The position numbers were made by a program, and so were the translations under genes. Below are positions 1 through 43,199 of a DNA stretch of 43,199 bases, piece after piece (position 1 is the first letter of the stretch; each line of letters opens with the position of its first letter). The stretch covers positions 1 through 43,199 of the forward strand of contig JAJYLC010000008.1 of assembly GCA_021787935.1 (NCBI GenBank), written 5' to 3'. This DNA comes from Chloroflexota bacterium. Lineage in GTDB: Bacteria > Chloroflexota > Dehalococcoidia > SZUA-161. The notes under the pieces were generated by a model. The model made no database searches, was not told the origin of the DNA, and saw only the letters and a list, made by a program, of their open reading frames with translations.

Positions 1-2
1 AG

Positions 3-33
3 AGGGGCGACCCGCCTCGGGCGGGTCGCCCCT
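3..33. repeat. Palindromic hairpin repeat, 14-bp stem
   Basis: A perfect inverted repeat with arms 3-16 and 20-33 and a 3-base loop. It begins AGGGGCGACCC and ends GGGTCGCCCCT. It belongs with the AGGGGC...GCCCCT hairpins elsewhere in the window; a similar centre occurs near 37817. It lies about 115 bases beyond the bioY stop and could act as that operon's terminator, but no clear T-run follows on the minus strand. Confidence 0.7.
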
Positions 34-125
34 TAGAAAGTTACTTGTTACCTATGTGTCTAGTAAATATGTAGCCAGTGTATCAGGTTTGTACCAGATT
101 CATTCCTCCCACTTGAGGGGAGTGG

Positions 126-153
126 ATTGGGCACAGTGCACTGTGCCCCTACA
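126..153. repeat. GTAGGGGC-type palindromic repeat at bioY 3' end
   Basis: The 20-bp core at 129-148 is a perfect palindrome. Read on the minus strand, the element opens with the conserved TGTAGGGGC arm, and the TAG of this arm is the bioY stop codon. The other arm has decayed (GATTGGGC instead of GTAGGGGC). Confidence 0.7.
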
Positions 154-799
154 ATTTCTTAACGCTGTCTGCCTCTCTGTTGAAGGCCTGCTTGGGCGTT
201 ATCGCCGAGGCTATCCCTGTGACAGCGAAAATCTTAATCAGGTCACCCGCAATGAAGGGGTAGAACCCCAGGTGGAGGACCTGATAGAAACTCGTGCTCT
301 TGCCATTAACCAGGTTCAACCACAGGTGCAGTTGCAGCAGTCCCGGAACGTAGATTAAGACGAAGTTGGCGAAAAGCAATATGCCCAGCATGGGCAGGAA
401 AGACCTTGCTCGGATATATTTATCAACGAAATGCCCCACAAAAAGGGCGGCCAGGAAGAAACCAATGATATAGCCTCCGGTAGGACCGGCGAGGTGGCCC
501 ACGCCGCCTGACCAGCCGGTGAACCAGGGCAGCCCGGCAGCCCCGAGCCCTGCATAAGAAGCCACGCTGATACCTCCCCACCACCGGCCCAGAAGCACAC
601 CGGCCAGCAGCACAGCGAATGTCTGCATAGTAATCGGCACCGGCGTCCAGGGAAGCGGAAACCTTATCTGAGCTGCAAGCCCGATGACACACGCCATGCC
701 CAGCGCCAGCAGAATTTTTCTGGCCAGGCCTAGTTCGGCACGCCAGCGGTAAGCGTTGTATGTCGCCATTCTCCATCTATCTAGAGCTTTTGCTTCCAT
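149..799 (-). CDS. bioY: Biotin transporter BioY (ECF S component)
   Basis: BioY is the membrane-embedded substrate-binding component of energy-coupling-factor biotin transporters. The 216-residue protein has the family's usual length and a run of hydrophobic segments from about residue 28 onward. The family pattern of a charged N-terminus followed by an IRFPLPWTPVPITMQT-type stretch and a Gly-rich GPTGGYIIGF segment is visible. The ATG at 799 is preceded by a strong Shine-Dalgarno sequence (AAGGAAGGAG), which supports this start. The gene lies 41 bp downstream of birA on the same strand, so the two form an operon under the BirA operator near 1845-1880. No EcfA or EcfT genes are nearby, so BioY either works alone or shares a distant energising module. 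The C-terminus appears to be capped by a palindromic repeat that supplies the TAG stop, so the last residues may differ from relatives. Confidence 0.93.
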   Translation of the reverse strand: MEAKALDRWRMATYNAYRWRAELGLARKILLALGMACVIGLAAQIRFPLPWTPVPITMQTFAVLLAGVLLGRWWGGISVASYAGLGAAGLPWFTGWSGGVGHLAGPTGGYIIGFFLAALFVGHFVDKYIRARSFLPMLGILLFANFVLIYVPGLLQLHLWLNLVNGKSTSFYQVLHLGFYPFIAGDLIKIFAVTGIASAITPKQAFNREADSVKKL

Positions 800-840
800 A
801 TCGTGAACTCCTTCCTTCGCCAGATTTACTTGCTAAAAGG

Positions 841-1815
841 TCAATTACGGCGGCCAATCAAGGATACGTCGCCGCTGATGATTCTCTTCACATCGCCATT
901 CTCCTTTCTTACCAGCAGGAAGCCCTCCCCATCTATGTCCAGGGCTCTACCCTTCATTTCCTCGTTGACATCACTGACTTTGACCCAGAAGCCAATGGTA
1001 TTGTCCAGCGCTTTCCACTCCTCCCTGAGCGCGTTAAACCCGGATGCCACGAACGTAGTGTACAGCGCGTCGAACTCGGTTAAAATGCTCTGGACAAGTC
1101 TCACCCGGGAGACATACTCCCCACATCTCTCGGCCAGCGAGGTGGCAATCTCCCTGGCTGGCTCGGGTAACTCCGAACATTGTGTATTTACATTTACCCC
1201 GATGCCCACAATGATGTGGTCTACCGTGTCTATATCGCAGCTCATCTCGGCAAGGATGCCTGCGACCTTCTTGCCGCCGATAGTAATATCGTTGGGCCAC
1301 TTTATCCGCGGCTCGAGCGGAGTCACCTTTCGTATACCTTTACACACAGCTACTCCGGCGATCAGAGGAACCTGGATAATCTGAGAAGGTCTGAGATTGG
1401 GCCTTAATATGGCAGAGAAGTACACGCCTTCGCGAGGCGGTGAAGCCCACAGCCTGCCCTTCCTGCCCCTGCCTCTGGTCTGCCTCTCAGAGATAACTAC
1501 GGCACCCTCCTCGATCCCCGTTCTGGCTGCTTCTCCTGCCTCGTCCTGAGTCGAGGCGACCTCCTCACGATACAGAATGCGCCTGCCTATGATACTGGTA
1601 TGGAGACCGTGTAAAATCTCTTCCGGGATAACGAGGTCGGGGCTCTTGATAAAGGAATACCCGGTTCTCGGGGATGAATCTATTTCGTATCCTATCCTGC
1701 GCAGCTCTTTAACATGCTTCCAAACGGCGGTCCTGGAGATGTTGAACCTCTGGCCGAGCTGCTCTCCGGAAACGTGGCCTTGTTTCTGCAGAGCTTTGAG
1801 AATGGAATCTCTCAT
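841..1815 (-). CDS. birA: Bifunctional biotin-protein ligase / biotin operon repressor BirA
   Basis: BirA makes biotinyl-5'-AMP and attaches biotin to carboxylase carrier domains. In the bifunctional form it also represses biotin genes. The 324-residue protein starts with a winged helix-turn-helix (about residues 1-60, including a GEQLGQRFNISRTAVWKHV helix pair). The ligase core follows, with the adenylate-binding loop GRGRKGRLW, the lysine motif KWPNDI and a small C-terminal SH3-like domain. The N-terminal HTH shows it is the regulatory class. A perfect inverted repeat typical of BirA operators overlaps its own promoter, which implies autoregulation. The promoter -10 box lies only 9 bases before the ATG and no ribosome-binding site is visible, so the mRNA is probably leaderless or nearly so. 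It is the first gene of the birA-bioY operon. Confidence 0.95.
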   Translation of the reverse strand: MRDSILKALQKQGHVSGEQLGQRFNISRTAVWKHVKELRRIGYEIDSSPRTGYSFIKSPDLVIPEEILHGLHTSIIGRRILYREEVASTQDEAGEAARTGIEEGAVVISERQTRGRGRKGRLWASPPREGVYFSAILRPNLRPSQIIQVPLIAGVAVCKGIRKVTPLEPRIKWPNDITIGGKKVAGILAEMSCDIDTVDHIIVGIGVNVNTQCSELPEPAREIATSLAERCGEYVSRVRLVQSILTEFDALYTTFVASGFNALREEWKALDNTIGFWVKVSDVNEEMKGRALDIDGEGFLLVRKENGDVKRIISGDVSLIGRRN

Positions 1816-1824
1816 CAGACCCGT

Positions 1825-1853
1825 ATTTTAGCGAAGGACTCGACTAATGTCAA
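1825..1853 (-). promoter_or_regulatory. birA promoter (TTGACA - 17 bp - TAAAAT)
   Basis: On the minus strand a consensus -35 TTGACA (1848-1853) and a -10 TAAAAT (1825-1830) are separated by exactly 17 bases. The -10 ends 9 bases before the birA ATG, which predicts a leaderless or very short leader. The -35 lies inside one half of the BirA operator. Confidence 0.75.
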
Positions 1854-1880
1854 CCATTTGAAATCTATCGGTTGACATTA
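1845..1880. promoter_or_regulatory. BirA operator (inverted repeat)
   Basis: TAATGTCAACC at 1845-1855 and GGTTGACATTA at 1870-1880 form a perfect 11-bp inverted repeat with a 14-bp spacer. This is the architecture of bacterial BirA sites (TTGTAAACC, 14-16 bp, GGTTTACAA type). It sits immediately upstream of birA, which has a DNA-binding HTH. One half-site overlaps the -35 box, so binding of biotinyl-AMP-BirA should block transcription of birA-bioY. Confidence 0.87.
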
Positions 1881-1892
1881 AGATTAAATGAG

Positions 1893-1922
1893 AAGGGCGT
1901 CCTTCCGAGGAAGGACGCCCTT
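1893..1922 (-). terminator. Hairpin terminator downstream of the Hint lipoprotein gene
   Basis: The arms AAGGGCGTCCTTCC (1893-1906) and GGAAGGACGCCCTT (1909-1922) form a perfect 14-bp stem. It lies 28 bases beyond the stop of the lipoprotein gene at 1950 and upstream of the birA promoter, so it insulates the two units. A nearly identical GTCCTTCC/GGAAGGAC hairpin closes the surface operon at 9897-9927. Confidence 0.75.
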
Positions 1923-1949
1923 GCTGAGGCACATTTTGGTTCGAGATGA

Positions 1950-2870
1950 TTACTGAGTCTGCGGGGGACTGGCCAGCGTGCTTCTCAGCAAAATCCCGTT
2001 TGCCCAATACAGACCTGTTGTACCCGAAGGCAGGATGTCATAGGTGGCTCCCTCTTCGTAGGATACATGCTCCACGGCTATCACCAGAGCCCCATCAAGG
2101 CTGTCGCCCACCAGATAACTGCCCAGCGGCCGGCCCTCCACTGTGGGATGGCCCGGCGATGCTGTCACTGCCCGGCCATCGCTAAGTCTCACGGTCACCA
2201 TCTGGAAAGAAGGCGGCACCGGGGTCGCAGCAGTCTCAACGACTGTGGCTGCCACGCGATTCCCCGAGTCATCCACTGACCACACAGTCATCCCTCGGCT
2301 CAACTGCTGCACCGGGACCGGCCCGGCAGGAGTATCTATAAGGGTGCCTTTCGCCAGGCAAATAGGACAGGTATTGAAGCTCGTTTCTTTTTTCAGTATC
2401 GTTATTTTGCCTGACTGCGTGATTGTTCCGATGTAGCGGTATCCCTGGTTTTCCCCCACCCGCAGAGTGAAGTCGAATATATCTCCGGAAGCAGTCAGCT
2501 GTACCCCATAGGTGAGTAACTTGTGCTGCCTATAGATGAGCAGTTTTTCCTCATCGGTGTAGTCAGCTTTATTCGGCAGGCCGAGATGCTCCAGGATCGC
2601 AGAGAATTCGGTCGCGTTTCCCCTGATGGTAGGGAACTGCTCCAGAGCATTCGCCAGCTCCTGTCCTTCTCGAGCTATAGGGTAAAAATCGGGGTCGCAG
2701 TAGAACACTTCATTGCCGAAATTCGAAATCAGTCGGTATTTCAGCTCCGGCGCAGAGTAAACAACCGGCGTTGACGTCGGTGCCGGCTGCGATTTGCAAG
2801 CTAAGGGAAGGAGGACTAAGGCTGCCATAAGTATCAGTAGGCATTTTGCCAAGGTACCCGATTTTCTCAT
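1950..2870 (-). CDS. Hint-domain lipoprotein
   Basis: A 306-residue exported protein of unknown role. It has a signal peptide with a lipobox (LPLAC, Cys25), so it should be lipid-anchored outside the cytoplasm. Residues about 45-165 form an unrecognised domain. Residues 171-298 look like a Hint (hedgehog/intein) domain: Cys171 at the start (CLAKGTLIDTPAG), then a VWSVDDSGN turn, then the block-B-like TASPGHP with Thr236 and His241, and finally YWANGILLRSTL with Asn291. There is no terminal His-Asn pair followed by an extein, so classical protein splicing is unlikely. Self-cleavage or thioester chemistry at Cys171 is possible but unproven. A CPIC pair (Cys168, Cys171) at the junction could also bind metal or form a disulfide. 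The start is supported by a GGAGGTAGAGG ribosome-binding site. It is monocistronic and closed by the hairpin at 1893-1922. Confidence 0.75.
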   Translation of the reverse strand: MRKSGTLAKCLLILMAALVLLPLACKSQPAPTSTPVVYSAPELKYRLISNFGNEVFYCDPDFYPIAREGQELANALEQFPTIRGNATEFSAILEHLGLPNKADYTDEEKLLIYRQHKLLTYGVQLTASGDIFDFTLRVGENQGYRYIGTITQSGKITILKKETSFNTCPICLAKGTLIDTPAGPVPVQQLSRGMTVWSVDDSGNRVAATVVETAATPVPPSFQMVTVRLSDGRAVTASPGHPTVEGRPLGSYLVGDSLDGALVIAVEHVSYEEGATYDILPSGTTGLYWANGILLRSTLASPPQTQ

Positions 2871-3007
2871 CCTCTACCTCCAGTGGTTTCATTCTACAGG
2901 GCTGCGACCGGTAATTCAATATCGCGAACGCAAATGAGCAGGACTGGGGTCATCCTGATTGCGGTGCGGAACAGAGTCAAGACAGCCTCTGGTTTCGCAC
3001 TTCTCCG

Positions 3008-3016
3008 TGATATAAT
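3008..3016 (+). promoter_or_regulatory. Extended -10 promoter upstream of the MBL-fold gene
   Basis: TG-A-TATAAT (TATAAT at 3011-3016) is an extended -10 element about 90 bases before the TTG start at 3106. No good -35 is seen, which fits the extended -10 class. Confidence 0.45.
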
Positions 3017-3105
3017 GAGCCTGCAATAGAAGGCAGCTGCGGCAATGCGGTTCCCCAGGGCGAGAGACAGATCTGAACAGGATTTCAGGAAACTGAGGAC
3101 ATTAA

Positions 3106-3804
3106 TTGACTAAGCTTATCTTTCTGGGCACAAAAGGCGAGATCGAAGAGTTCACCGAGAGGCACCAATACCACTCCTCGACCGTAATCATGTCGGATAG
3201 CGTCAGATTGTTGCTGGACTATGGAATGCTGCAAAGGTACAGCCTGGAAGAAATAAAGCCTGACGCGGTACTCATAACTCATGCGCACCCTGACCACTAT
3301 TCATGGTTGAAAAAGGACATTCAGACAGACGTGCCAGTCTACCTGACGAAGGAAACCTTCGACTATGGAAAATTCCGACCTCCGAACGCCAAGGTGGTCT
3401 TGCCAGGGCAGCAACACCAGATCGGTCCCTTTCAGTGGTCATGCTACAGGGTGATACACTCCATCAGATGCCCCGCGGTCGGTTTCAAAATCAGGGCCGG
3501 AGGCAAGACCTTCGTCTACAATTCGGACCTGGTAGATATCGTGGAGAAGGATTCCGTGCTCAAAGATGTGGACTACTATATCGGTGATGGCTCAAGCATC
3601 AGAGCCAACCTGGTGAGAAGAAGGGGAGATACTTTCTTCGGCCATGCCAGGATAACGACACAGATAAACTGGTGCAGGAAGTACGGGATCAGCCATATCA
3701 TGTTCACTCACCTGGGCAAAGAGACCGTCAGAGAAGAACAGAAGTTTGCTCAGGAACACAGCGACGTCGTTTTAGCCTATGACGGCATGGAACTCAAGGT
3801 ATGA
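3106..3804 (+). CDS. MBL-fold metallo-hydrolase
   Basis: A 232-residue cytoplasmic protein of the metallo-beta-lactamase superfamily. The metal-binding signature THAHPDH (about residues 59-65) is intact. A further His (HSIRCPAVGF), the Asp in YNSDLVD and the C-terminal FTHLGKE provide the expected later ligands. The fold matches RNase Z/PhnP-like or cyclic-nucleotide-phosphodiesterase-like hydrolases, but the substrate cannot be read from sequence. The start is TTG at 3106, preceded by a GAGGA ribosome-binding site. It is a single gene, divergent from the Hint lipoprotein and convergent with the dnaK operon, from which it is separated by a palindromic repeat. Confidence 0.85.
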   Translation: MTKLIFLGTKGEIEEFTERHQYHSSTVIMSDSVRLLLDYGMLQRYSLEEIKPDAVLITHAHPDHYSWLKKDIQTDVPVYLTKETFDYGKFRPPNAKVVLPGQQHQIGPFQWSCYRVIHSIRCPAVGFKIRAGGKTFVYNSDLVDIVEKDSVLKDVDYYIGDGSSIRANLVRRRGDTFFGHARITTQINWCRKYGISHIMFTHLGKETVREEQKFAQEHSDVVLAYDGMELKV

Positions 3805-3842
3805 GACCAGGGCACGGTATGCCTTGCCCCTTTATGAATAAC

Positions 3843-3870
3843 GTAGGGGCGTTCAATTGAACGCCCCTAC
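3843..3870. repeat. Perfect 28-bp palindromic repeat (GTAGGGGC family)
   Basis: The arms GTAGGGGC and GCCCCTAC flank the centre GTTCAATTGAAC, and the whole 28 bases form a perfect palindrome. It sits between the convergent MBL-fold and dnaK genes and may serve both as a bidirectional terminator. Confidence 0.85.
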
Positions 3871-3894
3871 ACATTTGTGTCAATCAGGCCTAGT

Positions 3895-5819
3895 TTACAC
3901 TTCGCGGAACTCGCCCTCTACGGTGCCTTCGTCTTTCTTGCCCGGCCCTTCTTGGCCATCTCCTGGAGGCGGTGGCGGCGCTCCTGCGCCCGGACCTCCG
4001 CCTGCCTGCTGATAAACCGCCGCGCCTACTTTCTGCATGGTGTTTGACAGCTCTTGAGTCATGCGCTTTAACTGCTCAACATCGCTGCCCTGCAGCGCAG
4101 ATTTCACGGCTGCTATCTTGGCATCAACCTCGCTCTTCAGGTCGGCGGGCACCTTGTCGCCCTGCTCTCGGAGCGTTTTCTCTGCCGTATACACTATGGT
4201 ATCGGCCATATTTCGGGTTTCTACTTCCTCTTTCTTCCTGGTATCCTCGGCCGCATGCATATCAGCCTCGCGCTTCATGCGCTCAACCTCATCCTTGCTC
4301 AGCCCGCTGGAAGCGGTTATGGTTATCTTCTGCTCCCTTCCGGTGCCTTTGTCATGCGCTTTAACGCTGAGTATGCCGTTCGCATCTATGTCGAAGGAAA
4401 CCTCGATCTGCGGCATCCCACGAGGCGCAGGAAGGATGCCATCCAGCATGAAGCGGCCCAGCGTCCTGTTATCGGCAGCCATAGGGCGCTCTCCCTGGAG
4501 CACGTGAATCTCCACGCTGGGCTGATTATCGGCGGCCGTGCTGAAGATCTGACTCTTCGAGGTAGGTATAGTCGTGTTGCGCGGGATAAGCGGTGTCATC
4601 ACCGCACCCAGAGTCTCAATACCCAGGGTAAGCGGAGTGACATCGAGGAGCAATACATCCCTGACCTCTCCTTTAAGCACACCTGCCTGAATAGCTGCGC
4701 CCATAGCGACAACCTCGTCGGGGTTAACGCCCTTGGAGGGCTCTTTACCGAAGAAGTCCTTTACTTTCTGTTGCACTAGGGGCATCCTGGTCTGGCCACC
4801 CACAAGGATGACCTCGTTTATCTGGTTGGTGCTCAACGAGGCGTCCTTCACCGCCTGCCGGCAGGGTTCGATAGTCTTGTCCACCAGGTCCATCACCAGT
4901 TGTTCCAATTTCGCCCTGGTCATTTTTATAGCAAGGTGCTTGGGACCGCTGGCATCTGCCGTAATAAACGGGAGGTTTACCTCGGTCTCCATAACCGTGG
5001 AAAGCTCGATCTTCGCCTTCTCCGCAGCCTCCTTCAGGCGCTGCAAGGCCATGCGGTCTTTCCTCAGGTCTATGCCTTGATCTCGCTTGAACTCATCGCA
5101 CAGCCAGTCCATGATGCGCTGGTCGAAATCGTCGCCGCCAAGGTGGGTATCACCAGCGGTGGATTTGACCTGGAATGTCCCCTCGCCCAGCTCCAGTATG
5201 GAGATATCGAAGGTACCACCGCCCAGGTCGTAGACAGCTATGGTCTCATCCTTTTTCTTATCCAGCCCATAAGCCAGCGCTGCAGCGGTAGGCTCGTTGA
5301 TTATGCGCAGCACCTTCAGCCCTGCGATCTCGCCGGCATCCTTGGTGGCCTGCCTCTGGCTGTCGTTAAATAGGCAGGCACTGTAATCACTGCTTCGGTT
5401 ACTTTCTCGCCCAGATAAGCCTCGGCATCGGCTTTCAGCTTCTGAAGAATCATGGCTGAGATCTCGGGAGGGCTGTACTCCCTGCCCCCCATGGCCACCC
5501 GCACCTCGTTATTCGAGCCCCGCGTTACCCTATAGGTCTTTCGACGGGCATCCTCCTCTACAGGAAGCTCACGTCCCGGAGGCTCCCCCCATTTGCGTCC
5601 CATGAAACGCTTTATACTGTAAACGGTATTTTCGGGGTTTGTAATCATCTGACGCTTGGCAACCTGACCCACCAGGCGCTCTCCGGTCTTGCTCACAGCC
5701 ACTATTGACGGTGTGAGCCTGGAACCTTCGGCGTTGGTAATCACCACAGGCTGCCCCCCCTCCATAACCGCCACTTCGCTAAGAGTCGTCCCTAAGTCAA
5801 TCCCTACTGCTTTCGGCAT
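3895..5819 (-). CDS. dnaK: Molecular chaperone DnaK (Hsp70), interrupted by a one-base frameshift
   Basis: Hsp70 chaperone that folds client proteins with GrpE and DnaJ through ATP cycles. The N-terminal part (5316-5819) begins [12 protein letters not shown] and runs to VITVPAY. The rest (3895-5313) continues in another frame with [19 protein letters not shown], the DLGGGTFD phosphate loop, the substrate-binding domain and an acidic Gly/Pro-rich tail. The two frames join if one base is restored in the TTTAA run at 5366-5370: the junction then reads as the usual [14 protein letters not shown]. The full span plus one base is 642 codons, the normal DnaK length. All other motifs are intact, so a sequencing or assembly deletion is more likely than real loss, but a true mutation cannot be excluded. 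The ATG at 5819 is preceded by a GGAGG-type ribosome-binding site. It is the last gene of hrcA-grpE-dnaK; dnaJ does not follow. Confidence 0.93.
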
Positions 5820-5847
5820 TTTCCACCTCCATCAAATCTCGATAAAT

Positions 5848-6450
5848 TTACTTATGCTCATTATTGCTTGGGGGTTCACTGCCCTTTCCCACCATGACTA
5901 TGCTGGGTCTGATAACACGATTGCGGAGCTTATAACCTTTCTGTGTCTCTCCGATAACCTTGCCTTCTTCGCCCTCCACCATCATGACTGCCTCGTGAAA
6001 ATTAGGGTCAAAGTCTTTGCCCTCAGCCTCAATCACCGATACCCCTTGAGACTCAAGAACTCCTTGCAGCTTACGATATATATGTCTCATCCCTTCTACC
6101 CAGGTCGACTCGGCAAACTCATCAGGGACACTTGCCAGGGCTCGCTCCAAATCATCCACCACAGGCAGCAGACTCAGGATGAGTGCGGAGTTGGCATAAC
6201 TCACCACCTCAGCCCGCTCCTGCTCGATCCGCCTCTTATAGTTAACGAAGTCCGCTTGCGCTCTCTGCCAGTTCGCCAGATACTTATCAGCTTTATCCTT
6301 CTCTTCAGCAAGCGCCTTCTTTAGAGATTCTACCTCCTCGACACCTTCAGCTTCCGCCTGTGCGACTTCTCCCTGCTCGACCTTTTCCTCCTCAGGGAAA
6401 GAACCATGCTCTTTCTTAGGCAATCTACTTCCCCCTTGAACATATTCCAA
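5848..6450 (-). CDS. grpE: Nucleotide exchange factor GrpE
   Basis: GrpE releases ADP from DnaK and completes its chaperone cycle in the cytoplasm. The 200-residue protein has a charged, Glu-rich N-terminal region and a long coiled coil (about residues 42-95, ALAEEKDKADKYLANWQRAQADFVNY). The C-terminal beta domain carries the family signature spanning VLESQGVSVIEAEGKDFDPNFHEAV, here within about residues 136-160. It ends with the typical GYKLRNRVIRPSIVMVGKG segment. It lies 28 bp upstream of dnaK and about 120 bp downstream of hrcA, all on the minus strand. A hairpin between hrcA and grpE may tune its level. Heat-shock control is expected from the CIRCE site upstream of hrcA. Confidence 0.95.
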   Translation of the reverse strand: MEYVQGGSRLPKKEHGSFPEEEKVEQGEVAQAEAEGVEEVESLKKALAEEKDKADKYLANWQRAQADFVNYKRRIEQERAEVVSYANSALILSLLPVVDDLERALASVPDEFAESTWVEGMRHIYRKLQGVLESQGVSVIEAEGKDFDPNFHEAVMMVEGEEGKVIGETQKGYKLRNRVIRPSIVMVGKGSEPPSNNEHK

Positions 6451-6528
6451 CCAGAATTTTAAATCGTTATTTACCGAATGCTGTGACTTTTCTCACAAAT
6501 CTTAAAAATCAAGTTTTCCACCTAACAG

Positions 6529-6550
6529 ACAAGGGGCCCGAGCCCCTTGT
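6529..6550. terminator. Hairpin between hrcA and grpE
   Basis: ACAAGGGGC (6529-6537) and GCCCCTTGT (6542-6550) form a perfect 9-bp stem with a 4-base loop just after the hrcA stop. No long T-run follows on the minus strand, so it may be an attenuator or an mRNA-processing hairpin and not a full stop. Confidence 0.5.
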
Positions 6551-6571
6551 TAAGCCTCCAGACATCCAGCC

Positions 6572-7585
6572 TTACCCGTACAGCTCACTCACCAGCTCGC
6601 TCATCACTGTAGACAAAAAGCTAACCGTGGGGATAGCGCGCTGGTACTCCATTCTGGTCGGTCCCATTACACCGATAGCGCCGCCCACTTCTCCAGGGAT
6701 GCCGTATCTGGTCAGAATCACGCTGCAATCACGCATAACATTCTCTTTATTCTCCCTGCCGATAACCACCCGTACTCCTTCCCCTGTCAGCACCCTGGGC
6801 AGGAATGACTTGAGCAGGCTCTTCTGCTCCAAGACCTCCATTATCGCTGCTATCTTGTCGCTCGAGGCAAACTCAGGCTGTCTCAGCATATGGCGGAGGC
6901 CATCGATATACGGCTCCTCGTATTCTTCGCCTTCTTCATCCCTCATGACCTCAGATACAATCTTCATCACCTGCTCTTCCACAGGAGAAAGCTTCAAGCC
7001 TTTGGCAGCTATCTCGGAAGCGGTAAGCCCGGCATAGGCCGAAGTTAGCTTGCGCGCACTGGCGCTAAGCCTCTCCTGGGATACATTCTCTTCTAGATTC
7101 AGCACCTGCTGCCTGAGCTTCGCTTCTTTGAGCACGAGCACTAATAAAACCAGGAACTCCTGAAGGGAAATCAACTCCAGGTGTTTGAGCCTTGCTTCAA
7201 CAGGCTTGGGCAGAGTAACCAGAGCTACGTTGTGCACCATACCTGACAGGATTGCAGCAGCCAGGTGTGTCCATTCCTCAACCGCCCGCTCTACCTGATG
7301 AAACTGGTGCCTGATCATAAATTGCTCATCTTCAGATAAGCGGGCATAAGCCATCAGGGACTCTATATAACGGCGGTACCCCTTCTCGGTGGGGATGCGT
7401 CCCGCCGAGGTATGGGGCTGGACGATATAGCCCTCTTCCTCAAGCTCCATCATTTCGTTGCGCACAGTAGCCGGACTCACCCCCAGGCCCTTTTTGGCCA
7501 CGACCTCGGAGCTTACAGGCACGCCTTTCGAAATATATTCGCCTATGATGATCCTGAGAATTCTATCTCTTCTTCGAGTGAGCAT
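6572..7585 (-). CDS. hrcA: Heat-inducible transcription repressor HrcA
   Basis: HrcA represses the dnaK and groE operons by binding CIRCE; its activity depends on GroEL. The 337-residue protein has an N-terminal winged helix (VSSEVVAKKGLGVSPATVRNEM, residues about 22-45) followed by EEGYIVQPHTSAGRIPTEKGYR, which is diagnostic for the family. The C-terminal GAF-like and dimerisation regions end with VIGVMGPTRMEYQRAI (read here as GAIGVMGPTRMEYQRAIP). It is the first gene of hrcA-grpE-dnaK, and a perfect CIRCE element lies 17 bp upstream of the start, which shows direct autoregulation. Confidence 0.96.
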   Translation of the reverse strand: MLTRRRDRILRIIIGEYISKGVPVSSEVVAKKGLGVSPATVRNEMMELEEEGYIVQPHTSAGRIPTEKGYRRYIESLMAYARLSEDEQFMIRHQFHQVERAVEEWTHLAAAILSGMVHNVALVTLPKPVEARLKHLELISLQEFLVLLVLVLKEAKLRQQVLNLEENVSQERLSASARKLTSAYAGLTASEIAAKGLKLSPVEEQVMKIVSEVMRDEEGEEYEEPYIDGLRHMLRQPEFASSDKIAAIMEVLEQKSLLKSFLPRVLTGEGVRVVIGRENKENVMRDCSVILTRYGIPGEVGGAIGVMGPTRMEYQRAIPTVSFLSTVMSELVSELYG

Positions 7586-7601
7586 CTCTCTGCTCCCCTT
7601 G

Positions 7602-7628
7602 TTAGCACTCTCGCCATTAGAGTGCTAA
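7602..7628. promoter_or_regulatory. CIRCE element (HrcA operator)
   Basis: TTAGCACTC (7602-7610), a 9-base spacer and GAGTGCTAA (7620-7628) match the CIRCE consensus exactly. It lies between the promoter and the hrcA ATG on the minus strand, so HrcA bound here represses hrcA-grpE-dnaK. Confidence 0.97.
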
Positions 7629-7638
7629 TGCTACAATA

Positions 7639-7668
7639 ACTCTATCACTTTACGCTCATTCTTGTCAA
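7639..7668 (-). promoter_or_regulatory. Promoter of the hrcA-grpE-dnaK operon
   Basis: On the minus strand, TTGACA (7663-7668) and TAGAGT (7639-7644) are separated by 18 bases. The CIRCE operator lies immediately downstream, as expected for a vegetative promoter under HrcA control. Confidence 0.65.
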
Positions 7669-7755
7669 GGGGTTTGATTGTCCTTACCGAATGTTGATTC
7701 CTATCACTTGCTCTGATATACTTTTCGAATATAACCTCTCAGGAAAGGCATCTAT

Positions 7756-8727
7756 TTGGCTCGATATGCAAGGATTACAGGCTGGGGCAAATACCTGCCC
7801 CAGAAAGTGCTCACAAACCAGGAACTTGAGCGCTTAGTTGATACCTCAGACGCCTGGATCATCAGCCGTACCGGCATCAAAGAACGAAGGATTGCCGCCA
7901 ACGATGAGACAGCGTCGACCATGGCAGTGCACGCTGCCAGAGAAGCTCTAAAAGCCGCCGGGCTGGAGCCCCATTGCCTCGACCTGGTGATAACAGCAAC
8001 CTGCACGCCTGAGCTTATCTTCCCCGCCTGCGCTTCCCTCGTGCAGAACTCACTGGGAGCCAGAAAAGCAGCCGCTTTTGACCTCAATGCCGCTTGCAGT
8101 GGGTTCATCTACGCCTTGGCCACCGCCTGCCAGTTCATCACCGCCGGAAGCTATAAGAATATCCTGGTTGTAGGCAGCGAAGTCTACTCGCGTATTCTGA
8201 ATTGGAAGAACCGCAATACCTGCGTTCTCTTCGGCGACGGAGCCGGCGCGGTGGTGGTACAGGCCAGCGATTCGCCAGGTTCGCTAAGCTTCGTACTGGG
8301 TAACGATGGGTCGAGAGCAGGCTCTATATACACGCCGGGCCCTTGCGGTCTAAATCAAGGCCCTTACTATCTTACTATGAACGGCCGGGAGGTATTTAGG
8401 TTCGCAGTAAACGTCATTTGCCTTGCCACCAAGCAGGCTGTCAAGGCCGCTGGCCTCGAACTGTCCGACATCGATCTTTTAATCCCTCATCAAGCCAATA
8501 CCCGCATTCTCAAATCGGCCGCCAAAGCAATCGGCCTCCCTCTGGAAAAGGTCTTCATTAACGTAGACCGCTACGGCAATACCTCGGCAGCCTCCATTCC
8601 TATCGCTCTGTGCGAGGCTATAGAAGAGGGACGACTTAAGGAGCGTGACCGCCTGGTGCTGGTCGGCTTCGGCGGCGGCCTTAGCTGGGCGGCGATGGTG
8701 CTGCAATGGGGACAGGGAAAAAGGTGA
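7756..8727 (+). CDS. fabH: 3-oxoacyl-ACP synthase III (FabH-like)
   Basis: KASIII enzymes condense an acyl-CoA with malonyl-ACP to start fatty acid synthesis. The 323-residue protein has the full thiolase-fold triad: Cys114 in LNAACSGFIYA, His245 in IPHQANTRI and Asn275 in DRYGNTSAAS. The GFGGGLSWAA glycine motif near the C-terminus is also present. The start is TTG at 7756 with an AGGAAAGG ribosome-binding site 7 bases upstream. It is not next to other fab genes, so a specialised KASIII role (for example HMG-CoA-synthase-like or another acyl transfer) cannot be excluded, but the motifs fit FabH best. It is divergent from the hrcA operon. Confidence 0.88.
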   Translation: MARYARITGWGKYLPQKVLTNQELERLVDTSDAWIISRTGIKERRIAANDETASTMAVHAAREALKAAGLEPHCLDLVITATCTPELIFPACASLVQNSLGARKAAAFDLNAACSGFIYALATACQFITAGSYKNILVVGSEVYSRILNWKNRNTCVLFGDGAGAVVVQASDSPGSLSFVLGNDGSRAGSIYTPGPCGLNQGPYYLTMNGREVFRFAVNVICLATKQAVKAAGLELSDIDLLIPHQANTRILKSAAKAIGLPLEKVFINVDRYGNTSAASIPIALCEAIEEGRLKERDRLVLVGFGGGLSWAAMVLQWGQGKR

Positions 8728-8752
8728 ACTCCATAGGTGCATAGCAGCCATT

Positions 8753-8772
8753 GTAGGGGCACAGCCCTGTGG
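8753..8772. repeat. Degenerate GTAGGGGC-family repeat
   Basis: GTAGGGGCACAG is followed by CCCTGTGG. The left arm is intact but the right arm has decayed from the expected CTGTGCCCCTAC. It lies in the fabH 3' gap. Confidence 0.5.
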
Positions 8773-8900
8773 ATAAAACAATGGCAGGTCAGCAGTCTGG
8801 CCGGGGTCCAAATAGGGTACATTGAGCTTATCGGGTTTGGCGTTTGCGCTGTGCTCCTATTTGGTGTAAGCTGGATAACCAGAAAAGTACCCCCAAAAAT

Positions 8901-8977
8901 GTCATTCTGACCCTGAACGTAGTGAAGGGGAAGAATCTCGCAAATCCCGAGACCCTTCGCTCCGCTCAGGGTGACAT
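8901..8977. repeat. CCCTGAGCG/GAAGGG-type intergenic repeat
   Basis: Two inverted halves, TGACCCTGAACGTAGTGAAG and CCTTCGCTCCGCTCAGGGTG, face each other around AGAATCTCG...CGAGA. Related sequence recurs at 27208-27240 and, more distantly, at 14729-14818. It ends just before the ribosome-binding site of the gene at 8996. Confidence 0.65.
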
Positions 8978-8995
8978 AGAGGAGAGGTTGTCAAA

Positions 8996-9664
8996 ATGGA
9001 GATAGTCTGGCTGGGACATTCCTGCTTCAGAATAAGGGGAAAGGAAGCTACTATTGTTACCGACCCCTTCGACAAGACACTGGGCTATCCGGTGAGAAAG
9101 CCCACGGCAAGCATCGTTACTGTGAGCCATAGCCATCCCCAGCACAGCTTTGTGGATGGCGTGGCGGGCAACCCCAGAGTGGTCAGCCGCCCCGGCGAAT
9201 ACGACATAGCCAATGTTTTCATCAACGGCATCGCCACCTGCCACGATAACGAAAAGGGAGCTGTCCGGGGCAAGAATACTGTTTTCTTCATAGAGATCGA
9301 TGAGGTCAAGGTCTGCCATCTGGGCGACCTGGGGCACGTGCCTACCACAGAGCAGATAGAGCAGATGAGCGGCGTTGATATATTGATGGTACCCGTAGGC
9401 GGAGTGTCCACCATTAATGCTGCTGCGGCGGCAGAGACCATAGGCCTGCTCGAGCCGAAGCTGGTGATTCCGATGCACTACAAAACGGAAGTGGTGAAGA
9501 TGGAGCTGGAGCCTCTGGAGCATTTCATTAAAGTCATGGGATTGAAAGAGGTGGTATCCCAGCCCAAGCTCAATGTCACCAAATCGAGCCTGCCACCCGA
9601 GACCAAAGTCCTGGTGCTGGACTACCGCAGGGAGAGCATCCTGGAACCAGCGAAACCTGCATAA
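8996..9664 (+). CDS. MBL-fold protein with altered metal motif (UPF0173-like)
   Basis: A 222-residue protein resembling the UPF0173/YtkL metal-dependent hydrolases: LGHSCFRI at residues 6-13, TDPF with the early Asp, RPGEYDI, HLGDLGH and a C-terminal PMHYKT. The usual HxHxDH metal motif reads HSHPQH (about residues 43-48), so the Asp ligand of the second metal site is replaced by Gln. The protein may bind one metal or have shifted activity. A similar reading is common in reduced MBL paralogues, but I cannot state how widespread this exact form is. The ATG at 8996 follows a GAGGAGAGG ribosome-binding site. Its substrate is unknown. Confidence 0.8.
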   Translation: MEIVWLGHSCFRIRGKEATIVTDPFDKTLGYPVRKPTASIVTVSHSHPQHSFVDGVAGNPRVVSRPGEYDIANVFINGIATCHDNEKGAVRGKNTVFFIEIDEVKVCHLGDLGHVPTTEQIEQMSGVDILMVPVGGVSTINAAAAAETIGLLEPKLVIPMHYKTEVVKMELEPLEHFIKVMGLKEVVSQPKLNVTKSSLPPETKVLVLDYRRESILEPAKPA

Positions 9665-9690
9665 ACCTTCTAACCGCAGAGTAACGCGTC

Positions 9691-9864
9691 CATTCCGTTT
9701 TGCAACGGAATCCAGTACACGAGTAGCCAAATGTCTACCAAATGGGGAGATGACTGGATTCCGACTTCCGTCGGAATGGTTCCACAACGTTTCCATTCCG
9801 TTGTAAAACGGAATCCAGTGGCCTCGGATAATCGTTACCCATTCCGTTGCAAAACGGAATCCAG
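9691..9864. repeat. Cluster of four GGATTCCG...CGGAATGG hairpins
   Basis: Four copies of the same hairpin lie at 9691-9715, 9754-9779, 9793-9819 and 9839-9864. Arms are ATTCCG and CGGAATCCAG (the second copy is inverted) with loops that vary (TTTTGCAA, ACTTCCGT, TTGTAAAA, TTGCAAAA). They fill the gap between the converging MBL-fold gene and the surface operon. Confidence 0.8.
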
Positions 9865-9896
9865 TTACCTGAATAGCAATCATGTTTACCAAAAGA

Positions 9897-9927
9897 GAAG
9901 CCGTCCTTCCTGAGGAAGGACGGCTTC
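9897..9927 (-). terminator. Terminator of the surface-protein operon
   Basis: GAAGCCGTCCTTCC (9897-9910) and GGAAGGACGGCTTC (9914-9927) form a perfect 14-bp stem with a 3-base loop, 29 bp after the stop of the collagen-like gene. The minus-strand continuation is TCTTTTGG, a short T-rich tail. Confidence 0.8.
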
Positions 9928-9956
9928 GTTTGAATCGTCTCTAACCGATAAGCGTT

Positions 9957-10622
9957 TTAGCTTTTCGGCGGGGGAGGCGCAGGAGCAGCGGGCTGTTGCT
10001 TTCTCATCATCACTACTACCGCTAGGATTATAGCGATGACAGCAAGCACGATGCCAATGATGCCGTATACGTTGGACGCACTCTTACCAGTAGGTCCGAT
10101 AGGGCCAGTGGAACCAGTGGCGCCCGTGGCACCCGTCGCTCCAGCGGGTATGCCCAGCGTCAATATACCCGTCGATGGATCCCAACTGACCGTGGGGGCC
10201 GAACCGGCAGGAAGTGCGGTAACAATTACCTGGGTTATCGCACCTCCAACGGAGGTGCCGCCCCCTGAGCCCTTGGTCAGGTTTACCAGCACGTTGCCAC
10301 CTATTTGCCAGGTAGCCGTCTGGGTCACAGTAGCGTTGCCAATCATGAAGCTCACGGTCATCCCGCTATAGCTCACGCCCTCAGGTTGAGGTATAACTAT
10401 TTTGTATGTTGAATTACCGGATACAGTTGTTGTGGTAGTGGTAAACGTTGCATTCCCTATCTTGGCCGTTATCACAGTGCCGTCGGCCACCTTTAGGCCA
10501 TTCACCAGCACTGAGCCATGGAAGGCGCAAGGCGGCTCCAGACCGCCCTGAGCGAAAGCTATGGCCGGGAAGAGGACAAGCGCTACCACTGCCAGCAGAG
10601 CCAACAGTCTCAGTTTGGTCAT
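9957..10622 (-). CDS. Membrane-anchored surface protein with collagen-like stretch
   Basis: A 221-residue protein of unknown function that is clearly exported. It has a signal peptide (LLALLAVVALVLFPAIAFAQ), an Ig/beta-rich ectodomain at about residues 28-155 and seven consecutive Gly-X-Y triplets (GATGATGATGSTGPIGPTGK). A single transmembrane helix follows (about residues 184-206, IIGIVLAVIAIILAVVVMM), with a short cytoplasmic Lys/Arg/Pro-rich tail. This makes it a type I membrane protein with a collagen-like stalk. The ATG at 10622 has a GGAGG ribosome-binding site. It follows the IPT-like gene on the minus strand, 75 bp apart with a strong hairpin between, so the pair probably forms one surface operon with differential expression. 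The triplet number is low, so triple-helix formation is uncertain. Confidence 0.7.
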   Translation of the reverse strand: MTKLRLLALLAVVALVLFPAIAFAQGGLEPPCAFHGSVLVNGLKVADGTVITAKIGNATFTTTTTTVSGNSTYKIVIPQPEGVSYSGMTVSFMIGNATVTQTATWQIGGNVLVNLTKGSGGGTSVGGAITQVIVTALPAGSAPTVSWDPSTGILTLGIPAGATGATGATGSTGPIGPTGKSASNVYGIIGIVLAVIAIILAVVVMMRKQQPAAPAPPPPKS

Positions 10623-10648
10623 ACTCTTTCCTCCTTATTTAGTAGCCT

Positions 10649-10680
10649 ACCTTGAGGGGTTCGCTGGAACCCCTCAAGGT
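10649..10680. terminator. Strong hairpin between the two surface genes
   Basis: ACCTTGAGGGGTTC (10649-10662) and GAACCCCTCAAGGT (10667-10680) form a perfect 14-bp stem with a 4-base loop, directly after the stop of the IPT-like gene. No T-run follows on the minus strand, so it may be a partial terminator or an RNA-stabilising hairpin. Confidence 0.7.
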
Positions 10681-10696
10681 AATTCTCTTTATCCTC

Positions 10697-12634
10697 TTAT
10701 TGCCAGCCTTTCAAATTCCAGCCCGCGCTGAGCGTATAGCTATGCGCGCCGTAAATCAGGGTGCAGTCTGCATTGACGTCAATCCAGAAGCCATCGCCGG
10801 GGTTAAGGGATGCCAGGTTGCTTCCGGCAAGGTCAGCCGGATCATACATGTACCAGGTTCCGTTACCATAGGTCCACACCCTAACGAGCTGGGTGCTTAT
10901 CCCAGCGAGCTGGGTACCAATGCCTACCTGACCTGCTGTTAAGGTGAAAAACGATGTCGCAGTATTCGTCCCGTCTGTGGCCAGTATCACCTGGACTCCC
11001 GGCGCCAGACCGGGTACGGTGAAGGCATAGCTGAAAGTACCCGAAGCAGTGGTCAACGCCTGGCTGGTCAGTGTGTAGGTGCCAATCTTGATCGTCACCG
11101 GGAAGTAGCCTAGGAAGCCCGTCCCGCTTAGCGATACTGAGGTTGTGGCCGCACCCGTGTTGGGAGTAACTGTAATGGCCGCCCCGGGTATGGTAAACGT
11201 TGCCGCCGGGCTGGTATTGTTGTTTGTATCAGCAGCGCCAACGGTGTAAGCGCCGGGAGCAGAAGCGGTCGGTACGGTAATGGTAGCCGCTATAGCTCCG
11301 GTGGCGTCCGGTGTAACGGTTTGCGTCGCCACAACTTTGGCCGTCGACACACTGGTGAGACTAATTGTCACCACATTGTTCACCACGGTATTGGTTACCC
11401 ACCCGGTCCCGGTGACTACTACGGTAGTGCCCGCCGGACCGGTAGTCGGATTGATGGCGATGGTGGGCGTGGTAATGGTGAACATGCCTGTGGCAATCAC
11501 ACCATGAATGTCTGTCGCCGTCACTGTGTTAACCCCGGCGGTAACCGTGTTGGCAGTTGGGACATAAAGTGTCGTCGGGCTTATCACGCCGGTGCTATCG
11601 ATACTTATGTTCCCTGTGTTCCAGGCGAATCCACCGAACTTGAGTTGACCAGCCGGAATGTAGTTGCCCGACGCAGCAAACATGTTAGCGCCCGTGAGCA
11701 GAACCTGAGTGTTTCTGGGCCCGCTGCTCGGAGTCAGCACCAGGGCACGGCTCACCACTGTGAACGTTGTGCTAGCAGTGAAAGTGCCCCGAGTCGCCAC
11801 AATCTGGTTAACACCAACCAGCGCTCCGGGAGGGGTCGCCTTTGATGCTGCAAGCTGCCCATTAGACTGAGCGATAACCCACGTCCATGGCGCGCCAGCG
11901 AATGTTAAAGTAACGTTCCCGCCGGCAGGCCAACCGTTGCCTGAGATAGTGACAGTAGAGCCGGCCAGCCCGCTGAGCGGAGATACCGCTACGGAGGGGG
12001 TAACCGTGAAGCTTGCCATGTTAGCGGTACTGTTGGCTCCAGCCAAGTCCTTACCCCAAATATTGTGCGCGCCGGAAGTCAGAGGAGGTACTGCCGCGGT
12101 CACGGTGAAGCCGCCGGTCAGGTCCGTCAGCCCCACTGTGGCCAGGGTCAGATTCCCAAGCGTGGCATTGCCGGTATCTATTTTCACATATCCGCCAACA
12201 CTCGCATTGAATCCGGTGCCCTGTACCGTAATGCTGCTCCCCACAGGCCCGGACAATGTAGTGGGCGATGTTACAACAACCTTGGGAACCACGAAGAAGT
12301 TCTGTGTAGGGCTGCTTATGCCGTCAGTAACTTTAATAGTGTGGTTTCCATATGTAGACGCGGGAACCACTATACCGAAGGTAGCGGCGCCCCCACTGGC
12401 TACAACCGTAGATGGCACGGTAGTAATAAGCGCGCCGTCCCAGTAGGTGTACAGGGTGACATTCCCCAGAAAACCACTCACTGAAATGGTAACAGGAGTA
12501 CCCACCGGCCCCGTCGTAGCGCTTAGGCTTGTAATAGAACCTGCTGCGCTGGCGGGCACTGCGGCTACCGCCACCAGGGTACCTAAAATTGCTAGCACCG
12601 CCAGCAGTGTTATGATTCTTGTCTTTACTTTCAT
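10697..12634 (-). CDS. Secreted multi-repeat IPT/TIG-like surface protein
   Basis: A 645-residue exported protein. After a signal peptide (cleavage near PASAAG, residue 31) it contains about six Ig-like repeats of 80-100 residues. Each opens with a GPVGTPVTISVSGF-type motif: GPVGTPVTIS, GPVGSSITVQGTGF, GLAGSTVTISGNGW, GPRNTQVLLTGANM, GPAGTTVVVTGTGW and GAATTSVSLSGTGF. These resemble IPT/TIG or archaeal S-layer-like folds. The last 75 residues differ: they are Trp-rich (VRVWTYGNGTWYMYDPADL, GDGFWIDV, LSAGWNLKGW) and look like a separate cap domain. There is no cell-wall anchor motif or C-terminal transmembrane helix. The role is probably structural, in the S-layer or adhesion, but this is inferred. 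The ATG has its own AAAGGAG ribosome-binding site and directly abuts the stop of a 25-codon leader ORF. It is first in an operon with the collagen-like gene. Confidence 0.78.
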   Translation of the reverse strand: MKVKTRIITLLAVLAILGTLVAVAAVPASAAGSITSLSATTGPVGTPVTISVSGFLGNVTLYTYWDGALITTVPSTVVASGGAATFGIVVPASTYGNHTIKVTDGISSPTQNFFVVPKVVVTSPTTLSGPVGSSITVQGTGFNASVGGYVKIDTGNATLGNLTLATVGLTDLTGGFTVTAAVPPLTSGAHNIWGKDLAGANSTANMASFTVTPSVAVSPLSGLAGSTVTISGNGWPAGGNVTLTFAGAPWTWVIAQSNGQLAASKATPPGALVGVNQIVATRGTFTASTTFTVVSRALVLTPSSGPRNTQVLLTGANMFAASGNYIPAGQLKFGGFAWNTGNISIDSTGVISPTTLYVPTANTVTAGVNTVTATDIHGVIATGMFTITTPTIAINPTTGPAGTTVVVTGTGWVTNTVVNNVVTISLTSVSTAKVVATQTVTPDATGAIAATITVPTASAPGAYTVGAADTNNNTSPAATFTIPGAAITVTPNTGAATTSVSLSGTGFLGYFPVTIKIGTYTLTSQALTTASGTFSYAFTVPGLAPGVQVILATDGTNTATSFFTLTAGQVGIGTQLAGISTQLVRVWTYGNGTWYMYDPADLAGSNLASLNPGDGFWIDVNADCTLIYGAHSYTLSAGWNLKGWQ

Positions 12635-12712
12635 CTAGTCTCTCCTTTCTTGGGCGAAATATTGACTTGCCCCCGATGACCAACTCCTAATTCTATTTGT
12701 CTCAATCTTCAC
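12635..12712 (-). CDS. Putative 25-residue leader peptide upstream of the surface protein
   Basis: A short frame starts with GTG at 12712, eight bases after a near-perfect AAGGAGGTG ribosome-binding site (12721-12729). It encodes 25 residues (MKIETNRIRSWS...AQERRD) and ends with TAG at 12635-12637, immediately before the ATG of the 645-residue surface protein. The peptide is polar and Arg-rich and is not a signal peptide. The unusually good ribosome-binding site and the abutting stop/start suggest translational coupling or an attenuation-like control. No homologue is recognised. Confidence 0.45.
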   Translation of the reverse strand: MKIETNRIRSWSSGASQYFAQERRD

Positions 12713-12904
12713 ATATAACCCACCTCCTTGTTAAGCATGTCAACTATGCTTTTTAATTTTTTAGAACTCCAATTTTTCCTCTAGTATAAAGACTAGCCCC
12801 CTGCTGGGGGACTGCTAAAAGTGAGGTCTTACCCACGTTCCACACCGGTAATTTTAGTGCTTCCTTTTTTGCATATACCTACTCTAGGTAGGCAAGTCGG
12901 CCTC

Positions 12905-12934
12905 ATTCTAAACACCTTTATTCCCGCTTGTCAA
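12905..12934 (-). promoter_or_regulatory. Promoter of the surface-protein operon, with long leader
   Basis: On the minus strand TTGACA (12929-12934) and TAGAAT (12905-12910) are 18 bases apart. Transcription would start near 12898, giving a leader of about 185 bases to the leader ORF and about 264 to the main ATG. The leader holds small hairpins (CCTAC...GTAGG near 12890; CCCCC-TGCT-GGGGG at 12797-12810). It matches no riboswitch class that I recognise. Confidence 0.5.
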
Positions 12935-13604
12935 TACCTTTTCATGACAGTTTTGTGTAATTTTCCAGCACCTTTCGTAGCACACCGGCTCCCGTCCTGC
13001 ACTTTAAAAATGGACTTACGGACTGCCATTTAAACCAACCTGCCAGAACCGATAAGTCCATTTCTATCCTGAATCATAACGGACTGTAAAGCTTTTACCA
13101 CTTTTCTTCAAGCTTGTCAATAGGTTTGGCCGAAATTGTTTACCAACTGCTTCTATTTCGTATCATTGCGAGCCATCCACAGGAGGCCGCGGCCAGCTCT
13201 AGTTGCTCGCAAGGACATACCTATCACAAGAGAAAGAAGGGACAAACCTTCTGTAAATATAAGACGCATCAACCCACGGAAAAGTTCCACCATCCGGGGA
13301 CAATTCACCGCTGAGAACGCAAAATTCGCAGAATCTGTCATGAATGAGGTCGTTTAGCAATGGTCTACCATACCGACGAAAGTCGGTATCCAGATACCTT
13401 CGCCGTAATTTTGAAGCCGGGTTTTCTGGATTCCGTGTCAAGCACGGAATGGTATTAGAATAGCTATTTTCTAGTAACGTTTATTCTCTTTTTATGAATC
13501 AACTGGCCCTCTGTGCCCTCCGCGAACTCTGCTGTTCTAGACTGCATGAAACTGCATGTTTATCCCTGCTGCAATGGCCGATTGCGCGCTTTGAGGGGAT
13601 ATGC
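12935..13604. other. Non-coding stretch upstream of folD and the surface operon
   Basis: No convincing gene. A second TTGACA on the minus strand (13104-13109) with TAAAAG 17 bases downstream could be a further weak promoter for the surface operon. Two GGATTCC-type hairpins lie at 13366-13393 and 13426-13453. Open frames here have no ribosome-binding site or protein-like composition. Confidence 0.5.
13366..13453. repeat. Two GGATTCC-family hairpins in tandem
   Basis: TACCGAC...GTCGGTATCCAG at 13366-13393 and CTGGATTCCGTG...CACGGAATGGT at 13426-13453 are facing copies of the hairpin family seen at 9691-9864. The arms differ in the stem bases but keep base pairing. Confidence 0.65.
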
Positions 13605-13610
13605 TATAAT
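13582..13610 (+). promoter_or_regulatory. Promoter upstream of folD (TTGCGC - 17 bp - TATAAT)
   Basis: TTGCGC at 13582-13587 and a perfect TATAAT at 13605-13610 are 17 bases apart. The start point would be near 13617, leaving a leader of about 200 bases before folD that contains a small ORF at 13633-13788. Confidence 0.6.
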
Positions 13611-13632
13611 TTCGGACGGTCTGGAGGACAAA

Positions 13633-13788
13633 TTGCAGGTGGCTTTGATCATCGATACCTTCGATACTAAAGGTATCATTCCCTCCACAATCAGGCATTC
13701 TCCTTCATCATCAGCATTACCAACTTATCCACTCAGTATGACTCTACCATCCTTTACAGAGCCGACCAAAAACAGATATATAAGGTAG
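13633..13788 (+). CDS. Possible small ORF in the folD leader
   Basis: A 51-codon frame begins with TTG at 13633, five bases after GGAGG and just downstream of a good promoter. It encodes MQVALIIDTFDTKG followed by a Ser/Pro/Thr-rich stretch with no recognisable fold. The first 14 residues vaguely recall the N-terminus of Tm-1-like ATP-binding proteins (a TLDTKG motif), so this could be a decayed remnant. It may equally be non-coding leader, since ribosome-binding site and promoter are the only support. Confidence 0.25.
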   Translation: MQVALIIDTFDTKGIIPSTIRHSPSSSALPTYPLSMTLPSFTEPTKNRYIR

Positions 13789-13820
13789 TAACTAAATATA
13801 CTACTTAAAGGAGGCCAAGA

Positions 13821-14711
13821 ATGGCTGCGGAGATAATCTCGGGAACTGTAGTAGCAGAGCAGATCCGCGGTGAGCTCAAAGTGAAAGTACAAGAGCTCAA
13901 GAAAAAAGGCATAAACCCCGGCGTAGTCTTTGTGCGCGTGGGCGAGGACCCTGCCTCGATATCTTATGTCACAGGGAAGAGTAAGGCCGCCGAGGAGCTG
14001 GGCATCCTCTCCGAGACCATAGTGCTCCCCGAGGACACCCCGGAGCAGAAACTCCTTGACCTTGTCTATAAGCTGAACAAGGACCCCAAGTTCAATGGAG
14101 TCCTGGTGCAGCTTCCGCTGCCCAAGCACATAGATGCAGATAAAGTCCTCAACGCCATTGAACCGGAGAAGGACGTCGATGGTTTCCACCCTGTGAATGT
14201 GGGCAGGCTGCTGATCGGTGACCCATATTTCATGCCCTGCACACCGCACGGCGTACAGGAGCTCCTGGTTCGCAGCGGCAACAGCCCGGAAGGAAAGCAT
14301 GTAGTTATCTGCGGACGCAGCAATATAGTAGGTAAGCCCGTGATGGCTATTTTGATACAGAAACAGAAGGGCGCTAACGCTACAGTGACCATGGTGCATA
14401 CCGGCACAAAGGACATGCCCAAGTACACCAGGCAGGCGGATATTCTCATCGCCGCCATGGGCAAAGCAAAGGTAATAACGGCGGATATGGTCAAAGAAGG
14501 CGTGGTGGTGATAGATGTCGGGGTAAACAGGATTCCCGATGCCACCAAGAAGAGCGGGTTCAGGCTGGTGGGCGATACTGATTTCGAGGCCATTAAAGAG
14601 AAGGCGAAGGCTATCACGCCCGTCCCCGGCGGCGTGGGACCAATGACCATCACTATGCTCATGGTGAATACAGTCAGGGCTGCCGAGCAGCAGTCCGCCA
14701 AGAAAAAGTAA
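13821..14711 (+). CDS. folD: Bifunctional methylene-THF dehydrogenase / methenyl-THF cyclohydrolase FolD
   Basis: FolD interconverts 5,10-methylene-, methenyl- and 10-formyl-tetrahydrofolate with NAD(P). The 296-residue protein has the family length and its motifs: the catalytic Tyr/Lys region (VGEDPASISYVTGKSKAAEELGI split around residues 41-63), VQLPLPKHID (residues about 96-105), CTPHGV, the Rossmann GRSNIVGKP and the C-terminal PVPGGVGPMTITML. The ATG at 13821 has an AAAGGAGG ribosome-binding site. It lies 158 bp upstream of formate-THF ligase on the same strand. The two enzymes are consecutive steps in C1 metabolism, as in the methyl branch of the Wood-Ljungdahl pathway or purine/formyl-Met supply. 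Confidence 0.96.
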   Translation: MAAEIISGTVVAEQIRGELKVKVQELKKKGINPGVVFVRVGEDPASISYVTGKSKAAEELGILSETIVLPEDTPEQKLLDLVYKLNKDPKFNGVLVQLPLPKHIDADKVLNAIEPEKDVDGFHPVNVGRLLIGDPYFMPCTPHGVQELLVRSGNSPEGKHVVICGRSNIVGKPVMAILIQKQKGANATVTMVHTGTKDMPKYTRQADILIAAMGKAKVITADMVKEGVVVIDVGVNRIPDATKKSGFRLVGDTDFEAIKEKAKAITPVPGGVGPMTITMLMVNTVRAAEQQSAKKK

Positions 14712-14728
14712 GAAGGGCAAAACAATCT

Positions 14729-14818
14729 CGTCACCGTTCGTGGTGAGCTTGTCAAACCCATGAACGACCCTTCGACAAGCCCGTCCTGAGCCTGACGAAG
14801 GACTCAGGGCGAACGGAT
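14729..14818. repeat. Intergenic repeat between folD and fhs
   Basis: The segment contains CGTTCGTGGTGAGCTTGTC..., CCCTTCGACAAGC and GACTCAGGGCGAACG, the components of a common dispersed bacterial repeat with inverted CTTCGACAAGC/GCTTGTC halves. A shortened relative occurs at about 36514-36552. It occupies most of the folD-fhs gap. Confidence 0.6.
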
Positions 14819-14869
14819 TAAACTAAACTGGTAAATAAAATTTAAGGAAGGTAGGAGGTTCACGATTAT

Positions 14870-16633
14870 ATGGCATACGATGCAGTAAAACTGAAGGACT
14901 GGCAGATTGCAGAAGAAGCCGAGAAGAACATGCCCAAGCCTGAAGAGTGGATAAGCAGGCTGGGGCTGAAAAAGGACGAGCTTATCCCCTTCGGGCGGAC
15001 TCCAAAACTCGACTTCCTCAAAATTATGGAGCGCCTAAAGAACAAAAAGGATGGCAAGTATATTGAGGTAACCGCTATCACCCCCACGCCTCTGGGCGAA
15101 GGCAAGAGCACAACCTCGTGCGGACTTATCGAAGGTCTGGGGAAACGGGGCAAAAATGTTGGCGGATGCCTGCGCCAGCCCTCGGGCGGCCCCACCATGA
15201 ATATCAAAGGAACCGCTGCCGGCGGCGGCAATGCGCTGCTCATCCCCATGACCGAGTTCTCCATGGGGCTGACCGGCGACATTAATGAGATTATGAATGC
15301 TCACAACCTGGCTATGGTTGCTTTGACCGCCAGGATGCAGCACGAGCGCAATTACACTGACGAACAGTTACAAAGGCTCACCAAGATGCGCCGCATGGAC
15401 ATAGACCCCACCAGGGTGGAGATGGGCTGGATTATGGACTTTTGCGCCCAGAGCCTGCGCAACATAATCATTGGCATGGGTGGCCGTATGGACGGCTTCC
15501 TGATGCAGTCGAAATTCGGCATAGCTGTGAGCTCCGAGCTAATGGCTATGCTCGCCATCGTCAGGGACCTGGCTGACCTGCGGCAGAGGATGGACCAGAT
15601 CACGTTAGCTTATGATAAAAAGGGCAATCCTGTTACCACCGGCGACCTCGAGGTGGGGGGTGCCATGACAGCCTGGATGCGCAACGCCATCAACCCCACC
15701 CTTTGCTGTACAGTGGAGTATCAGCCGTTGATGGTACATGCAGGACCTTTTGCTAACATTGCTGTAGGCCAATCCTCCATCATCGCCGACCGCATCGGCC
15801 TGAAGATGTTCGACTACCATGTAACCGAGAGCGGATTCGCCGCAGACATCGGCTTCGAAAAGTTCTGGAACGTAAAGTGCCGGTTCAGCGGCCTCAAACC
15901 CAATGTATCGGTGCTCACCAGCACCATCCGCGCCCTCAAGATGCACGGCGGAGGGCCCAAGGTGGTGGCAGGCCTGCCTCTGCCCGATTCCTACACCAAA
16001 GAGGACTTAAAGCTGCTGGAGAAGGGCCTCCCCAATATGATCCACCACATCAATACCATCAGAACAGCAGGAATCAACCCGGTGGTGTGCATCAATGCTT
16101 TCCATACAGATACCAAGGCGGAGATCGCCATGGTGAAAAAAGCGGCTGAGGCCGCCGGAGCTCGCTGCGCTCTGTCGGAGCACTGGGCCAAAGGCGGAGA
16201 AGGCGCGCTGGAGCTCGCTGATGCGGTTATGGAAGCCTGCGAACAGAAGAACGACTTCAAGTTCCTTTATCCCAACGAGATGAAGCTGAGGCAGCGTGTT
16301 GAGAAGATCGCTAAGACAGTTTACGGAGCCGATGGCGTGAACTGGAGCCCCGAGGCTACGGAAAAAGCCAAGATGTTCGAGGCAGACGCCAAGTACGATG
16401 AGTACGCTACCATGATGGTGAAGACCCACCTGAGCCTCACCCATGACCCGTCCATTAAGGGCGTTCCCAAGGGATGGACACTACCCATTCGCGACGTGCT
16501 CATCTATTCGGGTGCCAAGTTCCTTTGCCCCATGGCCGGGACCATCAGCCTGATGCCGGGCACCGCCTCCGACCCCGCCTTCAGAAGGGTAGATGTGGAC
16601 GTCAAGACCGGCAAGGTATCAGGATTGTTCTAA
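14870..16633 (+). CDS. fhs: Formate-tetrahydrofolate ligase
   Basis: The enzyme makes 10-formyl-THF from formate, ATP and THF. The 587-residue protein is slightly longer than the usual ~560. It carries the ATP-binding loop [14 protein letters not shown] (residues about 70-83), [19 protein letters not shown] and the family [10 protein letters not shown]-like region (here [17 protein letters not shown]). It also has [14 protein letters not shown] and the C-terminal [12 protein letters not shown]. The start at 14870 follows a GGAAGGTAGGAGG ribosome-binding region. It sits directly downstream of folD and so should supply formyl-THF for that enzyme. The N-terminal ~50 residues form a short extension typical of the clostridial/Chloroflexota type. 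Confidence 0.96.
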
Positions 16634-16655
16634 ATTAGGCACCAATATATTTATA

Positions 16656-16683
16656 GTAGGGGCATAGCGCGCTATGCCCCTAC
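16656..16683. repeat. Perfect 28-bp palindromic repeat (GTAGGGGC family)
   Basis: GTAGGGGC and GCCCCTAC arms flank ATAGCGCGCTAT, and the whole is a perfect palindrome. It lies between the convergent fhs and HIT genes and could act as their terminator. Confidence 0.85.
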
Positions 16684-16743
16684 AGCACACTGCTACAGAG
16701 AATTCCCCTTTTCTGAAACCTAATAGAGGTAGAAGAACCCGGG

Positions 16744-17184
16744 CTACTTGCTTTTTAGCGCTGACCTGATTAGGGAAGCAGTTCTCTCCAGTTCATCAAT
16801 CTGAGCAGACACGTTGCCGTGGCCGAACCTGAGGAAAACGGAGTCGTGCCGATAGCGGGGCACAATATGCAGATGGAAATGAGGGATAGTCTGTCCTGCT
16901 TCTACTCCATTAGATTGGAGCAGATTGAGGCCGATGGGAGAAAGCGTTTCCTTGATTGCATGGGCAACTGCTAAAGCCATCACCATAATTCGAGCGCCTA
17001 AATCCGGCGGCATGGAGTATATATCTTCGATGTGGAGCTTCGGCATTACCAGAATGTGCCCGGTTACGGCAGGATATAAGTCCATGATAGCCAGCAAGTC
17101 ATCTTCTTCCTCAACTACCACGGCTGGCAGCTCATGTCTGCCGATTTTGCAGAATGGGCACCCTTCTCTTGTCGCTGCATTCAT
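16744..17184 (-). CDS. HIT-family nucleotide hydrolase/phosphorylase
   Basis: A histidine-triad protein that hydrolyses or phosphorolyses nucleotide conjugates such as Ap4A or AMP-lysine. It has an N-terminal CPFC pair (Cys9, Cys12), GHILVMPKLH in the middle and the catalytic triad HFHLHIVPR near residue 110. I choose the ATG at 17184 (146 residues), because GGGAGG lies 12-17 bases upstream and the CPFC start is standard. A longer reading to 17262 would add 26 non-conserved residues. The C-terminal ELERTASLIRSAL helix is typical of the family. It is monocistronic and convergent with fhs. Confidence 0.88.
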   Translation of the reverse strand: MNAATREGCPFCKIGRHELPAVVVEEEDDLLAIMDLYPAVTGHILVMPKLHIEDIYSMPPDLGARIMVMALAVAHAIKETLSPIGLNLLQSNGVEAGQTIPHFHLHIVPRYRHDSVFLRFGHGNVSAQIDELERTASLIRSALKSK

Positions 17185-17302
17185 TTGAGAACCCTCATTC
17201 CTCCCAAGGCCTTTGAGCAGCAGTAATGTCTGCATACTAACTACAGAATAGCGTGGTGTCAATTACCTCATCTCTCAAGCAGGTAAGCGCTTTGGAATAA
17301 AT

Positions 17303-17330
17303 GTAGGGGCATGGTGCACCGTGCCCCTAC
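17303..17330. repeat. 28-bp palindromic repeat (GTAGGGGC family)
   Basis: GTAGGGGC and GCCCCTAC arms enclose ATGGTGCACCGT. The single departure from perfect symmetry is a T/G pairing, which is a wobble pair in RNA. Confidence 0.8.
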
Positions 17331-17363
17331 AAGTAAAGTATATCGCTTATACATCGATCTGAT

Positions 17364-17393
17364 TTGACTCACAATCTAACTCACCTTTATAAT
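17364..17393 (+). promoter_or_regulatory. Promoter of the Fe-S flavoprotein gene
   Basis: TTGACT (17364-17369) and a consensus TATAAT (17388-17393) are separated by 18 bases. This predicts a start near 17400 and an 88-base leader that holds the hairpin at 17434-17465. Confidence 0.7.
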
Positions 17394-17433
17394 AAATGTG
17401 AACAATGAGAGTGCCCAAATATTCGATTAGACA

Positions 17434-17465
17434 GGGTAGCAAAGAGTCTTAACTCTAAGCTACCC
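17434..17465 (+). promoter_or_regulatory. Leader hairpin of the Fe-S flavoprotein gene
   Basis: GGGTAGC (17434-17440) pairs with GCTACCC (17459-17465), and inside it AGAGT pairs with ACTCT. The two-part stem ends about 11 bases before the AAAGGGG ribosome-binding site. It is followed by TAGTTTTAG and could be an attenuator or a protein-binding leader. Confidence 0.5.
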
Positions 17466-17487
17466 GTAGTTTTAGAAAAGGGGCCAA

Positions 17488-20001
17488 ATGGCGAAGATAA
17501 AGCTCACCATTGATAATAAAGAGGTCAAGGTCGAAAAAGGGAAAACAGTCCTTCTGGCTGCGCAAAGCGCAGGCATTTATATCCCTGCCCTCTGCGCTCA
17601 CCCCGATTTGCCGCCAGCGCCAGGACTGAAGGCTTCCAGTATCATATATCTGGGCGGTAGACCCTACCAGAGCTCAGGCCCCGGCCTGGAGTTTCAGGGG
17701 TGCAGGCTCTGTGTCGTGGAGGTAGAAGGGCTGAAGGACCTCCCCACCTCCTGCAACCTTCCCGCCGCTGAAGGCATGGCAGTGCACACCAACACGCCCC
17801 GGGTTCAAGGACTGCGGCGCGAGAACCTGAAAGCCATTCTGCTCAAGCATCCCCACGCCTGTCTCACCTGTAAACAGCGAGAGGGCTGCAGCCCCTTCGA
17901 GTCATGCCCTAACAGCATACCAGTCAAAGAGCGCTGCTGCTCCAAGCTGGGCTACTGCGAGCTCCAGGCAGTTGTAGAGTTCATCGGCCTCAAAGAGAGC
18001 ATCCCCCGCTATATCTTCAAAGACCTGCCTGTTAAGAAAGATGAGCCGCTGTTCACTCAAGATTATAACCTGTGTATCGGCTGCACCCGCTGCGTCAGGG
18101 TATGCCAGGATTTGCGCGGCATAGGCGCGCTGGGCTTCATCATTCGGGATGGTGAGGTCATCGCGGGACCCATCGCTAAAACGCTAAGGGAATCCGGGTG
18201 CAAGTTCTGTGGCGCCTGCGTCGAGGTGTGCCCCACGGGAGCACTGCTCGACCTGGACGTCAAGAGGGCAGAGCGCGAAACCGCCCTGGTGCCCTGCACT
18301 AACGCCTGCCCTGCCGGGATAGACGTGCCGCGCTACGTGCGCCTCACGGCTGAGGGCAAGTTCGCTGAAGCAGTGGCGGTAGTGCGAGAGAAAGTGCCTT
18401 TCCCCGCTGTGCTGGGCCGTGTCTGCTTCCATCCCTGCGAGGGCGTCTGCCGCCGCGGTCAACTGAACCAGCCCATCGCTATCTGCGCGCTCAAGCGATT
18501 CATCGCTGAGCAAGGTAATAATAAGGAATGGCAAACAAAGGCCAAGAAAGCCAGCCCGACAGGCAAAAGAGTGGCGGTCGTAGGCTCCGGGCCTGCGGGA
18601 CTGACCGCAGCATATTACCTGGCAAAGCTTGGCCATTCCGTAACCGTATTCGAAGCACTGCCTGAGCCAGGGGGCATGATGCGGGTGGGTATACCCAGGT
18701 ATCGCCTGCCCGGTGAAGTCCTAGACAGCGAAATCGAAGGGATAAAGAGCGTCGGGGTCGAGATAAAAACTAATAGCAGGGTGGAATCCCTTGATGGCCT
18801 CAAGCAGCAGGGCTTCAATGCCACCTTCCTGGCTATAGGGGCCCACCAGGGGATTAAGCTGGGAGTCCCGGGAGAGGACAGCCCGGGCGTTATCGAGTGC
18901 ATATCTTTCCTCAGAGATGTGAGCCAGGGTAAAAAGGTAAATCCCGGCAATAGGGTTGTGGTAGTAGGAGGAGGCAACGCCGCCATAGATGCGGCTCGCA
19001 CGGCGCGCCGCCTGGGAGCCAAAGAGGTAATTATCCTCTACCGCCGCTCCCGGCAGGAGATGCCGGCTAACTCCGAGGAGGTAGAGGCAGCGCTTGAAGA
19101 GGGCACCAAGATATTTTTCCTGGCTGCACCGACCAAGATAACAAAGGATGGCAACACGCTGGTGATGGAATGCCTGCGCATGGAGCTTGGCGAGCCCGAC
19201 GCCAGCGGCAGGAAGCGCCCGGTGCCTGTCAAGGGCAGCGAGTTCAATATTGCCTGCGATACCGTGGTAGCTGCCATCGGCCAAATGCCTGCTATTCCCT
19301 CCGGTTTTGAGATTGAGCCTCTGGCCAACGGGACTTTGAAAGTGAATTCCGAAACGCTAGCCACCGGCGTGGACGGTGTTTTCGCTGGCGGTGATGCCGC
19401 CACCGGCCCGGCCTCGGTCATCAAAGCGATCGCTGCAGGCAGGAAAGCGGCGATTTCAATAGACAAATACCTGGGAGGCAGCGGGGACATCAGTGAGGTC
19501 CTCACTGAACCTGCGAAAGCCAGCCCCTCTTTTGGCAGAGAGGAGGGCTTTGCCGACAGGCCTCGCATGAAGATACCTCGTCTTACTGTGGAACGCCGTA
19601 TCAGCGACTTCTCCGAGGTAGAAATGAGCTTCCTCAAACAGAGGGCTTGCGAGGAGGCGGCAAGGTGTCTGAGGTGCGACTTGAGGCTCGAGATCTCGCC
19701 GGTGATACTGCCGCCCAGCGAATGGTTGGAATTTAACTCGGCTAATGTAGACGCCGCTCCGGAAAAAGACGGGGTGTATCGCTTGTTTAACGAACAGAAA
19801 GAGGTCATCTATATCGGGAGCAATCCCAACATACGTAAAGGCCTGCAGGAAGTGCTTAACTCGGGAGACGACTGGGTCAAAAAAGCGAGGTACTTGCATT
19901 TTGAGGAAACCTTGATGTATACTATGCGGGAAAGCGAGCTGATCCAGCAATTCTTGCAGGAACACGGCAAGCTTCCAGAAGGTAACGAGGAGTTATTTTA
20001 G
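17488..20001 (+). CDS. Multidomain Fe-S/FAD oxidoreductase (NuoG/HydA-like plus GltD-like) with C-terminal GIY-YIG-like domain
   Basis: An 837-residue cytoplasmic electron-transfer flavoprotein. Residues 1-95 form a [2Fe-2S] ferredoxin domain (Cys36, 72, 75, 89). Next comes a NuoG-type His-Cys3 site (HPHACLTCKQREGC, 121-134) and then two [4Fe-4S] sites (CIGCTRCVRVC, 196-206; CKFCGACVEVCPTGAL, 238-253). Residues 270-340 are the Fe-S linker of GltD/dihydropyrimidine dehydrogenase. Residues 361-700 are GltD-like, with FAD loop GSGPAG (366-371), NAD(P)H loop VVVVGGGNAAID and GGDAATGPASVIKAI. Such proteins usually pass electrons between NAD(P)H and a partner such as formate dehydrogenase or hydrogenase; the partner is not encoded here. 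Residues 759-837 resemble a GIY-YIG nuclease domain: GVY (762-764), YIG (775-777), Arg783, a Glu in RESEL (815-817) and Asn833. That fusion is unusual. The start has AAAGGGG upstream. It is monocistronic before the 5S gene. Confidence 0.85.
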   Translation: MAKIKLTIDNKEVKVEKGKTVLLAAQSAGIYIPALCAHPDLPPAPGLKASSIIYLGGRPYQSSGPGLEFQGCRLCVVEVEGLKDLPTSCNLPAAEGMAVHTNTPRVQGLRRENLKAILLKHPHACLTCKQREGCSPFESCPNSIPVKERCCSKLGYCELQAVVEFIGLKESIPRYIFKDLPVKKDEPLFTQDYNLCIGCTRCVRVCQDLRGIGALGFIIRDGEVIAGPIAKTLRESGCKFCGACVEVCPTGALLDLDVKRAERETALVPCTNACPAGIDVPRYVRLTAEGKFAEAVAVVREKVPFPAVLGRVCFHPCEGVCRRGQLNQPIAICALKRFIAEQGNNKEWQTKAKKASPTGKRVAVVGSGPAGLTAAYYLAKLGHSVTVFEALPEPGGMMRVGIPRYRLPGEVLDSEIEGIKSVGVEIKTNSRVESLDGLKQQGFNATFLAIGAHQGIKLGVPGEDSPGVIECISFLRDVSQGKKVNPGNRVVVVGGGNAAIDAARTARRLGAKEVIILYRRSRQEMPANSEEVEAALEEGTKIFFLAAPTKITKDGNTLVMECLRMELGEPDASGRKRPVPVKGSEFNIACDTVVAAIGQMPAIPSGFEIEPLANGTLKVNSETLATGVDGVFAGGDAATGPASVIKAIAAGRKAAISIDKYLGGSGDISEVLTEPAKASPSFGREEGFADRPRMKIPRLTVERRISDFSEVEMSFLKQRACEEAARCLRCDLRLEISPVILPPSEWLEFNSANVDAAPEKDGVYRLFNEQKEVIYIGSNPNIRKGLQEVLNSGDDWVKKARYLHFEETLMYTMRESELIQQFLQEHGKLPEGNEELF

Positions 20002-20032
20002 GGTAAACTTTAGTACTAAGTAAATTTTTATT

Positions 20033-20157
20033 GCTTCCTGGTGGTTAGAGCGGGGTGGCACCACCCGTTCCCATCCCGAACACGGAAGTGAAACGCCCCA
20101 GCGCAGACGATACTGAGGGGGCAACTCCTTGAGGAAAATATGCCACTGCTGGGAAGC
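20033..20157 (+). rRNA. rrf: 5S ribosomal RNA
   Basis: The sequence follows the bacterial 5S pattern: CCTGGTGG near the 5' end, then GGGGTGGCACCACCCGTTCC, CATCCCGAACACGGAAGTGA and AACGCCCCAGCG. The 3' strand is TGCCACTGCTGGGAAGC. The terminal arms GCTTCC and GGAAGC pair. Ends are placed by this helix and may be off by a few bases. No 16S or 23S gene is in the window, so it is an isolated copy. A strong terminator follows immediately. Confidence 0.93.
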
Positions 20158-20160
20158 ATT

Positions 20161-20208
20161 AAAGAGCCCAAATTTCAGAGGTATAGTAAATTTGGGCTCT
20201 TTTCTTTA
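20161..20208 (+). terminator. Rho-independent terminator after 5S rRNA
   Basis: AAAGAGCCCAAATTT (20161-20175) and AAATTTGGGCTCTTT (20188-20202) form a perfect 15-bp stem with a 12-base loop, followed by TTCTTT. This is a textbook intrinsic terminator. Confidence 0.92.
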
Positions 20209-20239
20209 CAGCTTCTTTGTGTTAAAATGGGCTCAAAGC

Positions 20240-20273
20240 CAGTACTAAAGTCTGGCTTAAGAATCAGTACTAA
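20240..20273 (+). promoter_or_regulatory. Direct repeat CAGTACTAA upstream of clpC
   Basis: CAGTACTAA occurs at 20240-20248 and again at 20265-20273, with AGTACTAAG also before the 5S gene at 20012-20020. The first copy lies inside a GCCAG...CTGGC hairpin (20238-20254). The pair sits 40-75 bases before the clpC start and does not match the known CtsR or CIRCE sites. It may be an operator, but this is speculative. Confidence 0.25.
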
Positions 20274-20313
20274 GGAAAAAATTAGGGCCACAGGAGCTCG
20301 ACGGAGTTGGGAA

Positions 20314-22800
<2,487 letters not shown>

Positions 22801-22824
22801 GACTGAACGATTCTGAGATAATTT

Positions 22825-22849
22825 AAAGGCCCCCAAATTGGGGGCCTTT
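22825..22849. terminator. Bidirectional terminator between clpC and a lipoprotein gene
   Basis: AAAGGCCCCC (22825-22834) and GGGGGCCTTT (22840-22849) form a perfect 10-bp stem. T-rich flanks lie on both strands and the genes on either side are convergent. Confidence 0.9.
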
Positions 22850-22853
22850 CGAT

Positions 22854-23390
22854 TTAGTAACCGAAGTAAGACTCTTTCCGCTGCTCAATGTAAGCGTAAG
22901 CTACCGAACGCATACTCTTGTCAGGTATCAGCCCATCGAGAATCTCCCTGGGATGTTCTCGCATCTCCGGCGGCCCGTTGGTAAGGCACTGCCACAAATC
23001 GTATAACAGGGCAGCGTTGGTTGCCATTCCACGGCTATTCCTTGCATAGAGCTGCTCCGGAGTAAAGAGAGCAAACAAATCTGTAATCGAGGTGTCCCAG
23101 ATTTCACTGACATACTTCACTGTCATGCCCTGCGGTTCCAAAGTGCTCAAAATCTCCTGTTTCGTCACCTCTTTACCATCGTTTAAGTAGTAATTCACAC
23201 CGTTGACCTCACGGGAGAAGGAAAACACAATGGGCAAAGCGTTGCCCGAGCTATCTATGACTATCAGCGAAGCCCCAGGTGGCGGAGGTTGAACTTGCGC
23301 ACCGCTTCCCTTTGTAGCGCAACTGGAAAAGAGCAGACTTGCCAGAATCAAGAAAAGTCCAAATAAAGCAGCTAGTTTCTTGCTTCTCAT
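22854..23390 (-). CDS. Lipoprotein of unknown function
   Basis: A 178-residue protein with a signal peptide and lipobox (LLFSSC, Cys at about residue 24), so it should be lipid-anchored outside the cytoplasm. After a Pro-rich linker (QPPPPGASLI) comes a compact domain at about residues 40-178 with no motif that I recognise. The N-terminal part has a SLIVIDSSGNALPIVFSFSREVNGVNYYLNDGKEVTKQEI pattern within residues 40-85, of the kind seen in small extracellular substrate-binding or inhibitor folds, but no assignment is justified. It has a GAGGTG ribosome-binding site, is monocistronic and ends at the shared terminator with clpC. Confidence 0.75.
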   Translation of the reverse strand: MRSKKLAALFGLFLILASLLFSSCATKGSGAQVQPPPPGASLIVIDSSGNALPIVFSFSREVNGVNYYLNDGKEVTKQEILSTLEPQGMTVKYVSEIWDTSITDLFALFTPEQLYARNSRGMATNAALLYDLWQCLTNGPPEMREHPREILDGLIPDKSMRSVAYAYIEQRKESYFGY

Positions 23391-23829
23391 CTACACCTCT
23401 GGTTTCTATTCCCTGTCTATCCTTCCCTCTCGCCTTTGGCCTGATAATACCATCAGGACACCCAGCAGTCAATCAAGCTCAGAATATCTCAGCTTCACCA
23501 TTGTTGATCTCCATCCTATCTATGTTATATTTTTCTCCTTAAAAAATGTAATAAAAATCTATTGACCTGAGCCTTGCTGTCTGCTATCTTAACTACGCAA
23601 TTTTCCTTTATGTTTTCCACAAAGAAAGCCCAAAAATGAAGCTCCCTCCGTGAGTTGTGCTCTCTTCCTCTGGAGCACAACCTGCAGCAATGCGCCATCG
23701 GGAAACAAACGCATCTGAGGGGAACTAGTTCTAGTTTTACTAATTAGTCGCATAAGACTGCTTTTATCGTTTCTTTTTGTGCACTAAAACCTGCCTGAGG
23801 GCAGGTGGAGGTAGCTTTGTCAAGTCGTT
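23391..23829. other. Leader/regulatory region upstream of dnaA
   Basis: No gene is seen. It holds a candidate dnaA promoter (23562-23590), one DnaA-box-like site TTTTCCACA at 23613-23621, a 9-bp stem GTTGTGCTC/GAGCACAAC (23654-23662 and 23673-23681) and a CCTGCC/GGCAGG hairpin (23789-23806) just before the dnaA ribosome-binding site. The DnaA box suggests dnaA autoregulation. Confidence 0.55.
23562..23590 (+). promoter_or_regulatory. Candidate dnaA promoter
   Basis: TTGACC (23562-23567) and TATCTT (23585-23590) are 17 bases apart. A DnaA-box-like site follows about 20 bases downstream, consistent with repression by DnaA itself. The long leader (about 250 bases) contains two hairpins. Confidence 0.5.
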
Positions 23830-23844
23830 GTGATGAGGTGCGGT

Positions 23845-25197
23845 ATGAAAACGAGACCCGCTGCCGAGATGTGGAAAGCGGCGCTCGACGAGTTACAAGG
23901 CAAAGTAAGTCCGGCAAACTACCAGACCTGGTTAAAGAATACAGTAGGGTTAAATTACAGCGATAGCTGTTTCACAGTTGGGGTACCGAGCAGTTTCGTC
24001 ACAGAATCGTTAGAGAAGCGCCTGCACCCTTTAATTGAGAAAACGCTAATCGGGATTGCCGGGAAGCCGTTATCGGTACAGTTCCAGGTCCATCTGGGGA
24101 ACGGGGATGAAGAGCTAACTCCTCCTTTGCCTTCAACCGCTTCTTCAACAAACTACAAACAGCGGACCTGTGCGCCCAGGTTAAATCGAAAGTATACCTT
24201 CGCTTCCTTCATAGTGGGCAGCAGCAACCGCCTGGCCCATGCCGCAGCCCTGGGAGTAGCGGAGAATCCCGGAAACAGCTACAATCCCTTGTTCGTTTAT
24301 AGCGGCGTGGGTCTGGGCAAGACCCATCTCCTGCATGCCATAGGCTGGGAGGCAATCCGTGTGCGCACTCGGGTGATGTATGTTACCGCCGAGCAGTTCA
24401 CTAACGAGTTCATCAGCGCTATCAGAGAGAGAAGAAGTGAGGACTTCAGGAACAAATACCGCAGTGTAGATGTTCTCCTCCTGGATGACATTCAATTCAT
24501 AGCCGGTAAAGAGCAGACTCAGGAAGGTCTGTTCCATACCTTCAACGACCTCCATACCGGCAACAGCCAGATTGTCATCAGTTGTGACCGCCCTCCGAAA
24601 TCGCTGACTTTGCTGGAGGATAGATTGCGCTCCCGCTTCGAATGGGGACTGATTGTCGACATGCAGCCGCCCGACCTGGAAACAAGGATCGCCATTCTCC
24701 AGACGAAGGCTGAGGAGCAGAAAACTGGAGTCCCCCCCGATGTGTTGAATTTCATAGCTCGCCGTATCCAGAAGAACATCCGCGAGCTTGAGGGAGCGCT
24801 CAACCGCGTCCTGGCATACGCCAGACTTACCAAATCGCCGCTTACAGTCGAACTGGCAACTCAAGCCCTGGCGGACATCTCCAGCGATGCCCACAAACGC
24901 ACTCTGACGCCGCCAGTAATTATGAGTACGGTAGGCAGCTTTTTTAATATTCCTCCTGAGACTATACAGGGTAAGAGACGTGACAAGACCTCGTCTCAAG
25001 CCAGGCAGATAGTGATGTACCTTCTTAGAGAAGAGCTTCAATGCTCCTGGACTCAAATTGGCAGGGAGCTGGGAAATCGAGACCACAGCACGATTCTGCA
25101 CGGTTATAAAAAGATCTCCGAGGAGGTCAACACCGACCACGGGCTGCGCCGCGACCTTCTGGAGATTAGAGAGAACCTGTATTCCAAATCAGCCTAA
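23845..25197 (+). CDS. dnaA: Chromosomal replication initiator DnaA
   Basis: DnaA melts oriC and loads the helicase. The protein has the full domain order: N-terminal interaction domain I (MWKAALDELQGKVSPANYQTWLKN), a linker, and domain III AAA+ with Walker A GVGLGKTHLLHAIG, Walker B VLLLDDIQFIAGKE and box VII RFEWG. Domain IV has the DNA-binding signature RDHSTILHGYKKI. I choose the ATG at 23845 (450 residues), since GAGGTG lies 5 bases upstream. GTG 23830 and ATG 23833 are in-frame alternatives giving a few more residues. DnaA boxes flank the gene on both sides, and the probable origin lies directly downstream. Confidence 0.96.
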   Translation: MKTRPAAEMWKAALDELQGKVSPANYQTWLKNTVGLNYSDSCFTVGVPSSFVTESLEKRLHPLIEKTLIGIAGKPLSVQFQVHLGNGDEELTPPLPSTASSTNYKQRTCAPRLNRKYTFASFIVGSSNRLAHAAALGVAENPGNSYNPLFVYSGVGLGKTHLLHAIGWEAIRVRTRVMYVTAEQFTNEFISAIRERRSEDFRNKYRSVDVLLLDDIQFIAGKEQTQEGLFHTFNDLHTGNSQIVISCDRPPKSLTLLEDRLRSRFEWGLIVDMQPPDLETRIAILQTKAEEQKTGVPPDVLNFIARRIQKNIRELEGALNRVLAYARLTKSPLTVELATQALADISSDAHKRTLTPPVIMSTVGSFFNIPPETIQGKRRDKTSSQARQIVMYLLREELQCSWTQIGRELGNRDHSTILHGYKKISEEVNTDHGLRRDLLEIRENLYSKSA

Positions 25198-25517
25198 ACG
25201 ACTACTCACCTAAAGCATTAACATAAAAATGTGGATAACTCCCACTTTTTTGTGGAAATCCTCTTTGGATTGTGGATAACTGCTTTGTCTTTATGTCTTC
25301 CTTTCTCAAGTAAGCACCACTCTGCCAGTCTTCATTTTATTCACACTACTTCCACAATTTGTTCATTTAACCTACCTTATCCTCCACTGAATGCCCCCAT
25401 TCAGGCAGATATGATTACCCCGATTTCTCCAGCTATATAATTATTAGTTTTACAGTCATCTCCACTTTGCTTATAATTACTCAGAAATATTAGAGATACC
25501 TTAATAAGGATGGATAA
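25198..25517. other. Probable replication origin (oriC) with DnaA boxes
   Basis: The 320-base AT-rich gap between dnaA and obgE contains two perfect DnaA boxes on the minus strand (TGTGGATAA at 25230-25238 and 25271-25279). Near matches are TGTGGAAAT (25251-25259), ACTTCCACA (25348-25356) and TTATCCTCC (25377-25385). The two perfect boxes and the middle one are spaced 20-21 bases apart, two helical turns. An AT-rich stretch (ATATAATTATTAG, from about 25435) could be the unwinding element. Position next to dnaA and near gyrB supports oriC. No gene is seen in it. Confidence 0.8.
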
Positions 25518-26600
25518 TTGATAGACCGAGTTGAAATTTATGTTAAGGCTGGCGACGGAGGAAATGGAGTAGTCAGTTTTCGCAGGGAGAAGTTCGTTCC
25601 CTTTGGGGGTCCTGATGGAGGGGATGGCGGGAATGGAGGCAGCGTATACCTTGTAGGAGATGAGAGTGAATCTACTCTGCTTTCCTTCCGATACAGAAAA
25701 CAGTTTCATGCGGAGAAAGGGGTTCATGGGAAAGGGAAGAATATGCATGGGAAGAGAGGAGAGGACCTTTTCATAAAAGTGCCTCTGGGTACTCAGGTGC
25801 GGCTCAAAGCAGAAAATGGCCCCAGTATATTAATTGCAGATATAGTAGAACAGGGACAGCAGGTATTGGTCGCTAAAGGAGGAAAGGGAGGCCGCGGCAA
25901 TACCCATTTTGCTACGTCCACGAACCAGGCTCCGCGCACTGCAGAAAAGGGTAAGCCCGGCGAGGAGAAGAGGCTGCTGCTCGATCTCAAGCTGATTGCC
26001 GATGTCGGCATAATCGGCTCCCCCAACGCAGGCAAATCAACCCTTTTGAGCGCAGTATCCAAGGCCAGACCCAAGATTGCCGATTATCCCTTCACCACAT
26101 TGGAACCCGTTCTGGGGGTGGTAGGCATCGGATATGGCAGCTTCGTACTGGCTGACATTCCAGGGATTATCGAGGGGGCACATGAAGGTAGAGGCCTGGG
26201 GCTCGATTTCCTGCGTCACATCGAGCGCACCAAGGCGCTTATCCATCTCGTTGACGGCAGTTCGGAAGACCCTGTCTCAGATTACAGGAAGGTTGAGGCA
26301 GAGCTGGTGTCATATGAAGCTGCTTTGAAGGAAAGGCCCCGGATTATCGCCGTAAACAAAATCGATTTACCGCATGTCCGCGACCGCATGCCTGAGCTGG
26401 AGAGAAAATTCACAGAGCCGGGGGTTCCGGTGCATTTTATCTCAGCGGCAACCGGCGAGGGGGTCAGAGAGCTTATGAGTAAGGCCTGGGATCTGGTCTC
26501 TAAAGTGCCCCGCCTCTCCACCGGGAAAGAAGAGGCTGAATTCAAGGTATTCCGGCCTCGCCCCTTATCTTCCAAAAAAGCCGGAAAGCAGGGAGAATGA
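25518..26600 (+). CDS. obgE: GTPase ObgE/CgtA
   Basis: An essential ribosome-assembly and stress GTPase. The 360-residue protein begins MIDRVEIYVKAGDGGNG, the glycine-rich Obg fold (residues 1-157), then the G domain with GSPNAGKSTLL, DIPGIIEGAHEGRGLG, NKIDL and the SAATGEG loop. The C-terminal part is short (KVFRPRPLSSKKAGKQGE), so the OCT domain of some Obg proteins is absent. The start is TTG at 25518 with an AAGGATGG ribosome-binding site. Its stop overlaps the nadD start by 4 bases (ATGA), so the two are translationally coupled. Confidence 0.95.
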   Translation: MIDRVEIYVKAGDGGNGVVSFRREKFVPFGGPDGGDGGNGGSVYLVGDESESTLLSFRYRKQFHAEKGVHGKGKNMHGKRGEDLFIKVPLGTQVRLKAENGPSILIADIVEQGQQVLVAKGGKGGRGNTHFATSTNQAPRTAEKGKPGEEKRLLLDLKLIADVGIIGSPNAGKSTLLSAVSKARPKIADYPFTTLEPVLGVVGIGYGSFVLADIPGIIEGAHEGRGLGLDFLRHIERTKALIHLVDGSSEDPVSDYRKVEAELVSYEAALKERPRIIAVNKIDLPHVRDRMPELERKFTEPGVPVHFISAATGEGVRELMSKAWDLVSKVPRLSTGKEEAEFKVFRPRPLSSKKAGKQGE

Positions 26601-27217
26601 GCATGACAGGGAGCAAGATAGGTGTTCTGGGAGGCACCTTCGACCCCATACATCTGGGGCATCTCATTGTGGCAGAGTATATCAGGGAGAAGCTGGACTT
26701 TAGTGAAGTGCTATTTATCCCGGCAGGGCGTCCCTGGCTCAAGCTCAAGGAGGAAAAGCAGGTAACCTTAGCAGAACACAGGCTGGCTATGGTGAGACTG
26801 GCTGTGGCCTCAAATCCCCAGTTCAAGGTATCTACTATGGAGATCGATCGCCCCGGGCCATCCTATAGTATAGACACAGTTTTAGAGCTGAGAGCCAAGC
26901 TGGAAGCCGAAATCTACTTCATAGCGGGGCCCGATGCTCTGGCTAAGTTGCCCAGGTGGAAAGACCCGGAGCGGCTTCTGAAAGCATGTCATGTAGTAGG
27001 GATAGGCCGCCCTGGCCATTCTAAGACTAATTTGCGTAAACTGGAAGCCTCACTTCATGGCGTCTCTCAGCATATCATGTTGATGGATGTTCCCCAGATA
27101 GATATCAGCTCCACGGATATCAGGAAGCGCGTCGCACAGGGTCTTTCCATACGCTACCTGGTTCCCGAGGCAGTGGAGAAGTATATAGCGGAACATAGGT
27201 TGTATATGTCACCCTGA
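26597..27217 (+). CDS. nadD: Nicotinate-nucleotide adenylyltransferase
   Basis: It adenylates nicotinate mononucleotide in NAD synthesis. The 206-residue protein carries the nucleotidyltransferase motif GGTFDPIHLGHL (residues about 11-22) and the C-terminal ISSTDIRKRVAQG, both needed for catalysis. The ATG overlaps the obgE stop, and a second in-frame ATG lies 6 bases later. The last residues and the TGA stop come from a dispersed CCCTGAGCG repeat that begins at 27208, so the C-terminus may be slightly altered. The order obgE-nadD is common next to dnaA in this group. Confidence 0.94.
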   Translation: MSMTGSKIGVLGGTFDPIHLGHLIVAEYIREKLDFSEVLFIPAGRPWLKLKEEKQVTLAEHRLAMVRLAVASNPQFKVSTMEIDRPGPSYSIDTVLELRAKLEAEIYFIAGPDALAKLPRWKDPERLLKACHVVGIGRPGHSKTNLRKLEASLHGVSQHIMLMDVPQIDISSTDIRKRVAQGLSIRYLVPEAVEKYIAEHRLYMSP

Positions 27218-27304
27218 GCGTAGCGAAGGGTGAGAATGACACATTGATGGGGCTTCGGATTGTCATTCTTCGGTCGTCCCGATTTATCGGGACGACCGAA
27301 GAAT
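27208..27304. repeat. CCCTGAGCG repeat followed by a 19-bp-stem palindrome
   Basis: TCACCCTGAGCGTAGCGAAG (from 27208) is a dispersed repeat that provides the nadD stop. Downstream, 27265-27283 and 27286-27304 are perfect 19-bp inverted arms (ATTCTTCGGTCG...CGACCGAAGAAT) with a TT loop. This is the longest perfect stem in the window. Confidence 0.8.
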
Positions 27305-27425
27305 CTCGGAGTCTTCGCTATGTTGAGAATGAAGTGAGAAGGGTCGTTTGAGTTGGAGCGGGGACGAGATTCTTCGCTGAAGCTCAGAACGACAATTGGA
27401 CCAACGGCATAAGGAGGGTTGAGAA

Positions 27426-27983
27426 TTGACCAAGGCTGGTGATAAAAGGCTGTTGGATGTTTTCAAAGAGCACGCTGTCCTTCATGGAGAGTTCACCCTC
27501 ACCTCGGGCTTGAAAAGCTCTTACTATTTCGATGGCAGGCTGGTGACCCTCTGGCCTGAGGGTGCTTATCTTATCGGGAAGAAGATTTTCGATATTCTGA
27601 AGGGAACCGGGGCGGAAGCGGTGGGAGGCATGACCATGGGTGCCGACCCCATAGCCGCAGCGGTGGCCGTGGTGAGCCACCTCGAGGGCAAGCCTATCCC
27701 GGCTTTCATCGTCAGGGCTGATGTTAAGGGACATGGCACTCAGAAACGCATCGAGGGGCCGCTGAAGAAGGGTTCTAAGGTCGCCATAGTTGATGATGTT
27801 ATCACCACCGGAGGCTCGGTGCTGCGGGCCATAGAGGCAGTGGAGGCGGAGGGCTGCAAGGTGGTCAAAGTGGTGGTGCTCCTAGACCGCCACCAGGGCG
27901 GCTCGGACGAGATCGGGCGCAGGGGCTACGACTTCCAGGCCATCCTTAGCGCTGATGATAAGGGGGAGGTGACGCTGGCGTAA
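27426..27983 (+). CDS. pyrE: Orotate phosphoribosyltransferase
   Basis: PyrE makes orotidine-5'-phosphate from orotate and PRPP in UMP synthesis. The 185-residue protein shows LTSGLKSSYYFDGR (residues about 22-35), RADVKGHGTQKRIEG and the PRPP loop VAIVDDVITTGGSVLRAIE (residues about 119-137). The start is TTG at 27426 with an AAGGAGGG ribosome-binding site. No other pyr genes are near. It is separated from nadD by repeats and from gyrB by a 293-base gap in which I see no feature. Confidence 0.93.
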   Translation: MTKAGDKRLLDVFKEHAVLHGEFTLTSGLKSSYYFDGRLVTLWPEGAYLIGKKIFDILKGTGAEAVGGMTMGADPIAAAVAVVSHLEGKPIPAFIVRADVKGHGTQKRIEGPLKKGSKVAIVDDVITTGGSVLRAIEAVEAEGCKVVKVVVLLDRHQGGSDEIGRRGYDFQAILSADDKGEVTLA

Positions 27984-28264
27984 GTATGTCGGCTTTTCTA
28001 GCTTCCAGTAATTTTGGAGGTTTTATTAAATAAAGTGAGCGATTTTGCTTCACTTTTGCCTCAAAATGTGATAGAATTAATTAATGGGCGCGACTGATAG
28101 GCTGGCTGGAAGAGCCTCCGTTGGATCATATGCTGTAGCAGACTCACTATCCCCTGAAGGACCTTTTCTCCCGTCACGATGCTTTGTTGCGTTCGAGCTA
28201 TGATTTGTTTTAGTATTGCTGTGGCTGTGAGGTAATTAGACCGAATATTTTCAATCATACGTGA

Positions 28265-30190
<1,926 letters not shown>

Positions 30191-30745
30191 GCTCAAAGCC
30201 CTCAACTTATACCTCCCTGTGAACTCCCATTCAGGGTATAGTACGGCCGTAAATCAATATTTTGGCAATTCAGAATTTTTCGAGGCCCCGGCTCGCCGGA
30301 CTACGCACGCTGCATTCAGCTTCATCTGAACGCTTGGGGACTGCCCAGATAAAAAACGTCCCTTTGTTGAGGAACGATTTTCCCCAAAACGATTCCCGCG
30401 GCGCAACCCCTCTTATTCACTTTATCAGTAAAGTCAAAACTTTACCGAGTCAGCCGGCCATAAGCCTCAAGCTGGCTCTGAACCGGGCGTTCCGGCAAGA
30501 ACCCCCGATTTACGCTAGGGATATTTATAAATACGGTGTAATAATAGAACAACAGTTCTTAAACTGTCAAGAGGAAGATGTCGCGGGGATGCGATTTCAA
30601 ACTGCAAATTGAAAAGTGCAAAGGGGACGGGAAGCGTGAAGTGAAAAATGCAAATTGCAAAGGGGGCGGTTTACCGCAGAGAACGCCGAGAGCGCGGGGA
30701 AGAGGAGCAGAGAGAATTGCGAAGTGAAAACAGGAGATGAGCAAT

Positions 30746-30802
30746 GTAGGGGCGCAAGGCCTTGCGCCCTTCGTGTCATTCCCGCGCAGGCGGGAATCCA
30801 GG
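30746..30802. repeat. Composite repeat: GTAGGGGC hairpin joined to GGATTCC hairpin
   Basis: GTAGGGGCGCAAGG...CCTTGCGCCCT (30746-30770) is followed after seven bases by CATTCCCGC...GCGGGAATCCAGG (30778-30802). The same two families occur in the same order at 31523-31580. Confidence 0.75.
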
Positions 30803-30835
30803 TGCGCGGTAGCTGGTAGTGACCGTTCTAACCGT

Positions 30836-30859
30836 GTAGGGGCACAAAACTTTGTGCCC
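30836..30859. repeat. GTAGGGGC-family hairpin
   Basis: GTAGGGGCACAAAA is mirrored by CTTTGTGCCC. The centre ACAAAACTTTGT pairs while the outer right arm (CTAC) has been lost. Confidence 0.65.
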
Positions 30860-30894
30860 AAAAACGTAGGGGGGTTGACTAGCCTTATATCCCT

Positions 30895-31161
30895 CTATTT
30901 CCTCTTATAGATGTCCTTCCGGTGCCCCACAAAGTGAATAGTTAGCAGGCGCTCACTTCGCTTGACCTCATAGATTACTCTATAGCTACCTACCCTGAAC
31001 TTAAATAGCCCTTTCAGTTCTGCTGTAAGCGCTTCCGGCGTTATAGTATCGAAGTTATCAGAAAGCCATCTCAGCCTTCTTAAAATACGTTGCGCCACGG
31101 CCCTATCAAGGTGGCGTAAACCGTCAACGGCTTCCTGTCTGAACTCAACGCCGTAAGGCAT
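30895..31161 (-). CDS. RelE/ParE-family toxin
   Basis: An 88-residue toxin of a type II toxin-antitoxin pair, probably an mRNA interferase or gyrase poison. It has the compact RelE/ParE pattern: VEFRQEAVDGLRHLDRAVAQRILRRL split over two N-terminal helices (residues about 5-30), ELKGLFKFRVGSYRVIYEV (about 48-66) and the basic C-terminal HFVGHRKDIYKR. The key Arg/Lys and Tyr residues of the RelE C-terminus are present. It starts immediately after the stop of the antitoxin gene, so the two are translationally coupled. Confidence 0.85.
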   Translation of the reverse strand: MPYGVEFRQEAVDGLRHLDRAVAQRILRRLRWLSDNFDTITPEALTAELKGLFKFRVGSYRVIYEVKRSERLLTIHFVGHRKDIYKRK

Positions 31162-31368
31162 CTACCACTCCAGCCCTAAATCGCTGGCTACCTTCTCTAC
31201 GGGTACACCCTTTGCCTTCGCAGTCAAAGAACGCTGCAATTGCTTTTTAACCTCCGGCTTAAGCTCCAGCCCCTGGTCCGGATCGCCCAGCATTTCCTCC
31301 AGCTTCTCCTCGACTACCTCCTCTATTAAGGCTTTGAACTCGTCAACGCCTAAGTCCTTGATCTTCAT
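31162..31368 (-). CDS. Antitoxin of the RelE/ParE-type pair
   Basis: A 68-residue, acidic, helix-rich protein (MKIKDLGVDEFKALIEEVVEEKLEEMLG) with a C-terminal segment that would wrap the toxin. It shows no clear DNA-binding motif, so its family is uncertain. The ATG at 31368 is chosen because GAGGTGG lies 5 bases upstream; an in-frame GTG at 31377 lies inside that ribosome-binding site. The gene directly precedes the toxin gene with no gap. Confidence 0.8.
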   Translation of the reverse strand: MKIKDLGVDEFKALIEEVVEEKLEEMLGDPDQGLELKPEVKKQLQRSLTAKAKGVPVEKVASDLGLEW

Positions 31369-31522
31369 AAAAACCACCTCACATCTGGCTTAGCATATTA
31401 TACCTCATTTATATCTTTAATTCTGCAAGCGACTTTTTTAAGTGTCCTTGAGTTCACCGCAGAGGGCGCGGAGAACGCGAAGAGAATAACTAATATATAA
31501 AATCAAGGCGAGATTAAGCAAT

Positions 31523-31580
31523 GTAGGGGCACAGCATGCTGTGCCCCCGGCGTGCCATTCCTGCGCAGGCAGGAATCCAG
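31523..31580. repeat. Second composite GTAGGGGC + GGATTCC repeat
   Basis: GTAGGGGCACAGC...GCTGTGCCCC (31523-31547) is followed by CATTCCTGC...GCAGGAATCCAGG (31556-31580), the same order as at 30746-30802 but with different centre sequences that still pair. The pair of composites brackets the toxin-antitoxin genes. Confidence 0.75.
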
Positions 31581-31612
31581 GTGCCCCGGTTCATTAGCTA
31601 TTTTAGGCACTG

Positions 31613-34180
31613 TTAAATTAGTCTGGCGCTGGCAAATACGAGAAGGTCAGAAAACTGTGTTGGCTGTAGTTTCTCGAACTCCTTTTGAGGCACTTTGATA
31701 TAATTCCAGGACGTGCCTGTGAGCAGAGTGGCGTTCTCACACCAGATTTGAGCCGCGCGGTCTTTATGAGCTACATCTACATCCTCACGGCCTTTGGTTT
31801 CCACTAAATAGTGGATTCCGTCGTGCAGGACGACCACGAAGTCGGGTTGGTAATATCGCAAGTTGCTAACAGCATCGGTATATTCTATGACGAAACCAAA
31901 CGGGTCCGGCAGCTTGGCAAAGGCTGCCACATCATTCGCACCTTCCAAGAATTTCGCAAATCTTTTCTCGAAGTCATTCTCGCACGGCACCAGATTAAAT
32001 ACCGTCTTCTTGGCATCCAGAGTAGGTCGAGAAAATGGGAATGGCATCGTCTCAGAGAGTTTGCGCCCTGCGTTCAAAAGCTGGGGTTGAAGCTCTTCCA
32101 CCACTAATGCCCGCAAGGCGTTCACAAATGTTTTCACAGTGACATATTGTGCTACATTGGTGCTGATAGCCTTTGTCATTGCCGGGTCTTCTATATTTAC
32201 ATTTCTACCAAAGGCTTTTATTTCCAGGAATTCCCGTACCTTGGGAGCCAGTGAAGCAAACTGCGACGGGAGCTTCACATCCTGAGCAATTCGCTTGGCG
32301 TAATATGATATGACCTCCTGCGCTGTCTGTGCTTCAGGGATGGTATAATCTCGCTCTACAATTTTCTGGAGTGTAATAATATCGTAGCCTTCATACTGAA
32401 AAGTCTGGGCTTCTTTATCGCCTTCTCTGCTAGGTAATGGTGGGCAGGTCATAGAGGCAATATCCAACCCGGCTATTTCCTCGGCTAATGTCTTTTTCCT
32501 CGCCAATATGGGGCTGAGCAATGGGAGAGTTATATCCTTATCCATCTTCTGTGGGTCTGGGGCGATAGTGACGATGATCAACTTGTCTACGCCCACCTTG
32601 AAAGTTTCTAGCTCCATATCCTCGTCTTTTTCGAGGTCCTCCACAAACTTAATGAATGCATTATTCCCGATTACATCTACTCGCTCTGTGTAATCCTTGG
32701 TCAAACCCCGGAACATCAACCGTAGTCCCCTGCCAATGGTCTGCTCTGGCAGGATGTTGGCTTTGGAGGTATAAGGTCGCAACCCAACCACTACTGTTAC
32801 ATTCTGCACGTCCCAACCTTCTCTCAGCATCAGTACGCTCACAATACAGTTAACAGGACTTTCCGCCTCGTCTACCTCCCTCACCACCTTTCTTGCCTTA
32901 TCCAGTTCTTTCTTAGATACCTCGCCTGTCTTATCTGTATGGATGATTTGAAGCTTATCACCGCCGAATTCCTCGGGGTATTTCACCCTCAAGTAATCGC
33001 CTACGTCATCAGCGTCATCGGTATCGTTCATCATGACAAAGAGTATAGGTTTCTTACCGAGTGGACTTAGCTGACCCCTATATTCCCGCCACCGCTCAAC
33101 GCCCGCTGATAGATAGGCTTTGTATCGAGTACTAGCGACATCTGATCTGCCTTCCTGTATTCCAGTAGCAATGCCCTTGATTGGGCGCTTGACGATGTTG
33201 TCTATAATGGCTTGCTTCAGAGGGTAATCATATATAACCCAGGTAAATAGTGCCCCTTTGCTATACCTGGGTGTGGCGGTAAAATCGAGTTGTGCCGCCA
33301 AGCCGTTGGGGATGGCGGAGTGCAACCGTCTGATGACCTTGTTCCATTCGCTATCTTCGTCGTGAGTATGGTGTGCTTCATCGTTAAGTATAAGGCACGG
33401 GCCCCCACGCTTGACTATGCGCTGGTCAAAGTCCCCAATCTCTAATTGACTTGCTTGGTGCTTTGGCCCCAGCACAGCCGTCAACTCCTCTGGCTCTTGC
33501 TCCGCTCCTTTGTCAGAACGCTCGTAGAACTGCTGGATATTGGTCAAATACAAAGCCCCCTGTGAACTGGCTCGCTCAGCTTCGCCTCGCATATAGCAGT
33601 CAAAATCCCAGAAGATCTTCATCTCTGGCGGTATCACGGGATCAGTTCGGAATATCCGACCACCACTGAAATCCGTTCTGAGCCTCTCAAAAACGATGAC
33701 ATTAGGGGCAATAATCATGAACGTTTTAGCGTAGCCTTCCTTGCCCTCAACCACAGCATTGAAATACTGCCAGGCGATGGCTAAGGACATCACCTTGGTC
33801 TTGCCACTGCCGGTCGCCATCTTGATGCAGTAGCGGGCAAAATCATCGTATTGAAGCAGGCGGAGCCCTGGCATGTCATGTGCATATTTCTCAAGCAACT
33901 CTTTGTGACGCCGTATTCTGGCTACCTCATACACATAGACCAATGTTTCCATCGCCTCTCGCTGTGAATCGTGATACCAGAACGGTCTCCCATTGGGCAA
34001 ACGATGGTCAGTTTTGAACCAGTAGTTCAGCAAGGCTTGTGTAGTATCGGTAACGCCTTTGTAATTGCTCTTGCGCCAGTCGGCGACCACTTTCCGTATT
34101 GCAGGCACACAAGGTGCAGTTTTACTGCGCACCTCCAGAAGGCCCAGTTGCTCTGAGGGGACCGCTTTGCGGCGTGGCAT
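31613..34180 (-). CDS. Type III restriction enzyme Res subunit
   Basis: The 855-residue helicase-nuclease subunit of a type III restriction-modification system. It translocates on DNA and cleaves when two unmethylated sites are oppositely oriented. It has superfamily 2 helicase motifs: Walker A ATGSGKT (122-128), DEAH box LNDEAHH (267-271), then the second RecA domain with ILFVMMNDTDDADDVGDYL, MLREGWDVQNV and EQTIGRGLRLMF. The C-terminal region (near residues 790-830) has a PD-(D/E)XK pattern: YQPDFVVVL...YLVETKG. Length is normal for the family. It starts one base after the methyltransferase stop, so the genes form an operon. No frameshift is seen, and the system looks intact. Confidence 0.93.
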   Translation of the reverse strand: MPRRKAVPSEQLGLLEVRSKTAPCVPAIRKVVADWRKSNYKGVTDTTQALLNYWFKTDHRLPNGRPFWYHDSQREAMETLVYVYEVARIRRHKELLEKYAHDMPGLRLLQYDDFARYCIKMATGSGKTKVMSLAIAWQYFNAVVEGKEGYAKTFMIIAPNVIVFERLRTDFSGGRIFRTDPVIPPEMKIFWDFDCYMRGEAERASSQGALYLTNIQQFYERSDKGAEQEPEELTAVLGPKHQASQLEIGDFDQRIVKRGGPCLILNDEAHHTHDEDSEWNKVIRRLHSAIPNGLAAQLDFTATPRYSKGALFTWVIYDYPLKQAIIDNIVKRPIKGIATGIQEGRSDVASTRYKAYLSAGVERWREYRGQLSPLGKKPILFVMMNDTDDADDVGDYLRVKYPEEFGGDKLQIIHTDKTGEVSKKELDKARKVVREVDEAESPVNCIVSVLMLREGWDVQNVTVVVGLRPYTSKANILPEQTIGRGLRLMFRGLTKDYTERVDVIGNNAFIKFVEDLEKDEDMELETFKVGVDKLIIVTIAPDPQKMDKDITLPLLSPILARKKTLAEEIAGLDIASMTCPPLPSREGDKEAQTFQYEGYDIITLQKIVERDYTIPEAQTAQEVISYYAKRIAQDVKLPSQFASLAPKVREFLEIKAFGRNVNIEDPAMTKAISTNVAQYVTVKTFVNALRALVVEELQPQLLNAGRKLSETMPFPFSRPTLDAKKTVFNLVPCENDFEKRFAKFLEGANDVAAFAKLPDPFGFVIEYTDAVSNLRYYQPDFVVVLHDGIHYLVETKGREDVDVAHKDRAAQIWCENATLLTGTSWNYIKVPQKEFEKLQPTQFSDLLVFASARLI

Positions 34181-34181
34181 T

Positions 34182-36155
34182 TCAACGCACCTCTACATTT
34201 AGTGTCTTGGTAGTATCGTTGCCAAGGATGTCGATCACCTTCACCACGATAACGTAAGTTCCTGCTTGGTCGTAAGTGTGGCTTACCGATTTTTGTAACT
34301 GTCGCTTCTGGCGAGTACGGTAGTCCTGCCACTCGTTGTGAAAGGTGTCACCGTGGTTATTCCAGTCTACTGCCCAGTAGTCAATCCATTGCTCCCAGTG
34401 AGTTATGGTATGACGCACTTCTTCAGGCACGTCGTCGGGTGGGATAACAAAATCGGTCAGCATCACTGTTGCGGCTCGTCCCTTCTTTGCCAAGTCAACA
34501 GATAATGCCGCTAACTCAAAGAAGTGTATATCTGCCTGCTCTACAGCCTTTTTCTCAAGTACCTCTCTCGGGATGCGGAGAAAGCGCATATTGATATTTG
34601 CCTGTGCAGCCTGCTGCTTGGCTACTTCGTTCAACTCAAAGGCAAAATCCCAGCCTAACACATCGACACCGTTAGTCTTTGGGGCATCCTTGCCCGTGCC
34701 CACTGCCTTCCTGAACTCTGTTGCTATTTGCGCTACGTCAGCGGTACTCACGGGAGAATCCACCGCTCCCACATGTACCATCCGCCCGCCCTTGACGCCA
34801 TGTAACCAAGTATATCCCGTGATTGTTTTTGCGTGATATAGCTCCAAGATAAAACGGCGATAGGCTAATGTTCTTTGTTCTGCCTGCTCTCCAAACTCAG
34901 CCGTCTGCCACAACTGGCGCTCGTACTTGCCCAGGTTTTGGACAATAAAAGGTCTTATGTCTGGAACGGAGAGAAGACGCTTGCGAGTCGTATGGATAGC
35001 GAAGCGACTCAAATCGCAGCCTATCCAGCGACGGCGAAGTCTTTCTGCTACAACCGCAGTGGTACCGCTGCCTACAAAACTGTCCAAGATGAGGTCATTT
35101 TCATTGGATGAGGCCCGAATGATGCGATCTAATAGTGCTTCAGATTTCTGTGTCGGATAGTCTACAGACTCAGATGTCCAAGTAAGAACTGGTTGAGTTT
35201 CCTTGTCCCACCAAACATCGGATGCAGGTACCCCAGGCATCTCATCCAGGTATTGTTTTAGCCTTGGGATTCCTTTCTTTGTCCAGTATATTTTACCTTG
35301 TTTATCAAGATCCTCAAGCTTCTCTCTAGTATATGCCCAGTGTCTGCCTCTTGGAGGCAGGATGTCTCTCCACATGAACTGCCCACCTGACGAACCAGCT
35401 CCAGTGAGACTGGCAGACAACCATTTCCTACCATCAGGATCGGAATACCGATAGTATTTTTCAATATAATCGGTATCATAAGGCAGATACACCCCATTAA
35501 AGATCCAATTAGAGCCTTTGGAATACCAAAAAAGGCTCTGATGAATCGAACCAAACTGATTTGCGTCTGCATGAGCAAATGTGCTTCTTACAACGATGTG
35601 ATTACGGAAGTTGTCCTTACCAAAGACCTCATCCAGAACAAGTTTAGCGTAATGGCCTAAGTTTTCATCGAGATGTACATAGATGCTCCCACTGTCAGCA
35701 AGCAATTCCCCTAGGAGTACCACTGTCTCGTAAAACCATTGAAGATACTTGTCGATGTGAGTTTTTCCCGCAGCACGCTCCTCGGGACTTACCCCCCAAG
35801 TATCTCTGTAAGCCTTCTGTTCAATGATGCTAGGCTCTTTCTTGAAGTCCTCGCCATTAACATGCACTTGAAAAGAGAAGTCTTGCCCAGTATCAAAAGG
35901 TGGATCGATATAAATAAGATTGATCTTTCCCGCAAACTCCTCAAGCAATGCGGGCAGCACATATTTCTTATCACCCCAGATAAGGCGGTTGCGCCACTCA
36001 GAGGCCTTGCCAGAAGACCACGCCTCCAAAGACATTTGCCTCTCTTTGGCCGATTCATTTATGGTTTCAACCGTTTGAAAAGGCAGCGCCACCCGCAAAG
36101 GTGCAACCTTTCTCCCATCCTTATCGTATTTGCCCTCCCAGATCAATTCGGTCAT
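34182..36155 (-). CDS. Type III DNA methyltransferase Mod subunit
   Basis: The beta-class N6-adenine methyltransferase that sets target specificity of the type III system. It has motif IV DPPF (residues 84-87, LIYIDPPFDTGQDF) ahead of motif I DSFVGSGTTAVVAERL (about residues 345-360), the order expected for beta-class enzymes, with the target-recognition region between. The ATG at 36155 (657 residues) has an AGAGG ribosome-binding site; a GTG at 36170 would add five residues. The last ~35 residues (HTYDQAGTYVIVVKVIDILGNDTTKTL) resemble a PKD-like beta strand set, an odd tail for a methyltransferase. The gene is first in the mod-res operon. Flanking repeats and the toxin-antitoxin pair suggest a mobile defence insert. 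Confidence 0.93.
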   Translation of the reverse strand: MTELIWEGKYDKDGRKVAPLRVALPFQTVETINESAKERQMSLEAWSSGKASEWRNRLIWGDKKYVLPALLEEFAGKINLIYIDPPFDTGQDFSFQVHVNGEDFKKEPSIIEQKAYRDTWGVSPEERAAGKTHIDKYLQWFYETVVLLGELLADSGSIYVHLDENLGHYAKLVLDEVFGKDNFRNHIVVRSTFAHADANQFGSIHQSLFWYSKGSNWIFNGVYLPYDTDYIEKYYRYSDPDGRKWLSASLTGAGSSGGQFMWRDILPPRGRHWAYTREKLEDLDKQGKIYWTKKGIPRLKQYLDEMPGVPASDVWWDKETQPVLTWTSESVDYPTQKSEALLDRIIRASSNENDLILDSFVGSGTTAVVAERLRRRWIGCDLSRFAIHTTRKRLLSVPDIRPFIVQNLGKYERQLWQTAEFGEQAEQRTLAYRRFILELYHAKTITGYTWLHGVKGGRMVHVGAVDSPVSTADVAQIATEFRKAVGTGKDAPKTNGVDVLGWDFAFELNEVAKQQAAQANINMRFLRIPREVLEKKAVEQADIHFFELAALSVDLAKKGRAATVMLTDFVIPPDDVPEEVRHTITHWEQWIDYWAVDWNNHGDTFHNEWQDYRTRQKRQLQKSVSHTYDQAGTYVIVVKVIDILGNDTTKTLNVEVR

Positions 36156-36389
36156 TTCAAACCTCTGCACCTATCATAATTCTGCACGTCCAAAAATTGC
36201 TCGGACGGAGGGCGCATAGTCATGCACCCCTACAATTCACTCGCAGGCGAAAAGCCTTGCCATATTCTACACTGCATGGTTGCCAAATGGAAGTCTTTGT
36301 GGAACTTATTTAATAACACCAGATAGTGTTTGTCATGACCCCTATTGAATTTTTAAGAGCACGCGCGAGTTTCAAACCCACTGTACAAC

Positions 36390-36478
36390 CTGGATTCCTG
36401 CTCGGGGGCAGGAATGGCATACGGAAGAGCACAAGGCATTGTGCCCCTACATTGGGACAGGCTGGGGTGCCTGTCCTA
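36390..36478. repeat. Three adjacent hairpin repeats of different families
   Basis: CTGGATTCCTGC...GCAGGAATGGCAT (36390-36420), the right half of a GTAGGGGC element (36429-36450) and GGGACAGGC...GCCTGTCC (36454-36478) lie end to end. The close packing indicates repeated insertion at the same gap. Confidence 0.65.
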
Positions 36479-36628
36479 CCATAGAGGGATTCGGAGGAAC
36501 GGTTATCCCCATCATCCTTCGACAATCCTTCGGCAAGTTCAGGACAAGGCTCACTTCGTGGCGACTCAGTGGAGCCAGGACAGGCTCTAGCGCTCTCCCT
36601 CAAGGGGCGAGAGGATAAGCGGGGGCAC

Positions 36629-36657
36629 CTGGATTCCTGCTTGCGCAGGAATGGCAT
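36629..36657. repeat. GGATTCC-family hairpin
   Basis: CTGGATTCCTGC and GCAGGAATGGCAT arms flank TTGC. This copy is almost identical in its stem to the one at 36390-36420. Confidence 0.7.
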
Positions 36658-36776
36658 ATTGCAGGAGCAACGTTTTGATAGATTTTTTGTTATACTACTA
36701 CACAGGTCATTTGCTAAAATCACCAATTTAGGTATGTTCCGGCCCATGCAAATCTTTAATAATCAGGAGTACGTCG

Positions 36777-37607
36777 ATGTCTATTTTGCGAAACAGGGGG
36801 ATTTCAACTCTTTTGCCTGTCATTTGCCTCTTGCTGGCAGTTGCAGCCGGTTGTTCTTCCTCCTCCGGTTCAACACCATACGCTGAGAATCCGGTTGCCG
36901 GCAGGGAAACGCTGGCTCAGGTGTCCACTATCAATGCACTCATGGCCGGGGTCTATGACAGCGCGATTTCCTGCGGTCAACTCAAGGGCTACGGCAATTT
37001 CGGCATCGGCACTTTTGAAGCCCTGGATGGGGAGATGGTGATGCTGAACGGGCAGATTTACCAGGTGAAGTCTGATGGCGTGGCTTATCCGGCACCTGAT
37101 TCTCTCGGAGTACCGTTTGCCGCTGTGACTTTCTTCGATAGCGACTTTGAGGAGCCAATAGCCTCAGGCACTACCTACTCTGTATTTCAGACGCTTATCG
37201 GCCAGATTAGTCCTTCCAAAAATATTTTCGTTGCCATAGAGATCGAGGGTAATTTCAGCTATGTCGAGACCCGGAGTGTCCCCAGGCAGGAGAAGCCTTA
37301 TCCACCCTTAGCTGAGGTGACTCAGAAGCAGTCTGTCTTCCAGTTTAACAATGTTTCCGGGACTATTGTCGGTTTCTGGTGTCCCCAGTATGTAAGCGGG
37401 GTCAATGTCCCCGGCTATCACCTCCATTTCCTGACCGCTGACCGGAAAGCCGGCGGGCATGTGCTCGATTTTACGGTCAATCAGGCTGTCATTTCTGTTG
37501 ACTACACCCCGGAGTTTCTCATGATTTTACCCGGTATGCAGAGCGATTTTTATAAGATAGACCTCAGCGGTGGTAACCAGAGCGACATTGAAAAGGTAGA
37601 GAAGTAA
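36777..37607 (+). CDS. budA: Exported lipoprotein form of alpha-acetolactate decarboxylase
   Basis: Acetolactate decarboxylase converts 2-acetolactate to acetoin. The 276-residue protein carries the family motifs: ISCGQLKGYGNFGIGTFEALDGEMVMLNGQ (split over residues about 62-91), YQVKSDG, and the zinc-binding cluster GYHLHFLTADRKAGGH with three His ligands. Unusually it begins with a signal peptide and lipobox (LLLAVAAGC, Cys26), so the mature enzyme (about 250 residues) should sit on the outer face of the membrane. A few exported ALDC proteins are known, but the lipoprotein form is worth noting. The ATG at 36777 has an AGGAG ribosome-binding site. It is monocistronic and has no acetolactate synthase gene nearby. 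The gene symbol follows from family membership only. Confidence 0.88.
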   Translation: MSILRNRGISTLLPVICLLLAVAAGCSSSSGSTPYAENPVAGRETLAQVSTINALMAGVYDSAISCGQLKGYGNFGIGTFEALDGEMVMLNGQIYQVKSDGVAYPAPDSLGVPFAAVTFFDSDFEEPIASGTTYSVFQTLIGQISPSKNIFVAIEIEGNFSYVETRSVPRQEKPYPPLAEVTQKQSVFQFNNVSGTIVGFWCPQYVSGVNVPGYHLHFLTADRKAGGHVLDFTVNQAVISVDYTPEFLMILPGMQSDFYKIDLSGGNQSDIEKVEK

Positions 37608-37630
37608 GCTGCGGGACGAACAGGGCGCTA

Positions 37631-37842
37631 AATCCCCCTACACCCCCTTCCCTGGTCTGGGCCAGGGACAGGTTTAGAAAAGGGGGAGTCTGGCACGGAG
37701 GATTGGGTGGAGCGCCTGGATTCCCGCTTTCGCGGGAATGACATATTTATGTATTGGGGCACTGGATTCCTGCTCCCTGATCAGGTCAGGGACAAGTTTC
37801 GCAGGAATGGCACGAAGGGCGACCCGCTGGGTCGCCCCCACG
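37631..37842. repeat. Cluster of nested repeats between budA and pdxS
   Basis: Copy 1 of the CCCCC...GGGGG element (37631-37689) has an inner CCCTGGTCTGGGCCAGGG hairpin. A GGATTCC hairpin follows at 37716-37744. A second GGATTCC hairpin (37762-37812) carries a CCCTGATC...CAGGG hairpin inside its loop, and a GGGCGACCC...GGGTCGCCC palindrome lies at 37817-37837. Confidence 0.7.
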
Positions 37843-37984
37843 TTGCTCACAAACAGTTTTGACTCTGTAATCCTCTCTACATATCTTTTCCTCCCATTCT
37901 CTGCGGACTTTGCGGTGAGTCTTAATGCCCCCTCTCTCTTATCTCTCCCTCAAGGGGCGAGAGGATTTGGGCACCGGGGTACGT

Positions 37985-38043
37985 AATCCCCCTTGCCCCC
38001 TTCCCTGGTCTGGGCCAGGGACAAGTTACAAAAGGGGGGATTT
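37985..38043. repeat. Second copy of the CCCCC...GGGGG element
   Basis: AATCCCCCTTG...AAAGGGGGGATT outer arms and an inner CCCTGGTCTGGGCCAGGG hairpin match the copy at 37631-37689, with small differences in the outer arms. The pdxS promoter begins about 36 bases downstream. Confidence 0.75.
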
Positions 38044-38078
38044 GGGTGTGAGAGGATTGGGAAACCGCGCAGCTTCGC

Positions 38079-38107
38079 TTGCCAACTCTTGCAGGCGAGT
38101 GTACAAT
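38079..38107 (+). promoter_or_regulatory. pdxS promoter (TTGCCA - 17 bp - TACAAT)
   Basis: TTGCCA at 38079-38084 and TACAAT at 38102-38107 are separated by 17 bases, about 45 bases before the pdxS start. It should drive the pdxS-pdxT cluster and possibly the genes beyond. Confidence 0.65.
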
Positions 38108-38152
38108 ATAACATAATAACGAGGTTCCGGTCCCCCGGGTGAAGGAGGCAGG

Positions 38153-39055
38153 ATGGAAAAAGGCGCTGAAAAAGGTGAAAAAGGCACCTGGACGGTCAAA
38201 ACGGGGCTCGCCCAGATGTTGAAGGGCGGCGTGATTATGGACGTGACTACCGCCGAGCACGCTAAGATAGCCGAGGCGGCCGGGGCTTGCGCGGTGATGG
38301 CCCTGGAGCGGGTTCCTGCCGATATTCGCGCTGCAGGCGGCGTGGCCAGGATGGCAGACCCCGTGGTGATACAGGCTATCCAGAAGTCGGTGACTATCCC
38401 GGTGATGGCTAAGTGCCGCATCGGTCACTTCGTGGAGGCTCAGGTGCTTGAGTCCCTGGGCGTTGATTTCATCGATGAGTCTGAGGTGCTCACGCCTGCC
38501 GATGAGAGCCATCACATCTATAAGCATACTTTTAAGGTCCCCTTTGTCTGCGGATGCCGCGACCTGGGGGAGGCGCTGCGCCGTATCGGAGAGGGTGCGG
38601 CCATGATTCGGACCAAGGGCGAGGCGGGGACCGGTAACATTGTCGAGGCAGTCAGGCATATGAGGGCGGTGATGGACAGCCTCAGGAAGCTGCACAGTAT
38701 GTCGGCAGACGAGCTGATGGCTGAGGCTAAGGTACTGGGCGCACCGTTCGAGCTGGTGCAGGAGGTGCATAAAACAGGCAAGCTGCCGGTGGTGAATTTC
38801 GCTGCGGGCGGCGTGGCTACGCCTGCCGATGCTGCGCTGATGATGCAGCTCGGCGCTGACGGGGTCTTCGTCGGCTCGGGCATTTTTAAGTCGTCGAACC
38901 CGGAGCTGATGGCGAAGGCTATTGTTAAGGCTACCACTCACTACAAAGACCCGGCTATAATTGCAGAGGTGTCCAAGGGTATAGGGGCGGCTATGCCGGG
39001 GCTGGATATAAAGACGATACCGGAGGGTGAGTTACTTGCGCCCCGCGGTTGGTGA
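38153..39055 (+). CDS. pdxS: Pyridoxal 5'-phosphate synthase, PdxS subunit
   Basis: PdxS makes pyridoxal 5'-phosphate from ribose 5-phosphate, glyceraldehyde 3-phosphate and ammonia from PdxT. The 300-residue TIM barrel has the expected length and motifs: [28 protein letters not shown] (split over residues about 17-44), [19 protein letters not shown] (48-66), catalytic Lys in [23 protein letters not shown] and [17 protein letters not shown]. The start at 38153 has GGAGG upstream. It lies 31 bp before pdxT, its partner, forming the standard DXP-independent vitamin B6 pair. Confidence 0.97.
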
Positions 39056-39086
39056 TGGCTTTTGTGCAACGGTGGGGTGAAAACGG

Positions 39087-39689
39087 ATGAAGAAGATCGG
39101 CGTTTTGGCGATGCAGGGCGCCTTTGCAGAGCATATCGCAGCCCTGCGCCGATTGGGGGTGGAGGCGGTCCCTGTCAGGTTGACCGGCGAGTTTAAGGGG
39201 CTCAGCGGGCTGGTGATCCCCGGCGGCGAGAGCACCACCATCGGCAAGCTGATGAGGGATTACAGTCTGGTGGATGAGCTGAAGAAGCGCATCTCGAAAG
39301 GCTTTCCCGTCCTGGGCACCTGTGCCGGAATGATTCTCCTGGCGAAGGAGGTTCAGGGACTTAACCAGCATACTCTGGAGGCGGTAGATATCAGGGTGAA
39401 GCGCAACGCCTTTGGCCGCCAGGTGGATAGCTTCGAGATCTGTCTCGATATCCCGGTGCTGGGAGGCCTGCCTTTCCCCGCTGTTTTTATTCGCGCCCCG
39501 TGGATCGAAAAGGTAGGTGACGGCGTGGAGGTACTGGCAAAACTGCCCGATGGCACTCCTGTCGCCGCCAGGCAGGGTAACCTGCTGGTTACTGCCTTTC
39601 ACCCGGAGCTTACCACGGATCTGCGGTTCCACGACTATTTCCTGTCTATCGTAAACGGCAACTCGAAAGCGAACTCGGATGAAGCGTGA
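39087..39689 (+). CDS. pdxT: Pyridoxal 5'-phosphate synthase glutaminase, PdxT subunit
   Basis: PdxT releases ammonia from glutamine and channels it to PdxS. The 200-residue class I amidotransferase shows IGVLAMQGAFAEHIAAL (residues about 4-20), LVIPGGESTTIGKL (45-58), the nucleophile elbow GTCAGMILLAKE with the catalytic Cys, and the C-terminal His/Glu in FHPELT. It is 31 bp downstream of pdxS. Its TGA overlaps the next ATG (TGATG), so the GNAT-like gene is translationally coupled to it. Confidence 0.96.
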   Translation: MKKIGVLAMQGAFAEHIAALRRLGVEAVPVRLTGEFKGLSGLVIPGGESTTIGKLMRDYSLVDELKKRISKGFPVLGTCAGMILLAKEVQGLNQHTLEAVDIRVKRNAFGRQVDSFEICLDIPVLGGLPFPAVFIRAPWIEKVGDGVEVLAKLPDGTPVAARQGNLLVTAFHPELTTDLRFHDYFLSIVNGNSKANSDEA

Positions 39690-40600
39690 TGATTCGTTCC
39701 CTTCATCTTACTGACACTCCGGCGCTGCTGATATTTTTGGGAAAGTCTCCTGCTAATGAGGCGAAGGTGCGGGATAAGCTGACCACCAGGGAGGTTGAGC
39801 TTCTGGCCGCGGCCCCTTTGCTCAGGGCCTGTCTGATTTCCGACGATAGCAAATGCAGCTTTGTTTGTGTCCACCAGGGGTTCATTCATGCGTTGGTCTC
39901 TCTGAAGATGTGCCGCGGGCCTGCCGCCTGGATGATAGACCGGCTGCTGTTATCCCCCGGCCGCGAGGAAGTCTGCAGCGACCTTCTGGAGAGGGCGGGC
40001 TTTGCCGGCGATAAAATCCAGGCGGAGCGGCTTTTCCTGCGTCTGGACTGCTCTAGCCCTGCGGTGGAAATGGCGAAACAGGGCGGTTTCAATCACTACC
40101 TCACAGAATATCTATACTATAGGGGACAGGTACGTCAAACGGAGCCGCAAGCTTCTCTCACTTTGCGACCTAAGTCCGGTGCCGATGAGCACGGGCTGTT
40201 TCGACTGTACAGCGGTGCGGCCCCGCTTCAGGTTCGCAGTGTCGAGGGGATGACCTTGCAGGAATGGAGCCAGAGCAGGGATAAGGATGCCACCTGGGAA
40301 TTAGTTCTGGAAAAAGAGGGCCAGATTTCGGCCTGGCTGCGAATCAGGCTGGGCAGAACGGCCGGGAGATTCGAGATAGTTTCAGAGCCGGGTGCAAAGG
40401 AGCTGGAGCAACTGGTAGACTACAGCATGGCTGCGCTCAAGGGCAGGCATCCTGTATATTGCCTTGTCCCTGAATATCAGCAGCAGCTTCAGCGAATACT
40501 TGAGGAAAAAGGTTTCTCCAGAGTGGCTTCTTACGCCTGCCTGAGCAAACAGCTCGCAGTCAGGGTGCGTGAGCCGCAACTGGTGCCGTTACGGGCTTAG
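39689..40600 (+). CDS. GNAT-like protein of unknown substrate
   Basis: A 303-residue soluble protein with the general two-half pattern of tandem GNAT acetyltransferase folds: an N-terminal half (residues 1-145, MIRSLHLTDTPALLIFL...) and a C-terminal half beginning near LTLRPKSGADEHGLFRLY (about 152-170). The acetyl-CoA loop (Q/RxxGxG/A) is not clear in either half, so the enzyme may be degenerate or a non-catalytic relative. I cannot assign a substrate. The ATG at 39689 overlaps the pdxT stop (TGATG), so expression is coupled to PLP synthesis. It precedes the R3H ATPase gene by 17 bp. A GTG at 39686 would add one residue. Confidence 0.6.
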   Translation: MIRSLHLTDTPALLIFLGKSPANEAKVRDKLTTREVELLAAAPLLRACLISDDSKCSFVCVHQGFIHALVSLKMCRGPAAWMIDRLLLSPGREEVCSDLLERAGFAGDKIQAERLFLRLDCSSPAVEMAKQGGFNHYLTEYLYYRGQVRQTEPQASLTLRPKSGADEHGLFRLYSGAAPLQVRSVEGMTLQEWSQSRDKDATWELVLEKEGQISAWLRIRLGRTAGRFEIVSEPGAKELEQLVDYSMAALKGRHPVYCLVPEYQQQLQRILEEKGFSRVASYACLSKQLAVRVREPQLVPLRA

Positions 40601-40617
40601 GAGGACAGTGCTAAATT

Positions 40618-42141
40618 ATGCAAAAAATAATCACCGATGACCTGGATATGCTTCTTGATGCCCTTCCACCTCATATCGCCGAATCTATACGCCATAGAGA
40701 AGACCGCAGCGAGCTTCTGGAGGTTGTCATGGACCTGGGAAGATCGCCCGAGGCGCGTTTCCCGGGTCGGGATGTGCCTCTCAGTACTGAAGAGGTAATC
40801 GCCGATGACATCGAGTATACGGTCTCGCGCATAGGGGCATTTGGCGACGACAACCGCGCCGGCATAGCGCGCACGCTGCACCGTATCTCGGCTATACGCA
40901 ACCGCAAAGGGCGCATTGTAGGGCTTTCCTGCCGTGTCGGGCGAGCGGTCTTCGGCACCATCACTTTGATAAGGGACCTAGTTGAGTCAGGCAAGAGCAT
41001 CCTCCTCCTGGGGCGGCCGGGAGTGGGCAAGACCACCATGCTGCGCGAGGTGGCGCGTGTGCTGGCCGATGACTTCAATAAGCGTGTGGTGATAGTGGAC
41101 ACCTCCAATGAGATAGCAGGAGACGGCGATATACCGCATCCGGCCATAGGGAGGGCGCGGCGGATGCAGGTTCCCACACCGGCCCTGCAGCACGCAGTGA
41201 TGATCGAGGCGGTGGAGAACCATATGCCGGAAGTCATTATAATCGACGAAATAGGCACCGAGCTTGAGGCGCAGGCAGCGCGCACTATCGCCGAACGCGG
41301 AGTACAGTTGGTGGGCACTGCCCACGGCAATACCCTGGACAACCTGATGATGAATCCCACGCTCTCCGACCTCATTGGCGGCATCCAGTCGGTGACCCTG
41401 GGGGATGAGGAGGCCCGGAGGCGGGGTACCCAGAAGTCGATACTTGAGCGCAAGGCGCCCCCTACCTTTGACGTGGTGGTGGAGATTCAAAACTGGGAGC
41501 GAGTTGCTATTCACCCCGATGTGGCCGCTGTCGTCGATGCTACACTGCGGGGGCACTTTGTGCCTGTGGAAGTGCGCTGGTTTGAGAACGGAGAGATAAA
41601 GAGTGAGAAAACGCTGCCTTTCTCCACTCCTGAGCCCCAGGTTGGCAGAAGAGTCGCCAGAAAAGAGGAACCCAAAAGAATTATGCCGTTCGGTATTAAC
41701 CGCATTCGACTGGAGGAGAGCATCAAGAGGATGAACCTGCCCGTTGATGTAGTCAATGATATCAAGGACGCCGACCTGCTGATGACGTCCAAGAGCCATT
41801 ATCGCCGCAAGCCGCAGCTTCTGAGGGATGCCGAGCAGCGGGGGGTTCCTGTATACGTGGTCAGGAGCGATAAAATCGCCCAGATGGAGCAGGGGCTGGC
41901 CAATGTCTACCGGGTTGAGGACCGCTCGGAGTCCGTGGCTCAGGCGCTGCACGAGGCTGAGGAGGCTATCGAGGAGATTAAACGCACCGGGCAGACAGTG
42001 GAACTGAGCCCCCAGAATGCCTTCATTCGCCGCCTGCAACATCAATTGGCTGAGAAATATCACCTGGCGACGAAGAGCACCGGCAAAGCGCCGCGGCGCC
42101 GTGTGCAGATTTTCCCCAACGACGACGAGCATCGAGTGTAA
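40618..42141 (+). CDS. SpoIIIAA/Ycf45-like ATPase with R3H domain
   Basis: A 507-residue P-loop ATPase of the secretion-ATPase-like/SpoIIIAA family found outside spore formers. It has Walker A GRPGVGKT (132-139), the [14 protein letters not shown] segment (161-174), Walker B VIIIDEIG (206-213) and the GTAHGNTL sensor. The C-terminal ~60 residues ([19 protein letters not shown]..., with the R-x3-H spacing, then RRRVQIFP) match an R3H single-stranded nucleic-acid-binding domain. Its substrate is unknown. The ATG at 40618 follows TAGGAGG by about 13 bases. It is in the pdxT-GNAT-like cluster, 17 bp after that gene, and is followed by a hairpin and tmk. Confidence 0.85.
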
Positions 42142-42157
42142 GGGTGGTTGCCGATGG

Positions 42158-42179
42158 GAGTACCATCAGGGGGGTACTC
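42158..42179. terminator. Small hairpin after the R3H ATPase gene
   Basis: GAGTACC (42158-42164) and GGTACTC (42173-42179) form a 7-bp stem with an 8-base loop just after the stop. No T-run follows, so termination is uncertain. It immediately precedes the tmk promoter. Confidence 0.45.
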
Positions 42180-42187
42180 TCCGAGGC

Positions 42188-42216
42188 TTGACATCGGAGT
42201 ATAATAAACATATCAT
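42188..42216 (+). promoter_or_regulatory. tmk promoter with very short leader
   Basis: TTGACA (42188-42193) and TATCAT (42211-42216) are 17 bases apart. A TATAAT also lies at 42200-42205. Either -10 predicts a leader of roughly 3-14 bases before the tmk ATG, and no ribosome-binding site is seen. This parallels the near-leaderless birA gene. Confidence 0.5.
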
Positions 42217-42225
42217 CATACGCAC

Positions 42226-42837
42226 ATGGGAAAGAGTTTATTCATCGTCTTCGAGGGTGGGGAGGGCAGTGGTAAGACTACTCAGGCCAAGGGTCTGGCT
42301 AATAGACTTCGCAAGCTTGGTTTCCCCGTAGTACTTACCCACGAGCCAGGTGGTACGCTCCTGGGCAACAGGTTGCGCCGCTGGGTCAAATGGGGCAGAG
42401 GTGTTACCGTACAAACTGAATTATTTCTTTTTTTCGCCTCCAGAAGCCAGTTGGTGAACAAGGTTATCAACCCAGCTTTAGAAAAAGGCCAATTTATTAT
42501 ATGCGACCGCTATGAAGCCTCTACATTCGCCTATCAGGGCTACGGACGCGGGATGGATCTGGATTTCCTTAAAATGGTGAACACCTTTGTCACTGACGGC
42601 CGGTCCCCTGACCTCACAGTGCTCCTGGACATATCGGCAGAGCAAGGGCTGGAACGTAAGAAGATGAAAATGGATGTGTTCGAGCGTGAGGGATTCCTGT
42701 TTCACCAGCGGGTGAGGGAGGGGTATCTCAAGATGGCTGCTGCCGATCCGGAACGGTGGATGGTGGTGGACGCTACGCTCCGTGAGGACAAGATCCAGGA
42801 TATAGTCTGGGAACAGGTACAGAAATCGCTGGGTTAA
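42226..42837 (+). CDS. tmk: Thymidylate kinase
   Basis: The enzyme phosphorylates dTMP to dTDP. The 203-residue protein has the P-loop FEGGEGSGKTTQ (residues about 10-21), LTHEPGG (position of the substrate Arg/Glu) and the DRYEASTFAYQGYGRG loop for dTMP. The later LLDISAEQGLERKKMK stretch corresponds to the LID region. The ATG at 42226 lacks a clear ribosome-binding site, but the promoter position suggests a leaderless transcript. It follows the R3H ATPase by 84 bp and converges with the aminotransferase. Confidence 0.94.
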   Translation: MGKSLFIVFEGGEGSGKTTQAKGLANRLRKLGFPVVLTHEPGGTLLGNRLRRWVKWGRGVTVQTELFLFFASRSQLVNKVINPALEKGQFIICDRYEASTFAYQGYGRGMDLDFLKMVNTFVTDGRSPDLTVLLDISAEQGLERKKMKMDVFEREGFLFHQRVREGYLKMAAADPERWMVVDATLREDKIQDIVWEQVQKSLG

Positions 42838-42858
42838 ACATTTTTGAGATACTAAAAA

Positions 42859-42876
42859 GAGGGGCTTAAACCCCTC
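42859..42876. terminator. Bidirectional terminator between tmk and the aminotransferase gene
   Basis: GAGGGG (42859-42864) and CCCCTC (42871-42876) form a perfect stem. The plus strand continues GTTTTATTTCC and the minus strand continues TTTTTAG, giving T-rich tails on both sides. It overlaps the aminotransferase stop (42866-42868). Confidence 0.85.
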
Positions 42877-43199
42877 GTTTTATTTCCTTTTCAATTAGCT
42901 CTTTATACGCCTGCATTAATCTTCCGGTCATCTTGCCTCTGCCGATACGCTGGCTATTAACTTCAGCGACGGGCATCAGCTCCATAATGGAATTGGTGAG
43001 GAAGGCTTCGTCGGCGTGGAGCAATTCCTCTAGTTGAACTTCTCGCTCGCTGATGCTTATACCAAGCCCCCGGGCAAGCTCGATAACGGCTTGGCGGGTG
43101 ATTCCGGGCAGGCAGCCGCTCTCCTCTCCTGGGGTAATGAGGTTTTCCTTCGATACCAGGAAGATATTGCTGGTGCTTCCCTCACAGAGAAGGTCTCTC
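42866..43199 (-). CDS. Class IV aminotransferase, C-terminal part (runs off the window)
   Basis: The frame is open from the window end to TAA at 42866-42868 (110 codons plus stop; the 5' part lies beyond 43199). It includes EGSTSNIFLVSKENLITPG, LPGITRQAVIELARGLGI, and DEAFLTNSIMELMPV, the C-terminal signature of fold-type IV PLP enzymes. Within that family it could be a branched-chain aminotransferase (IlvE), D-amino acid transaminase or 4-amino-4-deoxychorismate lyase (PabC); the NSIMELMPV ending leans to PabC but the rest is missing. It converges with tmk. Confidence 0.88.
   Translation of the reverse strand, partial: RDLLCEGSTSNIFLVSKENLITPGEESGCLPGITRQAVIELARGLGISISEREVQLEELLHADEAFLTNSIMELMPVAEVNSQRIGRGKMTGRLMQAYKELIEKEIKRGV

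Follow-up and report, generated by a model that had tools for sequence, protein, structure and literature searches.

The surface-protein gene and its leader

The window analysed here, i.e., the whole stretch of 43,199 nt of Dehalococcoidia DNA, comes from a genome of 2.68 Mb and carries on its minus strand an ORF for an exported surface protein of 645 residues with TIG domains (10697..12634, start codon ATG at 12634). Several proteins across the class that differ elsewhere match the C-terminal part of this protein (RVWxYxxGxWxMYDPAD...GWNLxGW; 10697-10897, residues ~580-645). A 15-bp hairpin (10648-10681), which is terminator-like on the plus strand only, lies between the gene and its neighbour (9957-10622).

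A sigma-70-like promoter (TTGACA, 18-nt spacer, TAGAAT; 12905..12934, minus strand) matches the consensus at 11 of 12 positions and confirms the promoter that a sequence-only reading of this DNA had placed here. Reckoned from an assumed start just past this promoter the leader is ~264 nt long, and its features described in the following lie on the minus strand. A hairpin CCCCC-AGCA-GGGGG (12797..12810) stands upstream of a distal Shine-Dalgarno (SD) sequence, AAGGAGGTG (12721..12729), a putative docking site, which starts 95 nt upstream of the surface-gene start. The sequence-only reading had already ranked this site above the ribosome-binding sites of most genes here, and it indeed pairs over 9 bases with the canonical anti-SD, one more than the best of the 32 window genes found with our own simple ORF script (8 bases); the canonical anti-SD is assumed here to hold for the 16S rRNA of the window genome as well.

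The distal SD is followed by the start-stop ATG TGA (12709..12714), in which TGA (12711-12709) comes directly after ATG (12714-12712) and the ATG overlaps a GTG (12712-12710). Counted from AGGAGG the spacing is 8 nt for the ATG and 10 nt for the GTG, so that the ATG is the better placed of the two. The GTG opens a frame of 25 codons (12635..12712) that encodes VKIETNRIRSWSSGASQYFAQERRD and ends with TAG (12637-12635) adjoining the ATG at 12634, as the earlier reading had described it; this frame is probably translated solely through reinitiation. Closer to the gene a possible stem GGGC...GCCC (12652..12672) lies directly upstream of the gene's own SD, AAAGGAG (12642..12648), which the orthologue alignment places inside the invariant AGAAAGGAGAGACTAGAT.

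Folding of the leader was predicted to be no stronger than that of shuffled sequences (z -0.51). The predicted probability of being unpaired is 0.59-0.82 for the gene SD and 0.46-0.54 for the distal SD, with leader means of 0.42-0.45. When the whole window was searched for structured RNA at the Rfam gathering thresholds, a 5S rRNA gene (20037-20154, plus strand) was the sole match, with none in the leader and no other rRNA; the 3' end of this 5S gene overlaps the first bases of an ORF at 20140.

Conservation of the leader

An orthologue search in 60 genomes gave three full-length relatives, one from the same genus (G001) and two from two other genera of the same family (G004 and G006), which together with the window genome (G000) make a set of four genomes from three genera. 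All four leaders have in common the promoter with much of its spacer, the distal SD, TTATATG, the GGGC/GCCC pair, whose arms are invariant and hence give no covariation signal, and AGAAAGGAGAGACTAGAT. The distal SD is near-exact across the four genomes while the leader sequence varies elsewhere, and the block of SD and TATATG was confined to these four leaders in a pattern search of 18 genomes of the order. The ATG frame behind the distal SD stops after one codon in three of the four (ATG TGA) and after two in G006, which reads ATG GAA TGA with an overlapping ATG replacing the GTG. Judged by predicted promoters only, the distal SD lies 121-170 nt from the 5' end in G000, G001 and G004 and 35 nt from it in G006. 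The translation signals of the leader are real and conserved, and the sequence-only reading had thus picked a constrained site. The CCCCC-GGGGG hairpin is present in G000 and G001 and missing in G004 and G006, and is therefore a non-essential part of the leader.

The encoded peptide behaves differently from the SD. A net one-base change shifts the long frame of G001 (VKIEMNEIRVGHWGQVNILPKKGETR) relative to that of G000, which means that the peptide is not kept within the genus. G004 uses the same frame as G000 and encodes VKITRKRLLRNWLTGARKLLAQERRD, and by eye these two peptides look alike (VKI..R.W..GA..AQERRD), whereas the G006 peptide, MKTTMMKELADGYSGQCDNSPEKGETR, is unlike them. The sequence-only reading had offered a leader-peptide attenuator or a regulatory peptide as an explanation of this layout. 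The long leader, the strong SD, the hairpin in two of the four genomes and the likeness of the G000 and G004 peptides would fit such a control, but the frame shift in G001, the different peptide in G006, the loss of the hairpin in two genomes and the ordinary folding of the leader all speak against it. Moreover, as the gene SD is predicted to be largely accessible, unmasking of this site would be unneeded. We therefore regard this explanation as very improbable.

The frame could also be a relic of an older upstream start, i.e., an N-terminal extension severed by the TAG. This would account for the GTG frame and the gene sharing a phase in G000 and G004, but in G001 and G006 the frame is out of phase, the stop directly after the ATG is kept, and the frames of other leaders are unrelated, so that a relic is hardly credible.

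Short SD-led ORFs across the class

The frequency of distal SDs in general was estimated in a sample of ~290 kb of the window's own genome, which holds 121 genes preceded by long intergenic leaders. A 7-base SD core occurs at -28 to -160 in four of these 121 leaders and in three of 121 in the antisense control, and a generic distal core as a feature of most genes was rejected on these counts. Signal peptides were found for 13 of the 121 genes, and the window gene is the only one of the 13 with a distal SD. Although generic distal cores are at the antisense level, the distal SD of the window gene is beyond chance.

A search of the 393 genomes of the class for AAGGAGG-N4-9-ATGTGAA gave 41 matches in 38 genomes. 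Six matches are GTG gene starts, 12 were flagged as lying within coding sequence (including L065, which resembles a true GTG start), one has no gene near, one belongs to a frame-broken gene and 21 are upstream of a gene. These 21 loci sit 46-121 nt ahead of the gene, which encodes an exported protein or lipoprotein in 15 cases, FtsA in three, a membrane protein in one and other proteins in two. Compared with the 13 of 121 signal-peptide genes in the sample, a background that comes from one genome whereas the matches are class-wide, this is an enrichment (Fisher P 1.6e-8 for all loci and 1.2e-6 for 11 of 16 groups). A recount gave 12 of 16 exported groups, or 11 of 15 if L174 is merged with the lipoproteins of family f87, and the P value of 1.2e-6 is therefore conservative. 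For signal peptides we relied on a simple hydropathy script, except that L046 and L057 were judged by eye, and for gene calls on our own ORF script.

When the stop codon was changed to TAA or TAG, the search gave 50 matches in 46 genomes, many of them inside coding sequence; seven lie upstream of exported-protein genes (L082, L083, L084, L095, L100, L192 and L210; L080 was left out of the classification). Moving the TGA downstream by one codon, as a control, yielded 42 matches spread over 37 genomes. Thirty of these were taken and, with L218, L219, L220, L226 and L237 left out, 25 loci were parsed, of which five precede exported-protein genes at a distance of 63-89 nt. The claim for the start-stop as the sole feature was weakened on the basis of this control. 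Very short SD-led ORFs generally mark the leaders of exported genes; the start-stop is by our estimate about twofold commoner but not unique.

It might still be argued that the distal SD resembles an SD by chance and goes unused, the leader being conserved for its promoter or for other reasons. The matches flagged inside coding sequence (12 of 41) are what chance predicts, and the antisense-level count of distal cores points the same way. However, one would then expect neither a near-exact match between four genomes from three genera, in a leader that otherwise varies, nor the enrichment ahead of exported genes, and we consider chance an unlikely explanation.

ftsA leaders and SDs without a start codon

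In the genus g71, which we guess to be Dehalogenimonas, an SD followed by GATGTGA is located upstream of ftsA in 8/8 genomes (L148-L155), with variable sequence in between. The GTG peptides of these leaders have 7-14 residues (three computed, the rest by eye) and are not conserved, and the three computed GTG frames end 30-50 nt ahead of ftsA. The second ftsA copy of g71 lacks the SD-GATGTGA in the six leaders examined out of eight (L160 and L161 were left out). The sister genus g25 of the same family, likewise by our guess Dehalococcoides, has GATGTGC at this site of the ftsA leader and with it a five-codon ATG ORF in all three genomes. In family f87 the SD-ATG-TGA or SD-ATG-TAA arrangement occurs 13 times in three of three genomes, and ten of the 13 are ahead of a lipoprotein or exported gene according to the script.

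The pattern AAGGAGGTGATA gave 38 matches in 18 genomes of the order, of which 30 were taken; L256 carries a flag as inside a gene but was included, being the same surface gene as that of L013. At ten of the 30 loci examined the SD lacks a start codon at working distance, and the gene follows 65-135 nt downstream. Eight of these ten genes encode exported or pilin-like proteins, and with orthologous groups merged (L251, L253 and L265 form one group) six of eight are exported (P 1.1e-4). Occurrence of such SDs ahead of exported genes points to the putative docking SD as the common factor, whether or not a mini-ORF accompanies it. The window's own genome has one such locus (L258; G000:C86, 2271-2282, plus strand), where AAGGAGGTGATA lies ahead of an exported-protein gene without a start codon at working distance and AAGGAGG is 83 nt from the gene start.

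The stop/start junction and possible translational coupling

The position at which the leader frame ends relative to the gene start is similar in the four orthologues, although different frames are used: TAG directly adjoins ATG in G000, the two codons overlap as ATGA in G001 and G006, and in G004 the frame stops three bases before the gene (TAG ATA ATG). The sequence-only reading had named a comparison with related species as a check, in which loss of the frame, its SD and the junction would speak against it. The SD and an ATG that stops after one or two codons were found in 4/4 genomes and the junction was exact in three of four, with G004 3 nt off, but the peptide frame itself was shifted in G001.

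In dinucleotide shuffles in which the SD, the start and the gene start were fixed, the GTG frame remained open to the junction in 34%, i.e., the open frame is no more than chance. A TAG directly ahead of the start codon occurs in 6/239 genes of the G000 sample. The same contact is seen in homologues of the surface gene whose distal SD lacks a start codon at working distance (L013; also L015, L022 and L251, which are one orthologous group). Because the TAG-ATG contact exists without a leader frame and a third of the shuffles are open, stop/start contact alone is weak evidence. The hexamer TAGATG (12632-12637 in the window) recurs at the surface-protein starts of L012, L013, L015, L022 and L251, also where there is no leader frame.

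Translational coupling, which the earlier reading had proposed as well, is the main rival explanation. It would act as a cascade of mini-ORFs, in which initiation at ATG-TGA is followed by reinitiation at the GTG and again at the ATG of the surface gene, and where the position of the ORF end matters and its sequence does not. Frame ends at or near the gene start in all four orthologues are what such a cascade predicts. Exact junctions are present at seven of the 21 class-wide loci (L053, L054, L056, L057, L066, L076 and L077), or in five of 16 groups where shuffles lead one to expect 1.6 (P 0.006), but this test was post hoc and covers few groups. According to a study in E. coli, reinitiation at AUGUGA depends on RF2 (PMC9841429), which also favours coupling. 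On the other hand, the gene's own AAAGGAG is strong and predicted to be accessible, 14 of the 21 leaders are without an exact junction, several of them stopping 27-75 nt short, and the TAG-ATG contact does not need a leader ORF. Coupling by reinitiation as the explanation of the leader seems rather unlikely.

A proposed ribosome-docking site

We propose, at about even chances, that a distal docking site for ribosomes lies in the surface-gene leader, as a start-stop variant of a STAB-SD-like element. As its layout recurs upstream of other exported-protein genes of the class, the leader looks like a landing pad for ribosomes and not like a gene for a small peptide. In favour of docking are the retention of the SD and of an ATG with an early stop in all four orthologous leaders despite the shifted peptide frame, the recurrence ahead of exported-protein genes and ftsA, and the relatives in the order whose SD has no start codon. 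A 30S subunit, or a 70S ribosome starting on the ATG at 12714, would bind AAGGAGGTG. With TGA coming right after the ATG, this ribosome would terminate immediately or idle, and it could restart at the overlapping GTG and continue to the start of the surface gene. The useful product would then be the occupancy of the leader by ribosomes and not the peptide. Such occupancy may protect the mRNA and possibly feed ribosomes to the gene's own SD, and immediate termination would keep ribosomes from running far while the transcript is protected or primed. If there is a hand-over to the gene, it may proceed by termination-reinitiation.

Several observations weigh against docking. The distal SD is predicted to be about half unpaired only, three of the four leaders have it far from their predicted 5' end, and the two-codon ORFs ahead of exported genes speak against the start-stop as a uniquely favoured form. 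So do the five-codon ORFs in the ftsA leaders of g25, and 12 of the 13 signal-peptide genes of the G000 sample lack a distal SD. In the genome assembly of the window the best match to RNase J is a weak one, a protein of 545 residues with 39.7 bits against a curated cut-off of 400. As no protein of this genome is above the family cut-off, blocking of RNase J is unsupported and was dropped as a mode of action.

Taken across Dehalococcoidia, the recurrences suggest, tentatively and with considerable doubt, a clade-wide leader device of exported-protein and ftsA mRNAs, in which an over-strong distal SD, often with a start-stop, would park or recycle ribosomes, so that the mRNA stays occupied and the gene is supplied with ribosomes. 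If true, such a device would parallel the start-stop uORFs in bacteria, would provide a mostly uncultured class with a leader design for strong expression of export proteins and would carry the STAB-SD idea over to another phylum. It would also offer natural bacterial start-stop uORFs that are testable in simple reporters.

Comparison with known systems

The component pieces of this arrangement are known separately, and for their combination in this class no report was found in the literature searched. In this mostly non-subscription literature we found neither a precedent in Dehalococcoides or Dehalogenimonas (including PMC11109978) nor a report of S-layer leader ORFs or tandem SDs for this class.

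In eukaryotes, start-stop uORFs such as that of A. thaliana NIP5;1 likewise consist of an AUG and an immediate stop in a leader, but there reinitiation is 40S-based and no SD is involved (PMC5972666). For E. coli ptrB, PMC4965119 describes a 5'-terminal uAUG: an AUG-xxx-UGA ORF gives 40% of the wild type, and expression falls below 8% without the AUG. There, too, an upstream AUG with a minimal ORF affects expression; however, the ptrB AUG is at the mRNA 5' end, whereas the ATG described here is internal and has an SD.

The start-stop itself is closest to the AUGUGA studied in E. coli reporters. In long-spaced constructs, according to PMC9841429, initiation is mostly at the AUG and RF2 ends translation at the UGA, while ribosomes enter the GUG frame via termination-reinitiation. 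The present leader likewise has a strong SD that favours the AUG over the overlapping GUG, an immediate UGA and an A as fourth base of the GUG frame, and this arrangement is found in G000, G001 and G004. By our own count, which assumes an E. coli-like 16S 3' end, the window spacing corresponds to ~16/18 in the measure of that study and so exceeds the AUG-favouring 14/16. In E. coli the GUG starts a real gene, whereas here the GTG opens a short leader frame.

The nearest known case for the leader as a whole is the STAB-SD of the cry3A mRNA of Bacillus thuringiensis. This is an SD-like site complementary to the 16S 3' end, located far upstream of the gene and close to where the stable transcript begins, with the major transcript starting at -129; it blocks 5'-3' decay by RNase J1, lengthens the half-life and directs no translation (PMC4113751). 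The leader was not assigned as a member of this class of elements: it belongs to another phylum, ATG-TGA/GTG follows the SD, 121-170 nt separate the SD from the predicted 5' end in three of the four genomes, and no RNase J is above the cut-off. It shares with the STAB-SD the strong SD far upstream in the leader of a structural-protein gene, here at -95, with 9 bases and in 4/4 orthologues, and some relatives in the order have, like cry3A, the SD without a start codon.

Follow-up and report, generated by a model that had tools for sequence, protein, structure and literature searches.

The locus examined here raises the question of why an Fe-S flavoprotein should end in a domain that resembles a nuclease. 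The window, i.e., the whole stretch of DNA that was analyzed (43,199 nt of a Chloroflexota bacterium; assembly GCA_021787935.1, contig JAJYLC010000008.1), contains a gene for an 837-residue protein, P0001 (positions 17488..20001, forward strand), and an initial annotation had described its product as a complete Fe-S/FAD electron-transfer enzyme fused to a GIY-YIG-like domain. Both the open reading frame and its translation stand as described, and a GIY-YIG-fold domain on an intact Fe-S/FAD enzyme is what profile scores, an AlphaFold2 model, and Foldseek searches recover. Among the three roles originally offered for the domain (redox-gated nuclease, DNA- or RNA-docking module, or structural domain reused for contacts), it is the last that best fits the available evidence.

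Judging from its sequence, P0001 combines NuoG-like and GltD-like parts in one NADPH/Fe-S flavoprotein that resembles StnC-type subunits. Residues 1 to 255 (17488..18252, forward strand) comprise NuoG/HydA-like N-terminal [2Fe-2S] and [4Fe-4S] domains with matches to Fer2_4, NADH-G_4Fe-4S_3, and Fer4_Nqo3 and to HydA/NuoG chains in the PDB, and their cysteines are conserved. Residues 265 to 735 (18280..19692, forward strand) comprise a GltD/NfnB-like 4Fe-4S, FAD, and NADPH domain (Fer4_20 and Pyr_redox_2; StnC, NfnA, and NfnL-type chains in the PDB) in which the Fe-S ligands of the StnC/NfnB-like NADPH subunit are present. The best PDB sequence matches of the redox part are the NADPH subunits of Nfn/Stn-type enzymes. 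Together with the Pfam, NCBIfam, and PDB matches, the retention of 26 of 31 cysteines in every fused protein covering those positions upholds the view that the redox part is complete and not a remnant. As a separate observation, C36 and C72 of the [2Fe-2S] motif (window positions 17596-17700) have 35 residues between them, as opposed to ~10 in some unfused relatives (L027 and L031), and this loop is confined to part of P0001's family.

A linker at residues 731 to 744 (19678..19719, forward strand), modeled with low confidence at 731 to 739 of the full-length structure, leads into the C-terminal domain (residues 745 to 837, ~93 residues; 19720..19998, forward strand); unfused relatives stop at about the linker, with an LPP tail. 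With the full protein as query, Pfam model DUF7508 (PF24348, GIY-YIG-like) matches residues 745 to 811 at 27.8 bits (cut-off, 26), although the score falls to 20.8 bits with a tighter domain cut and many UvrC-length frames also exceed the cut-off, such that the model is nondiscriminating. PF24348, whose search matched mostly UvrC-length frames, was not used as a distribution marker. With the domain alone as query, PF01541 (GIY-YIG) scores 18.8 bits, which is under its gathering cut-off of 22.6. The AlphaFold2 model of the domain, built from a 20-sequence alignment (pLDDT, 88.1; pTM, 0.78), has the order strand-strand-helix-strand-helix, and the same elements appear in the full-length model (mean pLDDT, 80.4; pTM, 0.65). 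Searched against the PDB with Foldseek, this model returns ten matches at an E value of ≤0.001, each with a probability of 1.00 and a query TM score of 0.58 to 0.64, and every one of them is either a UvrC GIY-YIG domain or the N-terminal domain of plant GrxS16. Because the model is confident and all ten matches are GIY-YIG structures, the predicted GIY-YIG fold is well supported, and the objection that structure prediction might yield no such fold falls away.

Possession of the fold does not extend to possession of the nuclease site. The published GIY-YIG mechanism relies on two Tyr, an Arg, and a Glu (PMC9071465), and we compared the corresponding columns of ten fused domains with those of 30 UvrC frames from Chloroflexota genomes. 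At the columns of Tyr764, Tyr775, Ser778, Gly785, and Asn833, the UvrC controls have Y, Y, K, R, and N, respectively, each in 30/30, and the fused domains have Y/F, Y/F/L, S/G, G/S/D, and N. All of the residues named in the initial annotation (GVY, YIG, Arg783, Glu815/817, and Asn833) are at their assigned positions, and the motifs are present; what does not hold is the claim that the Arg follows the order and spacing of UvrC. The catalytic Arg of UvrC lies 8 residues past the Gly of YIG, where P0001 has Gly785; hence, Arg783 in the RKG segment (783 to 785; 19834..19842, forward strand) is two residues out of register and occupies a distinct helix column that is Arg or Lys in 29/30 UvrC sequences. 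None of the ten fused members has Arg at column 785.

The two tyrosines fare little better: P0001 itself has both, but Tyr764 of the GVY half-motif (762 to 764; 19771..19779, forward strand) is replaced by Phe in fused relatives and by Val in standalone ones, and Tyr775 of the YIG half-motif (775 to 777; 19810..19818, forward strand) is replaced by Phe or Leu in relatives. Tyr764 and its Phe alternative are spread over the tree of redox parts in a manner that, in our reading, would require several separate exchanges. What is strictly kept is a block, MYTxRESELIQQ...P..N, which makes up one helix plus the following segment. The helix, MYTMRESELIQQ (810 to 821; 19915..19950, forward strand), contains Arg814, Glu815, and Glu817 in 12/12 fused or near-standalone members, and the segment PEGN (830 to 833; 19975..19986, forward strand) contributes Pro830 and Asn833, likewise invariant among those members; Asn833 corresponds to the C-terminal Asn of GIY-YIG nucleases, and the spacing from the invariant Glu817, the candidate metal-binding Glu, to the Pro is one residue shorter in P0001 than in UvrC. 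The canonical nuclease site is thus dismantled, with the catalytic Arg and Lys gone and both Tyr drifting, and the column comparison with the 30 UvrC sequences rules out a canonical GIY-YIG nuclease.

Eight genomes of f1, the family to which the window belongs, carry the fusion, seven of them with full-length copies and one (G063) with its front cut by a contig end, as do two further families of Dehalococcoidia (G018 of f21 and G026 of f29, the latter with a contig-edge copy that comprises just the domain and the final stretch of the redox part). Although the window's own genome is split over 169 contigs, the same fusion with the same neighbors occurs in independent genomes, in one case on a single contig of 2,135,487 bases, which rules out a chimeric assembly and leaves an assembly or misbinning artifact with a practically negligible probability; the suspicion that the domain might be missing from close homologues is thereby dispelled. 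In the redox-part tree, the fused rows form one clade (support, 100/100) that is separate from 20 unfused relatives (the fused rows include G193, where a contig end cuts the gene off ahead of the domain). Since the unfused relatives terminate directly past the conserved LPP tail, the domain looks cleanly appended, and the fusion is apparently of single origin. Distribution beyond Chloroflexota was probed by exact peptide patterns only. Among open-access papers, we found no relevant report of this NuoG/GltD and GIY-YIG fusion, nor of GIY-YIG in connection with Dehalococcoidia, and passages of a 2006 superfamily survey (PMC1564403) mention no NuoG/GltD fusion.

Once acquired, the domain has been kept under purifying selection about as strong as that on the rest of the protein. 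Pairwise NG86 dN/dS values for the GIY-YIG domain range from 0.03 to 0.16 (0.034 to 0.156 where computable), similar to those of the NuoG-like part and mostly under those of the GltD-like part, although these ratios are rough because many dS values are >1 or saturated. Mean within-family identity is 0.778 for the domain and 0.775 and 0.689 for the redox parts.

Forms outside the fusion are also found. In family f49, the domain stands alone in two genomes (G059, L068 15051-15392; G106, L069 3993-4286), and in these near-standalone forms GVV and FIG replace GVY and YIG, and position 785 is Leu. The G059 copy is near clpB, with a gene between them that, on our reading of its sequence, is probably S1-repeat-like. 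Family f49 may show either the arrangement that preceded the fusion or one left by loss of the redox part. In G244, a member of the window's own family, the redox gene is absent from the locus, and a frameshifted remnant of the domain's 3′ end precedes clpB. An fdhA-like molybdopterin oxidoreductase gene (L077, 2-2210) occupies the place of the redox gene in this genome and ends nearby.

The surroundings of the fused gene are metabolic. Its conserved neighbors in the window, all on the forward strand, are folD (methylene-THF dehydrogenase/cyclohydrolase; 13821..14711) and fhs (formate-THF ligase; 14870..16633) upstream and clpB (20140..22800) downstream. The fhs gene is upstream in the window, in G175, G094, G079, G164, and G197, and in G193, with folD preceding it in the first four of these loci and with only ~40 bases separating fhs from the fusion gene in G079; G208 has no fhs within the 554 bases present upstream. 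All f1 fusion loci that reach far enough have clpB downstream. No StnA/StnB (nuoE/nuoF-like) genes adjoin the window gene, and at other fused loci these positions are taken by fhs and clpB; NuoF homologues occur elsewhere in genomes with fused loci, and two of the unfused relatives adjoin NuoF-like genes, one of them NuoE as well. The folD-fhs neighborhood, along with the CdhD and MTHFR family members encoded in the same genome, suggests a link to C1/Wood-Ljungdahl metabolism. An MTHFR-family gene also sits close to a paralogue of the GltD-like module (G000:C131, 12761-17206). In G018 (L071, 3850-10840), a gene set of the benzoyl-CoA-reductase/2-hydroxyglutaryl-CoA-dehydratase type, with two HGD-D and two BcrAD/BadFG genes, is found upstream of the fusion gene, and this locus is consistent with the fusion protein being a more general electron donor. 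Elsewhere, the window contains two minus-strand genes that resemble a Type III restriction-modification pair (31613-36170; a ResIII/endonuclease protein and an N6/N4 DNA methylase) and an alpha-acetolactate decarboxylase-family gene (36777-37607).

Beyond what was computed (the fold, the fusion, its single origin, selection, and the loss of canonical catalytic residues), we infer a docking role, an electron acceptor, and, from gene neighborhood, a C1 link. Our preferred reading, which we consider probable, is that a retired GIY-YIG fold has been reused as a docking or assembly module on an NADPH oxidoreductase. A NuoG/GltD-type NADPH-oxidizing Fe-S flavoprotein (StnC-like) would have gained a DUF7508/GrxS16-N-type C-terminal domain once; the canonical nuclease site has been lost, with the fold and the Glu/Asn helix retained under purifying selection. 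The domain may hold the oxidoreductase in place beside a partner or aid its oligomerization, much as StnC appears to use its inactive FdhF-like domain, and electrons would pass from NADPH via FAD, the GltD clusters, and the NuoG-like clusters to an acceptor in folate/C1 metabolism. This role is favored by analogy, since StnC carries an inactive FdhF-like domain that is needed for assembly. Two observations sit uneasily with docking: Glu817, Asn833, and Arg814 lie on the active-site side of the fold and do not vary, an invariance that a purely structural use would not need, and the domain may be able to work independently of the redox part, since it stands alone in family f49.

The same three invariant residues could instead point to a redox-gated nuclease with an unusual site, in which Arg814 or Arg783 would serve for the lost Arg and Glu817/Asn833 would hold the metal; for R.Hpy188I and related enzymes, it has been proposed that the Arg has migrated and the YIG Tyr has been replaced (PMC2630997). 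We nevertheless regard such a nuclease as very unlikely, and its more specific form, in which activity at a rearranged Arg814/Glu817/Asn833 site depends on the redox state of the NADPH/Fe-S enzyme to which it is fused, as less likely again: close relatives vary at Tyr764 and Tyr775, no member has the Lys of UvrC at 778 or its Arg at 785, and the domain offers no Cys for a thiol switch. Nor is Arg814 a specific compensation, because a wider standalone group has it too, and one protein of that group still carries Arg at column 785. A domain that binds DNA or RNA but does not cut it, anchoring the redox enzyme to nucleic acid, would suit a conserved domain with a nucleic-acid-processing fold, but the Arg and Lys that UvrC conserves are gone and the gene neighborhood is metabolic, making this unlikely, if less so than catalysis. 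That the domain is a functionless C-terminal passenger might be argued from G244, which holds only the broken remnant beside its fdhA-like gene; with dN/dS far under 1 and the domain as conserved as the redox parts, this is highly improbable. The docking or assembly module thus remains our preferred reading, and what is left of the original interest is that a central redox enzyme bears a conserved nuclease fold retired from catalysis. If the domain does dock partners, it could reveal how these uncultured bacteria supply folate-dependent C1 metabolism with electrons. The case counsels caution against annotating such proteins as nucleases.

Among known systems, the redox part is closest to StnC/Nfn-type NADPH subunits (PDB 8oh5, 9bov, and 9n5u), with which P0001 shares the GltD-like FAD/NADPH domain and NuoG-like clusters. 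It differs from them in domain order, the NuoG-like part coming wholly first; from StnC in bearing a C-terminal appendage that is GIY-YIG-fold and not FdhF-like; and from Stn-type loci in that no adjacent nuoE/nuoF was found at fused loci. StnC is itself a NuoG/GltD-type subunit with a catalytically inactive FdhF-like domain, in which altered cluster ligands blocked tetramer formation (PMC10482914).

For the appended domain, the UvrC N-terminal GIY-YIG nuclease (PDB 1yd6 and 1ycz) provides the top Foldseek matches and has the same fold, and its Gly-Val, Pro, and Asn are retained here; unlike UvrC, the P0001 family is without the catalytic Arg and Lys, and its Tyr pair is variable. Closer to home, DUF7508/standalone GIY-YIG-like proteins of Dehalococcoidia have Arg814 and the Pro/Asn end in common with the fused domain, several of them with its YxxRxxEL...P..N block, but they keep the GVY Tyr in 8/8, mostly have a longer loop past YIG, and are unfused. 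The N-terminal GIY-YIG domain of plant GrxS16 (PDB 2lwf) ranks first among PDB sequences matched by the domain profile (E value, 0.0043) and similarly places a GIY-YIG fold on a redox/Fe-S-linked protein; in that alignment, it likewise lacks the first-helix Arg, and the two share a GKxPxGN tail, although the sequence similarity is weak and the GrxS16 domain is N-terminal to a monothiol glutaredoxin, unlike the C-terminal domain here. GrxS16 is subject to disulfide regulation, and a thiol switch of this kind is ruled out inside the P0001 domain because there is no Cys past residue 730. GIY-YIG domains have been described in plants and algae fused to glutaredoxin (GrxS16) and to Nfu proteins, the latter in algae, moss, and spruce (PMC3721309); the Nfu fusions also join GIY-YIG to an Fe-S-related protein, but the partner is an Nfu scaffold, the GIY-YIG domain is N-terminal, and the proteins are eukaryotic. 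The stable, apparently single-origin fusion of GIY-YIG with an NADPH/Fe-S oxidoreductase in Chloroflexota sets a bacterial case beside the GrxS16 and NFU fusions of plants.
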